NCBI RefSeq assembly: GCF_032051675.1 | Contig: NZ_CP116968.1 | Location: 4,519,001 to 4,583,000, forward strand | Direction of reading: 5' to 3' | From: Candidatus Nitrospira neomarina | GTDB taxonomy: Bacteria > Nitrospirota > Nitrospiria > Nitrospirales > UBA8639 | Length of the DNA stretch: 64,000 bases | Program-made: the position numbers and the translations under genes | The notes under the pieces: model-generated | The model's input: the letters and a program-made list of their open reading frames with translations, nothing else | Database searches by the model: none | Told to the model about the DNA's origin: nothing | In this document: piece by piece, positions 1 to 64,000 of the stretch | Layout of the letters: each line of letters begins with the position of its first letter | Numbering within the stretch: position 1 is the stretch's first letter

Positions 1-1
1 C

Positions 2-151
2 ATCATCGATTCCTATACGAATGAGCTTGCGCGGGGTTCAAAAATATATGGATTTCTTCATACCGCCTATTGGTCCGATATTGGAACGTTGGGACGTTAT
101 GCTCAGGCGCAAGCCGATGCCGAGGCCGGAGTGATTTTCCCTAAGACCTAA
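2..151 (+). CDS. Sugar-nucleotide transferase, C-terminal end (partial)
   Basis: The reading frame enters from outside the window and ends in TAA, leaving 49 residues. It contains HTAYWSDIGTLGRY followed by an Ala/Asp-rich helix. That resembles the usual end of the NTP-transferase fold of mannose-1-phosphate or glucose-1-phosphate nucleotidylyltransferases (W-x-DIGT-x-x-x-Y-x-x-A). Such enzymes activate sugars for cell-envelope polysaccharides. The exact nucleotide and sugar cannot be judged from the tail. No other gene follows closely, so it is the last gene of its unit. Confidence 0.6.
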   Translation: MIDSYTNELARGSKIYGFLHTAYWSDIGTLGRYAQAQADAEAGVIFPKT

Positions 152-367
152 GAAGGGTTTCCTGGCAGGCTGCACCCTATTTCCCTCCATGGATTGAGTT
201 GTTTGTCTGGTGCTCCGAGTACGTTGATGAGGAATTGGCGCCAATAATCGCCCCGCTTTTGAAGGGTTGACGTCCAGGAAACCTTGCCAAAAGATATCGA
301 TATCGGGTTTATTATCTAAATAATCTCTGTGGTTTTTCCTATTCCTTGTGCCAGGGTGAAGGTAATT

Positions 368-2314
368 GTGGCCACTTTTGAACGACTCCATCACTTACTC
401 GAACAGTCCTTGAGAGATTTTCAAGCTGAATCGAGTGACCTTTCCGATACGCAAGAGCAGGAACTCACTCAGGCACTTCAACGATTGAGGGGCCGACTCA
501 CTCAAATTCTTTCGACAAATTCCGACCCACCTCCTATTGCAAATTTACTTCCGGTTCGCGATCAGACGGTTTCTCTTCCGGCTCCGATTACGCTCCCCGA
601 ATCATCTCAGATCCATTTCGTGACTTCGTGTGATGGGGTGATCCTTATGGCCAATGAGGTGGGGAGTCATATCCTGGGGATGGACCTGGCTGAAATTGGG
701 CAAGTGTCCATTGCCGATTATGTTGCTCATGAGGAATGGAAGATTCTTCGAACCCATCTTTGTGCGATTGATGCTCCTCCGAAGATCCTGAATAGAGTGC
801 TGACAATTCTCCCAACAGGAAGACCATCGCAAAAGATCCTATGTGTGGTCGTGCCCATGTTTGATCAGTCGCAGAAGGTGGTTGCGTGGCATTGGGGATT
901 GACTCCTGAGGCGGAATGCTCTTCCGTTCAGCCTTTTATCCAATTGGTGCAGAGTCTGGAATCCCAACTGTTTTCCGGTCAGAGTGTGGATGTGTGTCTG
1001 ACGCAGATTTGTGCTGGCCTTGTGCGGGTTTTTGGTTTTGCCTTTGTGTGGCTGACCACTATGGGAAAGGGAAGTGTGCCCCAGTTACGCGCGCATGCGA
1101 TGACTGGGGAGTTTGATTGGGAGGCGCAAGGCGCTCTGTGGTGGAGCCAGGTTTCGCAGCAAGGTGAGTTAATTCAGGCCTGCGGGGGTTCTGAAATATC
1201 ACTGCTTTCTCCCTGTTATCCGTCCACAAGTTCCATGGCATGGTTTCCGCCCGGATTCCGGTGTCATCAAACCTGGGGTGTTCCTCTGGCTTTGGATGAG
1301 GATTGTTTCGGTATGCTGGTGGTGTGTTCTGAAGGTCCACAGCCGGTTGATCCGACGGTGCTTGGATGGTTGCAGGTATTAGGTTGTGAGATCGAACGGT
1401 TGATGGCACGTGGAAAACAGCTGGATCTCTGGCGATTGCAAAGTGTGGCGATGGGCTCCGTCTTTGATCCCGTCTGTGTGACAGATGCGCAGGGTCATTT
1501 AGAATGGGTGAATGATGCCTATGCGGCCTTGCGTGGTTCCTCGATTCAATCGTTGTTGGGTTCTCCATTGCATTCGTTCCCTCATGAGGAACTCCGAGAC
1601 AGAATGTCCCAGTCAGATCCATCTGCCCAAGAGTTCAATGGCCTGAAGACCGAGGTGATGCAAACGGGAAGCAATGGCCAATCTCTGGTTTTCGAGCAAG
1701 TGGTTACTCCTCTGCTCAATGAGCAGAGGGACCCAATGCATTTTGTCGTGATCTTGCATGATGTGACCGCTCGAAAGACACAAGAACTCCTGATGAAGCA
1801 TCATGCCTATTACGATCCGTTAACCGATCTCCCGAATCGAATTATGTTTAAAGACCGCCTGGAACAGTCGTTGGCGCAAGCCAGGCGAAATGGGACCTTA
1901 CTGGCATTATTCTTTTTGGATCTCGATAATTTTAAAACTATCAATGATTATCATGGACATCAAACAGGAGACCGTGTGTTGCGTATCGTGGCGGAGCGGT
2001 TGGCAACTTGTGTACGATCAACCGATACCGTCGCGCGTTTGTGCGGGGATGAATTTACCGTAATTCTTCAAGGGCTTGAACATATTCAAGATATTCGTCA
2101 GGTGGCCCTGAAAATTTTAGAATGTCTTATTCCGCCCATTCGATTGGGAAAAGAAAAAATCCCTATACAGATTAGTATTGGGATTTCCGTCTATCCCAAG
2201 GATTCCACGGATCCCCATCGGTTGGTGGAAATTGCTGATCAGGCGATGTATCGAGCCAAGGAGCGTGGCGGACAGTGCTGGTATTTTGCCACCCCTGAAT
2301 GGAATGATGAATAA
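368..2314 (+). CDS. PAS-GAF-PAS-GGDEF diguanylate cyclase
   Basis: A soluble protein of about 648 residues predicted to make cyclic di-GMP. A PAS-like sensory stretch lies near residues 70-165, a GAF-like stretch near 190-340, a second PAS near 355-460 and a GGDEF domain near 475-640. The active-site loop reads CGDEF (about 559-563), a variant seen in active cyclases. RSTD lies exactly five residues before it, fitting the RxxD inhibitory site for product feedback. No membrane segment is visible. The frame is open from a GTG at 329, but the GTG at 368 has an AAGG-type ribosome site five bases upstream and is preferred. It stands alone in transcription orientation, with no close partner gene. 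Confidence 0.88.
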   Translation: MATFERLHHLLEQSLRDFQAESSDLSDTQEQELTQALQRLRGRLTQILSTNSDPPPIANLLPVRDQTVSLPAPITLPESSQIHFVTSCDGVILMANEVGSHILGMDLAEIGQVSIADYVAHEEWKILRTHLCAIDAPPKILNRVLTILPTGRPSQKILCVVVPMFDQSQKVVAWHWGLTPEAECSSVQPFIQLVQSLESQLFSGQSVDVCLTQICAGLVRVFGFAFVWLTTMGKGSVPQLRAHAMTGEFDWEAQGALWWSQVSQQGELIQACGGSEISLLSPCYPSTSSMAWFPPGFRCHQTWGVPLALDEDCFGMLVVCSEGPQPVDPTVLGWLQVLGCEIERLMARGKQLDLWRLQSVAMGSVFDPVCVTDAQGHLEWVNDAYAALRGSSIQSLLGSPLHSFPHEELRDRMSQSDPSAQEFNGLKTEVMQTGSNGQSLVFEQVVTPLLNEQRDPMHFVVILHDVTARKTQELLMKHHAYYDPLTDLPNRIMFKDRLEQSLAQARRNGTLLALFFLDLDNFKTINDYHGHQTGDRVLRIVAERLATCVRSTDTVARLCGDEFTVILQGLEHIQDIRQVALKILECLIPPIRLGKEKIPIQISIGISVYPKDSTDPHRLVEIADQAMYRAKERGGQCWYFATPEWNDE

Positions 2315-2942
2315 AGCGTTGTCATGCTATTTCACTCTTCCTGTATTCGTCCAAACAGCTAAAATCCCGCGATATTTTAGAAAGTATTGTTCTTGTATCT
2401 CATAAGGTCGACTCCTCCAAAAATGGATCTCGTTCCTCCCTGTTTTAATGCGACAGTGTTTGTCATGTCTCCTTCAAAAAAAGATTCATTGATGCTATGT
2501 ATGCTTATCCCACCCACACACCTCTCATCTCTAGGCGCCCAACAAAAGCGTTGAGGAAATGCCACGATTGTTGAGTAAATGCTGCTTCAGTTCTGCACCC
2601 ACCTCTCCTAGGTGTATGGATTTTTTTATCCTCATTTAACACTCCCCTGAGTCCCGTGCCGCACTGTCAGGAGGAATTTAGAGATGGTTCTTAGCCGGAT
2701 CATGCCCTGAAATCTCTAACTCTGCAGTAGATCTATGAAATTTGAGGCAATTGGTGTGGTCACTTTTCTTCGGGCAGTTCGGAAATGTTGGGTTTTCCGT
2801 CACCGTGATTTCCGGTGAGGAGTTCTTCTTGTATTCGGGATGTTCCCTGGCCTTGTTTTTGCAATTTTTTATTGTTGTGGACGATCTTTAGGAGGGATTT
2901 CATGGTTTGTTCGGAGTAGCTGTTGAACAAGGAGTTCGTAAT
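2315..2942. other. Intergenic region, 628 bases
   Basis: No frame here has coding character, and I see no convincing hairpin-plus-T-run terminator. The promoter of the downstream pal gene probably lies in its last 200 bases. Confidence 0.5.
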
Positions 2943-3689
2943 ATGACTGTTCATTCATCGACCCGCAGAGTCTATGTTTGGGGAATAGTGATCCTGATGA
3001 TGTTGCTGGCCACCGGCTGTGCACATCGGTCCACACATGGGGTTCATAAATATGGCAAAAAATCCGGTGCGCCAACTTTGGTGGCCTCACAGGGAGACTT
3101 TCCAACAGGAGCCCCGGAACAAGCATTAAGAAAAGAGAATTCCATGGGGGAAGGATATTTTCCTGAAGGGACTGGAGCTTTGTCCGACCTTCTTGCGGAA
3201 GATCCCTTGATTCGGGAGGACCACCCATTCGAGTCAAGTCTCACGCCTTCTGACACTCCCAATGATTATTGGGGAAATCGAACCCGTGCGGAACAATTGA
3301 CGGCACAAAGTGGCTTGCGAGATGTGCATTTTGAATTTGATAGCTTTCAACTCAATGAACAAGCTAAGGCGACGTTAGTGGCCAACGCCGAGTGGCTCAA
3401 AGCTCATCCGTATGCGGAGATTACTATTGAAGGACATTGCGATGATCGCGGAACGGCTTCCTATAACCATGTTTTAGGTGAAAAGCGTGCCATTCGCACC
3501 AAAACCTACCTCACCAGTTTGGGAGTCCCCGCAGAGCGGCTTCATGTGATGTCATTCGGCAAGGAGAATCCGGCCTGTTGGGATTCAACCGAACCGTGTT
3601 TCCAGAAGAATCGGCGCGCTCATCTTGTTCTAGATATCAGTGTAGCTTCGACCCCAATGCCCTATGTGGCTGACCGCCGGGATTGGTAG
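2943..3689 (+). CDS. pal: Pal-type peptidoglycan-associated outer-membrane lipoprotein
   Basis: 248 residues. The start at 2943 has AAGGAG eight bases upstream and gives a clean lipoprotein signal ending LLATGC (lipidated Cys about residue 25). A low-complexity linker follows. From about residue 125 comes an OmpA-C domain with VHFEFDSF, GHCDDRGTASYN and KNRRAHLVL, the peptidoglycan (diaminopimelate) binding fold of Pal. Pal tethers the outer membrane to the wall and works with TolQRAB in envelope constriction. The next gene encodes YbgF/CpoB, the usual neighbour, which supports Pal rather than another OmpA-type lipoprotein. The linker of about 100 residues is longer than in Escherichia coli Pal. 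Confidence 0.9.
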   Translation: MTVHSSTRRVYVWGIVILMMLLATGCAHRSTHGVHKYGKKSGAPTLVASQGDFPTGAPEQALRKENSMGEGYFPEGTGALSDLLAEDPLIREDHPFESSLTPSDTPNDYWGNRTRAEQLTAQSGLRDVHFEFDSFQLNEQAKATLVANAEWLKAHPYAEITIEGHCDDRGTASYNHVLGEKRAIRTKTYLTSLGVPAERLHVMSFGKENPACWDSTEPCFQKNRRAHLVLDISVASTPMPYVADRRDW

Positions 3690-3744
3690 AGGTTTGTTGC
3701 CGGGCATAGCCCGTTTATGGATTCTGAGAAGATAAAGGAAGACC

Positions 3745-5175
3745 ATGCTAAGCCCTCATTCATTTTCGTATCGTTTGAGTGTTCGAGTTGTCATTGTGGG
3801 GCTGAGTGTGACCTTGGCAGGGTGTATGGCTCAGCAGGCGGATGTGGTACGAATCAAGCGGGAATTGGACGCCAAGATCGCCCAGTTGGATAAGAGCAAA
3901 ACATCACTCCAGGAAGCCGTGAGTGAAGCCAATACCGCCTTGGAAAAAGCCAATTCCCTTATTGCCAAACAGCGGGTTGAGATTCAGGAGTTACTGCATG
4001 CTCGTGCCGAAGTGATGGACCAAGTTGCTACCTTAAAGGAGACGGACCTCTCCCAGGTTCGTGGAGGGCTTGAAAGCAATCAGAACCAGGTCAACGAATT
4101 AACAAAAAAAATGGCCCGGTATGACGCAGATATGAAGGAAGTCAAAACCCAGCTTCAACAATCTGAGCCTTTGGTCCATCAACTTCGAGATCGTTTAGCA
4201 GGGGAAGAGCAACTCCTGACAGAGCAAGGAGGTAAGTTAGGCGAATTCCGGACTTCGTTGGTGGATTACCAACAGGTGCTTTCTTCTCTTCGTCGACAAG
4301 TTACCCAACAGGAACAGCAGGTCGCGGATTTACGCAAACACCTTGATCTCAAATCTCAACAACGTGATGCCCAGGCGCAGCAAGTTCAGGCGAATTTTGA
4401 AGAGGTTCGGCGAAGTATACAGTCGGTGGTAGGGACGTTAGAAAAATTCAGTGTCACATTCGGGGGGCGATTGGATGAACATGAGCAAAAACTCTCTCGC
4501 ATGGCTGGACAACCCGGTAGTCCCCTTTCCTCGAATGCTCACATGCACGAAAGCCTCGATTCGTCGGCGCGGGTAGGGGTAACCCGAGATTTCCTTTCTC
4601 AACGCACTCCACTACCGCCTCGGTCGGATGCGATGGCTGGCTCACCATCTTCAAAGGAAAGTTCTCGTTCAGTTATAACTGGGGCGGTTGCCGCGTATGC
4701 TCCCACATCCCAACTATCAAAAACATTGCCGGCTCCGGTAGGGACATCAGAGGTGGGTCCTTCCGGTTATGTCGATACCCGAAACGCTCAGGTGCTATAC
4801 GACCGGGCGATGTCGCTTCTTCGTCAGGGGAACTTTGCCGAAGCTTCCACCGGGTTTTCGACATTTTTGCGGACATTTGCCGACTCTCCCTTGGCCTCCA
4901 ATGCACAATATTGGTTGGGTGAATGTTATTACGGCGAAAGACGGTTTCAGGAAGCCATTGATGAATTTGAACGGGTTTTTGCCTTTTACCCTTCCAGCAA
5001 TAAAGTGCCGGCATCTCTACTGAAAATCGCCTATTCGCATATGGAATTACACGAATTAGCCATGGCGCGGTCAGTCTTTCAACAACTTGTACGAACCCAT
5101 CCCCAAAGCCCAGAAGCCGGGAAGGCGTATGGTCGTCTTCAAGAAGTGAATGCCTTTCTCGATAACCCTTCCTAA
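3745..5175 (+). CDS. ybgF: YbgF/CpoB-like Tol-Pal lipoprotein with coiled coil and TPR
   Basis: 476 residues, start supported by AAGGAAG just upstream. The N-terminus is a lipoprotein signal with lipobox LAGC. Residues about 30-215 are a long charged coiled coil with heptad character, followed by a Ser/Pro-rich linker. Residues about 345-470 form three TPR-like repeats typical of the YbgF C-terminal domain (YDRAMSLLRQGNFAEA, YWLGECYYGERRFQEAI). CpoB-type proteins link the Tol-Pal machine with septal peptidoglycan synthesis. The coiled coil is much longer than in E. coli CpoB and the protein is predicted to be lipidated rather than free in the periplasm. It lies 55 bases after pal and is probably cotranscribed. 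Confidence 0.85.
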   Translation: MLSPHSFSYRLSVRVVIVGLSVTLAGCMAQQADVVRIKRELDAKIAQLDKSKTSLQEAVSEANTALEKANSLIAKQRVEIQELLHARAEVMDQVATLKETDLSQVRGGLESNQNQVNELTKKMARYDADMKEVKTQLQQSEPLVHQLRDRLAGEEQLLTEQGGKLGEFRTSLVDYQQVLSSLRRQVTQQEQQVADLRKHLDLKSQQRDAQAQQVQANFEEVRRSIQSVVGTLEKFSVTFGGRLDEHEQKLSRMAGQPGSPLSSNAHMHESLDSSARVGVTRDFLSQRTPLPPRSDAMAGSPSSKESSRSVITGAVAAYAPTSQLSKTLPAPVGTSEVGPSGYVDTRNAQVLYDRAMSLLRQGNFAEASTGFSTFLRTFADSPLASNAQYWLGECYYGERRFQEAIDEFERVFAFYPSSNKVPASLLKIAYSHMELHELAMARSVFQQLVRTHPQSPEAGKAYGRLQEVNAFLDNPS

Positions 5176-5333
5176 ACTTCAAATTTTTCCAGTGTCGTTT
5201 TTATTGTCGTTGGCTCCTGGCGTCTAATCTGACTTTGTCACCTGTTCTAAGTTACCTCGGTGTTCTTCTCGGGAGGAGGAAGTCTCTCTGCATCGTTCCT
5301 GACCTATACCGGCCAGCCGTTGGAGAAAAAGAT

Positions 5334-5444
5334 ATGAAGCAGAAGGTGGAAAAACGTGAGGCGGAAGGGCAACGCTCGTTGCCTAGGGTCATCAAGCCCG
5401 ACATTGTTTATCGGTCGTCCATCTTAAAAAGACAGAAAAAGTGA
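5334..5444 (+). CDS. Possible short basic protein, unknown
   Basis: An ATG with a GGAG-like site about nine bases upstream opens a frame of 36 residues rich in Lys and Arg, ending in a KRQKK tail. Composition is plausible for a small nucleic-acid-associated peptide, but length alone gives little support. A longer version would have to start at the TTG at 5235. No family recognised. Confidence 0.25.
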   Translation: MKQKVEKREAEGQRSLPRVIKPDIVYRSSILKRQKK

Positions 5445-5499
5445 GGGGATATTCTTTCGGATGCACCTCTGAGGCCGATCTGAGGGGATCCTTGAATTT

Positions 5500-6531
5500 T
5501 CAAAGGTGAGATGAACGAAGGCCTTGATGGGCGGGGATATCCGGGACCAGGGCGAAAGGGCGGTGTACTGTTCGCCAAGATTCTCCGCGTTGTTCAATCA
5601 GCGATTCATGAATAGGCCCTAACCACTGGTCGGCTTTTCGAAGGTATTCGATTTTATCCGGATTAATTCCCATAATCCGGCAGCAGGTGGCATCGACGGC
5701 CGGAAGATTCCTTCCCATGACCAGGACTCCGGATTGGACAGGTGTCCCCATTATCGGACCATCCCCTTCCATTCCGATTATGCCGTCGACAATGGCGAAA
5801 TGAGGTTTGAGGGTCGCATTGATATCCAAAATGGATTGCGGGATTCCAGCATGGTGTAACACATTCTTCGGCCATCCATAATAATTTCCAGGCATTACGC
5901 CAAAAAAATTTTTCATGGACAGGGTTACTCCAGCCCAATGATGCGTTTTCATCTTGGCCAGCGAGACAACCCAATCGACTTCTTTGACTATTCGAGGAAA
6001 GGTCAATGAGGCCATCCTTGTCTGACCACCCAGGTTAGGCATAACTACCCCTTCCATTGTATTCAGATCTCGAAAGGGGATGTGGTCTTCGTACAGGACA
6101 TCTGCCAAGCCTGATTCCTCCAAGACTAAAAGAGTGTCGTGGCGATGTCCTGGTCCTTCCGCCACGAGGACAGACGCCGCACCCAGGGAAAGGAACGCCT
6201 CGACGGCTCCTCGAATGACCAGGGGGTGCGTATTGATATGTGATAACGATTGGTGTGGCTCAACCAAGTTCGGTTTTAACAAAATGCGTTTTCCTTTGAT
6301 CTCTAATGGAGTGATCCCCAATTCTTGGAACCCTTGGCGAATAAGTTTCGCCAGGTCTGTATTATATGTTTCCGCTTGACCGATGAACGTGTGAGCCGTT
6401 AGCCGAGGGGCAATTAACCAATGAAGCAGGGAGAACCCTGACACAGCTAATCCCCCTCCGACCAGACAGGCCTGCAGCAATTGCCTCCTGGAAAGCGTTG
6501 GCTGTTCTGTGTGTGTGGGCGGGGTGGTCAT
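5500..6531 (-). CDS. Tat-exported DUF362 protein
   Basis: 343 residues from the ATG at 6531. This start places SRRQLLQACLVGGG near the N-terminus, a twin-arginine signal (S-R-R-x-L) with a hydrophobic stretch, so export in folded form is likely. The body carries DUF362 hallmarks: KRILLKPNLVEP, a VAEGPGH turn, MKTHHWAGVTLSMKN and a VDGIIGMEGDGP loop. DUF362 proteins are often linked with iron-sulfur or maturation roles, but the function is not settled, and no CxxCxxCxxxC cluster is seen here. The gene starts 25 bases after a squalene-cyclase-fold gene and is probably in the same operon. An upstream ATG at 6621 would overlap that gene and bury the Tat signal. Confidence 0.85.
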   Translation of the reverse strand: MTTPPTHTEQPTLSRRQLLQACLVGGGLAVSGFSLLHWLIAPRLTAHTFIGQAETYNTDLAKLIRQGFQELGITPLEIKGKRILLKPNLVEPHQSLSHINTHPLVIRGAVEAFLSLGAASVLVAEGPGHRHDTLLVLEESGLADVLYEDHIPFRDLNTMEGVVMPNLGGQTRMASLTFPRIVKEVDWVVSLAKMKTHHWAGVTLSMKNFFGVMPGNYYGWPKNVLHHAGIPQSILDINATLKPHFAIVDGIIGMEGDGPIMGTPVQSGVLVMGRNLPAVDATCCRIMGINPDKIEYLRKADQWLGPIHESLIEQRGESWRTVHRPFALVPDIPAHQGLRSSHL

Positions 6532-6556
6532 CGAAATATTTCTTGCCTGTTCAGTG

Positions 6557-7474
6557 TCAGTTACGAGTAGTAGAAGCGGGCGTTTCTTGGGGCAAAGATC
6601 TGAATAACGAGTGCAGACCATGAGAGGCTTTCACGGCGCACAGAAGCAAGGCTAGAGAGGGAAGGGGATAGGGCCCATACCGTTCTTGCAGTTGCAAACT
6701 CGCCTTGGCCAACTCCTCCGTGTTTGCGGGTTTCAACCCCCAGGCTCCTAAGCCCAGGAGGGCCCAACCAAGTGAAATGGGAGTCCGGAGGTGAGGGAGT
6801 TCATGTAAGAGATAGTCAAGGCTTCGTTTTACCTCGCGAATGGGGGTGGTGCCAGCCAGAGCTTGCAGAGCGATGGCGGAGCACTCAGGGAGCGGATGTA
6901 ACTCTCTTCTGAACACCGTGGTACTGCCGAAATTCCATCCACCGTTTGACAGTTGGCGGTTGATGAGCATCTGTTGCCCGGCAATGGCGCGAGGATGAGT
7001 GCTCAACCCCACCTCTTGTAAGGCCAGCAGAGCGAGGGCAGTGGGTACAACCCAGCTATGGGTGTCGGCAATCCATGGCCATCCCAGAATGGCGGTGTCG
7101 TGCCCAATTATTGAAGGATCTGGGGTAGGGAAATGTCGGCCGGTAAACCCTATGAGATAGTCGACAGCCAGGGATTTCGCTTCTTGATACTGGGGAATGC
7201 TTTCCCAGGCGAAGATGGCGAGTGGTGTTGGCCAGGATGCCTCTGGGTGAGAGACAGAGATGCTCACGCGTCCGTCGTCCGCCTGTTGTGAAGCTAAATA
7301 TGACCTTCCTCGGTTACAGCTTTCAGGATCGAACTCATATGCTGACATTGAGATAATGGCCCAGGCTGTTGCGTCCGGCCGTGCCTCTTCCCCGGAATGA
7401 TAGGGGAACCCTCCGTTTGGTTGTTGCCAGGATTGGAGAAGCTCAAGAGCATGACGAAATGGTTTTTGAATCAT
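6557..7474 (-). CDS. Squalene-cyclase/prenyltransferase-repeat protein
   Basis: 305 residues, no signal peptide. Repeated alpha-alpha units carry QW-like motifs: LQSWQQPNGGFPYHS near the start, LASQQADDGRV, and NRQLSNGGWNFGS near residue 180, each followed by a helix ending in an AL or LAL pattern. This is the alpha/alpha toroid of squalene cyclases and protein prenyltransferases. At 305 residues it is about half a cyclase, and I do not see the catalytic DxDD motif, so a terpene cyclase activity is doubtful. It may be a binding or scaffold relative. It sits directly upstream of the Tat-exported DUF362 gene. The start is fixed by an in-frame stop just upstream, and no clear ribosome site is visible. 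Confidence 0.75.
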   Translation of the reverse strand: MIQKPFRHALELLQSWQQPNGGFPYHSGEEARPDATAWAIISMSAYEFDPESCNRGRSYLASQQADDGRVSISVSHPEASWPTPLAIFAWESIPQYQEAKSLAVDYLIGFTGRHFPTPDPSIIGHDTAILGWPWIADTHSWVVPTALALLALQEVGLSTHPRAIAGQQMLINRQLSNGGWNFGSTTVFRRELHPLPECSAIALQALAGTTPIREVKRSLDYLLHELPHLRTPISLGWALLGLGAWGLKPANTEELAKASLQLQERYGPYPLPSLALLLCAVKASHGLHSLFRSLPQETPASTTRN

Positions 7475-8121
7475 AAGAGAAAAATTCAGGTCTCATGCAA
7501 TTCGATTAAGTGTGGATATTCCATGTTGTTCGGTTTAAATCGAGGTAACCTTAACAATCCTCAGACCACGCTTCAGTCATACCCGCACCTCCCTCCCCTA
7601 ATTCTGCTCGTAGTGAGCGTGGATCCACCCGTAGAACCTCAACGATGGATGCCCGATAAATGGCGAGGAGGCCGGGGAAGGGTGGGGATAATGGTACCTC
7701 GTCGGAAGGCCCGGAGAGCAAAGAGGAAACCGACAAATGGGGCTCAGGCCTGCCGTCTCCCTTCGTCATGCGACTGTCGGGTTACCACCGCAGACATCCT
7801 AATCCGACCTACGCAACACAGCAGAGCGGAGTCTCACGTTTTTGAAAGATCCGTCAAATTAGCAAGGTGGTACCCGACAATATGTCTTCCAGGGTGGATT
7901 CCGGTGCAAGTGCGGCGGAAAGACAGGAGAGATAAATGGGAGAATCGGTGCGGTGGTAGAAGTTGCATAAAAGGTTGAGATTAAGATTTACCCCCTTTCA
8001 GAAGGTGATGGGTCACGGCGTCCTGAACACTGGCGTACTGAACCGGCAGCCAATAAAAATTCGAATTCCACGCTTATCGAAACGAGGCAACTCGTTACCG
8101 CCGGGATCATCGGATTAAGGC
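7475..8121. other. Intergenic region, 647 bases, degenerate repeats
   Basis: The stretch is GC-rich and open in several frames, but none has convincing codon use or a recognised product. It holds at least one REP-like palindrome (7771-7812). The remainder may be remnants of similar mobile repeats. Confidence 0.45.
7771..7812. repeat. REP-like palindrome
   Basis: Arms at 7776-7784 and 7800-7808 (core GTCGG-x-TTA and TAA-x-CCGAC) pair along nine bases with one G-T pair. The minus strand reads GTAGGTCGGATTAG, a core common in extragenic palindromes of many bacteria. Confidence 0.45.
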
Positions 8122-9129
8122 TCACGGGTGTAATCCCGGCATGTCTGTGGAACTTTTAACGAACGTTACTTCTTGTTCGGGGTCGACAAATACTCCGTCA
8201 GCCTGGATTTCCTTTCCAGTCACAACCTGCCTTGCCACGTAAATGATGCAGCCGGCAGTCAATAAACCACCGAATACGTCGATCAGGTGATGCCCTCCAT
8301 GGATAAGCACTCCTGGGAGCACGAACAGATTGATGACGACTAGTAAGGGGAACCACCAGCGAGTGGTGCGTGCTGAATACATAGCCAAAACGGCCATGAT
8401 CGTGTGATACGAGGGAAAGGCCACCAGGCCTTCCATATCCCTTGGAGAAATGAATTTAGGCCCTTCAGCCCCTAGACGCAATAATTCGGCACCATAGGAC
8501 GAGCCAACAAGCGGTCTTGCCGCCTGCTCAATTGTGCCAGAAATGTCATAGAGCACGCTTGTGCCAAATGCCGGAAACAGCGCCCAAAATCCAAGCGTCG
8601 CCAGACCTGAGGCGGTTATTGAAAGGATGAAGACATGGAGTTCTTTTTGCTTGCCTCCAAATCCTAAAATAAGAAAAAGTAATGCCATTTGCGGTATAGA
8701 AGATAAATAGGCATAACGCGTCAATTCATTAAAAAATGGATGGCGACCGGCAAATTGGACAATGTCAGGCCATGAATACCCGAACCAAGCATCGATCCGG
8801 ACCAGAACCGGATCAATAGGCTCTCGCCAAAGGGGGAGCAGCAAATAGCCGAAAACTGATAACACAATTGTAAACAGAAGAAGCAACCCTGTGGCCATCA
8901 GCGTCATAGAAATACGCTCACTCCGTCCGCTTGAACGGTAGAACAGCCCCACGGTAATCATGAAAATTCCCACGGCAAAAAAAAGGGTATACGAAAACCA
9001 ATCGAAGCCAATATTGCGAACAAGGATCATGGCCAGATCGAAGACCGCCAGCACGAAAATGGTATTGCGTAATAAACGTTCGACCGGCCATAGGAAAGGC
9101 TTTGCCAGTGTAAAATTTCCCACTCTCAT
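8122..9129 (-). CDS. PAP2-family membrane phosphatase
   Basis: 335 residues with about eight hydrophobic segments. The C-terminal half carries the PAP2_3-type signature: FPSYHT near residues 238-243, with the catalytic His at about 242, and GGHHLIDVFGG near 278-288, with the second His and the Asp. Members hydrolyse or transfer phosphate on lipid or sugar-lipid substrates at the membrane (phosphatidate, undecaprenyl-PP or inositol-phosphoceramide-type reactions). The N-terminal 100 residues are extra helices before the core. The substrate cannot be assigned. It stands alone between two long intergenic regions on the minus strand. Confidence 0.82.
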   Translation of the reverse strand: MRVGNFTLAKPFLWPVERLLRNTIFVLAVFDLAMILVRNIGFDWFSYTLFFAVGIFMITVGLFYRSSGRSERISMTLMATGLLLLFTIVLSVFGYLLLPLWREPIDPVLVRIDAWFGYSWPDIVQFAGRHPFFNELTRYAYLSSIPQMALLFLILGFGGKQKELHVFILSITASGLATLGFWALFPAFGTSVLYDISGTIEQAARPLVGSSYGAELLRLGAEGPKFISPRDMEGLVAFPSYHTIMAVLAMYSARTTRWWFPLLVVINLFVLPGVLIHGGHHLIDVFGGLLTAGCIIYVARQVVTGKEIQADGVFVDPEQEVTFVKSSTDMPGLHP

Positions 9130-9929
9130 TATGCATATCCTCGCATTGGAATTGTGCCACTGTAGTTGCGAGCAGGTTCTGATCGCGCCGTTAAATAGTG
9201 TCTATACTGTCGTGCACGGTTCAACGAACTTGTCCTCAACGACCTCGAAATCCTCATCATGAACAAAAGTCCCGCCACTTGTTTGCACCTGAACCTCAAT
9301 TGATTGTCTTCATCCGTGTATGTGTTGGTCCGATTTTTGAGCTTAAGACAGTAGGTATGGAGGGCAGGCGGTAACCCGCAAATTTTTTTCAACTAGTCTA
9401 CCTCATGGTCTAGTTGGGTGGGCACAGTTACAGGTGAAGTCAGGAATGGCATCGGGATTGGCTATGATGTATTGGGCTTGGCAATTTTGCAATTCGCTTT
9501 TAAGCCTTCAGACAAAGGCTTTTTCGGAATATCCCTCATTATCTTGATAATGTGTCGAAGATTCCTTTGTGAAAAATCCGCATTCATCCCCTTGGTCAAA
9601 GAGTAAGTCAGCGGCCGCTCTTCACATTCCTTCTGAGGTTTCACGGCGTATTTCTCCTCTTTCCTTTTGTCTCACTCCTCATCCCTTACGTTTCCTCAGG
9701 TGCAGTCCAAAAATTTAAGCCGGTCTGAACATTTTCGATTTCCTTGGTTAACAAAGGGAAGCAATCCATCCTACCCTTACCTAATATGAAACATATTCAA
9801 CAAAAAACATCGGCAAGTTTTTCCTGGGTAAGTCGATAATGAAACATGAAAACGAGGAGCCACAGAATGCGAGGTGGAAAACTTTCTTGGGTCCACGAAC
9901 ATTTATGCATAACTATGAAGCATGGATTC
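9130..9929. other. Intergenic region upstream of the pilin riboswitch
   Basis: No supported gene. An inverted repeat at 9390-9416 has a T-run on the wrong side to be a terminator. A short palindrome (AATATG-AAA-CATATT, 9783-9797) lies 140 bases before the riboswitch and could be a promoter-proximal regulator site for the pilin operon. That is inference only. Confidence 0.4.
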
Positions 9930-10032
9930 GGTCGGGTGCCCCTTCCCGAGAACGGCGAACACGTCGTAAGGCGTGGGCGCAAAACCACGGATCAGGGTTG
10001 GTCCCTGATAGCCGGGTTGCCGAAGGCACGGA
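9930..10032 (+). ncRNA. GEMM-I type cyclic-dinucleotide riboswitch
   Basis: The elements match the GEMM-I aptamer in order. A closing helix pairs GTGCC (9936-9940) with GGCAC (10025-10029). A second helix has a GTAA (GNRA) tetraloop in CACGTC-GTAA-GGCGTG. The conserved linker is GGCGCAAAACC. A third helix pairs ATCAGGG with CCCTGAT, followed by the tetraloop-receptor side AGCCGGGTTGCC. GEMM-I aptamers bind cyclic di-GMP, and a subclass binds 3',3'-cGAMP. It lies about 90 bases before the first Flp pilin, on the same strand. The intervening sequence shows no T-run terminator, so control may act on translation or on an alternative fold near the AAGGAG at about 10107. Which dinucleotide it prefers cannot be decided by eye. 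Confidence 0.85.
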
Positions 10033-10119
10033 GAGCCAAGGGGCAACGTCTGCGTCAGAATTTTCCGGGCAGTCTGGCGTAACGCACGTATTTACCTTCG
10101 CCCGTTAAGGAGATGCGCT

Positions 10120-10290
10120 ATGGTTAACCAAGTGATGCGTTTCGTAAATGATGAAGAGGGAGCCACAGCTATTGAGTATGGTTTGTTGGCTGCTTTGATC
10201 GCCGCGGTGATAGTGACTGCCGTGACTGCTGTTGGGACTGCCCTCAGCGGAACGTTCAACAACATTGCTTCGTCTGTTGCTCCGAGCTAA
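10120..10290 (+). CDS. flp: Flp-type pilin 1
   Basis: A 56-residue prepilin. AAGGAG lies seven bases before the ATG. The short basic leader is followed by the Flp processing site in EEGATAIEYGLLAALIAA: cleavage is expected after the Gly, leaving Glu and Tyr at mature positions 5 and 6, then a hydrophobic helix. Flp pilins polymerise into thin adhesive Tad pili after cleavage by a TadV/CpaA peptidase, which is encoded at 13842. It is the first gene behind the GEMM riboswitch, so its expression is probably second-messenger controlled. Confidence 0.92.
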   Translation: MVNQVMRFVNDEEGATAIEYGLLAALIAAVIVTAVTAVGTALSGTFNNIASSVAPS

Positions 10291-10317
10291 AAGAGAGCTT
10301 GTTTCTGCAGGTGCCTG

Positions 10318-10357
10318 GAAGTGCCGTTCTGGTGGCAGGTCACTGGAACGGCACTTC
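10318..10357 (+). other. Strong hairpin between the two pilin genes
   Basis: A perfect 12-base stem (GAAGTGCCGTTC at 10318-10329 against 10346-10357) with a 16-base loop. No T-run follows, so it is more likely an mRNA-stability or processing element that raises pilin 1 transcript levels than a full terminator. Confidence 0.6.
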
Positions 10358-10444
10358 GGCCGAAGCCTACTTCTGAGGGCGAGTACAGGATTGATGAATG
10401 AAGAGATGGGAAAATTCAGATAAGGGATAGGGGAGGACATCATC

Positions 10445-10648
10445 ATGCAGACGATTCTCCTGAATCACTGTCATCACTTGATAAAAAACCTTCTCGTTGA
10501 TGAAGACGGCGCCACGGCGATTGAATATGGTCTCCTGGCTGCGCTCATCGGCGCGACGGTGTTGACAGCTCAAGCCGCCATGGGAACGGCAGTCGTAAAT
10601 ATGTATGAAGGGGCCATGGGGATCATCGCAGAGGCTCTGGGAAGTTAG
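10445..10648 (+). CDS. flp: Flp-type pilin 2
   Basis: 67 residues. GGGAGG lies eight bases before the ATG. It has the same processing motif as pilin 1, EDGATAIEYGLLAALIG, with a longer leader of about 22 residues and a different C-terminus ending MGIIAEALGS. It could be a second major pilin or a minor one. The conserved Glu and Tyr after the cleavage Gly are present. It belongs to the same riboswitch-led transcription unit. Confidence 0.9.
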   Translation: MQTILLNHCHHLIKNLLVDEDGATAIEYGLLAALIGATVLTAQAAMGTAVVNMYEGAMGIIAEALGS

Positions 10649-10686
10649 TGTCGTTTTTCCCTAGCTCCTTTTTATTATTCATTCAT

Positions 10687-10756
10687 GCTCAGTCTGTCGA
10701 AGAACCATTCGAAATATGTACCACCTGAAATCATTCTCCCTTCGAGAAGCTCAGGG
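10687..10756. repeat. Inverted pair of REP-like sequences
   Basis: GCTCAGTCTGTCGAAG (from 10687) and CCCTTCGAGAAGCTCAGGG (10738-10756) are imperfect inverse copies of the widespread CTGAGC-TTGTCGAAGG REP core, matching at about 11 of 15 positions. Together they can fold into a long hairpin after the second pilin gene. Confidence 0.5.
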
Positions 10757-10909
10757 AACAGAGGGAGATGGAATGGTATTTGAGGGACACGATACGGGAT
10801 CTATCAGAAATGTCTGGCGGGGGCTAGTTCCATTTTAACGTGCCTGTCCGTGGTAGGTGGACACGGCCTGATAGCCACTTCCAAAACATTTAGCAGAGTG
10901 GGACAAAGA

Positions 10910-11338
10910 ATGATGAATGTATACCACAAAAAACTATTACAAAAGCTGAGACAATCCGAGCGGGGCTCGACGGCAGTAGAGTTTGCTCTCATCTTACCGA
11001 TTCTTGCCTCCCTCGTATTTGGAGCGATCGATTTTGGCCGTATGTTGTGGTTTAAGGAAGTTCTGGTGAATGCGACCCGTGTGGGAGCGCGCCAGGGGAC
11101 GTTATTTGCGGCAGGCAATGGGCAGGCAGAAATTGAAGCAGCTGTCACGGCCTCTCTTACCGCGGGAGGGGTGGATTCATCAGGGCTCTCGGTGGCAGTC
11201 AATGGGGTCGGAGGTGCACAGGGGCAGCCGTTAAATGTGGTCGCCACTATACCCTGGAACTACTTTGTCATCGATAAACTCATTCCCGCGATTTCTACAC
11301 CCAACTTACAAGCCTCTGTCACCATGATGATGGAATAA
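10910..11338 (+). CDS. tadE: TadE-like minor pilin
   Basis: 142 residues from the ATG at 10910. An N-terminal basic stretch is followed by RGSTAVEFALILPILASLVFG, the TadE prepilin-like motif with Glu after the cleavage site and a single membrane helix, then a 90-residue outer domain. TadE-family pseudopilins are needed for Flp pilus assembly. It lies between the pilins and a TadG-like gene, as in other tad loci. A frame from 10850 is open, but the extra 20 residues look non-coding. Confidence 0.88.
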   Translation: MMNVYHKKLLQKLRQSERGSTAVEFALILPILASLVFGAIDFGRMLWFKEVLVNATRVGARQGTLFAAGNGQAEIEAAVTASLTAGGVDSSGLSVAVNGVGGAQGQPLNVVATIPWNYFVIDKLIPAISTPNLQASVTMMME

Positions 11339-11391
11339 GACAGGAAAATTTTCCCGGAGAGATCGGCAAGGGAGAGGGGGAATCAAAAATA

Positions 11392-12507
11392 ATGTGGAAC
11401 AAACACCGAACATCTGGCGTCTCTGGGCTCTTGAATGAACGTGGTATCGCGGCCATCAACGGCGTGTTTATGGGAGTGACCATGGCCATCATGGCAGGTG
11501 TGGCAATTGATGTCGGGCATGCCCTTCTTACCCAAAATGAGTTGCACAATGCTTCGGATGCCGCTGCGCTGGCCGCTGCACGGCAATTGGGTGTCACTTA
11601 CTTGGCCCTGCCTATTGCTCAGCAGCAGGATTTGAATCGAAATCTGACAAGCAATGAACAATCACAAATAAATTCGCAGGCGACCGCCGCAGCCTTTGCC
11701 AATAGTGCTTCAGAGGTCAGTAATTTATCTCTTTCGCAAGGAGATATCGAATATGGCACGTGGGATTTCGATGGAAAGACGTTTACCCCAACCGTGACGC
11801 GCCCCAATGCCATTCGTGCGACCACACGGCGGGATGGTGCGGCGAATGGACCGATTACGACATTTTTTGGGGGTATGTTGGGTGTCAATACCATGAGCCT
11901 CGCGACCAGCTCGATTGCCGCATTGGGGACCTCGGGTGGTCCGACCCCACCAGGAGTAGGTGATGTGCCCTTTGCCATTTCCAGTAACTGGTTTAATGGC
12001 GTGGCCTCCTGCAATTCGGGTATCCAATTTTCTCCTACCGGGGTGAATGGCTGTGCGGGATGGCATGTCTTTGATCAGCATCCGGCCAATGCGAGTAAAC
12101 TCCGTAATACTATCGATGGACTACAAGACGGGAGCTATCAAAGTCCCGGGATGACTCCAGGGCAGACACAATTCACCTTTACGGGTGGAGAAGTCTCATC
12201 GGCGTTTCCCAATCTGATCAATTTGTGGGATACAAAAAAACAATGGAATAATGATGCTGGGCGGTATGAATGGGATATCAATCTTCCTGTCTATGGAGCC
12301 AGTTCCTCATCCTCTTGCAATAATCCCAGTGGAGATATCACCATCGTGGGATACGCGAAAGCGGTGATTACAACAGTCAAGAAAAATGATATTCAAGCGG
12401 AAGTGAAATGCGATGCCTTTTTTGATGGAGCGCCAAATCCCAACCAGACCGGTGGGGGCATTGGACCCCTTCAGCCCTTATCGGTTTATCCACGATTAGT
12501 GTCGTGA
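11392..12507 (+). CDS. tadG: TadG-like Flp pilus assembly protein
   Basis: 371 residues. The N-terminus has ERGIAAINGVFMGVTMAIMAG, a single membrane helix, then VGHALLTQNELHNASDAAALAAA, the typical TadG/TadE_G opening in which Ala-rich helices follow the anchor. The remainder is a Ser/Thr/Asn-rich secreted domain with four Cys. I see no von Willebrand MIDAS motif, unlike the TadG at 48033. It is the last gene of the first tad unit and is followed by a clear terminator. Confidence 0.82.
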   Translation: MWNKHRTSGVSGLLNERGIAAINGVFMGVTMAIMAGVAIDVGHALLTQNELHNASDAAALAAARQLGVTYLALPIAQQQDLNRNLTSNEQSQINSQATAAAFANSASEVSNLSLSQGDIEYGTWDFDGKTFTPTVTRPNAIRATTRRDGAANGPITTFFGGMLGVNTMSLATSSIAALGTSGGPTPPGVGDVPFAISSNWFNGVASCNSGIQFSPTGVNGCAGWHVFDQHPANASKLRNTIDGLQDGSYQSPGMTPGQTQFTFTGGEVSSAFPNLINLWDTKKQWNNDAGRYEWDINLPVYGASSSSSCNNPSGDITIVGYAKAVITTVKKNDIQAEVKCDAFFDGAPNPNQTGGGIGPLQPLSVYPRLVS

Positions 12508-12554
12508 TGACGAGTCAACAGCCGGGAGTATAAGAGCGTCTCCCAGGAATCTTG

Positions 12555-12602
12555 GTCCTTTTGGGTCGGTCGTGTTTGAGACGGGCTCAAAAGGACTTTT
12601 TT
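12555..12602 (+). terminator. Rho-independent terminator of the pilin unit
   Basis: GTCCTTTTG (12555-12563) pairs with CAAAAGGAC (12588-12596) and is followed by six T. It lies 48 bases after the TadG-like stop. Confidence 0.85.
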
Positions 12603-12974
12603 ATGGGCTCCCTCTCCTAGGCCCCTAGAGTACCAATAGGTCTGCTCATTTCCCCGACATGCACGTTTCTATTGTAGAATGTGCTGACGAAGGACTCATT
12701 GTCGCTTCGTTTCGCAGCTAGAGATAGTTTTTACCTTCCACATCTCTGTCTTTCCCTCTAGACCTCTTTCCATCATTTTGCTTAGCCGTTTCCTGGAGTC
12801 TGTTCCCCCACCATGCCCAGAAATGCGGAAAACCATACAAGCAGTATAAAGGGCACCTCTAAAAACCCTTGGTTTTGTCCGCATTCCTTGCTCTTGCTTG
12901 GAGGGACGGATTAAGGCCCTGGGAATGAGGAGGAGGCGGAGGTCGTCGAGGCATTCACCCTGCTTCCTTGTCCT
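12603..12974. other. Intergenic stretch before the IS relic
   Basis: No gene or recognised element. It probably belongs to the same decayed insertion that interrupts the tad locus. Confidence 0.35.
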
Positions 12975-13210
12975 TCTTACGCACCCTGGGCCTTCTGTGG
13001 CGAAGCCAGTCCCAGAAACCCGTGGAAGTTATACCTGAAATTCTTCATCCCAATCTTTATGCGAATCCGCACAAGCCCGACGGTTCGAATCAGGTTGCCG
13101 CTCATCGCGGTCATTTAATGGCCGAAGATATGTTCGACGTGGGCTCGAATACGAGAGGGCATTCATCTGCTACGCTCGACATTTGTTTTCGGGAAATCAT
13201 CTATCACTAA
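12975..13210 (-). pseudogene. Decayed IS5-family transposase C-terminus
   Basis: Reading the minus strand gives RAHVEHIFGH, a stop, then MSGNLIRTVGLVRIRIKIGM and KNFRYNFHGFL. This follows the C-terminal block of IS5-group DDE transposases (R-x-R-V-E-H-V-F-G, then G-x-L-I-R-T-I-G-L-x-R-A-x-x-K-I-G-L-x-N-L-x-Y-N). In-frame stops show it is dead. I could not follow the N-terminal half with confidence, nor find terminal inverted repeats. It lies between the two halves of the tad locus. Confidence 0.7.
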
Positions 13211-13841
13211 CTTCCCGCTGATGGCTGGTGGGGATGAGAGAGGGGATAAGAAAAGTGGGCGTACGGAAATGATGGAGAGACAAAAGGATGGAGTATCCAG
13301 GATCAAAGTCGAGCATGATGGTGGGAGAGATTTTTCATGACACAGCCCATAACCGTTTTTTCGATCTTTCTGTCGTAGTTGGCCTAAAGCTTTTCTCCTC
13401 CCAACATGAAACACGTCAATCTTTATCTTGCTGAGACGATCGCATAAATAAAAGAAGGTACATGCACCCATTCTTTCGAGAAACCATGGGTCTCTGAGGA
13501 AAATGAAGGAATTCCGCGAACTCTGTGGACTTCCTCAGTACAGAGATTCCTTTCATTGGTTCAGGATGATCGTGCAAGGATGGCCTTGCCGACTTTTCTC
13601 GTGTTTGTCGCACGTCTGACCGGTGAAATCTAAAAAATACACATACCCATGCACCCGGTCTTTAATCATACATACTTGTTGAGGGCACGCCTTAAGAAAG
13701 TCAGGTAACCCACCGAAACATGAACTGTTCCCAGTGCTTGAGCTTCATGATCGGTGGTGGTTTGCGGGTGCATTGTGAGGTGATCGGGGCACCTGCTTGA
13801 AAGTTTGATTATGAATTTAATTGAGGGAATAACCTGGAAAC
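13211..13841. other. Intergenic region upstream of cpaA
   Basis: Probably further IS remnant up to about 13600, although no transposase motif is certain. The promoter for the cpaA-tadD unit should lie in the last 200 bases. Confidence 0.4.
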
Positions 13842-14369
13842 ATGAATACTTCAATTTTGTTATTTGGATTAGCCTTGGGTTTAGTGGTCGCAGCGATCAC
13901 TGATGTCCGGGAGGGGCGGATTCCCAATTGGCTGACGGGGTCCTTGGCAGTCTTTGGAATTGGAGTGAATAGCCTAGCGTATGGTTGGGACGGATTCCTG
14001 TTCGGTCTTGGAGGTCTGATCATGGGGTTGGTCTGCTTGATATTTTTTTATCTAAAAGGAGGGATGGGTGCCGGAGACGTGAAATTGCTTGGAGCCATTG
14101 GAACAATCCTGGGTCCCGGCCAGGTGGTCTTTGCTTTTGCCTTTGCAGCCATGTTGGGTGGACTGTATAGCCTAGCTCTATTGTCCAATCAGGGTGGCAT
14201 GCGTCATGCCTGGGATCGGATGTTTCTCCTTCTGGCCACCCTGAAGGTGACTAGGACCATTCCGGTTTCTGATGCCTCCATCCCCACCGAGCCTAAGTTA
14301 CGGTATGCCCTGGTTTTAGGGTTGGGAACCGTAATCGCCAAAACGTTGTTTTATTATGATGTGTTGTAA
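13842..14369 (+). CDS. cpaA: CpaA/TadV prepilin peptidase
   Basis: 175 residues, a short A24-family aspartyl peptidase without the methylase domain. The two catalytic Asp are visible: D21 in TDVREGRIPNW and D79 in GGMGAGDVKLLGA (the GxGD motif). Five to six membrane helices. It cleaves the Flp, TadE and TadG leaders. It starts the second tad transcription unit, after the IS relic. Confidence 0.92.
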   Translation: MNTSILLFGLALGLVVAAITDVREGRIPNWLTGSLAVFGIGVNSLAYGWDGFLFGLGGLIMGLVCLIFFYLKGGMGAGDVKLLGAIGTILGPGQVVFAFAFAAMLGGLYSLALLSNQGGMRHAWDRMFLLLATLKVTRTIPVSDASIPTEPKLRYALVLGLGTVIAKTLFYYDVL

Positions 14370-14548
14370 TTCGTGTTCGCTTAGGTCTACGAGTTGGAAA
14401 TGAGCGATCGGAGAAGATTCTTCTCGTTGTCTATTAAGAATGGCATTTGTCATCCGATATGCAGAGGTAGACAGGTTGAAACCTCAGGTTTGATAGGCAT
14501 GAATAAAAACTTCGGTCTGGATTTGGTGAAGAAGGGGGAGGAAGTCTC

Positions 14549-15394
14549 ATGGGACAAAAACGGCCACTCGTATTTTTAGGAATTGCGATGATTATTGCCC
14601 TGGTGACGACGGTCATGGTGTATCGGTGGCTACAGGGGCAACGAATGATCGAAACCGATGCCCCTGAAGTGGTGATGGAGGGTGTGAGTGTCGCAGTGGC
14701 CAGTGCCGATATCCCCTGGGGGACACCTCTCGGTGCAAAAGCTGTTCGAGTGATGATGTACCCTGAAGAAGGCGTCCCCGTGGGCCACTTTAAGGACACG
14801 GCTTCCTTAAATGGTCGAGTCGTGCTGACGAACCTGAAAAAAAATGAGCCCATATTAGAATCGAAATTGGCTCCGATCGATCTTAAAACGGGGGGCGTGT
14901 CGGCCGTGATGGATCCCAATAAACGGGCGATGGCCGTAAAAGTCAACGAAGTCGTCGGGCTTCCTGGTTTTGTGCAGCCAGGTGATCGGGTCGATGTCAT
15001 GGCGACGTTTGATGATCCGAGGGGGAAGAAGAAAGAAGGTGGTGGTACCCGAGAGGAAGTCACGAAGGTGGTTCTTGAGAATACCCTGGTGTTGGCAATC
15101 GATACGCAAATGGAGAGAGCCAACGGAGAGGAGAAACCCACTCCCGTAAAAGTCATAACGTTGGAAGTGTCGTTGGAAGAAGCTGAGAAGTTGGCCATGG
15201 CTGAAAATGGTGGAAAGTTACGTTTGGCCCTGCGGAGTCCACTGAATCCTGAGGTGAAGAAAACCAAAGGTGCCGACTTTAAGGATTTGATGAGTTCACA
15301 CCAACTCATTCCTCCGCGGCCCAAAGTGGTTCGCAAGCCTGAAAATCAGGTCGAGGTGATCAAAGGGACGGATCGAAAAACGATGAAATTTTAA
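14549..15394 (+). CDS. cpaB: CpaB/RcpC Flp pilus assembly protein
   Basis: 281 residues. GGGGGAGGAAG lies upstream of the ATG. One N-terminal membrane helix is followed by an SAF domain (about 45-110: VSVAVASADIPWGTPLGAKAV, then VVLTNLKKNEPI) and an RcpC domain (GLPGFVQPGDRVDVMATF) to about residue 240. CpaB sits in the periplasm next to the secretin. Its place directly before cpaC is standard. Confidence 0.92.
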   Translation: MGQKRPLVFLGIAMIIALVTTVMVYRWLQGQRMIETDAPEVVMEGVSVAVASADIPWGTPLGAKAVRVMMYPEEGVPVGHFKDTASLNGRVVLTNLKKNEPILESKLAPIDLKTGGVSAVMDPNKRAMAVKVNEVVGLPGFVQPGDRVDVMATFDDPRGKKKEGGGTREEVTKVVLENTLVLAIDTQMERANGEEKPTPVKVITLEVSLEEAEKLAMAENGGKLRLALRSPLNPEVKKTKGADFKDLMSSHQLIPPRPKVVRKPENQVEVIKGTDRKTMKF

Positions 15395-15439
15395 GGGGGC
15401 GTCGATGGTGACGCGATGATCGGTATGAAAGGTAACGTT

Positions 15440-16939
15440 ATGAATCAGACTTATGGTTTTCCATTCAGGAGCATGTTTATGGCTCTAAGCATGGTCCTTG
15501 TGGGCTACACGGGAGCCTTTGGAGAAGGTCTCACTACTCAGGCGGTCCACCTCAATACGCCTCAAAGCCTGCGATTAACGGTCGGAGAATCAAAAATTGT
15601 GGAACGGGAGACGGCGTTTAAACGCGCGTCGGTCGCTAACCCTAAAGTGGCGGATCAAATTGTGCTCTCCACTAAGCAAATTTATTTGACCGGGCTTGAG
15701 GTTGGGACGACCACCTTGACTCTATGGGGGCAAGATGGGCAGGTGTCCAATGTTTTCCAGGTCCGGGTCTCTCCCGATGTCACTCGCTTGAAGGAGCAGC
15801 TTCATACGATGATGCCGGAAGAACCTGGCATTGAAGTGATGAATAGTCACGAGCACATTACTCTGGCGGGCAATGTTACCAATATGGAGTCCTTGGCGAA
15901 AGCTCTCACTCTGGCCGAGCCCTATGCTCCGGATAAAATCATTAACCTGATTCAGGTGGGTGGCGTACAACAAGTAATGATGGAAGTGAAAGTCGCTGAA
16001 ATGCAGCGTGGGCTGATGAAGCGTCTCGGGGTGAATTTTAAACGGGCTCAAAAAAATCATCGTGATTTTTCCATCGGACTCATTAATGATTTGTCAACGG
16101 TTGATGCCTTCGAACCGTTTGCGCGTTCACAATCCTCACAAACGACGACTCTGGAATTTCCAAGCGTGAGAACCCTGGCCTCGAATCTGATTTTAGGATT
16201 CGGGATTGGCGATGATTTATGGACTCTCTTTTTAGATCTATTAAAGGAACATTCTCTCTCGAAAACCTTAGCCGAACCGACCTTGATTGCCGAGAGCGGG
16301 CAAGCCGCGGAATTCCTGGTTGGAGGAGAGTTTCCAATTCCGATTCCACAGCAACTTGGTCAGGTGACGGTGAAATTTAAAGAATTCGGAGTTGGATTGA
16401 AATTTACCCCCACAGTTCTTTCGGAGGGGCGTATTTCCGTAATTGTGAACCCTGAGGTGTCAGAATTAGACTTTGCCAATGGTATTGTCATCCAAGGATT
16501 TCAGATTCCCGCTTTGACCACTCGACGGGTGAAGACCGTAGTGGAATTAGGTGATGGGCAAAGTTTTGCCATTGCGGGCCTTCTCCAGGAAAATATCAAG
16601 GAAACGGTGTCAAAATATCCTGTCTTAGGTGATATCCCAGTTTTGGGTGCGTTATTCCGGAGCACCGCATTCCAAAAAAATGAGACCGAACTGATTGTGA
16701 TTGTGACCCCTCATTTGGTGAAACCTCTGGATATGGTGAAACAGACCTTGCCCACAGATCACTATTTGGAGCCTAACGATTTTGAGTTAATGCTGATGGG
16801 GTATGTGGAAGGGGCGTTTCCAGAGTCAAATGTCGCCAGGCCGAGCGAGGCCTACACGCTTGAGTCACCGAGGGTGGCGGGAAGAATGCCGTACCGTAAA
16901 GGTGGGATGGAAGGGATGTTCGGGCATCTGGCCCCATAG
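15440..16939 (+). CDS. cpaC: CpaC/RcpA Flp pilus secretin
   Basis: 499 residues from the ATG at 15440, with an AAAGG-type site and a clear signal peptide of about 28 residues. An N-terminal pilus-formation domain (about 35-120: LRLTVGESKIVERE) and a BON-like stretch precede the secretin domain (about 250-430) with GGEFPIPIP, VGLKFTPTVLSEGRISV and NETELIVIVTPHLVKP. It forms the outer-membrane pore of the Tad machine. The ATG at 15416 is in frame but has a weaker start context. Confidence 0.93.
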   Translation: MNQTYGFPFRSMFMALSMVLVGYTGAFGEGLTTQAVHLNTPQSLRLTVGESKIVERETAFKRASVANPKVADQIVLSTKQIYLTGLEVGTTTLTLWGQDGQVSNVFQVRVSPDVTRLKEQLHTMMPEEPGIEVMNSHEHITLAGNVTNMESLAKALTLAEPYAPDKIINLIQVGGVQQVMMEVKVAEMQRGLMKRLGVNFKRAQKNHRDFSIGLINDLSTVDAFEPFARSQSSQTTTLEFPSVRTLASNLILGFGIGDDLWTLFLDLLKEHSLSKTLAEPTLIAESGQAAEFLVGGEFPIPIPQQLGQVTVKFKEFGVGLKFTPTVLSEGRISVIVNPEVSELDFANGIVIQGFQIPALTTRRVKTVVELGDGQSFAIAGLLQENIKETVSKYPVLGDIPVLGALFRSTAFQKNETELIVIVTPHLVKPLDMVKQTLPTDHYLEPNDFELMLMGYVEGAFPESNVARPSEAYTLESPRVAGRMPYRKGGMEGMFGHLAP

Positions 16940-16965
16940 GAAATTTGCTGAAAAAGGAGCAGAGC

Positions 16966-17379
16966 ATGCAACGCCAATCAATTATGAAAATGGCAGGTCT
17001 AATCGGCCTGATTCTGGTGGGGATGGGTGGCTGTGGTGTGTGGCCGGTCATGACCGAGGAGAATGGGCGGCGTCCTCAAGCGATGGGGAAAAGAGACCAG
17101 GTTCTCCTGCCGTGGGCGCCTCAGCCCGTACATCTGAGTGAAGAGTATGGTCTGTCCTATCGACAGGCCCTCGAGAATCAAATCGCGAATCCCGCAGCCG
17201 CCAACAATCTTGGCCCGATAGCCGGAGAGGCCGATTCCCAAGCCCTGCAACAGAGTCTGGCTCGGTATCAGTTGATGTTTCAAAGTCCGCCGTATTCCCC
17301 ATTCAAGCTGAAGGGTGGCTCCGGCGGTGGTTCATCAAGTGGTGGTTCATCAATTGGTGTCTCTTCGGAGGGAAATTAA
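16966..17379 (+). CDS. Small lipoprotein at the cpaD position
   Basis: 137 residues. AAAAAGGAG precedes the ATG at 16966, and the leader ends VGMGGC (lipobox). The mature part has no recognised domain and ends in a Gly/Ser-rich tail. In Caulobacter-type loci this slot is held by cpaD, an outer-membrane lipoprotein pilotin. I see no sequence match to CpaD, so the analogy rests on position and lipidation. It ends one base before cpaE starts, so translation is probably coupled. Confidence 0.75.
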   Translation: MQRQSIMKMAGLIGLILVGMGGCGVWPVMTEENGRRPQAMGKRDQVLLPWAPQPVHLSEEYGLSYRQALENQIANPAAANNLGPIAGEADSQALQQSLARYQLMFQSPPYSPFKLKGGSGGGSSSGGSSIGVSSEGN

Positions 17380-17380
17380 C

Positions 17381-18634
17381 ATGAAGGATAAAACTTGGAA
17401 GCCAAAACGTGTAGGCACGGATTCCTCAGGTGCCGCATCCGATATGCCGGTCATTGAGCTTTCCATTCGGTCATCAGAATGTAAGGCGACACTTGAGGGC
17501 TTCATTCGGGAGATTGACGGTGTGCGGCTCAAAGATAGTCAGGAACCCGGAGTTCCTGCACTCATGATTATGGAGTTAGAAGAGAAGCCGGAGGACACGT
17601 TCTCCCTGATTCGAGAGATGATGAAATTGAATAAAGGGATAGAGATATTCCTTACCACTGCACGATTGGAGTCAAATATTTTATTGGAAGCCATGCGGGC
17701 CGGCGCCAAAGAGTTTTTGGCGCAACCGCTCCAAAAGCAAGAAGTGAGCGATGCCATTATGCGATTTTTGGAGCGAGCCGCGGCTCCGGTTCGTCAGGGT
17801 GATGGGCAACGAGCGGCGGGAAAGGTCCTGGCATTTTTTGGGGGAAAAGGTGGGGTGGGAACGACCAGTATCGCGGTGAATTTGGCCGCCGCTATCAAAA
17901 AAGGGCCGAACAATCCGTCGGTCGCCCTGGTTGATGTCAACCAGCATGGGGGAGATCTTCCCTTGTATCTCGATCTTCAACCGAACCATAGCTTCCGGGA
18001 TATTGCGACCGATTTGTCCCGACTAGACCAAGCATTTCTCATTCGTGTCCTTACCAAAACGGAATTGGGCATTCAAGTGCTCCCTTCGGGGTATGATGAT
18101 CTCAGCACAGGTCGATTAAGTCCGGATTGTGTGGAGGCGACCCTTCGACTGCTTCAATCCAGCTTCGACTATGTCATTCTTGATTGTGGACATGTGTTGG
18201 ATTTGACGACAAAGAAGGCATTGGAGCTTGCGACGTTAATTCTGGTGACGTCTACATTAATGGTCCCCGTGGTTCATCGAACGAAGCGAATTTTAGAATT
18301 GTTACGTGGATCCGGATTTCCTGCTGAAAAAATCCGGTTGGTGATGAATCGATTCTTATCGGCGGAACAGGACGTGTTGAAAGAGACTGAAGAAATACTA
18401 AAACAAAAAGCCTTTTGGCTACTCCCCAACGATTATCCTTCCGCAAGTCAAGCAGTGAATAGTGGAAAGCCGTTGATCGATGTGGCTCCACGGTCGGCAG
18501 TGGCTCAATCCTATCGGGATCTGGCCAGTTCATTTGTGGGGCAGCCCGCCAAATCGGCAAGCAAGGGAACGTTAGCCGGGTGGTTGAATCCCTTTAAAAG
18601 TCGGAATGTCCAATCATCCCCTTCAGGGGCATAA
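17381..18634 (+). CDS. cpaE: CpaE/TadZ MinD-like localisation ATPase
   Basis: 417 residues. GGAGG lies nine bases before the ATG. An N-terminal receiver-like domain (about 20-135) lacks an obvious phospho-acceptor context. It is followed by a ParA/MinD domain with deviant Walker A FGGKGGVGTTSIAVNLAAA (about 152-170), Walker A' VALVDVNQHGGDL and VILDCGH. TadZ proteins mark the pole or site for pilus assembly. It stands directly before cpaF as usual. Confidence 0.9.
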   Translation: MKDKTWKPKRVGTDSSGAASDMPVIELSIRSSECKATLEGFIREIDGVRLKDSQEPGVPALMIMELEEKPEDTFSLIREMMKLNKGIEIFLTTARLESNILLEAMRAGAKEFLAQPLQKQEVSDAIMRFLERAAAPVRQGDGQRAAGKVLAFFGGKGGVGTTSIAVNLAAAIKKGPNNPSVALVDVNQHGGDLPLYLDLQPNHSFRDIATDLSRLDQAFLIRVLTKTELGIQVLPSGYDDLSTGRLSPDCVEATLRLLQSSFDYVILDCGHVLDLTTKKALELATLILVTSTLMVPVVHRTKRILELLRGSGFPAEKIRLVMNRFLSAEQDVLKETEEILKQKAFWLLPNDYPSASQAVNSGKPLIDVAPRSAVAQSYRDLASSFVGQPAKSASKGTLAGWLNPFKSRNVQSSPSGA

Positions 18635-18670
18635 TATTATTCTTTTCATATTGTTGAGGTAAGCCGGTTT

Positions 18671-19996
18671 ATGTATGAGACAAAATGGGATGAGGTGGGT
18701 GCGGGGTCTGGCGTTGGGGCGTTAAACCTGGGTCCATTGAAGGAACGGCTTCATCGCCAGGTGATTGATACTCTCGACCTGGCCGTTGTTGCGAAGTTGG
18801 ATTCCAATCTTCTCAAGGTCGAGCTGACTAAGCTCGTCCAGGAAATGTTGGAGAAGGAATCCATCCCTCTCAGCATGAAAGAGCGGGAAATCCTGATTGC
18901 CGACATTGAGCATGAAGTCATGGGTTTAGGCCCACTTGAACCGTTGGTGCAAGATCAAACCGTCAACGATATTCTGGTCAACCGGGCCGATCAAATTTAC
19001 GTGGAGCGCGCCGGAAAACTAGAATTGACCGATGTCAAGTTTCGTGATGAATCCCATCTTCGAAAAATTATTGAAAAAATTGTGTCGGCGGTTGGGCGAC
19101 GAATAGATGAATCGTCCCCCATGGTGGATGCTCGTTTGCTGGACGGGTCTCGCGTGAATGCCATTATTCCGCCATTGGCTCTGAATGGATCTTCCATTTC
19201 AATTCGAAAGTTTTCCAAGGATAAGTTGCAGATCTCGGATTTGGTGAACAAACGTTCCCTGACTCCCGAGATTGCAGAGCTCCTTCGCGGGATTGTCGAA
19301 GCGAGACTGAATATTCTGATCTCGGGAGGAACGGGCTGCGGAAAAACGACCATTCTGAATATTCTGTCAGGATTTATTCCCTCCGACGAACGCATTGTGA
19401 CGATTGAGGATTCAGCGGAGTTGCAATTGCGGCAAGAGCATGTGGTCCGGCTCGAAACCCGCCCCCCCAACGTGGAAGGGCGGGGAGAAGTGAGCCAGCG
19501 GGAATTAGTCAAGAATTGTTTGCGCATGCGGCCGGATCGAATTGTGATGGGTGAGGTGCGAAGTGGGGAATGTCTCGACATGCTTCAAGCCATGAATACG
19601 GGGCATGATGGGTCCCTGACTACGATTCATGCCAATACCCCACGCGACTGCCTGACTCGGGTGGAGACATTGGTGGCTATGGCCGGGTTGAATCTGGCTA
19701 CGAAGGCGCTTCGCCATTATATCAGTTCCGCTATCGACGTCATTCTCCAAATGACTCGCTTGTCGGATGGATCCCGTAAAATGACCAGTTTGTCGGAAAT
19801 TGTGGGTATGGAAGGCGAAACCATTACTCTTCAGGAAATATTCCTGTTTCAACAAACCGGACTGGATGAAGAGCGAAAGGTGCATGGGCAATTTAGAGCA
19901 ACTGGCGTGCGGCCGAAATTTGTCGAACGGTTTAAAGCATTAGGAATTACTTGTGACCCAAGTATCTTCGACCCCGAGAAAATTTATGAAGTGTAA
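18671..19996 (+). CDS. cpaF: CpaF/TadA Flp pilus assembly ATPase
   Basis: 441 residues, the secretion ATPase that powers Flp pilus extension and probably retraction. Walker A is GGTGCGKTT (about 218-226). An Asp box (VTIEDSAELQL), RMRPDRIVMGEVRSGE and the His box TGHDGSLTTIHANTPRDCL follow. The N-terminal domain (to about 130) has the usual CpaF helices, including LGPLEPLVQDQTVNDI. Downstream are tadB and tadC. Confidence 0.95.
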   Translation: MYETKWDEVGAGSGVGALNLGPLKERLHRQVIDTLDLAVVAKLDSNLLKVELTKLVQEMLEKESIPLSMKEREILIADIEHEVMGLGPLEPLVQDQTVNDILVNRADQIYVERAGKLELTDVKFRDESHLRKIIEKIVSAVGRRIDESSPMVDARLLDGSRVNAIIPPLALNGSSISIRKFSKDKLQISDLVNKRSLTPEIAELLRGIVEARLNILISGGTGCGKTTILNILSGFIPSDERIVTIEDSAELQLRQEHVVRLETRPPNVEGRGEVSQRELVKNCLRMRPDRIVMGEVRSGECLDMLQAMNTGHDGSLTTIHANTPRDCLTRVETLVAMAGLNLATKALRHYISSAIDVILQMTRLSDGSRKMTSLSEIVGMEGETITLQEIFLFQQTGLDEERKVHGQFRATGVRPKFVERFKALGITCDPSIFDPEKIYEV

Positions 19997-20086
19997 TAAC
20001 CGTTTTTCAAATCGTTTCACTCTCACGATGGCCTTTGCTGTGGTGGTTTGTCTTGTTGATTCGTCATCTAGTTGGGAGGGCGTGTC

Positions 20087-21064
20087 ATGACCGTGGCCAT
20101 TAGTATTGGAATATTTCTGTCAATTATTTTGTTTGTGGAGGGAGCCTATTACTGCTACCACCAATATGTGAATCCCCACAATAAGAATCTCAAGCGGCGT
20201 TTGCGTGGTGGATCAGGAAAGCCGGGAGATTTTCAAAAAACCCAAGAAGCACCCGGAATTCTTCGAAATCGGAAAATGAGCGACATTCCGTGGATCCAAA
20301 GTTTGTTGGGTTCTATGACCAACTTGGGGGGACTGGAAAAATTGCTCCAACAGGCCAATAGTCAAATGCCTGTTGGCGTGTTTTTCCTCTTATCCGGAGT
20401 GCTCGGAGGAGTAGGGTTATTGGTCGCCACCTTTCAAGACTATGGGCTAATTGCTGCCATGGGTCTCGGTCTTATGGGCATGAGTCTTCCTTTGCTTCAG
20501 ATGAAACGGAAGCGGAAACGTCGTTTTAAAGAATTTGAACGCCAATTGCCCGAAGCATTGGATTTGATGGCTCGGGCCCTTCGGGCAGGACATGCTTTTT
20601 CCGTGGGTATGAAGATGATCGGTGATGAATTTCCGGATCCGATAGGTCCTGAGTTTAGTCGAACCGTTGAGGAAATTTCGTTTGGAATCGATGTCCCTCA
20701 AGCGATGAACAATTTAAATGGTCGGGTGATCAGTACCGATTTGAAGTTTTTTGTCACGGCCTTAGTCGTTCAACGAGAAACAGGGGGAAATTTAGCAGAA
20801 ATCATTGAGGCGATTTCTCGACTCATTCGGCAACGATTTGAGTTACTGGGGCGAGTCAAAGCGCTTTCGGCCGAAGGCCGGATGTCGGGGATTATTTTAT
20901 TCTGCATGCCGATTGTCATGAGCTTTCTGTTGTGGTTTCTGAATGAAGCTTACATGCGTATTTTGATTGAGGATGAGGTTGGTCGAATGATGGCTCTAGG
21001 TTCAGGTCTGTTAATGCTCGTGGGAGCCTATGTGATGAAAAATATGTGTGATATTAAAGTCTAG
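20087..21064 (+). CDS. tadB: TadB inner-membrane platform protein
   Basis: 325 residues from the ATG at 20087 (GGGAGGG six bases before). One N-terminal helix, a basic cytoplasmic stretch, two helices (about 90-140), a T2SF domain (FERQLPEALDLMARALRAGHAF, RETGGNLAEIIEAIS) and two C-terminal helices. TadB forms the inner-membrane base with TadC. Only 12 bases separate it from tadC. Confidence 0.92.
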   Translation: MTVAISIGIFLSIILFVEGAYYCYHQYVNPHNKNLKRRLRGGSGKPGDFQKTQEAPGILRNRKMSDIPWIQSLLGSMTNLGGLEKLLQQANSQMPVGVFFLLSGVLGGVGLLVATFQDYGLIAAMGLGLMGMSLPLLQMKRKRKRRFKEFERQLPEALDLMARALRAGHAFSVGMKMIGDEFPDPIGPEFSRTVEEISFGIDVPQAMNNLNGRVISTDLKFFVTALVVQRETGGNLAEIIEAISRLIRQRFELLGRVKALSAEGRMSGIILFCMPIVMSFLLWFLNEAYMRILIEDEVGRMMALGSGLLMLVGAYVMKNMCDIKV

Positions 21065-21076
21065 GGGAATGGCATC

Positions 21077-22027
21077 ATGGATCCATTATTCTTGATCAGT
21101 CTTTTGGTATTTTTGGGGGTTCTCGTCATCGGCTGGGGTGCGTGGAGTTATATGCAGTCTCAGGAAAAGGTCAAAGACTGGAGTATACGGGCGAAGGGCC
21201 AATCCCTTTCGCAGAGTTCCTCGCAAAAAAATGACAAGAAAGTTAGTTTGAAAGATCAAGGGATGAAGCTGCTGGAGCGATTGGGTCAGGTCAATAAACC
21301 CAAGGATCAAGCCGTTACCAGTCGTTTGCGTGCTTCATTGGCAACCGCAGGGTATCGAAACCCTCGAGCGATTGTGGTGTTCTTGGGGACACGGATTTTT
21401 TTGGCCATTCTGCTAGGCCTGACCTTTCTTATTTTTGGTTCCGAGGTCATGCAGGGGAAAGATCCCATTTTTTTCCCCATTGTCCTCATTGGTGTCATGA
21501 TGATGGGATTTTACGGTCCTCAACTGTGGTTGAGCAGTGCTATCACTAAACGAAAGGAACGCTTAGTAAATGGGTTTCCTGATGCGCTGGATTTGATGGT
21601 GGTGTGCGTGGAAGCAGGGTTAGGGCTGGATCAAGCCATTTCCCGGGTGGGACAGGAAGTCAAGCAAGGCCACCCCGATCTCGGCGATGAATTTATCTTG
21701 TTAAATTTGGAGCTCCGTGCCGGCTTAAGCCGGGAACAAGGACTCCGGAATTTGGTCAACCGGACAAATCTCGAGGATATTCGTAGTTTAGTCGCCTTGC
21801 TGATTCAGACGGATCGATTTGGTACGAGTATTGGGCAGGCGCTTCGGGTTCATTCAGATTCCATGCGGTTAAAACGAAGGCTTAAAGCTGAAGAGCGAGG
21901 GGCACAGCTTCCAGTAAAACTCATGATTCCACTTATATTGTTCATATTCCCGGCATTGATGGTAGTGATTATAGGTCCGGGTGCTATCAGCTTAATGCGA
22001 AATTTAATGCCGGCTATGGGAGGGTGA
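21077..22027 (+). CDS. tadC: TadC inner-membrane platform protein
   Basis: 316 residues with the same layout as TadB: an N-terminal helix, two central helices, a T2SF domain (NGFPDALDLMVVCVEAGLGLDQA, QTDRFGTSIGQALRVHSD) and C-terminal helices including PVKLMIPLILFIFPALMVVI. It pairs with TadB under CpaF. An AGGGG-type ribosome site lies ahead of the ATG. Confidence 0.92.
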   Translation: MDPLFLISLLVFLGVLVIGWGAWSYMQSQEKVKDWSIRAKGQSLSQSSSQKNDKKVSLKDQGMKLLERLGQVNKPKDQAVTSRLRASLATAGYRNPRAIVVFLGTRIFLAILLGLTFLIFGSEVMQGKDPIFFPIVLIGVMMMGFYGPQLWLSSAITKRKERLVNGFPDALDLMVVCVEAGLGLDQAISRVGQEVKQGHPDLGDEFILLNLELRAGLSREQGLRNLVNRTNLEDIRSLVALLIQTDRFGTSIGQALRVHSDSMRLKRRLKAEERGAQLPVKLMIPLILFIFPALMVVIIGPGAISLMRNLMPAMGG

Positions 22028-22202
22028 AAACCTAAGAGCCGCGAACAAGAGATTCGGTAAACATTTCAAGATCCATAGAGGAAGACAAAACATGGGAGTT
22101 CCATTTCACGAAACGTCAGAACATGAAAGTTCAACAGCGAATATGACGGTTGGGTCGACTACGTTACAGGCGGTAAACGAAACCTTTCAGATGAGGTACA
22201 CA

Positions 22203-23204
22203 ATGAAGAAGGCGAGCCTCCTCCTATCTGTGTTCATATTAATGAATTTGGGTGCCGTTGGGTGTGCCCAAAAAGAAAAATCCATGTTCACCCTCCAGGA
22301 TGAACATTACCAGCAAATCATGGAACGACAGAAGGCCGGGATCAATCCGGAAACCCAAGCGCCCGTGGACCTTACTCAGGTCATGAACAGCGACGAGTTT
22401 GAAAAACTGGGAGATGCTCATCTACAACAAGGCGATTTCCAGACGGCAAAAATTCAGTATGAAAAAGTGTTAGAGACTTCGCCCGAACAGATTCCTGCAC
22501 GGTACAAGTTGGCTGTGATCTATTTGGAAAAAGGATCCCCTCAGAATGCCTATGACCAATTTCACCAAATCCTGGATTATGATTTGAATTTTGCTCCAGC
22601 CTATGAGGGAATGGGTCGGGCCTTGCTGAAGATGGAGAAGGATCAAGAGGCGGAGAGGGAATTCCAGGCGGCCTTAATGTATGACGCTGGAATGTGGACC
22701 TCCGAAAATTACCTTGGTATTGTGGCGGATCGGCGTCATGATCATAAAGAGGCGATCCACCTGTATGAAGTCGCCTTGCAAAAGAGGGCAGATGATCCTT
22801 CGATCTTGAACAATTTAGGTATGGCGTATTACCTCGATACCCAATATGAAGAGGCGGTCAGAACTTTTCAGCGTGCGATTCAGGTTGGTGGATCCAACGA
22901 CAAAATTTCAAACAACCTCGGGTTAGCTCTCACCAAACTCGGGCATTTCGATCTGGCCTACGAAGCCTATGTCCGAGGAATGGATTCGGCCAAGGCCTAT
23001 AACAACTTGGGTGTGGCATTTTTGGACGTTGGGAAGTTTGCGCGAGCTTCCCGTTGTTTTGAGAAAGCCATTGAAACCCAACCGACCTTTTACGAAAAAG
23101 CCAAAGAGAATTTAATGCTCAGCAATCGAATGCTGGCGAAACTTCCTATGGTTCAGCAGCAAGCGTTAATCCGACGGGACCCCGTGTGTGTGGGAGCAAT
23201 TTGA
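22203..23204 (+). CDS. tadD: TadD-like TPR lipoprotein
   Basis: 333 residues. The preferred ATG at 22203 has GAGGT five bases upstream and opens with a lipoprotein signal ending NLGAVGC. Upstream ATGs from 22092 are in frame but would bury this signal. Six to seven TPR units follow (GDAHLQQGDFQTAKIQYEKV, LNNLGMAYYLDTQYEEAVRT). TadD is thought to help secretin assembly as a pilotin-like factor. It is the last gene of the tad unit. Confidence 0.85.
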   Translation: MKKASLLLSVFILMNLGAVGCAQKEKSMFTLQDEHYQQIMERQKAGINPETQAPVDLTQVMNSDEFEKLGDAHLQQGDFQTAKIQYEKVLETSPEQIPARYKLAVIYLEKGSPQNAYDQFHQILDYDLNFAPAYEGMGRALLKMEKDQEAEREFQAALMYDAGMWTSENYLGIVADRRHDHKEAIHLYEVALQKRADDPSILNNLGMAYYLDTQYEEAVRTFQRAIQVGGSNDKISNNLGLALTKLGHFDLAYEAYVRGMDSAKAYNNLGVAFLDVGKFARASRCFEKAIETQPTFYEKAKENLMLSNRMLAKLPMVQQQALIRRDPVCVGAI

Positions 23205-23549
23205 CCGATCTCATTGATAGGATCTTCCCAGCAATGCCTGCTGCCAATAATTGATTGCCCGGCTTGAGCCAGTGCATGTGTGGTGTAACAAATGGACTTT
23301 TTCTGATCAATTGAAATGATCCTTACACGGATTCTTTCGAATCACCTCCAGATGGAATTCGCTTCTATTAGGAGGAAAAAATCCGCTGGTCCTTCCATCC
23401 TTTCAACTCTTCGTGTTGAATCTCTATGACCTCAATTTTCCTGTCCTACAGGCTTGTGCGTGTGGCTTGACGGGGAAGCCTTCTGGTTTCCTGGCATGTG
23501 CCTTTTCCTGGTTGACGATTGACCGGGGGTAGAAGGTGGACGCGATTAT
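23205..23549. other. Intergenic region after tadD
   Basis: No gene, and no convincing terminator hairpin with a T-run. Confidence 0.4.
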
Positions 23550-23894
23550 GTGTCCAAAACAATGGTCGGATATTTGCTTTTTCTTAATTTCCTACCGTCA
23601 AGGCATTCTTCTTTTTCTCTTCCGAAGTCATTACGTTCAGGCAACTTAGAGATGGCCATGAACTCTAAGGGGAATAGAGTGACGTTTAGGTCGTTGCCAA
23701 ACCTGACCATGAGCGACGACCAGTATATTGCCTCACTGGATGTGGCTGAACTCAACCTAAGAGATATCCGGGGCTTCATTGAGAAGATATCGGGGGACGC
23801 ATTCTTCAAAGAGTGCATCAAAGCAGGATTGTTGATTGGTCGAAGCTGTACCGGGGTAAATTCTCCCCAAAGGATCAGGAGGATAATCAGGTGA
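23550..23894 (+). CDS. Doubtful hypothetical protein
   Basis: A GTG-started frame of 114 residues. From about residue 35 (ATG at 23652) the composition becomes protein-like, with alternating charged and hydrophobic residues (DDQYIASLDVAELNLRDI). The first 30 residues look like non-coding sequence. No family is recognised, and a minus-strand frame of 91 residues overlaps it. It may be a small cytosolic protein or a relic. Confidence 0.25.
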   Translation: MSKTMVGYLLFLNFLPSRHSSFSLPKSLRSGNLEMAMNSKGNRVTFRSLPNLTMSDDQYIASLDVAELNLRDIRGFIEKISGDAFFKECIKAGLLIGRSCTGVNSPQRIRRIIR

Positions 23895-24103
23895 TGTCTC
23901 GATAGGGAATAATAAGGAATCTTGCGTCAAAGTCGAATCTGCTATTCCTAAAATTGAGATACCTGCCTCCGTCTTTGTCCTTTGTATGGGACTGTTTTAT
24001 TTTTAATGTGAGGGTTAAGGAAGCCGTCTTTCAGGATACGACCTGTGTCGGATGTCCTATTAATACCATGAGGGTCTTCCGGAGGTCAGTGGGTTGTTTT
24101 ACG

Positions 24104-26794
24104 CTAGTTTGGAGAAAACATGGATTCAAGAGTTTTTGCGAGGTCGAAAATTTTATAGGGTTTGATCAAGATTCCCTGGAATCCATGATCTTGAAAATGG
24201 CACATAATGGGATCGTCTGAATATCCGCTGGTGACAATCGCTTTAATGTGAGGGTCCAAATTCCTAAGATGTTGAATGGCTTTAACTCCTCCCATTGCGC
24301 CCGGGATGGTAAGATCAAGAATGACCACTTCGAACTTCATTCCATCCGCCAGTGCCTTGGAAAATAGGTCAATAGCCGTTTGCCCATCTGGGACGCTGAC
24401 GACATCATAGCCGAACTGCGTCAGCGCATCTTCAACCATACGGCGAATGCTGTGCTCGTCATCCATAACCAGGATCCGCCCTCTGCATTTTCGGGGAATG
24501 GCTGGAATGTGCTGTGCCTCATTTTCCGGTGTGACGTATGTGGATGGGATATACACGGTAAAGGTCGTGCCGACTCCGACTTTTGATTTCACGCTGATGT
24601 GTCCATGATGCTGCTGGATAATGCTATGGGCGGCGGCTAACCCTAAACCGGATGCGCCCGGTTTGGTGGTGTAATATGGATCAAAAATATTTGGCAGTTG
24701 GCGGGCTTCAATGCCGTTCCCCTGGTCTTCAAAAGAGATTTGCACATAGTTCCCAGGGATGAGTGACGATGAAGGAAGAGCCGAGGGATCTTTCAGTCCT
24801 ATGTTTTCAACTTTGACGCTTAGGTGACCACCGTGAGGCATGGCTTGTCTGGCATTGAGGGTAATGTTTTGAAAAACCTGCCGGATTTGGGCGGGGTCCG
24901 CATCAAGAGGCCAAAGGTCATCGGGGATATCGAAATGACAACTGATTGATGACCCTGATAGGGCAAAAATCGTACTTTTTCGAAGCAGATCTCCTAACGC
25001 GATGGATGTCTTTATCGGCGCTCCGCCCTTGGCAAAGGTGAGGAGTTGTTGGGTCAATTCTTTGGCGCGCAAGCACGCCTGCTCGGCTTGCTCGAGGTTT
25101 TGCGTCAGGGGGTCATTGGACACCATGCGCAATTTGGCCACGAACACGTTTCCCAATATCGTCGTGAGGATATTATTAAAATCGTGAGCCAGTCCTCCCG
25201 CCAAGACCCCCAGAGAATTGAGTTTGCTGATTCGTTGTTGTTCTTCTTGGTGACGGGATTGGTCGGTAATATCTCGGAAGACTATCACCGTACCTAGAAG
25301 ATGACCGCTATGATCGCGGATGGGTCCCTCTCTCAGAGTAATCTTCCGTTGCCGGCCATGTTTGGTCAGTAATTGATGAGGGGCATCCAGCTCGGAGAGG
25401 ACCAGGGTTCTGGAAGAAAACTGCAAAGACGACTCCTCATCATTTTTTTGGCTATCACCGGTCAGACGGAAAATTTCTTGGAATGGTCGGTGCAAGGCCT
25501 CCTGGGTTGTCCATTCGGTGATCTGCTCCGCCAAAGGATTCAAGAAAGAAATGCGTCCTTCTCGATCAGTCGTGACGATCCCTTCCGCGACTGATTGAAG
25601 CGTGGTGACCAGATGATCCTTTTCAGCAATGAGGGCATGTTCGAGGCGTTTCCGGTCTGAAATATCTCGAAGGATAAAGCCGTAATGGGTGTCCATGCCG
25701 ACCTTCCAACTTGTGGAAGAAATCTCCAGGGGAAATGATTCGCCGCTTTTCCGTAGGCCGGTCAGTTCCAGGGGCTGCTGAAGAGGAAAGGTCGAAGATC
25801 GCCCATAACTGATATCTCCCAGTCCTTTCCGGTACATGTCTCGATAACCTTCTTCCAATAAGGTCACAATCGAGTGGCCCAGGACCTCGTCAGGTTGATA
25901 ACCGAAAATCGACTCGGCTGCAGGATTCCAAGAGACAATGGTTCCATGTAAATCGGCAGAAATGATCCCTTCATGGGCGGAGTCCACCAGCGAGGAAAAT
26001 TGAGAATGGAGTTCGGACATTGTCTGGTTGACCCGCACATGATGCGTGATATCCAGGCCATATCCCCGCACAAGACTTTTTTCCTGGAGAGGCGAAAAAG
26101 TCCAATCAAAGTGGTCATGCTCAACAATGACCGTGAGACCTCTGACGGGGGTTGCGGTTTTGAGGCATCCCAGGGCGAGCTGTGTTAGTGTGGCTGGAAG
26201 CACCATTGGCACACCGTCTTCCCGAAATCCATAGGTGTCGAGGAGGCGGATCATGGCAGGGTTGGCATAGGCCAGGTGTCCCTGGGCGTCCACTTCCACG
26301 ATGGGATTCGGGCTTTCCTCTGGCATCGACGCGAGGTGTTGATGTGCTTCGTGTTGTCGGAGTTCCTGGCTGAGATCACGAAAAATAATCAGCGCACCTG
26401 AGTGGCGCGGATTGGTCAGTGGTGTGGCTTGGAATTCCACCCAACGGGTTTCCCCACTTGGCCGTCGAATCAAGAGTTGAGGCCTCCAGATGGATTTTCC
26501 CGTCGTGATGGATCTCGTGATCGGGCAATGTTCCTCTTGTGTGACAAGATCAATATGCAGACATTCCGCGTGGGCATGAAAGGATTGCCCGAGGCATGAG
26601 GTTTCGGTTCGATGAAGAATCCTGGCACCTTCCAGGTTGAGGGAAAGAATCTGGCCTTGGGTATCCACGTGGCAGATGCCAATGTTGATGGAGTCCATCA
26701 GGGTATGCACAAAGGCTTGGGATGAACGTAATGCCGTCTCTAGTCCAGGGATGTCCATTTGTTTGAGTTCTTGAAAAAAATGTTGCCGATCCAC
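24104..26794 (-). CDS. Multi-PAS hybrid sensor histidine kinase
   Basis: 896 residues, no membrane helix, so probably a cytosolic sensor. Four PAS-type domains lie at about 25-145, 155-255, 265-385 and 390-515. The dimerisation domain follows with LAGGLAHDFNNILTTILGN and the phospho-acceptor His at about 537. The HATPase domain (N-box NITLNARQAM, G-boxes EDQGNGI and GASGLGLAAA) and a C-terminal receiver (about 770-893) follow, with Asp about 827 in VILDLTIPG and the conserved Lys in IKPY. The HDFNN type of H-box is typical of kinases that feed a receiver by relay. No output-domain response regulator is adjacent, so its target is unknown. Confidence 0.92.
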   Translation of the reverse strand: MDRQHFFQELKQMDIPGLETALRSSQAFVHTLMDSINIGICHVDTQGQILSLNLEGARILHRTETSCLGQSFHAHAECLHIDLVTQEEHCPITRSITTGKSIWRPQLLIRRPSGETRWVEFQATPLTNPRHSGALIIFRDLSQELRQHEAHQHLASMPEESPNPIVEVDAQGHLAYANPAMIRLLDTYGFREDGVPMVLPATLTQLALGCLKTATPVRGLTVIVEHDHFDWTFSPLQEKSLVRGYGLDITHHVRVNQTMSELHSQFSSLVDSAHEGIISADLHGTIVSWNPAAESIFGYQPDEVLGHSIVTLLEEGYRDMYRKGLGDISYGRSSTFPLQQPLELTGLRKSGESFPLEISSTSWKVGMDTHYGFILRDISDRKRLEHALIAEKDHLVTTLQSVAEGIVTTDREGRISFLNPLAEQITEWTTQEALHRPFQEIFRLTGDSQKNDEESSLQFSSRTLVLSELDAPHQLLTKHGRQRKITLREGPIRDHSGHLLGTVIVFRDITDQSRHQEEQQRISKLNSLGVLAGGLAHDFNNILTTILGNVFVAKLRMVSNDPLTQNLEQAEQACLRAKELTQQLLTFAKGGAPIKTSIALGDLLRKSTIFALSGSSISCHFDIPDDLWPLDADPAQIRQVFQNITLNARQAMPHGGHLSVKVENIGLKDPSALPSSSLIPGNYVQISFEDQGNGIEARQLPNIFDPYYTTKPGASGLGLAAAHSIIQQHHGHISVKSKVGVGTTFTVYIPSTYVTPENEAQHIPAIPRKCRGRILVMDDEHSIRRMVEDALTQFGYDVVSVPDGQTAIDLFSKALADGMKFEVVILDLTIPGAMGGVKAIQHLRNLDPHIKAIVTSGYSDDPIMCHFQDHGFQGILIKPYKIFDLAKTLESMFSPN

Positions 26795-26846
26795 TCAGCG
26801 ATTCCTTCCTATCATAGTGACGAGATCGTGTGAACGATAGCTCCTC

Positions 26847-28070
26847 TTACCATAAGGCTTCAAGGATTTTCGACATATCCCATCCTTCCCGAATCGGGTC
26901 CAAGGCTTTTTCAATCGATCGATGAGGGATTGTGGGGCTTTGTGCCGCTAAATCAATGATTTCCTGTTCAGGATAGGGTTGGTCCAAGGAGTCCTTGAGT
27001 AATTTAATAGTAGGGGTCATTCGACTATGACTAGACACCCACACAACGACGGCCTGCTCCCCGGTATTCAGCCGAACCAGGGAACCAATTGGATACACCC
27101 CTAAGAGTTGAATTAATCGTTGGACGAGATAAAGATGATATTGCCCTCCGACAGCAGCCTGATACAGCTCGGATAAAGCCCGGGCAGGTGGCACGGGCGG
27201 ACAGCCGCATCGTCCGCTAATTTGCGCGTCATACGTATCGGCAATGCTCAATATTTGGGTGAGTTCCGAAATCTCAAGGCCTCGTAATCCCCTGGGATAA
27301 CCGGAGCCGTCAAGCCGCTCATGGTGTTCAAAGACCATCCGTTTCGACTCGTCAGGAATATCGGGGAATTGCTTAAGAATGGCCACGCCCATTTCACAAT
27401 GCGCCTGCATAAGTTTCTGCTCTTGCGGTGTGAATCGTTCCACCTTGCGGATCATATTCAACGGGAGGCGAAGTTGTCCGATGTCGTGGAGAAGAGCGGC
27501 AAGCCCAACGAGTTTTAATTGTGTCGGATTGCAGCCGTGTTCGTGTCCGATGGCCATGGCTAACATTCCCGTATCGACCCCATGAGAGGCCAGGTTTGGA
27601 TCGAAACGACGCATTTGAATCAGCGACACCATGGCGGTCTGGTGGTCTAAGATTCCATCAAGCAGGATGCTGACCACACTTCGGACTTCCTGGATGTGTT
27701 GGGGAGTGGGCGTCTCCATTTGACGGAAAAATACCTCCATGGTGGAGATAGCTTCTGCGCGAAGGAGACGTGCGGCCTCAATGTCTTCCGGTTTGGGCCC
27801 TGACCCCACCCTGGGGGATGTTAACGAGGTTGAGGAAGAAAGGTCTTGGTCTTCTGACGTGTGCTGAACGTCACCCACCTCGGCAAGATCGCACCCCTTT
27901 TCCGTGTCGATCTGGACTTCCTTAATTCCATAATTGCGCAATAGGGCAATCTCATCCTCTCGTTTGATCGTCCATTTGTGACGGAGAAATGGGGTTTTAA
28001 ACCATGATCGGTCCATGCCCGTGATATACATCCCAGGCCGCAGGTCATGAATAGATATACGTTTATTCAT
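26847..28070 (-). CDS. HD-GYP cyclic-di-GMP phosphodiesterase with DUF3391
   Basis: 407 residues from the ATG at 28070. The N-terminal DUF3391 region (RPGMYITGMDRSWFKTPF) aligns with the start of the paralogue at 37364, which fixes the start. An acidic linker follows. The HD-GYP domain has LLHDIGQLRLP (H about 195, D about 196) and HHERLDGSGYPRGL (about residue 255). HD-GYP enzymes degrade cyclic di-GMP. Both hallmark motifs are intact, so activity is likely. It lies 52 bases upstream of the hybrid kinase gene, on the same strand. Confidence 0.9.
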   Translation of the reverse strand: MNKRISIHDLRPGMYITGMDRSWFKTPFLRHKWTIKREDEIALLRNYGIKEVQIDTEKGCDLAEVGDVQHTSEDQDLSSSTSLTSPRVGSGPKPEDIEAARLLRAEAISTMEVFFRQMETPTPQHIQEVRSVVSILLDGILDHQTAMVSLIQMRRFDPNLASHGVDTGMLAMAIGHEHGCNPTQLKLVGLAALLHDIGQLRLPLNMIRKVERFTPQEQKLMQAHCEMGVAILKQFPDIPDESKRMVFEHHERLDGSGYPRGLRGLEISELTQILSIADTYDAQISGRCGCPPVPPARALSELYQAAVGGQYHLYLVQRLIQLLGVYPIGSLVRLNTGEQAVVVWVSSHSRMTPTIKLLKDSLDQPYPEQEIIDLAAQSPTIPHRSIEKALDPIREGWDMSKILEALW

Positions 28071-28235
28071 GGTGCAGGGTTGGGCAAAAGGGGATAAAAA
28101 ACGCACCAGATGAGATGTGAGATGTACAGATGGGTACCAATCAACCGGGGACTGGATGGAATCGCGCCAATGGTAACGAGTTTCCCTTAAAAGGGCAAGA
28201 GATGGCCGGCAATGAGAAGAAAAACAGGAGAAGGC

Positions 28236-28808
28236 TTAGGAGGAGCGTTTGAGAATTCGATCAATGCGGCCGGCAATCTCCGTCGCTTCCTCCGGGTGAC
28301 CTCCAGCCAGTAGGAGGGCATGGTAAGTTTGCAGGGTGGAGAGTAATTGCGGGGCAGAAAGTCCCCAGGATTTTTCACGAATGGCTAAGGCTCGCTTAAG
28401 AAGTGGACGAGCCATCTCCAATTGGTTTTTCCCCTGATATAACGAGGCGAGGGCAGCCAAAGGATCGGCCATCCGAAGATGTTCAGAACCCAAAGATTGA
28501 GCCAACAGCGGCAAGGCTTCCCAATAATAGGCTTCGGCCTGAATCTCTTGTCCTTCCAACCGGGCGACCTCTCCCAGCTGATAAATCACCAGGGCATATC
28601 GTTCATCGGTCGGCCCCTGTTTTCGAACCGATGGTAACAGACGATGAAGCAGGTCTTTGGCTTCTTGCAACTGTCCCCGGGAGAGAGCAGCATGGATCTG
28701 TTCCCATTGCCTATCCCATTCGGACGATATCGGGCACCCGGTGAGGAGGCAGATGAGACCTGCAAGCAGCCACCCTATAATCCATGTTCGGTTTGCGATG
28801 TGGTTCAT
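28236..28808 (-). CDS. TPR lipoprotein
   Basis: 190 residues from the ATG at 28808, giving a signal with lipobox LLTGC. About four helical repeats follow, typical of tetratricopeptide proteins (QLGEVARLEGQEIQAEAYYWEAL, LAALASLYQGKNQLEMARPLL). It is probably a scaffold in the periplasm. The partner is unknown. No clear ribosome site is visible. It is on the same strand as, and 165 bases before, the HD-GYP gene. Confidence 0.72.
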   Translation of the reverse strand: MNHIANRTWIIGWLLAGLICLLTGCPISSEWDRQWEQIHAALSRGQLQEAKDLLHRLLPSVRKQGPTDERYALVIYQLGEVARLEGQEIQAEAYYWEALPLLAQSLGSEHLRMADPLAALASLYQGKNQLEMARPLLKRALAIREKSWGLSAPQLLSTLQTYHALLLAGGHPEEATEIAGRIDRILKRSS

Positions 28809-28970
28809 AAATGTCGGACGCGCCTTGACATCTAACGGAAGGAGCAAGTGAGTGAAAAAACCCTCGCGTTAGAATAAGGCAACCATCATGGGGAAATCCT
28901 GTGACATTCTGGACATTTTCCGCCACTCTTTGTAGGGTACCCTGGTGCAGGGCCCGTGACGGAGATGAAG

Positions 28971-30443
28971 ATGCTTGACCAGGTATTGCGATATTGCCAG
29001 CATGACGTGTGGAAGGAAGATGTTAATGCGTTAACTGGTTTTCGACAGTTCGGCGTCAAAGCGCTGCGTCTGGTATTGGTGGCGGTTGCCGAATTTCAGG
29101 AAAGTGTCCTGAGTATCCGGGCCACCAGTTTGGTCTACACCACTCTCCTGTCCCTGGTTCCGTTTTTAGCGGTCACCTTTTCGGTCCTCAAAGCCTTCGG
29201 CATACATCAAAAGATCCAACCGATTCTGGCGCAAGCGTTGGATCCGCTCGGGCCGAAAGGTATTGAGATTACCACGAATATCATCCAGTTTGTCGACAAC
29301 ATGCAAGTGGGGGTCTTGGGAGCGGTGGGCGTTGCGGGCCTGTTCTATACGACGTATTCCCTGATTGAAAAAATTGAAGAGGCTCTGAACTCGATTTGGC
29401 GGGTTGATGCAGGTCGCCCGTTGGCCAGAAGAATCACCGATTATTTAAGTGTCGTACTCGTGGGCCCTGTGTTCGTCTTTACGGCCTTCGGACTCACTGC
29501 CTCGGCGCAAAGTCATTGGCTTGTCCAAAAAATTCTTGAAGTCCAGCCGCTTGGCCATCTAATGGTCGTGCTCACCAATCTGCTGCCCTTCATTTTTATG
29601 TGCCTGGTGTTTACGTTTCTCTACAAGTTTCTGCCCTTTACAAAGGTCAATTTTAACTCAGCGCTGATCGGAGGAGTGACGGCAGGACTGCTCTGGCAAG
29701 TGGCCGGATTGGCGTTTGCATCATTCGTCGTCGGGACAGGACGGTATAGCGCCATATACTCAGGCTTTGCCGTGCTTATTCTCTTTCTCATTTGGCTCTA
29801 TGTCGGATGGCTCATTGTGCTGGCAGGAGCTCAAGTCGCCTATTATCATCAGCACCCATCCGCATACCTCTTACATTTAAGTCGAAAAAATCAGACTCCA
29901 CTCTTTCGAGAATACCTCACCCTGTCATTGCTCACCCATATTACCCGCCGGTTTTTATCGGGGAAGCCGCCTCTCAGGGCAGAGCAGTTAGCCCGCGCAC
30001 AAGGGGTGCCCCTTACGTTGGTGGAATCGCTCATCGATGATCTGGTAAAAGGCCAGATGGTCGTGAAAGGCGATAAACCCAAAGGACTGGTCTTGGCCCA
30101 GGCACCAGAGAATATTCCGGTAGTCGAGGTGTTACGGGTGGTTCAGCATCAATCCCATGACGGGCCCCAGGCATTTGTAGTGGGTTCAGATTCCATTAGT
30201 CGGGTCCTTAAACGAAGGGATGCGGCGGTGGAAGCCGCATTGGAAGGCACGACGTTGCGTGATTTGGTACGGCGTCAACCTGAAGCCATTGAAGAAGAGA
30301 GCGGAATGGATCAGGCCCAAGGTCAAGATCCCGGTGGGGCCGTTCACTCCGAGTCGGAGGGTGAGGCATTGGGTCCTCCAGGCTTTCTCCAAGAAACCAC
30401 ACATGCCGATCCTCCTGTTGTCAGGAAAGGGAGGGCAAGATAA
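28971..30443 (+). CDS. YihY/Rbn-family membrane protein
   Basis: 490 residues from the ATG at 28971 (GGAG six to seven bases before). Six hydrophobic segments between about 55 and 300 carry YihY signatures: SIRATSLVYTTLLSLVPFLAV, LFYTTYSLIEKIEEALNSIW and LIWLYVGWLIVLAGAQVAYY. The family was once named ribonuclease BN, but no nuclease activity is expected; the role is membrane-related and unsettled. A C-terminal cytosolic extension of about 180 residues holds a winged-helix-like part (LARAQGVPLTLVESLIDDLV) and an acidic tail. It is followed 27 bases later by a PhoD-like gene. Confidence 0.88.
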   Translation: MLDQVLRYCQHDVWKEDVNALTGFRQFGVKALRLVLVAVAEFQESVLSIRATSLVYTTLLSLVPFLAVTFSVLKAFGIHQKIQPILAQALDPLGPKGIEITTNIIQFVDNMQVGVLGAVGVAGLFYTTYSLIEKIEEALNSIWRVDAGRPLARRITDYLSVVLVGPVFVFTAFGLTASAQSHWLVQKILEVQPLGHLMVVLTNLLPFIFMCLVFTFLYKFLPFTKVNFNSALIGGVTAGLLWQVAGLAFASFVVGTGRYSAIYSGFAVLILFLIWLYVGWLIVLAGAQVAYYHQHPSAYLLHLSRKNQTPLFREYLTLSLLTHITRRFLSGKPPLRAEQLARAQGVPLTLVESLIDDLVKGQMVVKGDKPKGLVLAQAPENIPVVEVLRVVQHQSHDGPQAFVVGSDSISRVLKRRDAAVEAALEGTTLRDLVRRQPEAIEEESGMDQAQGQDPGGAVHSESEGEALGPPGFLQETTHADPPVVRKGRAR

Positions 30444-30470
30444 TGAACGTGTGCTGAAAAGGGTAGGAAG

Positions 30471-31928
30471 ATGACTATGTGGATTGTCCCGGGTGCCCCT
30501 CTCAATGATGGTCAAGGCTGGCGCATTTGGTGCTCGCAAAAAGGGGAAGGCAGTTTTGTTCCACCCGCTATTGAAGTGCGACAAGGTGGTACCATGGTCC
30601 CCGTTCATACTGAATGGAAGCTGTTGCCTCCATTATCAGGGTTAAAACGACGGATGGGGATAATGTCTGTGCGGTTACAAAGCTCCCCGCCACCACAAGG
30701 TGCAACCTTTGAGATCCAGGTGGGGACGAACAATGACGCCGACGTTCAAACGTTTTTCTGGTCGACCCTTCCTCAGAACGTTACTGACAAAGGAGTGACG
30801 TTTCTCTTTTCCTCCTGTTTTTGGCAGAACAACGACCGGGATGGATATTACCGCGCAGGCATGAGGGAGTTGAAAATATTATGTCAGCCGCATTTTAAAA
30901 TGCTGATTGGGGACCAAGTCTATCTCGACTGGCCTCTTTATTGGGATATGGCTGATAAGGAGGCGATTCAACTGTTTGGAAAACGATATCGGCAATATTG
31001 GGAAGACGAACATTACCGGGAAGTTCTTCAACTCAACCCAAATTTTATCACGTGTGATGATCACGAATATTGGAACGATTATCCTGAAAAGCAGAAACAT
31101 TTAATTCAGGCATGGACTGATTCACACTGCAAGACCTATGGTCCTGTTGCTGATCAACTCTATTATCAATATCAGCAATGCCTGAATCCTGATGAAGCCC
31201 GCTGGTATTCTTTTGTGATCGATCCCGTTTCTTTTTTTGTTACCGATACCCGGTCCACTCGGGGGGAGTGCCGCGACAAAGGAGCCGGACATTTTATTTT
31301 GGACGATCAATGGAATGCACTAGAAGCCTGGCAACAAGGGTTGCAGGGGCCTGGCGTGCTGGTATTAGGGCAACCTCTTTTTCAAAAAGACGGGAATTAC
31401 AAAGATCATTCTTTATCCAATTTCAAGGAAGATTACGTCCGACTCTGGCGCGTGTTTGAGCGGAGTTTAGGCGGAAAGAACACGCAGGGAATGCCACACG
31501 ACATTTTGATTCTTTCGGGGGATATTCACACCGGCCGATATGCTGAAGCACATGGTCCTTTCCCCGATGCGCCTTATGGCGTGCCGGAATTCATCGCCTC
31601 TCCCGCCGCGATGATTAGTCCGGGTAATACTCGACCGGAGGAGCCACCTCAACGAATTCGGGTCAAGCCGAATGCCCAGGGCGGTGAATCCGTCTGGAAC
31701 ATTGATCCACAAAAAAATGTCGAGGTCATGACCATTCAGAACAATGTCGGTATTGTGCGGATGTTTCCCGGCAGCCAGGCTGGAGGAACACCTCGGGTGC
31801 GATTCGAGCTGGAATTGTGGCGGTTGCCGGCTAAGCGTATTGAATTGGATTGGGATGAAGACCCTCCTCCTCAAGGAGTAGGAGGTCCATTAAAGTGTGT
31901 CTTTAAGAAGGAGTTGCGGCTTCGTTAG
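30471..31928 (+). CDS. PhoD-like metallophosphatase
   Basis: 485 residues. The N-terminal beta domain (about 1-105) is followed by a PhoD-type catalytic domain: FLFSSCFWQNNDRDGYY, IGDQVYLDW (147-154), CDDHEYWND (about 195-203), VTDTRSTRGEC and LSGDIHTGRYAEAHG. These Asp, His and Asn residues bind the metal centre in the family. PhoD-like enzymes are phosphatases or phosphodiesterases. The usual Tat signal is missing here, so it probably acts in the cytoplasm. The next gene, at 32006, appears to be in the same unit. Confidence 0.82.
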   Translation: MTMWIVPGAPLNDGQGWRIWCSQKGEGSFVPPAIEVRQGGTMVPVHTEWKLLPPLSGLKRRMGIMSVRLQSSPPPQGATFEIQVGTNNDADVQTFFWSTLPQNVTDKGVTFLFSSCFWQNNDRDGYYRAGMRELKILCQPHFKMLIGDQVYLDWPLYWDMADKEAIQLFGKRYRQYWEDEHYREVLQLNPNFITCDDHEYWNDYPEKQKHLIQAWTDSHCKTYGPVADQLYYQYQQCLNPDEARWYSFVIDPVSFFVTDTRSTRGECRDKGAGHFILDDQWNALEAWQQGLQGPGVLVLGQPLFQKDGNYKDHSLSNFKEDYVRLWRVFERSLGGKNTQGMPHDILILSGDIHTGRYAEAHGPFPDAPYGVPEFIASPAAMISPGNTRPEEPPQRIRVKPNAQGGESVWNIDPQKNVEVMTIQNNVGIVRMFPGSQAGGTPRVRFELELWRLPAKRIELDWDEDPPPQGVGGPLKCVFKKELRLR

Positions 31929-32005
31929 CGATACGGAAGATTTTCACAGAACCACGTCATCCATTCAGATCGTTTTTCGAGTGATGTGAAGAAAGGAAAT
32001 TCATT

Positions 32006-32791
32006 ATGCGCCATTCTCAAACCTCAACCAGAAATCCGGCCATCAAGGACTGGACCAGCAAATATGGCAAACGCACCAACCTGCAATTTTTCAATGATGC
32101 GTTTGCCGCCTTGCAAAAACAGGACATCGGCAATCGTGGATTGATGACCGTGGGGTTGATCGGCAGCCGGGACCTTCCCGGACATACATTGCGAACGGCA
32201 CAGTCCATGTTGCGGTGGGATTTACGCCCGAGTTTCTGGTCGCATGTGTTTGTGGTGGCCGAACCCGTCACCTCTCGTACGTCATTGCGGGCTCTGCCGA
32301 TTCTTGAAGTTCCGCTGCATCCACGCAACGGGATGTTCCCAAGGCCGGAATGTAATGGCATTAATGAAGGCACATTAGGCCTGTATGAGGACAAAGACAT
32401 CGATGCGAATGTCGGACTTGTGGCTGTCAGTATGACGGATGAGGAGGCCAAAAAGCTTAAAAAACGCGCGAGGGACTGGAATCAGGATCGTGTCCGTTAC
32501 AACTTTTGGGAGATGTTGGGAGTTTGGCAAAGCTATCTCTGGTCGCAAGGGGCCAAGCGCAATCCGTTGCGGGAGGGTATGCCCATCGCCGCCTCGTCGT
32601 ATATTGAATTCATCTTTGAAGGCGTGGGTTTGGGTGTGACTCCGGGTACCTCCGAGCGCAACAGCGCCCCGGAGCACCTGTGGAATGCGGCCTGCTGGTG
32701 GCACAAGGCCTTCAAGGAGCAGGACCGGCAAGTGGCCGGGATGTTTGTGGCTCGCGATCCCGGCTGTGCTATGCTCCGTCCTAACGAATAA
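32006..32791 (+). CDS. Unrecognised protein, possible degenerate papain-fold
   Basis: 261 residues; AAAGGA lies about eight bases before the ATG. No signal peptide. I do not recognise a family with certainty. RPSFWSHVFVVAEP (His80), then RVRYNFWEMLGVW, then AASSYIEFIFEGVGLGVTPG with SAPEHLW behind it follow the order of permuted NlpC/P60 (YiiX-like) proteins, where a His strand precedes a CSELV-type helix. At the position of the nucleophile this protein has Ala/Ser (about 196-198), so it would be inactive or Ser-based. This is inference. It lies 77 bases after the PhoD-like gene. Confidence 0.7.
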   Translation: MRHSQTSTRNPAIKDWTSKYGKRTNLQFFNDAFAALQKQDIGNRGLMTVGLIGSRDLPGHTLRTAQSMLRWDLRPSFWSHVFVVAEPVTSRTSLRALPILEVPLHPRNGMFPRPECNGINEGTLGLYEDKDIDANVGLVAVSMTDEEAKKLKKRARDWNQDRVRYNFWEMLGVWQSYLWSQGAKRNPLREGMPIAASSYIEFIFEGVGLGVTPGTSERNSAPEHLWNAACWWHKAFKEQDRQVAGMFVARDPGCAMLRPNE

Positions 32792-33169
32792 GTCCCATCT
32801 ATAGGGACATAACATTAAAGTCGTGGTTGATCCACTAATTTCCACAGGGGTTTTGCGGGGATCTATTCGAAAAAATGAGCATCCATTCCCGATGGCCGAT
32901 GTTGGGATTGATACCTGTTTCCTCTGCTGCGGCTGGTTCCCAAAATTTTTCCTTTCTCTTTTTTGAATGGGCTTTTTCTCTGAAGTAGACAAAGTAGCGA
33001 GGTGGGAGTAGAAGTGCGATGTGGCCTATGAACTATAATAGGACACTTTACAATTGTTGACGATACGGCTTTGATCTATCTATCTCCCCCAACTGTATTG
33101 TGCATTCTGTAGGGGGGCGCCCTCTCCTTAAAAAGTGGGGTATGAATCCGTAAAAATGAGGATGAAAAT
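32792..33169. other. Intergenic region upstream of aguB
   Basis: No gene seen. It should hold the aguB promoter. I see no riboswitch-like conserved core. Confidence 0.4.
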
Positions 33170-34051
33170 GTGGTGAAAATCGGATTGATTCAAATGGCTT
33201 GCTCCGCCAATCCCGGTGAGAATCTGGAGCATGCGGTGGACAAGGTTGAGGAAGTGGCGCGAAACGGGGCGCAGGTTATCTGCCTGCCTGAGTTGTTTCG
33301 CTCTCAATATTTTTGTCAGAAGGAAGATGCCGCTCTATTTGATTTGGCAGAATCCGTTCCTGGGCCTTCCACCGATGCCTTGGCTAAAATTACTAAAACG
33401 CATCGTGTGACCATTTTGGTGTCGGTGTTTGAGCGGAGGACGGCAGGGGTCTACCATAATTCCATTGTCGTGTTAGACGAGCGAGGAGAGATAGCCGGAC
33501 TGTATCGCAAGATGCATATTCCGGATGATCCAGCTTATTACGAGAAATTTTATTTCACTCCTGGGGATCGAGGGTTCCAGGCGCTGAGGACCACCCATGC
33601 AACGGTCGGGCCGTTGATTTGTTGGGATCAGTGGTATCCGGAGGCAGCGAGAATGACGGCCCTACAAGGAGCGGAGATCTTATTTTACCCTACGGCCATC
33701 GGCTGGCATCCCAAAGAAAAAACGGAAGAAGGCCAGGCGCAACGCGAAGCTTGGATGACGATCCAGCGCAGTCATGCCATTGCGAATGGGGTGTTTGTGG
33801 CGGCCGTGAACCGGGTCGGCCATGAGGCCCCGGCTGGCGGGGATGGGCTGGAATTTTGGGGCAGTTCGTTTGTCTGTGATCCCTTTGGGGTGGTGGTGGC
33901 GCAGGCGTCTGTTGAGAAAGAAGAAGTGCTAGTGGTGGATATTGATCTTAAACGCATTGAAGAAGTCCGCCGCAACTGGCCTTTTCTTCGCGATCGTCGC
34001 ATTGATGCGTATGGGGGGATCACGAAGCGATTTTTGGATGTGTCTCATTAA
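33170..34051 (+). CDS. aguB: N-carbamoylputrescine amidase
   Basis: 293 residues with a GTG start and GAGG eight bases upstream. Nitrilase superfamily: catalytic Glu41 (LPELFRSQYFCQ), Lys114 (YRKMHIPDDPAYYEK) and Cys151 (LICWDQWYPEAAR). The DDPAYYEKFYFTPGD and CWDQWYPE stretches are typical of AguB rather than other nitrilases. It converts N-carbamoylputrescine to putrescine, CO2 and ammonia. The agmatine deiminase frame follows, so the two encode the two-step route from agmatine to putrescine in the cytoplasm. Confidence 0.93.
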   Translation: MVKIGLIQMACSANPGENLEHAVDKVEEVARNGAQVICLPELFRSQYFCQKEDAALFDLAESVPGPSTDALAKITKTHRVTILVSVFERRTAGVYHNSIVVLDERGEIAGLYRKMHIPDDPAYYEKFYFTPGDRGFQALRTTHATVGPLICWDQWYPEAARMTALQGAEILFYPTAIGWHPKEKTEEGQAQREAWMTIQRSHAIANGVFVAAVNRVGHEAPAGGDGLEFWGSSFVCDPFGVVVAQASVEKEEVLVVDIDLKRIEEVRRNWPFLRDRRIDAYGGITKRFLDVSH

Positions 34052-34078
34052 TCCGGCCTTTGTACAAATTTGCGGTGT

Positions 34079-34140
34079 TGACCCTTATCCTAGCCTTGTC
34101 TTTTTCTTTGAGGCCGAGCTCTTCCAGGAAGAGGGAAGCG
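34079..34140 (+). repeat. Left copy of direct repeat flanking DUF559
   Basis: Similar at about 70-75 % of positions to 34581-34641, with one single-base gap. Both begin TGACCC and share GAGGCC near the middle and a CTT-rich then GGAA/GGGAA-rich end. Confidence 0.65.
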
Positions 34141-34224
34141 CTGTACCTTCCAAATGAGTAGCATGTTTTCCAATCTTGCAATATTCCTCCTCCCTTTGGG
34201 GAAAGGATTAGGGTGAGGGAAGAG

Positions 34225-35754
34225 ATGAAGCGGATTGCACCCCAATGGCGATCCATTGCGGCCAGGTTACGTGGGAATCAATCGGATGCTGAACAACGGC
34301 TCTGGGGCCGGATTCGAGATGGTCAGGTTAAGGGATGGAAGTTCAGGCGGCAACATCCAATCGGTGGAAGTACTGTTGATTTCTGTTGTTTGGAAGGGAT
34401 GCTGATTATTGAGCTGGAAGGGGAACAACATCCAGAACAGAAAAAAGCAGATGAGGCGTGCATCAATTATTTGACGACGTTGGGTTTTCGGGTCCTTCGA
34501 TTTTGCAATGATGATGTGCTAACGAAGACTGATGATGTGGTGGAGGAGATTGTGAGAGCCATGGGAGTTTCTGAAAGCTTTGACCCTCTCCCTGACCTTG
34601 CCCTCTTTTCGAGGCCAAGTTCTTTTAGGGAAAGGGAAACGGAGGATTTCCCGACTGGTGTTTTTTCCGTTCAAGAGAAAACCCCTCATAGAGAGAGTAG
34701 GGCTGAATTAGGAATGAGAATGCCCGCAGAGTGGGAGCGACACGAGGCGACTTGGCTAGGATGGCCCCATAATACGAAAGATTGGCCCGGGAAAATGGGA
34801 GCGATCTCCTGGGTGTATGGGGAAATGGTTCGGAGGCTGTCTTTAGGAGAATCTGTTCGGATTCTCGTGAATGACAAAGACCATGAATTGAAAGCCAGGC
34901 GGGTGTTGGACAAAATTGGGGCCGATATGACCCGTATTCAATTTCTTCGTATTCCGACCAATCGGGGATGGGCACGTGACTTTGGCCCCATTTTCGTGAA
35001 ACGGGATCAGCCTGATTCCCAAGTGGCGATTGCCCGTTTTCGCTTTACAGCCTGGGCCAAGTATCCGGATTGGCAATTGGATGATCGTATCCCGGTTCGA
35101 TTAGGCCGGAAACTCAAGATTCCCGTGGTCCCTGTTGAGCGAAATGGTGAAGGTGTGGTTCTGGAAGGTGGCGCCATCGATGTGAATGGCCAAGGAACGT
35201 TGTTGACCACGGAAGAATGTGTTTTGGATCAGCAGGTCCAGGTACGGAATCCCGGGTTTTCCCGACAGGATTATGAGGAAGTGTTTGGCACACATTTAGG
35301 CATTTCCCAGGTTCTCTGGTTAGGGCAAGGCATTGCCGGTGACGATACGCATGGGCATGTTGATGATGTATGTCGGTTTGTGGATCCCTATACGGTGGTG
35401 CTGTGTCAGGAATCCAATCCAGCCGATGAAAACTATCGTCCCTTGGCTGAAAATGCCGAGCGACTAGAGGGAATGCGGGTGGAAAATGGGAGAAAGTTAC
35501 TGGTGGTCCCCTTGCCGATGCCTGGGCCGCTCTATTTTGAAGGGCGACGGCTACCTGCCAGTTATGCCAATTTTTATATCGGGAATGCTGTCGTGTTGGT
35601 GCCGACCTTTAATGATCCGCAGGATCGGGTGGCCTTAGGGATTATGTCTGACCTGTTTCCTGATCGAACGGTGGTAGGTATTCATGCCGTGGATCTGGTC
35701 TGGGGATTTGGGACCATTCATTGCTTGACGCAACAACAGCCAGCCTCTGATTAA
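34225..35754 (+). CDS. aguA: DUF559 nuclease domain fused in frame to agmatine deiminase
   Basis: 509 residues from the ATG at 34225 (GAGGG-AAGAG before it). Residues 1-115 are a DUF559/Vsr-like endonuclease-fold domain: NQSDAEQRLWGRIR, GWKFRRQHPIGGSTVDFCC, LIIELEGEQH and GFRVLRFCNDDVL. A charged linker (116-160) resembles translated repeat DNA. Residues about 165-509 are a full agmatine deiminase: MRMPAEWERHEATWLGWPHN, GWARDFGPIFV, GHVDDVCRF and IHCLTQQQP with catalytic Cys about 500. It hydrolyses agmatine to N-carbamoylputrescine, the substrate of AguB next door. An internal ATG at 34720 with AGGA six bases before it could start a normal-length AguA. Whether the cell makes the fusion, the short form or both cannot be told here. 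Confidence 0.88.
   Translation: MKRIAPQWRSIAARLRGNQSDAEQRLWGRIRDGQVKGWKFRRQHPIGGSTVDFCCLEGMLIIELEGEQHPEQKKADEACINYLTTLGFRVLRFCNDDVLTKTDDVVEEIVRAMGVSESFDPLPDLALFSRPSSFRERETEDFPTGVFSVQEKTPHRESRAELGMRMPAEWERHEATWLGWPHNTKDWPGKMGAISWVYGEMVRRLSLGESVRILVNDKDHELKARRVLDKIGADMTRIQFLRIPTNRGWARDFGPIFVKRDQPDSQVAIARFRFTAWAKYPDWQLDDRIPVRLGRKLKIPVVPVERNGEGVVLEGGAIDVNGQGTLLTTEECVLDQQVQVRNPGFSRQDYEEVFGTHLGISQVLWLGQGIAGDDTHGHVDDVCRFVDPYTVVLCQESNPADENYRPLAENAERLEGMRVENGRKLLVVPLPMPGPLYFEGRRLPASYANFYIGNAVVLVPTFNDPQDRVALGIMSDLFPDRTVVGIHAVDLVWGFGTIHCLTQQQPASD
34581..34641 (+). repeat. Right copy of direct repeat flanking DUF559
   Basis: Partner of 34079-34140. It lies inside the fused reading frame and encodes the linker between the two domains. 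Confidence 0.65.
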
Positions 35755-35777
35755 TTATTGATTCTCAAGGAGCGTTC

Positions 35778-36737
35778 ATGAATACGTCTTCTCCTGCGGC
35801 CGAACCTCTAATTCTTCCTTCGCCTGTTCGAATCGGATGGATTGGCGCCGGAGTGATGGGCGCGCCAATGTGCGAACATCTCCTTCGTGCCGGGTATGCC
35901 TTGACGGTATTTACCCGCACCCCTTCTAAAGCGCAGGTGTTGTTGGATCAAGGCGCCCGATGGGAAGAGTCTCCGGCCGCTGTAGCTGCGGAGGCCGATG
36001 TGGTGTGTACAATGGTGGGTTTTCCTCAGGATGTTCGTCGGATATATCTCGAACCAGATGGGCTGCTACCCCAGGCTCGCCCTGGTCAGGTCTTCGTGGA
36101 TTTCACCACTTCTGAGCCGACGTTGGCTCGTGAATTATCCAGTGTGGCCAGTTCAAAATCCGCATCCGCCCTGGATGCGCCGGTTTCTGGCGGTGACGTT
36201 GGGGCCAGAGAGGGCACATTGTCCATTATGGTGGGTGGCGATGCGAGGGCATTTGAAGCGGTCAGGCCGATCATGTCTGTGTTGGGAAGAACCGTAGTCT
36301 ATCAAGGCCATGCCGGATGCGGGCAGCATGCCAAACTCTGTAACCAAATAACGATTGCGGGCACGATGATCGGTGTGTGTGAAGCGTTATTGTATGCCCA
36401 AAAAGCCGGGTTGGATGGCGAAACCTTGTTGCGTTCCATATCCAGTGGGGCTGCGGGATGCTGGACACTTGACCATCTGGCACCTCGGATATTGAAACGA
36501 GATTTTGAAGCCGGATTTTTTGTGGAGCATTTCATTAAGGATATGGGTATGGCATTAGATGAAGCCAAACGAATGGGCTTACTTCTGACAGGGCTTTCAC
36601 TGGTTCGAAAGCTCTATGTTGCGATTCAAGCCAATGGTCATGGGCGTTCCGGGACGCATGCGTTGTTGTTGGCGCTGGAAGATTTATCTCCGACGTTTTT
36701 ACCTGCAGATTCCTCTCCTCACGCTTTGTCAAAGTAG
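35778..36737 (+). CDS. 3-hydroxyisobutyrate-dehydrogenase-family NAD(P) oxidoreductase
   Basis: 319 residues. The Rossmann opening IGWIGAGVMGAPM (about 19-31) is followed by VFTRTPSKA, which favours NADP. Substrate loop DAPVSGGDVGAREG (133-146) and catalytic Lys186 in HAKLCNQI are intact. The C-terminal helical domain has GAAGCWTLDHLAPRIL and FIKDMGMALDEAKR. The family reduces or oxidises small beta-hydroxy acids or semialdehydes. The exact substrate is unknown. It starts 24 bases after aguA and may be cotranscribed. Confidence 0.88.
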   Translation: MNTSSPAAEPLILPSPVRIGWIGAGVMGAPMCEHLLRAGYALTVFTRTPSKAQVLLDQGARWEESPAAVAAEADVVCTMVGFPQDVRRIYLEPDGLLPQARPGQVFVDFTTSEPTLARELSSVASSKSASALDAPVSGGDVGAREGTLSIMVGGDARAFEAVRPIMSVLGRTVVYQGHAGCGQHAKLCNQITIAGTMIGVCEALLYAQKAGLDGETLLRSISSGAAGCWTLDHLAPRILKRDFEAGFFVEHFIKDMGMALDEAKRMGLLLTGLSLVRKLYVAIQANGHGRSGTHALLLALEDLSPTFLPADSSPHALSK

Positions 36738-36833
36738 TGCCAATCCCGATCCGCATTTCCTCAATGGTTTGTTCCTATAGGTAGGGGCCACGCTCCCGCT
36801 CTGGACAAATGTTCGGTCGTGACGAAAAACGTA

Positions 36834-37217
36834 TTAGCTTTTTTCAGCCAACGTTCCGAGAAATAAAATTGCTAACCCGAGTCTTTTCTTTTGTGTTTTA
36901 TCTTCGTGATCTCTTTCCTTTGAACCTGCCTCATTGTGGTTGGTGAATTTTGTGGGTTGGGACGTACGATTTTTTTCTGAAGGGTGGGCCTTTGATGTCA
37001 TGTTGGTGGGGTGAGTACTGTGGAAATTGAGGGGGTGACTGGGGGAAGGCATGGGCAGTTCTCGGGCGTGTCCTTCATTCAAGAAGAACCCGACTGAGAG
37101 GACCAGGCCTGTAAGGCCTAAAAGACGCCATGTTTTTGTGGTCGGTTGCTGGCGGATCTGTTCCATTTTTTGGGCCCTCCGTTCCGCCGCTGATGCGGTG
37201 AGAAATCCTTGGGTCAT
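36834..37217 (-). CDS. Hypothetical membrane protein
   Basis: 127 residues from the ATG at 37217. A charged N-terminus (SAAERRAQKMEQI) is followed by a membrane helix LLGLTGLVLSVGFFLNEG, a polar His/Thr/Lys-rich stretch and a weak C-terminal hydrophobic segment LGLAILFLGTLA. No family is recognised. The frame is open to an ATG at 37286. It lies on the same strand as, and downstream of, the second HD-GYP gene. Confidence 0.45.
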   Translation of the reverse strand: MTQGFLTASAAERRAQKMEQIRQQPTTKTWRLLGLTGLVLSVGFFLNEGHARELPMPSPSHPLNFHSTHPTNMTSKAHPSEKNRTSQPTKFTNHNEAGSKERDHEDKTQKKRLGLAILFLGTLAEKS

Positions 37218-37363
37218 ATTTGGGCCTGTATCGACATTATTGTTTGAAACTTGCGGGAAGGCCCAGAGGTGTTTCTTCCTTGACATTGCCGTGGATTGGG
37301 GGTGATTTCAGCGGGAACGTGTTCTTCCCGGTTGGACCGAGGGAGTACGACAGGCAGGGATGG

Positions 37364-38638
37364 CTACAACGTCATCCAATTTTCCAGAGCAGAATCAAGG
37401 TCAATGCCGACTTGTTCGGGAGCAAGGACCCGCACAATTTCCGGCCGTGATTCATGAGAGGAGAGTACAGAGAAGTTGAACGGGATCGGTTCAGACAACG
37501 GTTGATGAATGGCGTCCTGGATTAGAAGGATCGTGGGTTGAAGCAGATCATCTCGGGAATTCGCTGTGACGATTCCCCGTTCCCCGGTACTCAATTCCAC
37601 CAGGGCATACGTGGGATAGATTCCAATGAGATTAATGAATGTCGCCACTAATGCGCCATCTAATAAACCTTTCCTGCCTTGTTGATATAACGATTGGAGG
37701 GCGTTTCTGACCGGGAAGGGCTTCCCAGTGTGGTGACCGGTTAATAATTCATCATACTCGTCGACAATACGAAGGATTCGGCTGGATGTGTGAATTTTGG
37801 TTGGATCACTATTCGCAGGATGTCCTGTGCCATCCAGGGCAATATGGTGTTCCCGGATTAACGTATCAACCTCGTCCGAGAGACTCGACTGTTGGGACAG
37901 CATCTCAACCCCTCGATGGGGATGTTTATGATACATGACTAATTCTGCGTCAGATAACTGGCTGAGCGGTCGGTTCAGGAGTTGTGGAATGTTCAAGAGC
38001 CCTGCGTCATGGAGAAGGCCCGCGCTTGCCAGGTGTTGTAACGCGGTATTGTCCAACCCCACAGCTCGTCCCAATAAAACCGCTAATGTACTGACCGCAA
38101 GTGCGTGATCGAATAAGGCCGGAGAAAAGTCCCTGGTCCGAATCATTGCGATGCAGGCTTCTTCATGTCGGAGGGATTCAGCCATGACGGATTCAGTGAT
38201 CTGATGAACCTGTTCCGTGGCGAGCCGTCCGGTTTTCTGCAGTGTGTGGAGGATATCCTGGACACCTTCAAGCATATACAACCGCACCATCTTCATTGTG
38301 GTGAGTTCACCGGATAGGGATTTTCCCTTAACAGAGGGTGGAAGGTGGTCAAGTCGTGCGACTTCGGGCGGGCGGGAAGAATCAGGTATAGGTGAATTCG
38401 GAGGGGAGGAGACGTCATCAGGGGTGGGCGGTGGTTCAGAATCTGGTACTACATCAAGCCCACGATCAGTATCAATGGCGATTTCTTGAATTCCGGCCTG
38501 TTCTAATTTGGCAATATCGCTGGAAGATTTGATGAGAAACCGGTGCAGGAGGAATGGAGTCTTTATCCATGAGCGGTCGATTCCACAGAGGTACATTCCC
38601 ACTTGAGCGGAAGTCGTTGGAATTCGTTTGATGGCCAT
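37364..38638 (-). CDS. HD-GYP-like protein with GHP variant
   Basis: 424 residues, a paralogue of the protein at 26847. DUF3391-like N-terminus VGMYLCGIDRSWIKTPF, then a Pro/Ser/Asp linker, then an HD-GYP domain. The HD pair (H about 210, D about 211, in LLHDAGLLNIP) is intact, but the GYP motif reads GTGHP (about residue 272). The second metal-ligand stretch REHHIALDG is kept. Phosphodiesterase activity is likely but the GYP-dependent contacts with GGDEF partners may differ. The start aligns with the paralogue. It stands upstream of a small membrane protein gene. Confidence 0.85.
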   Translation of the reverse strand: MAIKRIPTTSAQVGMYLCGIDRSWIKTPFLLHRFLIKSSSDIAKLEQAGIQEIAIDTDRGLDVVPDSEPPPTPDDVSSPPNSPIPDSSRPPEVARLDHLPPSVKGKSLSGELTTMKMVRLYMLEGVQDILHTLQKTGRLATEQVHQITESVMAESLRHEEACIAMIRTRDFSPALFDHALAVSTLAVLLGRAVGLDNTALQHLASAGLLHDAGLLNIPQLLNRPLSQLSDAELVMYHKHPHRGVEMLSQQSSLSDEVDTLIREHHIALDGTGHPANSDPTKIHTSSRILRIVDEYDELLTGHHTGKPFPVRNALQSLYQQGRKGLLDGALVATFINLIGIYPTYALVELSTGERGIVTANSRDDLLQPTILLIQDAIHQPLSEPIPFNFSVLSSHESRPEIVRVLAPEQVGIDLDSALENWMTL

Positions 38639-38952
38639 AATATGCCGACGAGGGGTTCTTAGGAAGGAAATTTCATTTCTTCATTGTGGGGAATGCCTGG
38701 TTTCCTCATCGGCGTCCTTTCGGCCGTTCTTAACCTCATACTCCCTAGGGAACACGTGGTGAAAGTGAAGGGCTTGTCATGTCTAAGGATGTGTTGTGAT
38801 AGGGGGGATGTTTCTGTTGTGCAATGACGGAAAATTCTGCGAATGGAAACGACCCAAGGACCATCAGAGCCAACAAAATATAGTGCCTGACCTCATGAAA
38901 TTTAAGTGTTCTCCTTGCCAGGCCGAAAAGGAGAAGACAGCTTTCACGGGGG
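38639..38952. other. Divergent intergenic region
   Basis: It separates the minus-strand HD-GYP gene from the plus-strand Lon-like gene and should contain both promoters. A short plus-strand frame from 38796 lacks coding character. Confidence 0.4.
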
Positions 38953-39753
38953 ATGGCGATGAGTGGATGTCGAGCATCATTTCACGGAAATTTTTCAGAT
39001 TTCTTATCTGCTAGGAGGGGCACTCAACGAGATGTCGTTTCGACGTTTTGGTCTATCCTCACAGGTGTCTTCCTCTCTGTATCCCTGTCATGGGGGCTTC
39101 CTGCCTCCGGCCATGCCGCTTCAGAATCGAGTCCACCAATCAAATATGTTCGAACGATGATTCCCATTCTTGGGACCACAATGAATGAACAATCCGAACA
39201 GGTGGGCATTGTTGCGGAAATTCAATTGGAATTTCTTCAGCGACGGGATCACAAGGGTTTGGATCTTCAATTTCTTTCAAGGCCAGGGAAGTTTTCACCG
39301 TATGCACAGCAATCGGTCAAAGACGCTTTAGTTCTAGTGGTTGAAGCAGCCGGGCTGAACCCTGATTCATGGACGGTCAAGTTTATTTTGCCCTATCCGG
39401 GAGTCACGTTGTACGGGGAAAGTTTATCGGCCATGGCGGCCCTGAATGTCGTTGCCCTTGCTAAAAATGAGCCGGTGGATGAGGAGACGGTTTTGACGGG
39501 TACCGTCACGCCGGATGGACATGTGGGAACTGTGGGAGGAGTCCCGTTAAAGATTTTGGCCGCATATGAACAACGGTATCGACGAGTACTAATTCCAGAG
39601 GAACCGGACGTGGCGGATGATGATTGGGAAACCCCGTTTCTGATGGAAGTGACGCCGGTGGGATCCATCAAACACGCCTATCTCGCGTTGACCAACCGGC
39701 CTCTTCGAAGTCATCTTAATGACCAGTCACTTGCTGCCAGCCTGGCCCACTAA
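38953..39753 (+). CDS. Exported Lon-fold (S16-like) protein
   Basis: 266 residues. An N-terminal hydrophobic segment (about 28-55, ending SGHAAS) suggests export. The C-terminal half follows the Lon proteolytic domain: YGESLSAMAALNVVALA (Ser about 159), LTGTVTPDGHVGTVGGVPLKILAA (Lys about 200) and VLIPEE. Ser and Lys form the Lon dyad in the family. There is no AAA ATPase domain, so it is a stand-alone domain outside the cytoplasm. The first 25 residues before the signal look atypical, and the true start could lie later. The substrate is unknown. Confidence 0.78.
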   Translation: MAMSGCRASFHGNFSDFLSARRGTQRDVVSTFWSILTGVFLSVSLSWGLPASGHAASESSPPIKYVRTMIPILGTTMNEQSEQVGIVAEIQLEFLQRRDHKGLDLQFLSRPGKFSPYAQQSVKDALVLVVEAAGLNPDSWTVKFILPYPGVTLYGESLSAMAALNVVALAKNEPVDEETVLTGTVTPDGHVGTVGGVPLKILAAYEQRYRRVLIPEEPDVADDDWETPFLMEVTPVGSIKHAYLALTNRPLRSHLNDQSLAASLAH

Positions 39754-39966
39754 CTGCATTCCTAATGAACATTCCGCCCTGTGTATGGTGATCCCGAGGA
39801 GGGAGGAGATTACCCGCGTGGGGTAGGTGAAAGGGTTTTGTCTTCCGCTTGCTTGTTTGGTTCGAATATTTCTATGGTAGCAAAAAGGGAAAGGATCGAC
39901 TTTTGGCGTGAGGCTTTCTCTTTGCAGATTTATGTGTTGAAGGAAATATCTATGGGGTAATCTTCT

Positions 39967-40635
39967 ATGATCCGACCATGTTTTGCGGTTGATATTGATA
40001 ATGTTTTAGGGCGGGCGGAGCCTGAAGTTCAGCGTTTATTTCAGGAATTGACGGGAAGATTATGGCCTGTGGGTCTGTATGGCAGTGCCGGTGGATTAGA
40101 TGCTAGCCAATTAGCGCCTGAACTCCTTGAGGAGATTTTCTGCCGATTCCACCAGGAGTCGATCCCACGGCTACCTTTGTTTCCTGGGGCAAAACAAGCC
40201 CTGACCCTCATCCATCGTCGCTATCGGGTTATTATCGTGACGGCCCGGCGTCCGTATTCACGACCTCAGACTCTTTGTTGGTTGGAAAGACATGGCCTTC
40301 CTTTTGATGCGCTGTATCACACTGAAGAAAAAACCGACATTCCCGAAATGATAACAGCCGCGATTGATGATCATCCTCACCATATTCAGGCCTATCGTGC
40401 CCTCGATAGACAAGTCTTTGTTATGGATCAACCCTGGAATCGTGCAATTCCTCATGCTGATGTTGTTCGGGTGAGTGGTTGGGATGCTCTAGTACAGTGG
40501 TTGCATGTCCGACATCTTTCCAGTTGGCCCAAACATATCCCGGAGTCTCCTACTTGTCGGCAGTTGTTCTCAGTACATCTGAAGCTTCCTTCTTTGACGC
40601 CGACCGGTGTTTCGACGGAATTTACACAGCCGTAA
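39967..40635 (+). CDS. HAD-superfamily phosphatase, nucleotidase-like
   Basis: 222 residues. HAD motif I is FAVDIDNVLG (Asp9, Asp11), motif II lies in YRVIIVTARRPYSRP, and the acidic motif is AAIDDHPHH with FVMDQPWNR after it. The layout resembles 5'(3')-deoxyribonucleotidase-like HADs (NT5C type). The C-terminal 35 residues are extra and without domain. It stands alone; the next gene, a response regulator, begins 134 bases later. Confidence 0.8.
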   Translation: MIRPCFAVDIDNVLGRAEPEVQRLFQELTGRLWPVGLYGSAGGLDASQLAPELLEEIFCRFHQESIPRLPLFPGAKQALTLIHRRYRVIIVTARRPYSRPQTLCWLERHGLPFDALYHTEEKTDIPEMITAAIDDHPHHIQAYRALDRQVFVMDQPWNRAIPHADVVRVSGWDALVQWLHVRHLSSWPKHIPESPTCRQLFSVHLKLPSLTPTGVSTEFTQP

Positions 40636-40769
40636 GTGTGCGAGCGTTGGGCGGTACAGGAAAGGTTTTAAAGGAAATCGCCGATAAAGGTTAGAGGTTC
40701 TTTGCTGTTGAAAAGCGGTTTGATCCCGCACATATTTTGATCTCCTGTTTAACCAACTCTAGAAAACTA

Positions 40770-41255
40770 ATGATGACTCTGCCTATTCACACGGTCTTGC
40801 TTGTTGACGATAATCCCGATGACTGTGAAATTGTCAAAGAGGCATGGGGCGAGATCCCGATCGGACAGGAATTACGCTGCGTGAATGATGGCACCGAATT
40901 GCTGGATTATTTGTATTGCCGTGGTTCATTTTCGAGGAAAGAATCTGCGCCACGCCCCAGTGTGATCCTCCTGGATTTGAATATGCCTCACATGACCGGC
41001 GGGGAAGTTCTCACTGAAATCAAGAAGGATCCATCTTTAGCATCCATACCCATTGTGGTGTTGACTACGTCAAAAGCTCCAAGAGATATCGGTCATACCG
41101 CTGGGATGGGAGTGAATGGATACATGCAAAAACCCAATTCTTATAGCGGGTATCTCCGGATGTTTACTAATTTGAGAACGCATTGGGCGGAAATTCTTGC
41201 CCAACCATTGGCTGGAAGTGGCGGGGATTCCTCTAGCAATATTGCCTGGTGTTAG
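40770..41255 (+). CDS. Stand-alone receiver-domain response regulator
   Basis: 161 residues from the ATG at 40770. It is a CheY-like receiver of the Rcp1 type with long loops: acid pair DD (13-14) in VLLVDDNPDD, phospho-acceptor Asp69 in ILLDLNMPHM, Thr in VLTTSK and Lys in MQKP. There is no output domain. Such regulators are often partnered with phytochrome-like or multi-PAS kinases; the kinase at 24104 is a possible but distant partner. The C-terminal 20 residues are Ser/Gly-rich. Confidence 0.88.
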   Translation: MMTLPIHTVLLVDDNPDDCEIVKEAWGEIPIGQELRCVNDGTELLDYLYCRGSFSRKESAPRPSVILLDLNMPHMTGGEVLTEIKKDPSLASIPIVVLTTSKAPRDIGHTAGMGVNGYMQKPNSYSGYLRMFTNLRTHWAEILAQPLAGSGGDSSSNIAWC

Positions 41256-41684
41256 ATGTCCGGGGGACGCGGGATTTACCCTTTTTCCAGGAAAATTTTG
41301 GTGCCTGTTCTTTCTTCTCTCTTCGTTCCTGGTGACCGCTCCTGCTCTAGATTAGTTTATTTCCATCCCTAATGAAGGCTCGGTATGCGGAACACGATTA
41401 GTTTCTTTCATAATTGACCGATTTTTCCTCTTTTCGTAACGTGCATTCTTCGCTTCCAGTGGTCCTGCTTTTTAATATTTCTCATCCTAACTAGGGTTTG
41501 GGAATGTTAGCTCTGTCCAGATAAGCGGTTTTTACTCCGCCTCAAGTTCTCTCCTCAACAACCGACACTATCCTATATGGATTAACGAGTAGTGATAACG
41601 AGAGATACACCTGTGCAATCATCCTTTCAGGAATCTTCTGATCATTCCTGGCGTTTGAAAACCTTGGGGGCAATGGGAAACACT
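41256..41684. other. Intergenic region, about 430 bases
   Basis: AT-rich in parts. No gene or structured element is recognised. Confidence 0.4.
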
Positions 41685-42536
41685 ATGAAAACACATTCTA
41701 TTTTGACGGGCGCAGTTATCATGATGGGAACAACATTGCTGACGACAAGTTTTGCCTATGAGGCCTCTGAATATTTGCTGTTGACCCGTCACCGGGATTC
41801 GAATGGGCATTTGCTGGCGGGACCAACCCACCACCAACCGCAACCTTCCGTGATTCAAAAAACGGTCGTTCCTGCCCAACCTCAGACGTTTGAACGGCGA
41901 AGTACCGAGTGGGGAATGAATGCTCAGGAAGTAAAGCTGAATGAACCGGTGCAACCGGTTTGGGAGCTCCAATCTCCGGTATTGGAGCCCTACGAGCAGC
42001 GGGTAGGGTATCGTCGTCAAATCGAAGGAATTGACGCCTCGTTAACCTACACGTTTTACGAAGACCAACTTGCTCAGGCAAATTATTTATTTGAACCCCA
42101 ACATGATGATGCGGTGGACTATGTGAACGATTTTCATACGGTCCAAAACTGGATAACCCAGTCCTATGGTATGCCGACGTCGGTTCAGGAAATCTGGTTA
42201 GATACCTTGTACCAATATGATCAAAGTCTCTGGGGACAAGCCCTGCTTCGTGGCCATCTAAAGATGGTGGCGGAATGGCGGAACGATACCACAAATATTA
42301 CCCTTCTGTTAGACGGAGGAGAGGATACGATAGGGTTAATGGCTGATTTCGATAGCGTGGCAGTCATCGCTCCCCCCTCAATGGAAGCCAAAGTGATTGA
42401 GGAAATTCCTCTTGTGGAAGAGGCCACAATGGAAAAAATCTCTGTCAGCGAAGAGCATTCATTGGAAGCACCGTCTGGGGAAGAGATGCCAACTGAACCC
42501 GTATCCCAGGAAAATCAACCGGACACAAAGTTGTAA
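41685..42536 (+). CDS. Secreted hypothetical protein
   Basis: 283 residues from the ATG at 41685, which gives a typical signal peptide ending TTSFAYE. The mature part has a Gln/Pro/His-rich stretch, a central domain of about 120 residues (IDASLTYTFYEDQLAQANYLF, then SYGMPTSVQEIWLD and VAEWRNDTTNITLLL), and a Glu-rich acidic tail. The central domain looks like a small alpha/beta fold, but I do not recognise the family. A terminator follows, so it is probably monocistronic. Confidence 0.7.
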   Translation: MKTHSILTGAVIMMGTTLLTTSFAYEASEYLLLTRHRDSNGHLLAGPTHHQPQPSVIQKTVVPAQPQTFERRSTEWGMNAQEVKLNEPVQPVWELQSPVLEPYEQRVGYRRQIEGIDASLTYTFYEDQLAQANYLFEPQHDDAVDYVNDFHTVQNWITQSYGMPTSVQEIWLDTLYQYDQSLWGQALLRGHLKMVAEWRNDTTNITLLLDGGEDTIGLMADFDSVAVIAPPSMEAKVIEEIPLVEEATMEKISVSEEHSLEAPSGEEMPTEPVSQENQPDTKL

Positions 42537-42582
42537 ATTAACCGTCGAGTTTTCAGCTACGTTAAAATACTCGTGTATTGTG

Positions 42583-42611
42583 GGAGGAGGCCCTGCCTCC
42601 TCCTTTTTTTT
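42583..42611 (+). terminator. Rho-independent terminator
   Basis: GGAGGAGGC (42583-42591) pairs with GCCTCCTCC (42595-42603) around a three-base loop and is followed by eight T. Confidence 0.85.
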
Positions 42612-42760
42612 ATTCTAAAATTTTCAGCTATTGAACCGGTATGCCGTGGCACGAGGGAGTTTTATGTTGATCCAAACTTTAAAAATTATGGGATGCTTGA
42701 ATCCAAGGCGTCTTTGGTAAATCAATGGAGAAGGTGAGCCGGTGGTTTTGGAAGAGCGTC

Positions 42761-43372
42761 TTACCAATAACCAAACGGATAATACGGATAAAACCGGCCA
42801 TATCCTCCCCAGTATGGAAACGCATAAGGATAGAAGAAGGGCTGAGGATAGGGTCCATACCGGTTAAAATCAGGAGAATACGCTGGCCAGACTTTGAGAT
42901 GTTTAATGGTGAGAGTGGGATAGGTATATATGGTTTCATCGAGACCCTGTTGGACAGAGCCGGACAGTTCTCCAACCAAGGTGAGCCGGGTTCCAGGGGG
43001 AACTGTGGCGGGATCTAGAAATTGTTCCTGTTTTGCAATAAATCGTCCTTGGGATTGCGTAAGTTCAGTTGTGGGCTCCTGTTCATCGATGAGGGGTAAT
43101 TGAAGGATCGTGAGTTGGGTTGAATCCTTTAAGCGTTTTGCTGCCAGGACTTGACCTCCAAGAATAATCAGTTTTCCCTTGAAGCTGTCAGGATCCTCTT
43201 TGATGCGCGGGAACAGTAATTGGGGGTCGATTTGTTCCGCCAGATCTGGAGGAAGGGTGCTTTTGTAGGGGGTAGAGCATCCTGTGGCACAAAGCATGGT
43301 GAGGAATAACAGGAAGACCAGTTTATGGGGAATAAATACAGGTGAGAGACTAATGGCGCTCGAGCAAGTCAT
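42761..43372 (-). CDS. slp: Slp-family outer-membrane lipoprotein
   Basis: 203 residues. AAGGA lies five bases before the ATG. The signal ends MLCATGC (lipobox). The mature domain matches the Slp family (DSFKGKLIILGGQVLAAKRLKD, then PPGTRLTLVGELSG and LTIKHLKVWP), outer-membrane lipoproteins induced by starvation or acid stress in enterics. The C-terminus, from about residue 170, is a Tyr/Pro/Phe/Gly-rich tail that the enteric family lacks. It stands alone on the minus strand. Confidence 0.85.
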   Translation of the reverse strand: MTCSSAISLSPVFIPHKLVFLLFLTMLCATGCSTPYKSTLPPDLAEQIDPQLLFPRIKEDPDSFKGKLIILGGQVLAAKRLKDSTQLTILQLPLIDEQEPTTELTQSQGRFIAKQEQFLDPATVPPGTRLTLVGELSGSVQQGLDETIYTYPTLTIKHLKVWPAYSPDFNRYGPYPQPFFYPYAFPYWGGYGRFYPYYPFGYW

Positions 43373-43816
43373 CTTGATCCTTCATCAATATTTACAGCAT
43401 ATTCCTCCATCCTGAAGAGATGCAAATACAACAGATTCATCTGATGATATGGTTGACCCGAGATTCTTTTTAGTAAGGGGCCTGGCGCCATTTCTCCAAG
43501 ATGGGACCTCAGACCGGCTCCCGTTCAGGTAATTATTCACCCCGGCCCAATTGCTCAATCTTGGCTCTGTATTTCTGAGGTATTGCTACGAATCTGGGAG
43601 CTAGTTGTGGGTAGGCAATTGTCATGGACTTCTAAAGGCAGGGGGAAATGATCAAAATCCCCGAAGATCGAAAAAGGCACTTATCTTGAGAAGATAATGA
43701 GGATACGGGAAGAATAAATTTTGGGTCAGTCAAACCGGATGAAGCATGGATTCGGCTTTACCTAAAAGCTGAATAATTTGTGTTTCTCATTCTCCGTCGT
43801 GAGTCGTGTTCAGCAG
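43373..43816. other. Intergenic region, 444 bases
   Basis: No gene or clear structure. Its low-coordinate end should hold the slp promoter. Confidence 0.4.
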
Positions 43817-44140
43817 TCAAGGCTTCTTTTTGGGTGTGGAAAACGTGATTTCGGTCGCAACCCAGTCGCGGTTTTCAGGAACGCCCTTTTTTGAAACCTC
43901 GGCTACCAGTCGGTCCCCAACCTGCGGCCGGGCGTTTTCGACATGAATCCCATTTTGTTGAAACGTAATTTGAGGATGAAAGGCGAGAGTGAGGGATTCC
44001 CCTTTTGGAGTTGTGACCACCACATGGTCATTTCCCAATTCAGTGACGGTTCCCATTACATGAGGAGCATCGCCATGGGCCCAGGCGGGGATGGTCAGAA
44101 AAAGGGAGCACAAAGCGGCTAGAATACTGAAATATTTCAT
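43817..44140 (-). CDS. Small periplasmic protein, DUF5666-like
   Basis: 107 residues from the ATG at 44140, with AAGGAG eight bases upstream and a signal peptide ending PAWAHG. The mature domain is a small beta barrel (VMGTVTELGNDHVVVTTPKGE, then ARPQVGDRLVAEVSKKG), resembling DUF5666/OB-type periplasmic proteins. It starts 25 bases after the cytochrome c gene and is surely cotranscribed with it. A role in handling a metal or redox partner is possible but not shown. Confidence 0.72.
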   Translation of the reverse strand: MKYFSILAALCSLFLTIPAWAHGDAPHVMGTVTELGNDHVVVTTPKGESLTLAFHPQITFQQNGIHVENARPQVGDRLVAEVSKKGVPENRDWVATEITFSTPKKKP

Positions 44141-44165
44141 GATAGTGACTCCTTGGATGATAAAA

Positions 44166-44771
44166 TCAATGTTGGTGCTCTTGGGGAAAGACATCTTCTC
44201 CTGATAAGAATTGATCAATGGCTTCTTGTTGCTCGCGTTCTTCGCGGGTAAGAGGATTATATTGTTTCATCTCCGCAATTTCCTCAGGAGTGATATTGGG
44301 GAAATGTCGAACGAGATGAACTAATTTCCAACTATCGAAATCTTCTTCCGGCAGACCTTTCCCCCAGGCCGGCATTCCGGTAAATCGAATGCCGTAATGG
44401 ATGACATAAAACAATTCTCCATCAGCCATGGCTTGAATAGCTGGGGCTCTGAGGTCCGGAACAGGAGGATAGAAATTCGGACCCATATGGGTTTTCCCAC
44501 TTCCATCATTGGCGTGGCAGGTGGCGCAGTGATCGGCAAAATGGTGCCGGGCTTGTGCAAGATTTTCAGGAGAAAAAGGGACCGGGTTCGACATTTTGAG
44601 AAAGTGGCTCGGCGTTGCCAGATGTCGGATAAACCTGGCAGCTTTCACTTCCCACTCGGGCGGAGTGGCTTTCGCGGAGAACGTACCCGGTAACAACCAG
44701 AGCGCAGCCAAGGTGGACCCGACCAACAGGAGAACAATGATAATAAAAAAGATTTTGATTCGTTTCAACAT
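44166..44771 (-). CDS. Membrane-anchored c-type cytochrome
   Basis: 201 residues. An N-terminal membrane helix (about 6-28) acts as an uncleaved anchor. The haem motif is CATCH (82-86), with the likely axial Met at about 133 in FTGMPAWGKGL. One haem only. The fold is that of a class I cytochrome c (cytochrome_CBB3-type). It probably passes electrons in the periplasm. The C-terminus is Glu/Gln-rich. It leads a two-gene unit with the small periplasmic protein. Confidence 0.9.
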   Translation of the reverse strand: MLKRIKIFFIIIVLLLVGSTLAALWLLPGTFSAKATPPEWEVKAARFIRHLATPSHFLKMSNPVPFSPENLAQARHHFADHCATCHANDGSGKTHMGPNFYPPVPDLRAPAIQAMADGELFYVIHYGIRFTGMPAWGKGLPEEDFDSWKLVHLVRHFPNITPEEIAEMKQYNPLTREEREQQEAIDQFLSGEDVFPQEHQH

Positions 44772-44966
44772 AATTGATCAGCTTTTTATAGTGTACCCGT
44801 TCGGGGATTTTCTTCACAAGTCAAATGAACGTTCATCAATCAGTGGATCATTTTTTCTGGTTGGGGAAAGAAGTGAAATTGGGTAGTATGGGTAAATGCA
44901 TTCAGTGATTCCGGCGCAAAACGAGGTAATTGTATCTCTTCTGATATAACCGATGGTCTCTATTTG

Positions 44967-46550
44967 ATGGCTATAATTTCTTCTCAGTTAGTCGCCTCGC
45001 TGCAGGATCCGAAATGTTATTCACACCCTGTGAATCAGGTCACAGTGGTAGAAACGCATATATCGTGGGTGTTGTTAACCGGTCACTATGTCTACAAAAT
45101 AAAAAAACCGGTGTTGTTTTCGTTTGTTGATTTTTCAACGATTGAAAAACGGAGATGGTTTTGTGAAGAAGAGATTCGTCTCAACAGACGGTTAGCCCCA
45201 GAGCTTTATCTGGGGGTGGTCTCTATCACCGGGTCCCCCTCAAATCCACGCATGGATGGCGACGGAAGCCCTCTCGAGTGGGCCGTCAAAATGAAACAAT
45301 TTCCTCCCGATCAGGAGTTTCACCATCTCCTTGTGACGGGCAACCTGCATGAATCTATGGTCGGTCAACTGGCCAGAGATATTGGCACATTCCATGGCCG
45401 GATTGAACCTGCAGGAGATTCTCTTTCCTATGGAGAGCCGGATAGGGTATGGGGACCTATAGCTGAGTGCTTTGAGGATATTCCTCTGGCGGTCCTCCCT
45501 GCGCGGATTCAATTCTGGATGAAGGATATCGAGGAATGGACAAATCAGGAATGGAAACGATTGAGGCCAACACTCAGAGAACGCAAATCTTCTGGGCAGA
45601 TCCGAGAATGTCATGGTGATCTTCATTTAGGAAATATTGCCCTATTTGAGGGCCGGATCTGTGTGTTTGATTCCTTGGAATTTAAACCAGGGTTGCGTTG
45701 GATTGATGTCATCAGTGAGGTTGCGTTTATGGTCATGGATTTAGAGAGCAGGGACCGAGGGGATTTGGCCTATTGGTTTTTGAACTGTTATCTGGAGATG
45801 ACGGGTGACTATGCCGGGATGAGTGTATTCCGGCTGTATGAGGTTTATCGGGCACTCGTTCGAGCTAAAGTGGCTGGCTTGCGTCTAGCTCAGGTCGAAC
45901 CAGGAGGCCTGGTACAGGAGGATATCCTAAAAGAAATAATCCGATACGTGGAGTTGGCACATCGATTGGTGATGCCTGCTCCTCCCCTGTTGATGCTGAT
46001 GCACGGAGTCTCCGGGACTGGGAAGACGACGGTCTCGACTGAAGTGGTGAAAGCTTTGGGTGCCGTGCGCGTACGATCCGATGTGGAACGGAAGCGGATT
46101 CATGCCGAGCAATGTAAATTCGCCGCTGGTCAGGAAACATCAAAGAGGTTGTACGCGTCAGATATGACTCGTGTAACCTATGATCGGTTATGGAATCTTG
46201 CAAATACGATGTTACGGGCAGGCTATTCTGTTGTTGTGGATGCTACATTCCTTAAGGCTGCACAAAGACAATCATTCATCCGACTCGCACATGAACGACA
46301 CGTATCTATTGTCATATTGGACGTCTGGGCGCCGGAAGAAGTGTTGGCGGAGCGAATAGCAAGTCGGGCCAAGCAACAGGCCGATGCCTCTGATGCAACG
46401 ATTGGAGTCATGGAGCAGCAAAAACTTAAAGAGGAGCCCTTAACCCAGTTAGAAGAAGATACGACCATTCGCGTGAATTCGACTGATTTGGAAACGTTTA
46501 GATCTACGATAAGGAGCCTTATTGAACAACGAAGAAATAGTGGAAATTAA
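44967..46550 (+). CDS. Aminoglycoside-phosphotransferase-like/P-loop kinase fusion
   Basis: 527 residues from the ATG at 44967. The N-terminal part (to about 320) is a COG2187-type kinase-like domain with VYKIKKP near the start and the catalytic-loop match CHGDLHLGNIALF (about 216-228), then FDSLEF. The C-terminal part (about 340-527) is a COG0645-type P-loop kinase with HGVSGTGKTTVS (about 346-357), VRSDVERKRIHAEQ and VVVDATFLK. The same fusion is known in many bacteria; the substrate is unknown. No export signal. It stands alone on the plus strand. Confidence 0.88.
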   Translation: MAIISSQLVASLQDPKCYSHPVNQVTVVETHISWVLLTGHYVYKIKKPVLFSFVDFSTIEKRRWFCEEEIRLNRRLAPELYLGVVSITGSPSNPRMDGDGSPLEWAVKMKQFPPDQEFHHLLVTGNLHESMVGQLARDIGTFHGRIEPAGDSLSYGEPDRVWGPIAECFEDIPLAVLPARIQFWMKDIEEWTNQEWKRLRPTLRERKSSGQIRECHGDLHLGNIALFEGRICVFDSLEFKPGLRWIDVISEVAFMVMDLESRDRGDLAYWFLNCYLEMTGDYAGMSVFRLYEVYRALVRAKVAGLRLAQVEPGGLVQEDILKEIIRYVELAHRLVMPAPPLLMLMHGVSGTGKTTVSTEVVKALGAVRVRSDVERKRIHAEQCKFAAGQETSKRLYASDMTRVTYDRLWNLANTMLRAGYSVVVDATFLKAAQRQSFIRLAHERHVSIVILDVWAPEEVLAERIASRAKQQADASDATIGVMEQQKLKEEPLTQLEEDTTIRVNSTDLETFRSTIRSLIEQRRNSGN

Positions 46551-46843
46551 AGACAAAATAGTAAAGCGAAAATAATTCGATAAGCTGGTTCTAGCCTGAT
46601 ATTCTCGCGCTGTAGGAAACTTTGGCGGCGTTTGTATAGGGGTAGCCAGTCCTCAATTCTTGAAGTGCATACGGAAGATCAGAAAGATTAAATATCTAGA
46701 CCAACCCAGGTCATATTAACGATGGCATGAGATGAACGACTGTCAAGGGTGTGTTGACTCCGCCTAAGTCCTTCGCAAGTCTGTATGACTCTAAAAGTAA
46801 ATGGTGCCGGAGGATGTTCCTGAACAAACTATGATGTCGTAGG
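46551..46843. other. Convergent intergenic region
   Basis: It separates the kinase fusion (plus) from the TadE-like gene (minus). No clear terminator is seen. Confidence 0.35.
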
Positions 46844-47422
46844 TCAAAAAATCGCTTGGCTAAACAAGGTCACACTATTCCCCACAGTGCCTGCCCCCCA
46901 TCCAATTTGCGTAGCTAATGCCCCGAGAGGGGTAATCGGGTCATGTTCATAATAGACCTTTAACACGGTAAATTGTTGTACTGTTGCCCCGGTGCCGGGA
47001 ACATAGACCAAATAGTCGTAAAGATTTTGTGGCAAATCACAATTCGGAAGTGCTGGTGCCGCTACGCCTGAGCCGTTTAAGCCTCCTTGTTCAACGACCG
47101 TACAGGTAGGGTTATTGTTTGCGACGGTCCCGGCGGTGATTTGGGCTAAGTAAATATGATATTTGGATGGATAATTTTTAAAATCCAGTGCATTGTCGGT
47201 GGACCCGAGAAGATCCATCATGTTCTGATTGGTTGTGAGGTTTCGTGAAGCTAAGCTTGCGCCCTCTCTGGCTAGTTGTGTGAGTGCGTTGCGTTCGTTG
47301 ATGATGCTTCCATATTCAACAATTCCAAACGCGACGAAGAGAAAAAGCATGAGGGAAAAGGCGAGTTCGATGGAAGCGGTGCCCTGTTCATTCCGCCCCC
47401 TCTGTATAAATGATGTCATCAT
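46844..47422 (-). CDS. TadE-like minor pilin (second locus)
   Basis: 192 residues. The N-terminus RNEQGTASIELAFSLMLFLFVAFG is a TadE-type prepilin motif (Glu after the Gly cleavage site) followed by one membrane helix and IVEYGSIINERNALTQLAREGA. The outer domain of about 140 residues has two Cys. It overlaps the preceding TadE-like gene by four bases, so translation is coupled. It is distinct from the TadE at 10910 and has no ATPase or secretin partner nearby, so it probably serves the main Tad machine. Confidence 0.85.
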   Translation of the reverse strand: MMTSFIQRGRNEQGTASIELAFSLMLFLFVAFGIVEYGSIINERNALTQLAREGASLASRNLTTNQNMMDLLGSTDNALDFKNYPSKYHIYLAQITAGTVANNNPTCTVVEQGGLNGSGVAAPALPNCDLPQNLYDYLVYVPGTGATVQQFTVLKVYYEHDPITPLGALATQIGWGAGTVGNSVTLFSQAIF

Positions 47423-47955
47423 GACCCCCCGCCTCCTAAGATGAAATTTTCATTGCGGTAGGTCCCCTCGGACGACATGACAACGGAATCGCCTGGTCCA
47501 AATAACCCTCCAATCAATTGAGTGAAAAATTGATGGGTGAAATTTACCCGGACTCGCATAAAGGCTCCGGCACCACCGGCGCTTGCCGCTGCCATCACTG
47601 CCGGATCATCAGGATCGGTCCAATCGGCATCGACGGGGAAAATCAAAATATCTGAAGGGTCAATATCCATGACTGTCGAGGCGCTTTGTTGAATCGCTTG
47701 TTTAATTGAATTTTCACGGGATAAGGCATTCCCATTGCCATCGACTGAAGTCGCGCCAACGGTTCCAATACGAATGCCCTCTCGTACTGCAGAAGTGAGG
47801 GTGTTCTGGTGCACAAAAAACCAACCCATTTCCGCTACGGCAAAGAGAGCGGTGAGAAACACCAGCATGGTCGCTCCCACTTCCACCGCCGAGATTCCCG
47901 ATTCGGTCTGGCATGGAGACATCAGTTTCCGAAAAGACCTGATCAAGCTGTTCAT
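47419..47955 (-). CDS. TadE-like minor pilin (second locus)
   Basis: 178 residues from the ATG at 47955, with AGGAGG eight bases before. It carries TESGISAVEVGATMLVFLTAL, a prepilin-type motif with Glu at mature position 5, then an Ala-rich helix and a 120-residue outer domain with a Gly/Ala-rich turn. It is the middle gene of a three-gene cluster with the vWA TadG and a second TadE-like protein. Confidence 0.83.
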   Translation of the reverse strand: MNSLIRSFRKLMSPCQTESGISAVEVGATMLVFLTALFAVAEMGWFFVHQNTLTSAVREGIRIGTVGATSVDGNGNALSRENSIKQAIQQSASTVMDIDPSDILIFPVDADWTDPDDPAVMAAASAGGAGAFMRVRVNFTHQFFTQLIGGLFGPGDSVVMSSEGTYRNENFILGGGGS

Positions 47956-48032
47956 TAAGGAACCCTCCTGCATGTGGATCTCTCATCCCAGTGGTGCGTG
48001 TTGTGGTTCCCCTCGTGTGGCATCCTGGTGGC

Positions 48033-49355
48033 CTAACTGATAAGGACGAGTTTAAGAATATTAGCAATCTGTTGGAAAATTCCCTCCAGCTCAGATGAGT
48101 CAGGAGTATAGTACGCAAAGGCTGACCCGCTGGAGAGCGTCGAAAGAAATGCCGGATCGACGTTGCCCAACCCAATGGTATAGATTTCAATGCCTTGAGC
48201 TTTGATTGCTGCGGCATTGTCAATTGCCATCTGCTTAGCGAGATAGTCTAGGTACCCGGCGAGTGGCCCGCCGGGGATATTACATTGTTGGGTCCCATAA
48301 CCCGACATTGGGCCATAACTATCTTTTCCATAAGTGGGATCTGAAAAGACGTACCATCTTACGTTTAATTTGTCGGTGCCACTTGGGCCGGAAGTATTTG
48401 GACAAGATGTACTCCCGGAGGGTTTTCCGTCGCCTGTCCTGTAAGTTTTGTCCACACTAAATGTCGTGAATTGATAGTCTGGTCGTTGCAAGTTAGACCA
48501 GACAGCCGTACCTGAACCATTAAGCGCAGCGACGGCATCATAATCGGTACCGTTATATTTAAACTGTCCACGAAAAGCCGTGGGATTTCCATCAGAGAAA
48601 AAAACGACGACTTGCTTCGTTCGTTCGTTGGCGGGGACGCCCGATTGATCGGACCACGGAAGGGCAAGGGCTTGAGCTAAGGCATCCTCGGCATTTGTCC
48701 CCCCAGTGGCACCAAGACCATTAATAGCCGACGTCATGGGGGAGACATATCCATGGTCCATGTCATATAGTTTTTGGACCCCTGAGGCAAAGGTTATTAG
48801 GGCAAATCGATTATCAGCTTGTTGATCGGTAAAGTTTTCCACAAAGTTTTTTGACCCATTCTTCAGGTCGGCTAAGGGGCTGCCTGCCATCGACCCCGAA
48901 ACGTCAAGAACTAAGGCGATTTCCGCTATACGAAGTTTGGCGGATCCGTCTGCCGCGATAGCGGTCGTGTCATGGCCTCCCCCAACCACTCTTGCAAGTG
49001 AATTGATGGAGTTTGTGTCACCTTGCACCGTTATTTTTCCGTTTCCGTCGTCGGAAACCACGAACGTTGGTGTGTCAGTCCCTAGCAATCCTGGAGGAAA
49101 GTTGGCTTGGGCCACTTGTTCGACAAACCCGTGTAGATCCGTAATATTTGGGTTGTTCACGTTCTTGGCCCCTGCAAAGGCGGCTCCATCAATGGCTTTA
49201 CTCATTTCTCCCTGGATGGCATACCACCGTCCGACTTCAATCCCCAGGGCTGCAAACCCAAACAGGACCACAACAGCGATGCCAGTAACCAGGATGTAGG
49301 CGCCGTGTTGGTTTCGTAACGGACTCTGTATCCCTTTGTTTGAGTTGCGTCCCAT
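48033..49355 (-). CDS. TadG-like protein with von Willebrand A domain
   Basis: 440 residues from the ATG at 49355; ATGs and other starts up to 49403 are also open. A basic leader, QHGAYILVTGIAVVVLFGFAA as prepilin-like anchor, and a TadG-type Ala-rich helix are followed by a vWA domain with an intact MIDAS start DVSGSMAGS (about 151-159) and TGGTNAEDAL, then VVVFFSDGNPT. The domain should bind a divalent metal and a protein or surface ligand. vWA-type TadG proteins may serve as pilus-tip adhesins. It leads the second minor-pilin cluster. Confidence 0.87.
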   Translation of the reverse strand: MGRNSNKGIQSPLRNQHGAYILVTGIAVVVLFGFAALGIEVGRWYAIQGEMSKAIDGAAFAGAKNVNNPNITDLHGFVEQVAQANFPPGLLGTDTPTFVVSDDGNGKITVQGDTNSINSLARVVGGGHDTTAIAADGSAKLRIAEIALVLDVSGSMAGSPLADLKNGSKNFVENFTDQQADNRFALITFASGVQKLYDMDHGYVSPMTSAINGLGATGGTNAEDALAQALALPWSDQSGVPANERTKQVVVFFSDGNPTAFRGQFKYNGTDYDAVAALNGSGTAVWSNLQRPDYQFTTFSVDKTYRTGDGKPSGSTSCPNTSGPSGTDKLNVRWYVFSDPTYGKDSYGPMSGYGTQQCNIPGGPLAGYLDYLAKQMAIDNAAAIKAQGIEIYTIGLGNVDPAFLSTLSSGSAFAYYTPDSSELEGIFQQIANILKLVLIS

Positions 49356-49403
49356 TTTCCCTGTCTCCATGGATGAGAGGGTCAATAACCTCGCACATCT
49401 CAC

Positions 49404-49836
49404 ACCAATTATTCATTTCTCACTGATTTAATGAGGAGGTTCTTTGGTAGGAGAATATCGACTGAATCTTTAAAAACTTGCCGATTGGAAATTCTGTCCA
49501 AATGGCTAGTTTTTTACATTTTGTGTCTAGTTGTGCTTGGAAGAGAGTACTTTTCGAAAATTGTACACAGGTCTTTTGGACTAAAACTTGGTTTCCTGCC
49601 CTCAGGTTTAAGGCCAATTGTGGTCATCGGATTTCGAGAGGTATCAGAGGTATAGACTGAGGAGATGAGACAGCTTTGAATGAGCCTTGAGGATTTGTAA
49701 GTGTTAGCGAGCGAAGCCCATGAGCTCTAAGAGAAAGAATATGGGAAGACGAAGATAATGGATTGGGTATCACGTTGTTCGGAAGGAGAAATCTTAATGA
49801 AGAATTCGGATAATTTCTTGAACGAATGGGAATGAT
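49404..49836. other. Intergenic region, about 430 bases
   Basis: AT-rich. It holds the promoter of the second minor-pilin cluster. No GEMM-like core is seen here, in contrast to the main pilin operon. Confidence 0.4.
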
Positions 49837-50913
49837 CTATTGCTTAAGTTGGTTAAGCAATTGTTGGATTCGGGTGTCCGTTCCTCCAAGATCAAGGTAT
49901 TTCTGGTAGTGGATTTGTGCTTGAGGAAGATCCTTTTTGTGGAATTCGTAAAAGGCGCCAAGATTGAAATGGCCCTCCAGGGAATTCGGTTGCAAGGCGA
50001 TTCCTGCGTGGTACGCTTGTTCTGCCTCCACGTATTGATGATTTCCTGCAAAGAGGACACCAAGATTGAGAAAGGCCTCGGCATCCTGAGGCCTGAGTTC
50101 ACTGACGCGTCGGAAATGCTTGATGGCTTCTGGTAGATTTCCTTGTTGTTGATAAAGAAATCCAAGGTTGTAATGGGCTTCCGATTGTTCCGGATTGATT
50201 TGAATGACTTGTTGGTAAGCATTTAAGGCCAATGAGGGTTGATTTTGCCGCTCCGCAATCCGGCCAAGCAATAACCATCCATCTGCCTGGTGTGGGTGGT
50301 GTTCTGTCAATTGGGTAAGGAGGAGCTGCGCTTGGTCGTAATCTTGAGCTTGCATTAATCGGGTAGCCAGATGATACAGCGCTTCTTCCTGGTAAGGTTG
50401 GTGGGTGAGAACTGTCTGGTATTCCTGAATAGCCTGATCCGTGAGTTCCTGCTTATCCAGGAGTTTCGCGAGCGTGAGCCGAGCCTCCCAAAAACGTGGA
50501 TAGTTAGCGAGTGCCTGCTGAATGGCCTTTTGAGCTTCTTTTATATGATCTTGCTTGATAAAGAGTAACGCCAAATCGTACTGCGCTTGAGCTAAATTCG
50601 GGTTCAGGCGAATGGCCTCTTGAAGGGCGGAAATCGCCTGTTCAGGCTGCTGGGTGAGTTGAAACTTCACCAAACCATACAGATGATGGGCTTCGGGAAA
50701 ACCAGGGAATTCCTGGATGGCCTGTTCGAGTAATGATTGGGCGGTCTTGAAATTCTGCTTTTCAATGGCTGAAAGGGCATCACGGTAAAAATTTCCGGCC
50801 TGGTGCCCGAACGCTGGCAAGGGCCAGAAGAATATAAGGCATAGGAACATTCTCTGCCACACTATGCTGTGTGGGTTAGCGTGAGAGAGAATGCCATGAC
50901 TCGGATTGCCCAT
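49837..50913 (-). CDS. Exported TPR protein
   Basis: 358 residues with a signal peptide (MFLCLIFFWPLPAFGHQ). About eight to nine TPR units follow (ALSAIEKQNFKTAQSLLEQA, HYNLGFLYQQQGNLPEAI). The last 40 residues, with FNLGAFYEFHKKDLPQAQIHY then LDLGG, closely resemble the end of the TPR protein at 63398. It is probably periplasmic. It may serve the TonB region that follows, because its paralogue there is in operon with tonB. Confidence 0.82.
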   Translation of the reverse strand: MGNPSHGILSHANPHSIVWQRMFLCLIFFWPLPAFGHQAGNFYRDALSAIEKQNFKTAQSLLEQAIQEFPGFPEAHHLYGLVKFQLTQQPEQAISALQEAIRLNPNLAQAQYDLALLFIKQDHIKEAQKAIQQALANYPRFWEARLTLAKLLDKQELTDQAIQEYQTVLTHQPYQEEALYHLATRLMQAQDYDQAQLLLTQLTEHHPHQADGWLLLGRIAERQNQPSLALNAYQQVIQINPEQSEAHYNLGFLYQQQGNLPEAIKHFRRVSELRPQDAEAFLNLGVLFAGNHQYVEAEQAYHAGIALQPNSLEGHFNLGAFYEFHKKDLPQAQIHYQKYLDLGGTDTRIQQLLNQLKQ

Positions 50914-51131
50914 GAAGATCTTCTTTCAGTCGAGGAGTTTTCAATCGGGAAAATTCAGAAAAACTAAGATTGAAAATTGTATCGTATTGCTTTCTGATTT
51001 GCCAGAATGTGAATCAAGGGATCGAAAAGTAAGCCTCAAGGCCAGGGGTTCTTGTCCTCCTGACGGATAGGCTCGGACAGGAGAGAATTTTTCTATTGAT
51101 GTGCGATCATCTCCCGCCCCTGACACAGAAA

Positions 51132-51167
51132 AGCCCTGCCTTTCACCGGGAAGGCAGGGCTCATCTC
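51132..51167 (-). terminator. Hairpin terminator
   Basis: AGCCCTGCCTT (51132-51142) pairs perfectly with AAGGCAGGGCT (51151-51161). On the minus strand the stem is followed by TTTTCTGT. It closes the broken gene at 51196-51688. Confidence 0.75.
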
Positions 51168-51195
51168 CAGTATCAGTTGGCGATACCCTCCGGTC

Positions 51196-51688
51196 TTATC
51201 GGATAACCAGTAATTTCCCGGAAAGGCCACCCTTGTCTGCTGGATTGCTATAGATTAATAAATTGTTGGCCGTGACATAGGTCAAATCGCTCGTTGGAAT
51301 GCCGATATACTTTGTTTCTCCCGGTTTTAAAACCAGGGTGGTATTTAAGGATGTTGGCCCGGCCATTGCCGAGTCAGCTGAAAGGTGAAACGTATAGTCT
51401 GTAGTCAATGTATTGGTCACTTGAAATAATACCGGTCGTCCGGCTCGTCCTCCCGTTCCACTTGCGACAAGGCTAAGAATGGCTGTCGGGGGTACCAGGC
51501 ATTTTCCCGGAAATTTGCATCGCCGTAAAAGCGAGATCTACATCAAGACGCTTAAAGGGTTGTCCTGTCACAGAGCCTGTTTCGAGATCACCGATTTCAA
51601 CGCCACCCGATTGAAGCGCTAACACGGGTGATCCGGCACACAAAAGACCGAACAAAAGCAATCCTGAAAAGATAACAGAGCCACGCAT
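51196..51688 (-). pseudogene. Secreted protein gene split by a frameshift
   Basis: The start at 51688 has AAAGGAGG just upstream and opens a signal peptide ending SPVLALQ. This first frame stops at 51473 after 71 residues. A second frame overlaps it near 51475-51545 and continues with PPTAILSLVASGTGGRAGR, PVLFQVTNTLTTDYTFHLS and a beta-rich end to 51196. One single-base change in the ACCCCCG run near 51488 would join them into about 163 residues. The second part alone could start only at the GTG at 51420, without a ribosome site. It may be a broken gene, a sequence error or two genes. No family is recognised. Confidence 0.5.
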
Positions 51689-51691
51689 CAT

Positions 51692-52151
51692 TAATCCTCC
51701 TTTGGAAACCAAATAGTGATTGAACATTACGTCTGTCGATTCATGTATCGACATGTATCTCATGTTTTCGGGTGCAGGTTTCTAGTTCCGTGAAGACCGG
51801 GATGAAAAGCGAAGGTAGGCGATACCAGGCTCCATCCCGATCGTTCTCCACAGAAGGAAGAAGGTGTTTCTAGGGGGTCAGGGTTCCCTATCGCACCTTT
51901 CATCCAAAAGAGCGACACGCTGTAACGTTGGTCAGGGTTTCCTTATGGACCGTCCTGTCATAACAACAAACATGAAGGGGTCTCTGACTGGAGGAGAGTA
52001 TAGGACTAGCCACAAATAATCGTCTACAGGCAGTTGCTCATGCATGCAACACATTTTTCAATGTGATCAGGGAAATTCGTCGGGAATCCTAGGGAAATAT
52101 AAAAACCTGAAGAAGTATGCAGAATGACAATGTAGGTAGGGGCAATCGTAA
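51692..52151. other. Intergenic region, about 460 bases
   Basis: It lies between the broken secreted gene (minus) and the SmbP-like relic (plus). No gene. Some inverted repeats exist, but none with a known core. Confidence 0.4.
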
Positions 52152-52332
52152 ATGCGTCAGAGCGATAATAATGCGGCGAAGCCATGGAAAAGCAATGCTC
52201 ATGTCGATGAAGGCATCAGTCATCTCGGTGAAGCGGTGGACCATGGTAAAACGGAGACACGGTGAGGTTGCGGGCGAGCATGGTCAGGAAGCTTTGAAGC
52301 ATCTGCAACAGGGACATTTAATTTTTTCTTGA
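52152..52332 (+). pseudogene. SmbP-like small metal-binding protein, frameshifted
   Basis: Frame one from the ATG at 52152 gives SNAHVDEGISHLGEAVDHGK and ends at a stop near 52264. Frame two continues with HGEVAGEHGQEALKHLQQGH and ends at 52332. Removing one base near 52257 joins them. The His/Glu-rich repeat pattern (H-V-x-E-x-I-x-H, H-G-x-x-x-x-E-H, E-A-L-K-H) is that of SmbP, a small periplasmic copper-binding protein of nitrifiers. No signal peptide is visible in frame; a stop directly precedes the ATG, so the 5' part is also lost. A perfect terminator follows. Confidence 0.6.
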
Positions 52333-52343
52333 TTTCAGACGCG

Positions 52344-52380
52344 AAAAGGCGGGTCATATCAAGTGACCCGCCTTTTTTTT
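52344..52380 (+). terminator. Rho-independent terminator
   Basis: AAAAGGCGGGTCA (52344-52356) pairs in its GGCGGGTCA part with TGACCCGCC (52364-52372), followed by eight T. On the minus strand the stem has four T, so it may also end the TonB-receptor transcript. Confidence 0.88.
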
Positions 52381-52543
52381 TGCGAAAATGAAGATGAAGG
52401 ATTGAGGTCGGACATTCCTGCTTCATCCGATCATGTCTTCCGTACATATTGGCTGCAGGCTAATCGGGTTCCGATCGGCCAGGAGAGGGAGCACTCCGGC
52501 CTCTCCCTCCAGGATCTACCCTCCGAAAACAACCATTGAATAT

Positions 52544-54859
52544 TTAGAATATCCCGATGGTCACACCTCCGTAGAAGGAGCGGCCATATCCGGCAAAGAA
52601 CAGTTGTTTGTTGGCATCGGGTGTCGCGTCGGACACGACCTGACCGGACGCTGCGTAGGTCTTGTCCGCAATATTGTTTATTTCGAAAAAGAACTTGGCA
52701 AACCGAAACCAATCATTGTTGAAGGTAAAGGTCTTGTGAAGATTGACGTTGAGAATCCAGTAGGAAGGAATTCCCACGGTATTGCCATTGTTCAGGAAAT
52801 AGCTATTGTAATAATTAGACTCAAGCCAGGCTCCCCAATCATTTTTCGCATCGTCATACATGACCTTCATATTAAGGACATCCGAAGGGACGTTGGGGAC
52901 GTCATTGCCGTCCTGTTTGACTTCGGTGGCCACGCCATTCACCAGATACCGGTCTGTGAAGTTGATGTACTTGGCATCAATGTGGGTGTACGCAGCGTGA
53001 AATTGCCAACCGGGTATCGGTCTCCAATCTGCGGAGACCTCGACACCCCGGTACTCCGAAGAGTCGGCATTGACGGAGGCCGTGTTCGTACCTGAAATGT
53101 TTTGCGAAATAATTTCATCGCGAAAGAAAATCCAGAATCCCACAAGTTGCATATTGAAAGTATTATGAAGCTGGGCTTCGTGACCGAATTCCACGTTCAC
53201 ATTTTTTTGAGGCTTCAAGTCAAAATTGGATCCGGGAAGACCCGTAAGGGGATTGCGGGTCAAATTGCTGAATTGCGGGATGCCATATCCAGTTGACCCC
53301 CTGATCCAATGCCGATAGCCTGCTCTGGGTTCCCACGTCAGGGACATTTCAGGAGCCCAATTGTAGTAGGTCTTGGTAGTGCTGGGCCGGCTGGAGACCA
53401 CCCCATTGGTATAATTAATCGTCTGGATGCTCACGATGGATTGTTCAAAACCGAGACCGGCCGCGACGGTCCAGTTCGGTAAGAATGTCAGCTCTTCTCG
53501 GAATCGTCCCCCGATATTTCGAATGGTTCCCCGGTTGTTCTGGATCAATGTGCCGCGCGTGCCCTGGCCGTCATCCAAATTTTGGAAGGTCTGCCCCTCC
53601 TGTTCCATATTGTTGACGAAGAATCCGAGATAGCTGTTCAGCGGCATGCCTGAGATGTGGCCGGTATGGCGCAAATCGGTATAATGTTTCCAATTGGTAT
53701 TCACATTATCAAAGATTTGATTGAAATACTGGTTAATATCCTTGACGTCATAATCCCCTTCTGTCGTCAAGATGAGGTTTGGTGTCAACTGCCGTTCATA
53801 CATTAATCCGATAATGGTGCGGCGGTCGAGCCGAGATTGATCTCTTGATTTCGTTCCAGTTCCGGCCTGACGATCGTTTGCATTAAATTGGCTCTTGGTA
53901 AGCCGGGTAGGTACCTTTGTATCCAGCCAGTTGGTGATGGCTTTGACGTAGAGGCTCTGTTTTTCGTCAATGGTGAAGCGGAAATTCAAATTCAACGTCT
54001 GGGTGTTATATCCACTGTGATCGATATACCCGTTTTCAGCGGCGTTACTGGCAAATAACGATACATCAAGATTCTTCCAGTGTTGGCCGAACGCGCCCGC
54101 CTGTTTGTTATATCCGTATGATCCACCGGCAAAAAACCCCTCGACTCCATTGATGTCACTGCCCCGTCGGGTTTTAAAATGCACCATTCCGCCTAAGGCA
54201 TAATTGTCATACAGTGAGGAAGCCGCTCCACGGATCACTTCGGTCGATCTCATGAACCACGGGTCCTGGATATCGAGTCGTGACAATCCGTCCGACTGCG
54301 TTTGCTGAAAGCCATCTTCATAGACTTTGATATCCCGGATGGCGAAGGCCGTTTTGATTCCGGATCCTCGAATGGAAATACTGAAGTCCCTGGGTCCATT
54401 AGCCTGGCGCAGTACCACGCCGGGAAGAGATTCCATGGATTCTTTCATCGTTCGGGTGGGTTGAGATTCGGTTTCCGATTGAGGGGTGGAGGATAGTGTC
54501 AGGCCTTCGGGACGTTTTAAAATCCGGGTGCTGACAATACTCATCTCTTCGAGCGTCACCACTTCCTCCTCCTGGAGAGTCGCCTGTGTTTGCCGTTGTT
54601 CATCGGTTTGTTGGGAAGCAGGAATTTGATGGATTTCCCTAAGTTGTTTCCTGATTTCTTCTAGCCTGCTGTTGATGTGATCGAGTTCACCTTCCAACTC
54701 CTGTTGTTGCTGAAGAAGGGATTCTTGGGTCACCGTAGAGGGATTGCTTGATGCAGCAACGGCTGGAGAGAAGGCGCTGGAAATGGTTTGTACGGTGAAG
54801 AGTAGGACGAAGATTGGCCATGACCAATTCCACGAACAGACAGAAAGAAACTGTTTCAC
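52544..54859 (-). CDS. TonB-dependent outer-membrane receptor
   Basis: 771 residues; AAGGAG lies eight bases before the GTG start. A signal peptide (to about 35) is followed by an unusual Gln/Glu-rich coiled coil (about 45-100). A possible TonB box lies at VVTLEEMSIVSTR, then the plug domain (ESMESLPGVVLRQANGPRDF, IRGSGIKTAFAIRDIKVYEDG) and a 22-strand beta barrel (about 240-771) that ends with the aromatic YGGVTIGIF. It imports a ligand too large or rare for porins, using energy from ExbB, ExbD and TonB at 61472-63401. The ligand is unknown; the neighbourhood suggests a metal or metal complex. Confidence 0.93.
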   Translation of the reverse strand: MKQFLSVCSWNWSWPIFVLLFTVQTISSAFSPAVAASSNPSTVTQESLLQQQQELEGELDHINSRLEEIRKQLREIHQIPASQQTDEQRQTQATLQEEEVVTLEEMSIVSTRILKRPEGLTLSSTPQSETESQPTRTMKESMESLPGVVLRQANGPRDFSISIRGSGIKTAFAIRDIKVYEDGFQQTQSDGLSRLDIQDPWFMRSTEVIRGAASSLYDNYALGGMVHFKTRRGSDINGVEGFFAGGSYGYNKQAGAFGQHWKNLDVSLFASNAAENGYIDHSGYNTQTLNLNFRFTIDEKQSLYVKAITNWLDTKVPTRLTKSQFNANDRQAGTGTKSRDQSRLDRRTIIGLMYERQLTPNLILTTEGDYDVKDINQYFNQIFDNVNTNWKHYTDLRHTGHISGMPLNSYLGFFVNNMEQEGQTFQNLDDGQGTRGTLIQNNRGTIRNIGGRFREELTFLPNWTVAAGLGFEQSIVSIQTINYTNGVVSSRPSTTKTYYNWAPEMSLTWEPRAGYRHWIRGSTGYGIPQFSNLTRNPLTGLPGSNFDLKPQKNVNVEFGHEAQLHNTFNMQLVGFWIFFRDEIISQNISGTNTASVNADSSEYRGVEVSADWRPIPGWQFHAAYTHIDAKYINFTDRYLVNGVATEVKQDGNDVPNVPSDVLNMKVMYDDAKNDWGAWLESNYYNSYFLNNGNTVGIPSYWILNVNLHKTFTFNNDWFRFAKFFFEINNIADKTYAASGQVVSDATPDANKQLFFAGYGRSFYGGVTIGIF

Positions 54860-55041
54860 GAGGTAATCTCCTTACAAAAAAGATAAATTGAACATGCATG
54901 AGTCAACCGGCTATGCATGTGGCCAGCAACTAAGAATCAGGCTCACTGAAGGAATTTTCGGGTGAGACCCAGGTTAGGATTCATGAGTATGGGGAAGGAG
55001 GCGTGAATCTCCCGCAACCCACAGCCGAGCCTTAAGAATCT

Positions 55042-55380
55042 TTAGGAGAAAAAGGACAAGAGAACGTGTGGAGGAGCTCTGGCAGATTTGTTCGAAAGAG
55101 AAGGGAGTAAGCCAGGCTGGGCATAGAAAGAAAGGACGGCGCCAAATTCCTGGGATGGGGAATGCCACGATGGAGAGGTGATGAGAGACGTTGACGAAAG
55201 TTTTCCGATGTGACAGGCCCAGTTGCAAAGAACCCCATGAAGAGGTTTCGTATGGCTGTGATGGGATTCCGGAGAATCCAGAGAGAGGTCTTGCACGGTC
55301 ACGCACGCCGTGGATGCCAGGAGCATGGCGAGAAACAGGCTTGATGTCAGGAGGGAGATTGGTCGAAGCCGCTGGTGCAT
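55042..55380 (-). CDS. Short His/Cys membrane protein 1 (DUF2946-like layout)
   Basis: 112 residues. The N-terminal hydrophobic segment ends LLASTAC and could be a lipoprotein signal. A His stretch (ESHHSHTKPLHG) and VLCNWACHIGK follow, then a second weakly hydrophobic part, and the tail SARAPPHVLLSF. The same order (His cluster, C-x-W-x-C, final RAPP/RGPP) recurs in the proteins at 60225 and 61096. DUF2946 proteins in TonB-linked copper or metal regions have a comparable layout, but I cannot confirm membership. The start abuts the TlpA stop, so they are one operon. Confidence 0.68.
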   Translation of the reverse strand: MHQRLRPISLLTSSLFLAMLLASTACVTVQDLSLDSPESHHSHTKPLHGVLCNWACHIGKLSSTSLITSPSWHSPSQEFGAVLSFYAQPGLLPSLSNKSARAPPHVLLSFFS

Positions 55381-55902
55381 TTACTTCGGGTTGAGGAGGT
55401 TGTGGATGTACGCGACGGATTCAGGGCTATCCCATTCTCTGGGCCCCATGATCCGTTGGCTCAGATGTCCGTGAGCATCCACAATCACTGTTGTGGGAAG
55501 ATTTCTGACCATGAGGGCTTGAGAGAGTTCTTCCTGTTCATCCAGGAGGGCATCAAAATGCAACTGGAGTTGCTGCCAAAATACTTTGATTTCTCGCGGA
55601 CGAATATCGGTAGTAACCGCCAGTATGGCCAATTGGTCTGCAGGGAACTTTTGACGAAGACGTTCTAACGAGGGCATTTCTTCCTTACAAGGGCCACACC
55701 AGGTGGCCAAAAAATTCAAGTTGAGGACTCGTCCTTCCAATTCATCCGAATGAATAGATGTGCCCTGCAGGGTGCGGAGCTGGAATGGAGGAAGGGTTTG
55801 GGGGATATCGAATCGGCTAAGAATGAACGGGGTAGAAGAGGGATTTCCCAAAGCCAGGGCCATTCCCAGGACTCCTGAAGCCAGCAGAGAAAGCGGTGTC
55901 AT
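55381..55902 (-). CDS. TlpA-like thiol-disulfide oxidoreductase
   Basis: 173 residues from the ATG at 55902, which overlaps the stop of the upstream propeller gene by four bases (ATGA). A signal or anchor helix (about 4-20) is followed by a thioredoxin fold: LNFLATWCGPCKEEMPSL with Cys69 and Cys72, VTTDIRPREIK and the cis-Pro strand NLPTTVIVDAHG. TlpA-type proteins keep periplasmic Cys reduced, often for metal insertion into haem or copper proteins. The neighbours with CxCC and CxWxC motifs are likely clients; this is inference. Confidence 0.88.
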   Translation of the reverse strand: MTPLSLLASGVLGMALALGNPSSTPFILSRFDIPQTLPPFQLRTLQGTSIHSDELEGRVLNLNFLATWCGPCKEEMPSLERLRQKFPADQLAILAVTTDIRPREIKVFWQQLQLHFDALLDEQEELSQALMVRNLPTTVIVDAHGHLSQRIMGPREWDSPESVAYIHNLLNPK

Positions 55903-57188
55903 GGTTTTGGGTGTAATTGCGCCGTCCGCGAGGTGGGAAAAGAGAGACGATGAACTACCGTACTCCATCCCGGGAAAGCCACTTGCTCGGACCAGGCAAT
56001 GACGGCTTGTCCCAGGTCATTTAATGCCACGGCCGGACTCTTGGCCTTTTTCTCATTCAACTTTTTCGGGGGACTGAATGTCTGTCCCCGATCAAGGGAA
56101 TAGGTGAACACGATTTCCCGCCGCACCGGAGATTGCTCTTCCCAGGATACGAGTAGATGGCCTTCTTGATTCACCGCCAGTTGAGGATGGTCGGGAAACG
56201 TCCCTTTGGACGTGTTCAACGCACGTCGAGGTGTGAAGGTTTTTCCCTGATCATCGGAATAAGCCAGATACACACCCGGCGTATCATCAGGTCCTTCCGT
56301 ATACCAAGTGACATAGAGGCGCCCTTGCTGGTCGACCCCCATGGTCGCGGGACGATGGGGACAGCCCTCGTAGACCCATTGATCATTGCCCACGATAACC
56401 GGGGGAGAAAACGATTTCCCGTTATCGGTGGAACGAGACACGACCGTTTCCCGGACTGCCCCGGACAAGACCTTGCGCCATGCCAGATAGACGGTGCCAT
56501 CAGAGGCTGTGGTCATATGGGTCCGGCAGCAGACACAACTGGATTCGTCAATTTTCAGGTTTGGTGAAAGGGTGCTGCCCTGGTCTTGGGAAAAGACCGT
56601 ATAGGTGGCCGGATCTTTTTTCCCTTCCCGGGCATCAAGCCAGGCGATATGGACGGAACCATTCGGACTGACGGTCAAATGGTCAAAGGAATGGCCGGTG
56701 ACGGCGTCGTCGTCGTTGACTCGAACAGGAGGAAGAAAGGTTTTCCCCCCATCAAGTGACCGGCTCAGGAGAAGAAGATTGGTAAATAATTTACCGCCGG
56801 CTTCGGGATGAGGTGTTGTCCAGGTGATGTACACATCGTTTTTGACGCCTAACGCCAAGGCCGGTGGTTCGTGGAGGGAAGTGGCGGGTGGACTGGAAAG
56901 ATTGACTTTGATGGGTTCTGGGTAATGTTCCTGTTGAGGTGGGATCTTGAGATAATAGACTCCTCGATCTTCCTGCTTTTCTCCGCCCCAGGCGAGGTGA
57001 AGAGTCCCGTCTTTATCCAGTTGAGCAGCTGGGCCGGTGGTTTGCATGCCTTGATGGTCGATGATGTGTTTAGCCCCGGCTTGAACCAACGAAGCAGAGG
57101 GTTCCGCCCCGAGGACTTCGGATATTTCACCTCCCAGGCCCATCGAGAGAGCTAGAGAAATGGTGCCAAAAAGTACAGGTCTTATCAT
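55899..57188 (-). CDS. Exported Asp-box beta-propeller (sialidase-like) with CxCC
   Basis: 429 residues; GGAGG lies five bases before the ATG at 57188. A signal peptide (to about 28) is followed by a sialidase-type propeller with Asp boxes SLDGGKTF (about 144-151), STDNGKSF, SDDQGKTF and SLDRGQTF. I do not see the full Arg triad of true sialidases, so glycosidase activity is doubtful. The stretch ESSCVCCRTHM (Cys about 218, 220, 221) could bind metal or haem, or form disulfides. It leads an operon with TlpA and His/Cys protein 1 by overlap or abutment. It is a likely periplasmic or surface partner of the TonB receptor region. Confidence 0.83.
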   Translation of the reverse strand: MIRPVLFGTISLALSMGLGGEISEVLGAEPSASLVQAGAKHIIDHQGMQTTGPAAQLDKDGTLHLAWGGEKQEDRGVYYLKIPPQQEHYPEPIKVNLSSPPATSLHEPPALALGVKNDVYITWTTPHPEAGGKLFTNLLLLSRSLDGGKTFLPPVRVNDDDAVTGHSFDHLTVSPNGSVHIAWLDAREGKKDPATYTVFSQDQGSTLSPNLKIDESSCVCCRTHMTTASDGTVYLAWRKVLSGAVRETVVSRSTDNGKSFSPPVIVGNDQWVYEGCPHRPATMGVDQQGRLYVTWYTEGPDDTPGVYLAYSDDQGKTFTPRRALNTSKGTFPDHPQLAVNQEGHLLVSWEEQSPVRREIVFTYSLDRGQTFSPPKKLNEKKAKSPAVALNDLGQAVIAWSEQVAFPGWSTVVHRLSFPTSRTAQLHPKP

Positions 57189-57200
57189 GGGTGCCTCCAC

Positions 57201-57928
57201 GGATATTCGAATGTAGGAAGAAGAATTACGTTCATCATTCCTAAATGTGAGAGTGTGTATTTTTACCAGAAGGGTGAAAGCCTACGCTACCTTCAGGATG
57301 TGGAGTGTATGTCAGCGCCGCACCGGATACATATCGATACTACAGTTTTTTTGGTAAATGAAATAATTCAACCAATTCAACCAACCTTTTTGGAGAAATC
57401 ACTGAGTAATAAACTTCAACCTTATTTATCAAGTTCCAGCAGATGGGGAAGTAGAGGAAATCGAATGACCAGTTTTTCAATAGGCAGTATGGATGCCAGG
57501 AAAAATGAATATTCAAGAGGTCGAGCAACATGGAGAGAAAATAGAATATCCATTTATGAATTTTGGAATAAAAAGTCAGGGTGAAAGACAAGGAGGTTGC
57601 AAGTCCAAATGCCTTCACCCTGAAGTGGAGCGGGCTCGGTCAGGGAGAAGTCACGCCGCTCCGAGTTCCGCTGGAAGAGTGCAATGAATTTTTAGCAATA
57701 AAAACTGATATACCCGACTTGCGACTTTTGTTCTACGGGCGTGTGCCGATGCTTGCTACATTGAGGTAGTTCAATGGCCGTATCCTTGGAGTTCACGATT
57801 GGATGACTTCCCTGCGTGGTGCAGTTTTTTAACCCTCTACCAAAGTTCTGGAATGAGTGGAAGCAGGAAGGGAACGAATAAGAGAAACCAAGAGGTTTGT
57901 GAGTTTCTGAGAGGCGCGGCTGGACCTT
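57201..57928. other. Intergenic region, about 730 bases, with repeat hairpins
   Basis: No supported gene. It contains one good and one degenerate copy of a hairpin repeat that recurs at 59119. Confidence 0.4.
57576..57623. repeat. Hairpin repeat, copy A
   Basis: Stem TCAGGGTGAA (57576-57585) pairs with TTCACCCTGA (57614-57623). The interior AGGAGGTTGCA resembles copy B. A degenerate partial copy starts at 57271. Confidence 0.6.
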
Positions 57929-58816
57929 CTATTCCTGCCAATCGAATCCGGAGGCCCGTGCCAATTCTTGCGGGGTCTTGAGGCCGGTTAACCGGCGTTC
58001 CCCGATAATCCACGTGGGGTAGCTTTTAATGTCAGCCTTAGCGCAGGGAGCGGTGAGAGCGCTACCTCGTCCTCCAGAACTACATTCCACGTAAGGAAGC
58101 CGTTTGGCGGACGAAAGAAATTCGGCTTTTTGTTCCTGGCAGCGTGGGCACCAATAGGCACCGTAAAACTTGGCACCGGTTTCATTGAGGTGAATGGCTA
58201 GGGCTTGCATTTGGGGATCTTCCGGGCCGGCGGCTGCGTCGAACACTCCACTATAATGCAAATGCAGTCCGCCGACGATGACAAGGCCGATCACGGCTGC
58301 CTCTTTCAGTGATTTCGTCCAATCGGGAGGCCGTCGAGCGAGGGCCAGACCAAGGGTTGTCGTGATGATGGCAAATGAAGTCAGGCAATATGGACAGGTG
58401 GCTTCGATCTCCAGGACTGAGACGATGGTCAAGTAGGCGCTGACCGCGAATCCGGTCATAGCCACGTAAATCAATGCCGATCCGCTACCGGATTTGCCAC
58501 GGCCGGACCAGGCGAGCCCCGCAATTACCACATAGGTCACGAAGCCCCACAAGGCCATGGGGATTCCCAGAAAGGTTGCCCATCGGCTGCTCTGCACAAT
58601 GTCGCAGCCCGAGCCCTCGCTGCAAAATGCCGGGTGAACCTCGAACGAGGCGGTATAGGTCAGGTAAGCGGTTAATAATAGTCCGGCACCGGCCAGAATA
58701 ATGATGAGAAAGTCCAGTAGGGCTTTCGAACCTGAGGCCATGGAAGACGGAGCGTTCGATGGCTTTCTTGCTGTTTCAGAGCCGATTGATTGTGTCTGTC
58801 GTCTGGATTTTGCCAT
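57929..58816 (-). CDS. VKOR-thioredoxin fusion protein
   Basis: 295 residues from the ATG at 58816 (GAGG six bases before). Four to five membrane helices (about 33-185) form a vitamin-K-epoxide-reductase domain with loop Cys65/Cys71 in FCSEGSGCDIV and the active CPYC at 141-144. A thioredoxin-like domain follows with FYGAYWCPRCQEQ (Cys223, Cys226). Bacterial VKOR fusions reoxidise periplasmic thiols using quinone, replacing DsbB, and the fused domain acts as DsbA. The gene stands alone, but its chemistry complements TlpA upstream and would serve the Cys-rich exported proteins of the region. Confidence 0.92.
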   Translation of the reverse strand: MAKSRRQTQSIGSETARKPSNAPSSMASGSKALLDFLIIILAGAGLLLTAYLTYTASFEVHPAFCSEGSGCDIVQSSRWATFLGIPMALWGFVTYVVIAGLAWSGRGKSGSGSALIYVAMTGFAVSAYLTIVSVLEIEATCPYCLTSFAIITTTLGLALARRPPDWTKSLKEAAVIGLVIVGGLHLHYSGVFDAAAGPEDPQMQALAIHLNETGAKFYGAYWCPRCQEQKAEFLSSAKRLPYVECSSGGRGSALTAPCAKADIKSYPTWIIGERRLTGLKTPQELARASGFDWQE

Positions 58817-58879
58817 TGTATGCCTCGTGAACGAGTGTATCATGGGCTTCTTGCCATTGAAATCCCGACAATGTATCAA

Positions 58880-59255
58880 ATACTCCCGACCGTAGCGGAG
58901 ACTTTTGCCAAGGTAATGTCAGGCCGGTATTCCTCACGATAGATTGCTGATCACAGAATCAAAACTCCAAACGGCTTGTTGCTTTAGGTCCGACGTAAGA
59001 GAGGGATTTTGAGGTCTTTTAGGAATCTTGAGGCTCTACGCCGAAATTATGTACCGCGAAAATTTTTCTGGCGCTGCTGCACTGTGTTGAGGAAAGAAGA
59101 GGTGGGGTGCGCATAGAAGTAGGGTGAAGGCCTAGGAGGCTGCAGATTCGCAAACCACCTTCACCCTACTCGTCCAAGGTTGGAGGCCGGTCCGTCCCTG
59201 GATGTTCTACGCCGATTCGTTTTGCCCGTAACTAGGAAACGATAAACATACTTGG
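58880..59255. other. Intergenic region with repeat hairpin copy B
   Basis: No gene apart from the repeat. Confidence 0.4.
59119..59171. repeat. Hairpin repeat, copy B
   Basis: A perfect 13-base stem, AGTAGGGTGAAGG (59119-59131) against 59159-59171, with AGGAGGCTGCAG inside the loop as in copy A. Confidence 0.65.
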
Positions 59256-59806
59256 TTACTGAGCCGCCTGTATTCGTTTGTCAAAATCTTCATCATACCG
59301 GTGCACAAAGTCTTTGGATGCTCCCAGGGGTAAACGACACCCCCGGCAGGTCCTATAATCGACATCCAATCGTTCCCCATTCGCCTTAAACGCTGCGTAA
59401 ATCCAGTCGCCGTTTTTTACATTCTCCGGGGAGCCTTTTCCCCATCCCGCATCTTTTTGCATGACAAAGACCTTGGCTCAATCCGCCTTTACCAGATTTC
59501 CCTCCGCTCCCTTTTCGAGTGTCCCTTCGGCCTTTTTCTTGGCGTTGTAGATTTCCATCACGAGAATGCTGCCATTGGCAAACGGTTGGCCCGCTTCTGC
59601 GCTTTCCCCGGTGGGTTGATATAGAGGTCGCGGACGGCGTTCGGTTTTTGAACCCCGTGGAGAAATACCGGATAGGATTTGTCATCGACCGGAAAGACCA
59701 ATTCGCCGTCTTTCGGTGTGGAACCGGATTGGGCCGCAATCGGCATGGTGGTGGATGCACACGCTAGAACCACCAAAGCCAGAAATGTGATACTCATTCT
59801 CTCCAT
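59256..59806 (-). pseudogene. Broken cytochrome P460
   Basis: The start at 59806 opens a signal peptide (MERMSITFLALVVLACA) and mature LVFPVDDKSYPVFLHGVQKP. The frame then breaks near 59613, where one base appears lost. In the next frame AGQPFANGSILVMEIYNAKK continues to an in-frame TGA at 59478-59480, followed by VFVMQKDAGWGKGSPENVKN and LDVDYRTCRGCRLPLGASKD. This is the cytochrome P460 family, mono-haem proteins that oxidise hydroxylamine or handle NO in nitrifiers and methanotrophs. The haem motif reads CRGCR: the His codon is CGT (59334-59336), one base from CAT. Three independent lesions argue for a dead gene, but sequence errors cannot be excluded for the indel. Confidence 0.8.
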
Positions 59807-60000
59807 ATTGCTTCGCTTCCTTCGTTGATATCTCGTTCGGTTGATGGAACCGACACATTGTGACAAGGCATATTCAGATCGTTGACGCGGTGGCTCCAGC
59901 ATACGATGGACCATATAGTCCGTCTATAGACGGGTACTAGCTGTTACTACAGTGAGATGGTCGGTGGGGTATAGTCCTCTCATTTCCAGAATTTTTTGGG

Positions 60001-60222
60001 TTAGTGATATTTCGAAGGTACATAAAAGCTAAGTGGATTCATCGCCTGATAGCTGACGTTTGTGCCCATTCCCGCATCGGGATCGACAAAACCATCGGCC
60101 ATCCCGGTTTCGTGCCAGATGAATGCAGACGATGCGGTGGGACCACGATTGAATTGATGGACCCGTTGGGCGAATGTCCGCCTGGCAGCTTCAATCCGGT
60201 CAATCTCCTCGTCCGACGACAA
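60001..60222 (-). CDS. Possible small protein coupled to His/Cys protein 2
   Basis: A 73-residue frame with a TTG start two bases after the stop of the gene at 60225. Protein-like composition (EIDRIEAARRTFAQRVHQF, then FIWHETGMADGFVDPDAGMG). No signal peptide or family. It could be a translationally coupled cytosolic protein or the end of a decayed gene. Confidence 0.35.
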   Translation of the reverse strand: MSSDEEIDRIEAARRTFAQRVHQFNRGPTASSAFIWHETGMADGFVDPDAGMGTNVSYQAMNPLSFYVPSKYH

Positions 60223-60224
60223 AT

Positions 60225-60539
60225 CTAGGCGGAGAAAAAACGGGGAGGAGCACGAGAAGGTTTATGGTGATGACGGAAGAGATCCGGTGCGGTTGGTTTA
60301 AAGAGCGGAAGAACGCCCAACAGCGAAAACGTGCGGAGAATGTCAGTTGACAGTGTCTGAAGGCCTTGCCCGGCTTGACACGTCCAGCTACACCAATTAT
60401 TCCCATGAGTCTCCTGATCATGATGACCGTGGTGTATGTGGAGCGGAGTCGTATAGGCAAGGCCTCCGGTTACGAGCAGGAAGCACATGCTGAGCATGAA
60501 TGCGGCAAGCGACTGTGTGGGAGTGGTCTTCCTCATCAT
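60225..60539 (-). CDS. Short His/Cys membrane protein 2 (DUF2946-like layout)
   Basis: 104 residues. A hydrophobic N-terminal helix (about 11-30) is followed by HIHHGHHDQETHG, then WCSWTCQAGQGLQTLS, a second hydrophobic part (SLLGVLPLFKP), a C-terminal HHH and the tail SRAPPRFFS. It shares the arrangement of the proteins at 55042 and 61096, and has the densest His cluster of the three. It probably faces the periplasm and binds a soft or borderline metal such as copper, zinc or nickel; this is inferred from composition only. Confidence 0.68.
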   Translation of the reverse strand: MMRKTTPTQSLAAFMLSMCFLLVTGGLAYTTPLHIHHGHHDQETHGNNWCSWTCQAGQGLQTLSTDILRTFSLLGVLPLFKPTAPDLFRHHHKPSRAPPRFFSA

Positions 60540-60647
60540 GGTCTATGGCTTTAGCATCAATGTCGATGACCTCTCCCGTCAGGCTAGCGGTTCCTTTGCA
60601 AGGTGTCTACGGACGAGTACTCATCGATGCAACATTTCACTTCATGC

Positions 60648-60854
60648 TCATTGACATTCTGTGATAGCGAACTCCCAATGGTCTTTTCGATTTTGTTGAA
60701 TCAACGCATCAATGGAATCCCGAAATATGCGTAAGCTACCTTTTCCAATTTTTGTCGCCTTCAGGCGATCCTCTTCAACCCATCGGTAAATAGTCCATCG
60801 GCTGACATTTAAGGTTTGAGCGGCTTCACCAACACGCAAGAGTTTTTTGTCCAT
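60648..60854 (-). CDS. Small excisionase/MerR-type HTH DNA-binding protein
   Basis: 68 residues from the ATG at 60854, with AAGGAG five bases upstream. The whole protein is one HTH_17-type domain: LLRVGEAAQTLNVSRWTIYRW, then VEEDRLKATKIGKGSLRI and a C-terminal helix. Such proteins are excisionases of phages and integrative elements or small regulators. No integrase is nearby, so a regulator is more likely. A perfect palindrome lies directly upstream of its ribosome site, suggesting self-control. Confidence 0.82.
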   Translation of the reverse strand: MDKKLLRVGEAAQTLNVSRWTIYRWVEEDRLKATKIGKGSLRIFRDSIDALIQQNRKDHWEFAITECQ

Positions 60855-60866
60855 GGGTTCTCCTTC

Positions 60867-60884
60867 CACAGCAAATATGCTGTG
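60867..60884 (-). promoter_or_regulatory. Perfect palindrome, likely HTH operator
   Basis: CACAGCA-AATA-TGCTGTG, 7+4+7 bases, located 13-30 bases upstream of the HTH gene start and just before its ribosome site. Position and symmetry fit an autoregulatory operator. Confidence 0.55.
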
Positions 60885-61095
60885 TCATAGGATTAACGTT
60901 ATGTGATCGTGTCCGGTTGTTGACCGAGGAGGCCGGCACGAAATGTTTTCAATCGGGTTGAGCGTGGTTTCTTCCGGAGCGCCAGACAGTGAATCAATGG
61001 GGAATGGAGATCATGCAATTATCAACCATTCTGCTCACGGCGAAACGCTGCTCTTGAGGTATGTGTTCAAGGATGGACTGGGTAAGAGTCCCGAT
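60885..61095. other. Intergenic region
   Basis: No gene. It separates the HTH gene from the end of the tonB-exb operon. Plus-strand frames here are shadows of the gene at 61096. Confidence 0.35.
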
Positions 61096-61458
61096 CTATC
61101 CATGAACCAACAAATGAACGGGCGGGCCGCGAGGAGAGAAGGTGTATACGGGGAAGGTTCGAGAAAGGGTGAATGCGGGTTTCAGAGACCAGAGCAGGAG
61201 GGGAAGAAACGGTGCCGCCCATTGAGTAATCGATCCGGCGCCTGAGGCAATTTGGGCGACATGACAAGCCCATGAGCAAAGAAGAGAGAGGGATTCGGCC
61301 GGGTGGGAATGATGGGCAAGGTTGGGATCAAGGGACCTTGAAGCACAAAATGCCCCTGCACCCAGGAGCACCACGTGTAATCCAATCAACAGCACGATCA
61401 GACCGGAGGCCAATCGAGAGTGTAGATTGGTGAATGTGGCCAAAGAGAGGTGCCTCAT
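61096..61458 (-). CDS. Short His/Cys membrane protein 3 (DUF2946-like layout)
   Basis: 120 residues from the ATG at 61458, 13 bases after exbD. A membrane helix (LASGLIVLLIGLHVVLLGAG) is followed by AHHSHPAESLSLLCSWACHVA, a second helix (FLPLLLWSL) and the tail SPRGPPVHLLVHG. HHSH plus L-L-C-x-W-x-C-H match protein 1 almost exactly. It is the last gene of the TPR-tonB-exbB-exbD operon, which ties this protein type directly to TonB-driven uptake. Confidence 0.72.
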   Translation of the reverse strand: MRHLSLATFTNLHSRLASGLIVLLIGLHVVLLGAGAFCASRSLDPNLAHHSHPAESLSLLCSWACHVAQIASGAGSITQWAAPFLPLLLWSLKPAFTLSRTFPVYTFSPRGPPVHLLVHG

Positions 61459-61471
61459 GGGATCCGGGTGC

Positions 61472-61882
61472 TTATGATTCCGAATTGGGTTTTGTGGCAA
61501 TTGCCATGTTGGGAATGCCTGCCAATCGAATGATATCCATCACCTTAATCACCTGGCCATGAGGAACCTGTTCATCGGCGTTAATGACGATTGATGGGTC
61601 AGAATCGGTTTGTCGAAGACTTGTCAGCCGGATTTCCAGTTCCGAGAGTTCAATGCGATCCTTATTGTAGTACAGCGTTCCTTCATGGGTCAGAGTGAGG
61701 GAGATTTGATCAGGAACTTTATCCGTGGCCGAGTCGGCAGTTGGTAAGTTGACCGGCATCCCATGCTGAATGGTCATGGAAAGCGTGGCGATCATAAAAA
61801 ACACCAGGAGAAAAAACATCGTATCGATCATCGGAATGATCTCGATACGAGCCTTTTTTTTTACCGCTGCTGGGAGTTTCAT
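61472..61882 (-). CDS. exbD: ExbD energy-transducing protein
   Basis: 136 residues. A single N-terminal membrane helix carries the proton-path Asp20 in IIPMIDTMFFLLVFFMIATL, followed by the periplasmic ExbD/TolR domain (SLTLTHEGTLYYNKDRI, VINADEQVPHGQVIKVMD). It works with ExbB to pass proton-motive energy to TonB. The start overlaps the exbB stop by four bases. The neighbouring tonB argues for ExbD rather than TolR. Confidence 0.93.
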   Translation of the reverse strand: MKLPAAVKKKARIEIIPMIDTMFFLLVFFMIATLSMTIQHGMPVNLPTADSATDKVPDQISLTLTHEGTLYYNKDRIELSELEIRLTSLRQTDSDPSIVINADEQVPHGQVIKVMDIIRLAGIPNMAIATKPNSES

Positions 61883-62481
61883 GAGTCTGGAGCCGTAGAT
61901 TCTTGAAGGGTAGTCTGGAGCTGCGTGGCGTATTGTTCTATGCGTTCGGTTTCCTGCTCAACTTGCGAAAGGAAATAATTATAAGGAATGAGTGTAATGA
62001 CGGCGACACAAATCCCCGCTGCGGTACAGATCAGGGCCTCAGCCACACCCCCGGTGACTGCATGGGGATTACCTAAACCCGTTTCGGCCATAATGCCAAA
62101 GGAACTGATCATCCCGATAATCGTGCCAAGTAGCCCGAGTAAAGGCCCCAACGTAATCACCGTATCCAGGATGGATAAGCCGCGTTTAAGTTGAGACACT
62201 TCTGCGATTCCCGCCGCTTCCATGGCTTTGTCTGGCTGTTTCGCGCGGTGAAATATACCTGCAGCCAGAACCCGTAAGGTCGGACTTTGTCGTTGTTCGG
62301 CTACTGCCAGTGCATCGGACCATTTTCCCTGCCCGGCCAGCTTAATTATCCGATCTGCGAGGCGGCTGAAGCGTAACGATCGGAATTTAAGGCCTCGTTC
62401 AATGGTGATGGTCAGCGCTAACAATGAGCAGCCTAAGATGGGGATCATCATCCATCCGCCCTTGATAAGTATTTGAATCAT
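61879..62481 (-). CDS. exbB: ExbB/TolQ-family proton channel
   Basis: 200 residues with three membrane helices: residues about 5-25, 105-130 and 145-170. The family stretch GLSILDTVITLGPLLGLLGTIIGMIS and the conserved VAEALICTAAGICVAVITLIPYNYF are present. It forms the pentameric channel around the ExbD helices. The short cytosolic loop is typical of ExbB in a TonB setting. Confidence 0.93.
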   Translation of the reverse strand: MIQILIKGGWMMIPILGCSLLALTITIERGLKFRSLRFSRLADRIIKLAGQGKWSDALAVAEQRQSPTLRVLAAGIFHRAKQPDKAMEAAGIAEVSQLKRGLSILDTVITLGPLLGLLGTIIGMISSFGIMAETGLGNPHAVTGGVAEALICTAAGICVAVITLIPYNYFLSQVEQETERIEQYATQLQTTLQESTAPDS

Positions 62482-62507
62482 TTCTATCTTCCTTTTCCTT
62501 TTTTCAC

Positions 62508-63401
62508 TTAACTGTTCAGGTCAAATCTAATGGGAATGTCGACCCATTTGGCGATGGGGATGTTCCCGTCTTTGGCTGGCAGAAATTTCCAGTTTTTAAT
62601 GGCTTCTTGGGCAGCCAGATCTAAAGCTTCATGCCCGCAGCTCTTTCGAATTTCTACCTGGCTCGGTGCGCCGTCGGCGGTAATCAATGTTCGCACAATA
62701 ACCGTGCCTTCCCAACCAGATTCCCGCGCCACACGGGGATACAATGGCTTGGATGAGGCCACGATTTTCGGCTTGGAAGTTGAGGATCCGGCCGCCATTG
62801 GTGGCGGAGTTTTTAATGCGGGACGAGCCGCCGGGCTTGGCGGAGGGGGCAGCGTGTGTTGGGCTTTTGGTTCGCGACTGTTCATTGGTAAGGGAGTTCT
62901 GGCAATGGGTTGTTCCTGCTGTGGCGGCGCTGTTGCAAGCGGAGGCCTTTGCTGGTGTTGTGAAGGCACTGCCATTTTCATCATTTGACGACTCTTCATG
63001 GCCTGCTCCGTTCGCGTGTCTTTGAGCATCGGCTGTGCCTGAGGAAGAGGCGGCGGCGGAGTCAGAGGTTTGGATGGGGTTTGTTTGATCGATGCCTGCA
63101 TCGGAGGCGCCGGCATGGACGGTGTAGGTTCGGTCCGGGGGGGCGGTGGCGCTGGTTTGGCAAAATGTGGTGTGGTTGGCGTGAGGGGTTTCGTGATCGG
63201 TTGTGGGGTGGGACTGATCTCTTGGAGAGCCGGGACCAACGTCACCTGAACCGTTGGTGTGGGGTCATTCAATGCGGGAGGACTTGGAATATAGGCCAGG
63301 GCCGCAAGAATGGCCGCATGAAGAATGGCGCTGCCCAGAGCGCTCAGGAGAAAAACCCGATTATTCACATCAGAAGAGGAATCTTCAAACGTGGAGTTCA
63401 C
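62508..63401 (-). CDS. tonB: TonB
   Basis: 297 residues with a GTG start overlapping the TPR gene stop by four bases. The anchor helix has the SxxxH motif (S24-AIL-H28). A very Pro-rich linker (about 45-205) spans the periplasm. The C-terminal domain (about 215-297) carries SSKPLYPRVARESGWEGTVI, then IRKSCGHEALDLAAQEAIKNW and IRFDLNS. It drives the receptor at 52544 and perhaps others. The linker of about 160 residues is long, which fits a wide periplasm. Confidence 0.93.
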   Translation of the reverse strand: MNSTFEDSSSDVNNRVFLLSALGSAILHAAILAALAYIPSPPALNDPTPTVQVTLVPALQEISPTPQPITKPLTPTTPHFAKPAPPPPRTEPTPSMPAPPMQASIKQTPSKPLTPPPPLPQAQPMLKDTRTEQAMKSRQMMKMAVPSQHQQRPPLATAPPQQEQPIARTPLPMNSREPKAQHTLPPPPSPAARPALKTPPPMAAGSSTSKPKIVASSKPLYPRVARESGWEGTVIVRTLITADGAPSQVEIRKSCGHEALDLAAQEAIKNWKFLPAKDGNIPIAKWVDIPIRFDLNS

Positions 63402-64000
63402 GATTTGCTCCGTTGTAATAATGTTTGAATTCGTTCGTCCTGTCCCCCAAGCCTCAAGAATTCTTCGTAGTGTTTGAGAGCTTTTTGGGGAGTATTGCGA
63501 TGAAATTCATACAACATGCCAAGATTATAGTGGGCTTCGGCCAACTGATCATTCAAGGACAAAGCTGTTTGATATTCCTTTTCTGCTTGATCAATTTTTG
63601 ATAAGGCTGCATAGACGACCCCTAGATTGACGTGCGCCTCCGAATTGTTGGGATCGAGTTTCGTAACCTGTTCAAACGCTTGCGCCGCTTCCTTGAGGGC
63701 TTCCTTTTGCTGGTAAAGGATGCCTAAGTTGAAATAGGCGCTGACTAAATCATGGTTTAATTTCACGGCATGTTGGTAGGCCTGAATGGCGTTGTCCACG
63801 TGATCAGATTGTTGAGCGAGTGATCCGGCCATTAACCATCCATTTACATACGTGGGATGGAGGGAGACGAGCTGGTCGACGTAATGTTGGGCCTCATCAG
63901 GCTTGTGTTCCTGGGCCAGCCAAAACGCGATGCCGTATAACGAATCGACGCGATGTGGCTCGAGTTCCAAGACGGCCTGATGGGCCTTGATGGCCTGTGG
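63398..64000 (-). CDS. TPR protein, upstream gene of tonB (partial)
   Basis: The frame runs off the window edge with no start inside: PQAIKAHQAV leads into LELEPHRVDSLYGIAFWLA. About 200 residues are visible, forming six TPR units (YFNLGILYQQKEALKEAAQAFE, HVNLGVVYAALSKIDQAEKEY). The C-terminus (YEFHRNTPQKALKHYEEFL, then RLGGQDERIQ) is close to that of the exported TPR protein at 49837. It is translationally coupled to tonB and probably periplasmic. Confidence 0.85.
   Translation of the reverse strand, partial: PQAIKAHQAVLELEPHRVDSLYGIAFWLAQEHKPDEAQHYVDQLVSLHPTYVNGWLMAGSLAQQSDHVDNAIQAYQHAVKLNHDLVSAYFNLGILYQQKEALKEAAQAFEQVTKLDPNNSEAHVNLGVVYAALSKIDQAEKEYQTALSLNDQLAEAHYNLGMLYEFHRNTPQKALKHYEEFLRLGGQDERIQTLLQRSKS

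Follow-up and report, generated by a model that had tools for sequence, protein, structure and literature searches.

The 5' leader of flp1, an Flp pilin gene of Candidatus Nitrospira neomarina, contains a real and conserved member of the GEMM-I riboswitch class with a canonical pocket, placed in a new setting and joined to an uncharacterised platform. Judged from its sequence, this element is very probably a functional c-di-GMP riboswitch on flp1, an estimate that does not extend to how it switches. There is nothing unusual about the aptamer itself, and the interest is carried by the platform, the promoter and an overlapping reading frame. Flocs and biofilms of Nitrospirales matter for wastewater treatment, and to our knowledge little is known about how attachment is controlled in these bacteria. 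The element would provide a direct, testable RNA link of c-di-GMP to Tad pilus production in Nitrospirales. Unless a genome locus is given, coordinates refer to the window, which is the whole stretch of 64,000 nucleotides that was analysed. The aptamer and the genes downstream of it are:

9945..10025, + strand: GEMM-I (c-di-GMP-I class) aptamer, P1-P2-P3 (RF01051 and RF03167 scores; compensatory changes in P2 and P3)
10107..10112, + strand: Shine-Dalgarno AAGGAG of flp1 (from sequence; conserved in the genus alignment)
10120..10290, + strand: flp1, Flp pilin, 56 aa (PF04964, 64.6 bits, cut-off 32.2)
10445..10648, + strand: flp2, Flp pilin-like, 67 aa (PF04964, 36.3 bits, cut-off 32.2)
10850..21064, + strand: rest of the tad cluster as far as tested (TadE, TadG-like, prepilin peptidase, RcpC/CpaB, secretin, TadZ-like ATPase, CpaF/TadA ATPase, TadB-like)

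A cmscan of the whole 64 kb window returned a full-length, untruncated Infernal match at 9945-10025 (+), which is the sole Rfam match in the window. It scores 66.3 bits with RF03167 (c-di-GMP-I-GGC; gathering 59, E 1.8e-13 for the whole window), while the whole-genome search gave 67.8 bits with RF01051 (c-di-GMP-I; gathering 35) over 9944-10024. The first-pass annotation had described all GEMM-I core elements as present and ordered and had proposed the Rfam check; both clan models score above threshold, and the named elements can be located. It had passed over the linkage across the family, the frame that overlaps the aptamer, the platform and its pseudoknot, and the sigma-28-type promoter. 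The GNRA loop on P2 is GUAA (9966-9969), with GAAA, GGAA and GCAA among the genus orthologs and GNRA in 16/16. The segment GGGCGCAAAACC lies at 9975-9986 and CCGGGTTGCC at 10012-10021. The latter, read earlier as the receptor side, is present as described, but it consists of the P3 3' strand plus the ligand-facing GCC and is not strictly the tetraloop-receptor strand. Among the 16 orthologs of the genus alignment, five pairs of P2 and P3 are altered on both sides; the core of P1 is invariant and uninformative on covariation. From the end of the aptamer to the flp1 ATG (10120) there are 94 nt, close to the distance of about 90 bases given before. The genes at this point are indeed pilins, two consecutive ORFs matching PF04964, and the Flp pilin is accompanied by TadE, peptidase, RcpC, secretin and a CpaF-type ATPase by Pfam (cluster matches PF07811, PF13400, PF01478, PF16976, PF00263, PF13614, PF00437 and PF00482), as in a Tad/Flp cluster. 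Between flp1 and flp2 there is a strong inverted repeat of about 17 bp without a T run (10318-10355), possibly an mRNA-stabilising or processing hairpin.

The ligand was predicted from three bases, located by alignment to the Rfam models.

9954, + strand: ligand-selecting base G20 (Vc2 numbering), invariant in genus orthologs
9981, + strand: A47 (Vc2 numbering); the RF03167 consensus is G here
10020, + strand: C92 (Vc2 numbering)

All three are invariant in 16/16 same-genus orthologs, as are both bases of the inter-helix pair C9978-G10011 in the 16 orthologs, to which we assign the Vc2 numbers 44 and 83. In the c-di-GMP-I class, G20, A47 and C92 contact the ligand (PMC4744006, PMC11218506), and an inter-helix Watson-Crick pair is named as a class feature (PMC4744006). 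Because G20, A47 and C92 form the canonical c-di-GMP set, c-di-GMP is the predicted ligand and cGAMP is not predicted. The earlier suggestion of either dinucleotide, which hinged on a selecting base that had not been aligned, is thereby narrowed to c-di-GMP. A GEMM-Ib element sensing 3',3'-cGAMP would share the fold class, and the single change G20A lets a class I aptamer bind cGAMP (PMC7288161). The cGAMP riboswitches of Geobacter belong to the same superfamily (PMC8835794) and by the same G20A rule sense cGAMP via A20 (PMC7288161), whereas the flp1 aptamer has G, as do 16/16 genus orthologs. Although another GEMM of the same genome has A at this position, we regard cGAMP sensing by the flp1 aptamer as highly improbable. 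That other GEMM-I (G000:C1:4646760-4646849; L005, L007, L015) lies before a fibronectin-III-like ORF; A is found likewise in G001 (L040), while its orthologs in G006, G009 and G019 have G, so that a recent natural shift from c-di-GMP to cGAMP sensing is possible at that locus.

By E-value, the best Rfam label of the element is c-di-GMP-I-GGC, above the gathering cut-off, and membership in this variant class with a different, unknown ligand has to be weighed. We take the name GGC to mean positions 20, 47 and 92. In the RF03167 alignment there is a mismatch at position 47, where the consensus has G (CGCGAA) and the window, like all genus orthologs, has A; the element is therefore not filed in the GGC variant. 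RF01051 is also slightly ahead in bits (67.8 vs 66.3). The label reflects overall similarity and is misleading for this element, and the variant class is an improbable home for it, if a little less so than cGAMP sensing is an improbable function.

The association with flp extends well beyond the species. A match to the leader-plus-pilin DNA was found in 19/21 genomes of the genus, its own genome included, and 16 of these 19 entered the leader alignment. Outside the genus, coordinates of GEMM and PF04964 matches show a GEMM ahead of an flp gene, at most about 630 nt away, in 10/10 Flp-bearing genomes examined. The distance is 115-120 nt in G036, G038, G039 and G046, which represent four other genera, and 510-630 nt in G035 and G040-G044, from two further genera. 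Four genomes were examined from genera g2 and g5 and yielded neither GEMM nor Flp, and G045 has a GEMM and no Flp. This linkage, together with a pocket that is invariant while the helices carry compensatory changes, argues against a relic aptamer that is retained by descent without regulatory effect. Of all the alternatives we rate such a relic the least likely. A DNA pattern made from the initial 29-30 nt of the leader structure occurs in 16 records among about 85,000 species, 15 of them titled Nitrospirales, Nitrospirae, Nitrospirota, Nitrospira or Nitrospiria and one Nitrospinota. The label 'likely nitrifier', given by the first-pass annotation, is plausible by kinship only, this Nitrospinota-titled record being the exception among the named relatives with the leader. 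A literature search of open-licence papers turned up no earlier description of a Tad/Flp locus under a GEMM riboswitch.

The aptamer is joined to a platform of four helices, H1 to H4, of which H1 and H2 adjoin P1 and H3 and H4 form a hairpin-pseudoknot before the ribosome site.

9932..9949, + strand: H1, anti-P1 hairpin TCGGG (9932-9936) / CCCGA (9945-9949), invariant in 16 genus orthologs
9937..9944, + strand: H2 5' strand TGCCCCTT, pairing with 10038-10045 in 16/16 genus rows
10038..10045, + strand: H2 3' strand AAGGGGCA, extending P1 across an 11-nt bulge and compatible with the folded aptamer
10053..10079, + strand: H3 hairpin CGTCAG (10053-10058) / CTGGCG (10074-10079), two pairs with compensatory changes
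10066..10070, + strand: H4 5' arm CGGGC, located in the loop of H3 (pseudoknot), pairing in 16/16, with G-C to A-U in G014
10100..10104, + strand: H4 3' arm GCCCG, stopping 2 nt short of the flp1 Shine-Dalgarno

Taken as a whole, the structure has 98.7% of cells paired in the alignment and 10 pairs changed on both sides, with 0/500 shuffles as high; slid registers give 36-46% paired. The fold of 9920-10140 was not found to be unusually stable (z -0.99). H1 shares bases with P1 and is retained in G036, G038, G039 and G046; since it never varies and offers no covariation, its pairing is only inferred. H2 shows compensatory changes from C-G to U-A at 9941/10041 (5 rows) and 9939/10043 (1 row) in the genus alignment, and in G038, where it reads TTCCCCTT/AAGGGGAA, a further change from G-C to T-A. 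In other genera the loop and arm of H4 are GGGCACA/TGTGCCC or GGGCATA/TATGCCC, a comparison of H3 and H4 made by eye on extracted sequences and not by structural alignment. The same hairpin-pseudoknot is found before the flp genes of G041 and G043 without a nearby aptamer, and H3/H4 has no match in Rfam. Shuffling of single leaders was uneven for H3/H4 (0-5 of 200 in G000, G038, G040, G042 and G043; not significant in the others), and the case therefore rests on shared position and compensatory changes. H3/H4, which covaries in its own right, is a candidate for a new RNA element. Four other pairings were discarded: H5 (CCTT 10095-10098 with AAGG), which is not kept in all; H6 (9933-9936 with 10101-10104), predicted in the state with aptamer and H2 but without covariation; H7 (10016-10021 with 10042-10047), which has one covarying pair and is broken in G020, H2 fitting the same bases better; and GGGCG 9976-9980 with CGCCC 10099-10103, which is lost in G006, G014 and G015 (GGACG there).

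These elements suggest a mechanism by which the GEMM-I in the flp1 leader would tune Tad pilin synthesis to c-di-GMP. RNA polymerase with FliA (sigma-28) would start transcription near 9846. At low c-di-GMP, the P1 5' strand would be held in hairpin H1. On binding of c-di-GMP, P1 would close, H2 would lock it, and TCGGG would be freed from H1; the equilibrium of the H3/H4 pseudoknot next to the Shine-Dalgarno would shift, and flp1 translation would be altered. The sense strand of the flp1 leader has neither an intrinsic terminator nor a terminator-like site, so transcription attenuation was rejected and the control is probably translational.

The direction of the switch is less clear. Nested folding of 17 orthologs, a method that does not reach the pseudoknot, gave no consistent change in Shine-Dalgarno access between the aptamer-formed and H1-formed states, and was rejected as a guide to direction. 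We lean weakly towards an ON switch because sister GEMM leaders seem built to release the Shine-Dalgarno when P1 forms. By our own reading of the sequences, the P1 5' flank or adjacent strand in these leaders (3740368 in the same genome; the first GEMM of G036, G039 and G046) is complementary to the Shine-Dalgarno region or its cover. A second reason is the riboswitch before a type IV pilin gene of Clostridioides difficile, a class II c-di-GMP ON switch (PMC4744006), which shares the signal and the kind of target but belongs to an unrelated RNA class, and its type IV pilin is not of the Tad/Flp group. Against this lean, the fliA riboswitch described below looks like an OFF switch, so that an OFF switch on flp would give a coherent motile-phase programme.

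The aptamer also lies inside an open reading frame.

9846..10082, + strand: leader reading frame of 78 aa with its ATG 6 nt after the -10 box, running through the aptamer to the stop TAA (10080-10082)

The frame is open through the aptamer in 19/20 orthologs and has no NCBIfam match. Its WVxEHLxxT part (9888-9923) has an excess of synonymous variation that is reached by 0/400 and 1/400 column shuffles; the synonymous fraction is 0.353, compared with 0.162 (sd 0.053) in column shuffles, 0/400 of which are as high. The ATG 6 nt past the -10 box is invariant in 14 genomes, so leaderless translation is possible and is our guess. The frame is longer in G036, G039 and G046, where it forms an ORF starting after the first GEMM. 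If ribosomes translate 9846-10082, they might themselves melt the aptamer and H3/H4 and so allow flp1 translation, with c-di-GMP hindering or aiding their traffic. The synonymous-codon signature and the frame kept open through the aptamer favour this reading, as do the position of the stop codon, in or directly after the H3 3' strand, and the ATGA overlap with the flp start in which the frame of some relatives ends. However, the genus lacks a start codon in this frame that has a conserved Shine-Dalgarno, the frame of G039 stops at the first helix of the aptamer, and beyond the aptamer the frame is not conserved as protein. We hold such control by ribosome traffic to be a tentative, minority prospect; it overlaps the preferred reading, a c-di-GMP riboswitch acting through the platform, and does not exclude it. 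An aptamer within a coding-constrained frame would, if true, be a rare overlap of RNA and protein information. In genus g8 (L096, L108, L109, L094, L099) there is a fast-evolving ORF between GEMM and flp, which starts M..RFW and often has WxExHxxxT.

Upstream of the frame lies a putative promoter of flagellar type.

9813..9839, + strand: sigma-28 (FliA)-type promoter, GCAAGTTT (9813-9820), 11-nt spacer, GTCGATAA (9832-9839), 13/16 consensus match

We took TAAAGTTT-N11-GCCGATAA as the sigma-28 consensus. The flagellin gene of the same genome, which served as positive control, has TCAAGTTT-N11-GTCGATAC. Without mismatch, AAGTTT-N13-CGATAA occurs once in the window, with 0.23 expected even when one mismatch is allowed. 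Six sites with a match of at least 13/16 were found in the 252 kb of strand scanned, and four of them are GEMM sites. The promoter position is held in 13/16 genus orthologs and in G038 of another genus, with a spacer that varies; comparable sites lie ahead of the GEMM in flp leaders of the longer-spacing genera and ahead of three other GEMM loci of the same genome. From these sequences we infer that FliA is used at the flp1 promoter. Another sigma-28-like site, AAAGGTTT-N11-GCCGATAA, is found at 40661-40687; a response-regulator-like ORF (40770) follows about 80 nt later.

The genome encodes a FliA/WhiG-type sigma factor (TIGR02479, 192.4 bits, cut-off 189.6), and upstream of its gene lie a separate GEMM-I and an intrinsic terminator (G000:C1:1534676-1534766 (-), L014). 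In 8/8 genus leaders examined, GGGCGCA of this aptamer's core is complementary to TGCGCCC in the 5' arm of the terminator. The fliA-type leader is therefore read as an OFF switch, which is what the complementarity suggests. Swimming, c-di-GMP signalling and Tad pilus production look wired together, and the resulting prediction is concrete: FliA would start the flp transcript, with one riboswitch gating fliA and another flp. The flp leader could then be a composite device, previously undescribed, with an aptamer inside a translated frame and H3/H4 guarding the ribosome site, in which the FliA promoter and the fliA riboswitch make a two-level circuit that couples Tad pilus output to flagellar commitment; in this full form the proposal is speculative, and we think it rather unlikely to hold in every part.

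Comparison with Vc2 and Vc1 of Vibrio cholerae (RF01051) shows what is shared and what has been added. The fold, the GNRA loop, G20/A47/C92 and C44-G83 are common to them, and all sit in 5' leaders of genes for surface structures. The flp1 leader differs in its Tad/Flp pilin target, overlapping reading frame and FliA-type promoter, and it carries H1, H2 and, next to the Shine-Dalgarno, the H3/H4 pseudoknot as extensions. In Caulobacter, Tad pili, flagellum and c-di-GMP are also coupled (PMC6581867, PMC13234629); the accessible portions of these two papers describe this coupling as protein signalling and contain no riboswitch on tad genes.

GEMM leaders were also seen in other arrangements. In L088, L089 and L078/L092 (G039, G046 and G036, respectively) the layout is tandem, with GEMM1, an ORF of about 140 aa, GEMM2 and flp. 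This ORF, of no known family, ends in or after GEMM2, and a hairpin after GEMM1 would hide its Shine-Dalgarno. L013 (6480-11224) has a local duplication, in which two almost identical GEMM leaders each stand in front of a large secreted repeat protein. In other genera, L132 and L137 (G039, G046) have a GEMM-I and a terminator-like hairpin before response-regulator-like ORFs.

Follow-up and report, generated by a model that had tools for sequence, protein, structure and literature searches.

Here we show that three small proteins encoded in a 64,000-nucleotide stretch of Candidatus Nitrospira neomarina DNA (the window) belong to one coherent family that is found throughout the Nitrospirales. 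The comparison with CruR and CutF, two regulators of like layout, suggests that these proteins, P1 to P3, are probably cis-acting, metal-sensing leader peptides (uORFs) rather than finished metal-binding proteins. Their positions, and those of the genes around them, are given in Table 1.

Table 1. Candidate sensor uORFs, their motifs and neighbouring features.
Feature	Position	Strand	Details
TonB-dependent receptor	52544-54859	minus	Pfam barrel 6e-31, Plug 7e-14; GTG start behind AAGGAGA
P1-receptor intergenic region	54860-55041	minus	182 nt
P1	55042-55380	minus	112 aa; candidate sensor uORF, long-linker class, CNWAC-44-RAPP-8
RAPP tetrapeptide of P1 (arrest type)	55069-55080	minus	8 residues remain after RAPP
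CxWxC motif of P1 (CNWAC)	55213-55227	minus	His cluster just 5' of motif
TlpA-like thioredoxin	55381-55968	minus	directly upstream of P1
Remnant of exported protein	60001-60222	minus	last ~70 codons only
P2	60225-60539	minus	104 aa; candidate sensor uORF, 41-linker class, CSWTC-41-RAPP-5
RAPP motif of P2	60243-60254	minus	5 residues remain after RAPP
CxWxC motif of P2 (CSWTC)	60378-60392	minus	
Small excisionase/MerR-like DNA-binding protein	60648-60854	minus	first gene after P3; conserved at the same place in related species
P3	61096-61458	minus	120 aa; candidate sensor uORF, long-linker class, CSWAC-44-RGPP-7
RGPP tetrapeptide of P3 (arrest type)	61120-61131	minus	7 residues remain after RGPP
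CxWxC motif of P3 (CSWAC)	61264-61278	minus	
tonB-exbB-exbD genes	61472-63401	minus	upstream of P3
P4, fourth candidate sensor uORF	L031:3354-3647 (window 65353-65646, outside window)		heads tonB-exbB-exbD operon

Each of the three carries an N-terminal hydrophobic segment (KD19 1.87, 1.97 and 2.57 in P1, P2 and P3, respectively), a His cluster preceding a C-x-W-x-C motif, and an RAPP or RGPP tetrapeptide. This shared layout, to which the original prediction had drawn attention, is strongly non-random: its coordinates and hydropathy bear it out, and the full arrangement occurs three times in the window and not once in 100 dinucleotide shuffles. Among the 59 longer called ORFs of the window R[AG]PP is found only in P1, P2 and P3, the other ORFs (17.5k residues searched) having none. 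The tetrapeptide had been described as a final tail; it does lie near the C-terminus in all three proteins, but five to eight residues still follow it. The ATG at 61458 is preferred as the start of P3, with a TTG at 61500 giving a possible longer form. Comparison with orthologs in sister genomes reveals coding selection on the uORF proteins (dN/dS 0.18-0.44). The proposed association of one protein with exbD and another with TlpA also holds, as P3 starts 13 nt past exbD and the gap between P1 and tlpA is 0 nt. Fixed spacing within the proteins, the receptor gene that follows P1 and the copies outside the window go beyond what had been noticed before.

When a profile was made of the N-terminal/His/Cys part alone, and hence was blind to the linker and tail, it found 157 complete members, of which 156 have RxPP at 41-44 residues past the second Cys (41 residues in 96, 42 in 35, 43 in three and 44 in 22). 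The linker columns themselves are poorly conserved, with a mean top-residue frequency of 0.25-0.36. The His/CxWxC site, by contrast, ranks among the best-conserved parts: CxWxC is present in 131 of 137 members, including P1, P2 and P3, its Trp is nearly invariant, and in most members four to six His fall within the 20 residues that precede the Cys. RGPP is about as common as RAPP, and natural variants include linkers of 41, 42 or 44 residues, either tetrapeptide, and CxWxC or CxWHC. An HMM search of 295 Nitrospirota genomes gave family matches in 107, which all belong to the same class, and confirms the coherent small-protein family that had been suggested. The profile of the 41-residue class alone gives one to nine matches per genome, many before their own gene, and a single-protein scan of assemblies led to four named relatives.

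Linker length goes with the kind of gene downstream. Long linkers (42-44) lie before TonB-dependent receptors, as for P1, with receptor families downstream in 16 of 19 scanned cases, whereas 41-residue linkers lie before tonB, TlpA/AhpC-TSA or genes for outer-membrane proteins or for an exported protein of unknown kind, several of them with a short gap to the next gene; no receptor families appeared downstream of 41-class members in our tally. In the receptors the likeness is to siderophore/PqqU models and not to the copper model; no copper-specific model matches them well, so that gene context does not single out the metal. The coding strands of the uORFs are C-rich and G-poor, with C minus G per 78 nt at +6.3 against +0.1 for the downstream genes; P1, P3 and P2 reach 14.5, 10.3 and 9.5, where the maximum of the longer window genes is 9.6. 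This bias may in part stem from a composition rich in Ser, Pro, His and Thr.

None of P1, P2 and P3 matched a Pfam or NCBIfam model at E<=1. A search of the genome itself with DUF2946 (PF11162) found nothing, and none of the 295 Nitrospirota genomes has a match to that model over its curated cut-off. Nevertheless, DUF2946 is the top Pfam family of both linker classes, if below threshold (8 of 31 and 7 of 25 relatives, best E 9e-4), and profile-profile comparison with real DUF2946 proteins gives weak matches (for the long class E 1e-4 with a probability of 57%, and for the 41 class E 0.006). True DUF2946 proteins that we fetched read CxxC-45/46-RxPP-3, and one of them lies 85 nt before a gene annotated as a TonB-dependent copper receptor. 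P1 to P3 share with this type an RAPP-like motif close to the C-terminus and a fixed distance from Cys to RAPP (41-44 here, 45-46 there), but all have CxWxC in place of the CxxC copper-binding motif. The position before a metal-import or copper gene is likewise shared, with P1 before a receptor, P4 before tonB and the scanned long-linker relatives mostly before receptors. The likeness in layout to DUF2946 that had been remarked upon is upheld. Because they fall below the Pfam cut-off and have CxWxC instead of CxxC, the proteins are, judged on these sequence comparisons, a distant variant of the DUF2946 kind and not strict members; the suggestion of a new family is right as to the cut-off but not as to kinship, since the kind is known.

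CruR (bp2923 of Bordetella pertussis), a DUF2946 protein, is a copper-responsive arrest-peptide uORF upstream of the TonB-dependent receptor gene bfrG, with the layout CxxC-45-RAPP; the Cys-RAPP spacing is constant within one or two residues in more than 2000 members, and adding five residues abolishes copper control (Roy 2022; PMC9426467). Arrest by its RAPP motif has been demonstrated in vitro, and RxPP-type tetrapeptides stall ribosomes and are avoided by bacteria (PMC12992588). Like CruR, the proteins described here are small exported ORFs with a Cys pair, RAPP near the C-terminus and a fixed distance between the two; P1 is separated from its receptor gene by a similarly long gap (162 nt in CruR), and both transcripts have the C over G bias that in CruR marks a Rho site. 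Unlike CruR, they have CxWxC preceded by a His cluster, spacings of 41-44 rather than 45 residues, and RGPP about as frequently as RAPP, and they occur in several copies across and inside one gene cluster, not only at its head.

CutF of Rhodobacter capsulatus and CutF-like proteins share with them the CxxxC spacing, a Sec signal, a length below 150 aa, Pro-Pro no more than 15 residues from the end and a downstream gene on the same strand (PMC9973294, PMC8456105). With hydropathy in place of SignalP, P1, P3 and P4 all show the published CutF-like features (<150 aa, PP <=15 residues from the end, a signal sequence and a same-strand gene within 1 kb; PMC9973294), and P2 is followed only by a gene remnant. 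CutF differs in that it turns on a multicopper oxidase via a short hairpin (PMC9973294, PMC8456105), whereas the genes downstream here encode receptors, TonB and outer-membrane proteins, and the P1 receptor lies at a longer gap. ApdA, ApdP and the RQH family likewise are small exported uORFs with RAPP/RGPP near the C-terminus, but those characterised act mostly on sec/yidC genes and their definition does not call for a conserved His/Cys site; a TonB-related group of RAPP/RGPP arrest peptides across Gram-negatives has already been reported (PMC10987492, PMC12992588). Because CruR and CutF, DUF2946 proteins of like layout, are regulatory nascent-chain sensors (PMC9426467, PMC9973294), the most likely role of each uORF is one in cis, on the gene that follows it.

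For P1 that target would be the TonB-dependent receptor. The gene pair is kept in sister species, and the intergenic region is ~90% identical among four species over the aligned stretch. The folding energy of this leader is not unusual (z -0.1), and neither the P1 nor the P3 leader region contains an intrinsic-terminator match. A small, conserved pairing between a U-run and AGGAGAU upstream of the receptor, seen from the alignment only, could mask the receptor ribosome site and would suit a translational switch. The neighbours also include a VKOR-DsbA-like protein besides TlpA. The DNA-binding protein gene between P3 and P2 is not a chance arrangement, given its conservation in related species. 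An exported protein of ~270 aa follows P2 in relatives (intact, for example, at L032:11071-11895); here the remnant matches only residues 204-273 of it, at 87% identity, and this comparison shows the P2 target gene to be deleted here. A hairpin with a T-tail before tonB looked attenuator-like in this genome but is not kept in sister species, and was rejected.

The most probable way in which such leaders work is as follows. The signal sequence would guide the growing chain to the Sec channel. Close to the end of the ORF, RAPP/RGPP would stall the ribosome, with the His/CxWxC site, 41-44 residues back, just out of the ribosome tunnel and able to bind a metal, of which Cu(I) is the most likely. 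Such binding would alter the stall; on the CruR analogy it would relieve arrest, the ribosome would depart, and Rho could then load on the C-rich, G-poor transcript and stop transcription before the downstream import gene. The net outcome would be uptake shut down in plentiful metal and switched on under scarcity. P1 would act on the receptor, P4 on the tonB-exbBD operon and P3 on the small DNA-binding protein and the P2 segment, while P2 would formerly have controlled the exported protein. It should be noted that P1 and P3 follow other genes and are not operon heads, unlike CruR, and that in this genome no receptor or importer lies right behind P2 or P3.

The signal may be periplasmic thiol redox or another metal (zinc, iron or haem) rather than copper, the Cys pair forming a disulphide or holding another ligand. 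The thiol-redox neighbours, the siderophore/PqqU-like receptors and the RAPP uORFs reported before thioredoxin genes (PMC12992588) all point this way; however, the His cluster and near-invariant Trp suit a metal site and the DUF2946 relatives tested so far are copper-responsive, and we regard such a signal as rather less probable than copper. It is also conceivable, though unlikely, that metal prolongs the stall, as in CutF, so that the ribosome opens a hairpin masking the next ribosome site and the gene is made at high metal. Such an ON switch would accord with a Cys spacing that is that of CutF and not of CruR (PMC9973294), with the Sec-type signal, with the short gaps behind several 41-class members and with the U-run/AGGAGAU pairing, but the 182 nt behind P1, with their z of -0.1, are too far for direct opening by a ribosome at RAPP, and metal is expected to turn importers off, not on.

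The original prediction, that these are small membrane proteins which, once finished, serve TonB import by binding metal or as chaperones, was right about the TonB link, and metal binding remains probable from the sequence. Hydrophobic segment, His/Cys site, TonB neighbours and purifying selection would all fit a finished product. It leaves unexplained, however, the tail and its exact distance from the Cys pair across a poorly conserved linker that ends in a stalling tetrapeptide, and one copy per gene segment suggests action in cis; we consider it improbable. More remote still is an export sensor of the SecM/ApdP type, in which RxPP arrest is freed by Sec pulling force independently of metal: the arrest motif is identical and secA adjoins P4, but secA is divergent, on the opposite strand, no sec gene lies downstream, and few parts are as well conserved as the His/CxWxC site. 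A tie to secA regulation was rejected on account of that divergence.

Metal sensing by translation arrest is known from very few proteins, and a limited literature search found nothing on copper control of TonB in Nitrospira. If P1 to P3 are indeed metal-sensing leaders, then a CruR-like trick, modified in form and repeated several times in each genome, is probably the usual arrangement across the Nitrospira-lineage order. More tentatively, Nitrospirales may govern their metal-import and envelope genes through arrays of metal-sensing CxWxC arrest peptides, one per transcript segment, whose nearly invariant Trp would belong to a Cu(I) site not found in CruR and which would have two rulers according to the kind of target (41 for tonB, outer-membrane and exported proteins, 42-44 for receptors); if true, each segment would get its own set-point, even one of opposite sign. 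The reading of these proteins as leader peptides suggests a function for proteins without a match to any curated family and predicts how relatives of Nitrospira, which are nitrifiers, control the uptake of a metal that they require, and the natural variation of the family would be a ready-made set for studying how a nascent chain measures metal.

The three small ORFs of the original prediction (P1, P2 and P3) were borne out: all lie on the minus strand of the window, which belongs to a complete genome of 4.8 Mb, and each combines an N-terminal hydrophobic segment with several His, a C-x-W-x-C motif and RAPP or RGPP 5-8 residues before the end. Among the 59 called ORFs of the window (17.5k residues) R[AG]PP is restricted to these three, and the full layout had zero occurrences in 100 dinucleotide shuffles. 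The dN/dS values against sister species, 0.18-0.44 for P1-P3 and 0.16-0.22 for P4, a fourth such ORF beyond the window, mark P1-P4 as real, constrained proteins.

The interpretation first offered for these ORFs, a small metal-binding family next to TonB import, is supported in part, in that profile search recovers a coherent family, whose members we read as sensor upstream ORFs (uORFs). The profile of the P2-like class matched 107 of 295 Nitrospirota genomes; these come essentially from the order Nitrospirales and part of its class, with no match elsewhere in the phylum among these 295. A single-sequence search found relatives of P3 in 32 of 59 related genomes, and the relatives named by sequence are Nitrospirales MAGs, UBA8639 among them. 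Scanning 54 regions, the window included, for the layout gave 137 distinct matches, with CxWxC in 131 and a tail of RAPP in 69 and RGPP in 63; one match with CMGC and RQPP is probably due to chance. A non-circular profile, cut just past the Cys motif and so blind to linker and tail, gave 157 complete matches, and RxPP is present in 156, the sole exception looking like a broken copy. The distance from the Cys motif to RxPP is 41 residues in 96 of these (the P2-like class) and 42, 43 or 44 residues in 35, 3 and 22 (the long-linker class, with P1 and P3), and the linker sequence is poorly conserved. Length kept without sequence, from ligand site to ribosome-stalling tetrapeptide, is a requirement of a nascent-chain mechanism. 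A third kind, with CxWHC and 42 residues, precedes a conserved ~490-570-aa protein without a Pfam match. N. neomarina itself has five copies of the family, four of them inside about 11 kb.

Coordinates of sensor uORFs and associated genes (L numbers, compared genome regions; G000:C1, own-genome contig)
Feature	Position	Strand	Remark
P1	55042-55380	minus	ORF
P2	60225-60539	minus	ORF
P3	61096-61458	minus	ORF
P4	L031:3354-3647 (window 65353-65646)		just beyond window; heads tonB-TPR-tonB-exbB-exbD
Fifth sensor uORF	G000:C1:3848263-3848556		precedes 380-aa outer-membrane protein
CxWHC-42-RGPP sensors	L119:10612-12499, L135:6438-8418 and similar		with ~490-570-aa protein, lipobox-like N-terminus
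VKOR-type membrane domain fused to thioredoxin-like Cys domain	57929-58879		disulphide formation; same cluster
Cytochrome P460 gene	59256-59914		intact in sister species (e.g. L034:15571-16188)
Remnant of exported protein	60001-60222
Excisionase/MerR-like HTH protein, 68 aa	60648-60854		between P3 and P2; 75-97% identity in relatives checked
secA	L031:3933-6653		divergent from sensor/TonB cluster in the genus
906-aa ORF, probably secA	L137:2839-5559		another family of the order; same position, same length
Amidohydrolase-like gene, sensor uORF, TonB-dependent receptor	L032:13811-18254		block missing in own genome

Across the genus the cluster runs from a divergent secA through P4, tonB, TPR, tonB, exbB, exbD, P3, a small HTH gene, which possibly encodes a regulator within the circuit, and P2, to an exported ~270-aa protein, cytochrome P460 and, with other genes interspersed, a VKOR-DsbA-like protein, then a BNR protein, TlpA, P1 and a TonB-dependent receptor. 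Some species carry an additional block between exbB and exbD (an amidohydrolase-like gene, a further sensor, P5, and a second receptor), and the sensor seems to move along with its receptor. The first gene after a long-linker sensor has a receptor family match in 16 of 19 scanned, and those after 41-residue sensors encode TonB, TlpA/AhpC-TSA and a Phenol_MetA_deg-like outer-membrane protein, with no receptor family in the tally, counts that are not independent because the sequences are related by descent.

The ~270-aa exported protein that comes after P2 in relatives has conserved Cys and, where intact, no Pfam or NCBIfam family match. In N. neomarina only its last ~70 codons are left, directly behind the P2 stop, about 200 codons and the leader having been deleted, and the P460 gene is broken by a frameshift plus an in-frame stop. 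P2 has thus probably become an orphan regulator, now being lost from this genome.

In Bordetella the upstream ORF CruR, which belongs to DUF2946, keeps a downstream TonB-dependent receptor on through its RAPP motif, copper switching the receptor off via CXXC through Rho-dependent termination; from CXXC to RAPP the spacing is 45, kept within one or two residues (Roy et al., PMC9426467). In CutF (CxxxC, a Sec signal and a Pro-rich end) copper turns on a multicopper oxidase via a hairpin (Öztürk et al., PMC9973294). Translation arrest by CruR has been demonstrated in vitro; the arrest motifs RAPP and RGPP, which proteomes avoid, are the most permissive, and uORFs bearing them ahead of TonB-dependent receptors are widespread in Gram-negatives (EMBO J 2025, PMC12992588). 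The DUF2946 proteins that we fetched as a yardstick read CxxC-45/46-RxPP-3, one lying 85 nt upstream of an annotated TonB-dependent copper receptor. Profile comparison with this yardstick gave E 1e-4 and a probability of 57% for the long-linker class and E 0.006 for the 41 class; set against one another, the two classes show a clear relationship (probability 98%, E 2.5e-14). Counted by members, DUF2946 leads the Pfam families in each class, below cut-off wherever cut-offs were reported. From these comparisons the Nitrospirales family probably works like CruR and CutF, yet strict membership of DUF2946 fails, on score and on the CxxC, the family having CxWxC.

According to the model, when metal is scarce P1, P3 and P4 would stall at RxPP and cover the transcript, and the stalled ribosome would let RNA polymerase continue into the genes for the receptor, the HTH protein or TonB; metal bound at His/CxWxC would free the ribosome, letting Rho end transcription. 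Several features support this model: on their coding strand the uORFs are rich in C and poor in G (P1, 36% C and 17% G), with a mean C minus G per 78 nt of +6.3 in the family uORFs versus +0.1 in downstream genes, the leader regions of P1 and P3 contain no intrinsic-terminator match, and the leader of P1 shows good conservation but no strong folding. A Cu(I)-Trp contact occurs in CusF, and it is tempting to speculate that the almost invariant Trp enclosed by the two Cys makes a similar one. The interest of these sensors lies in their density, their two ruler lengths and their spread through an order of nitrifiers.
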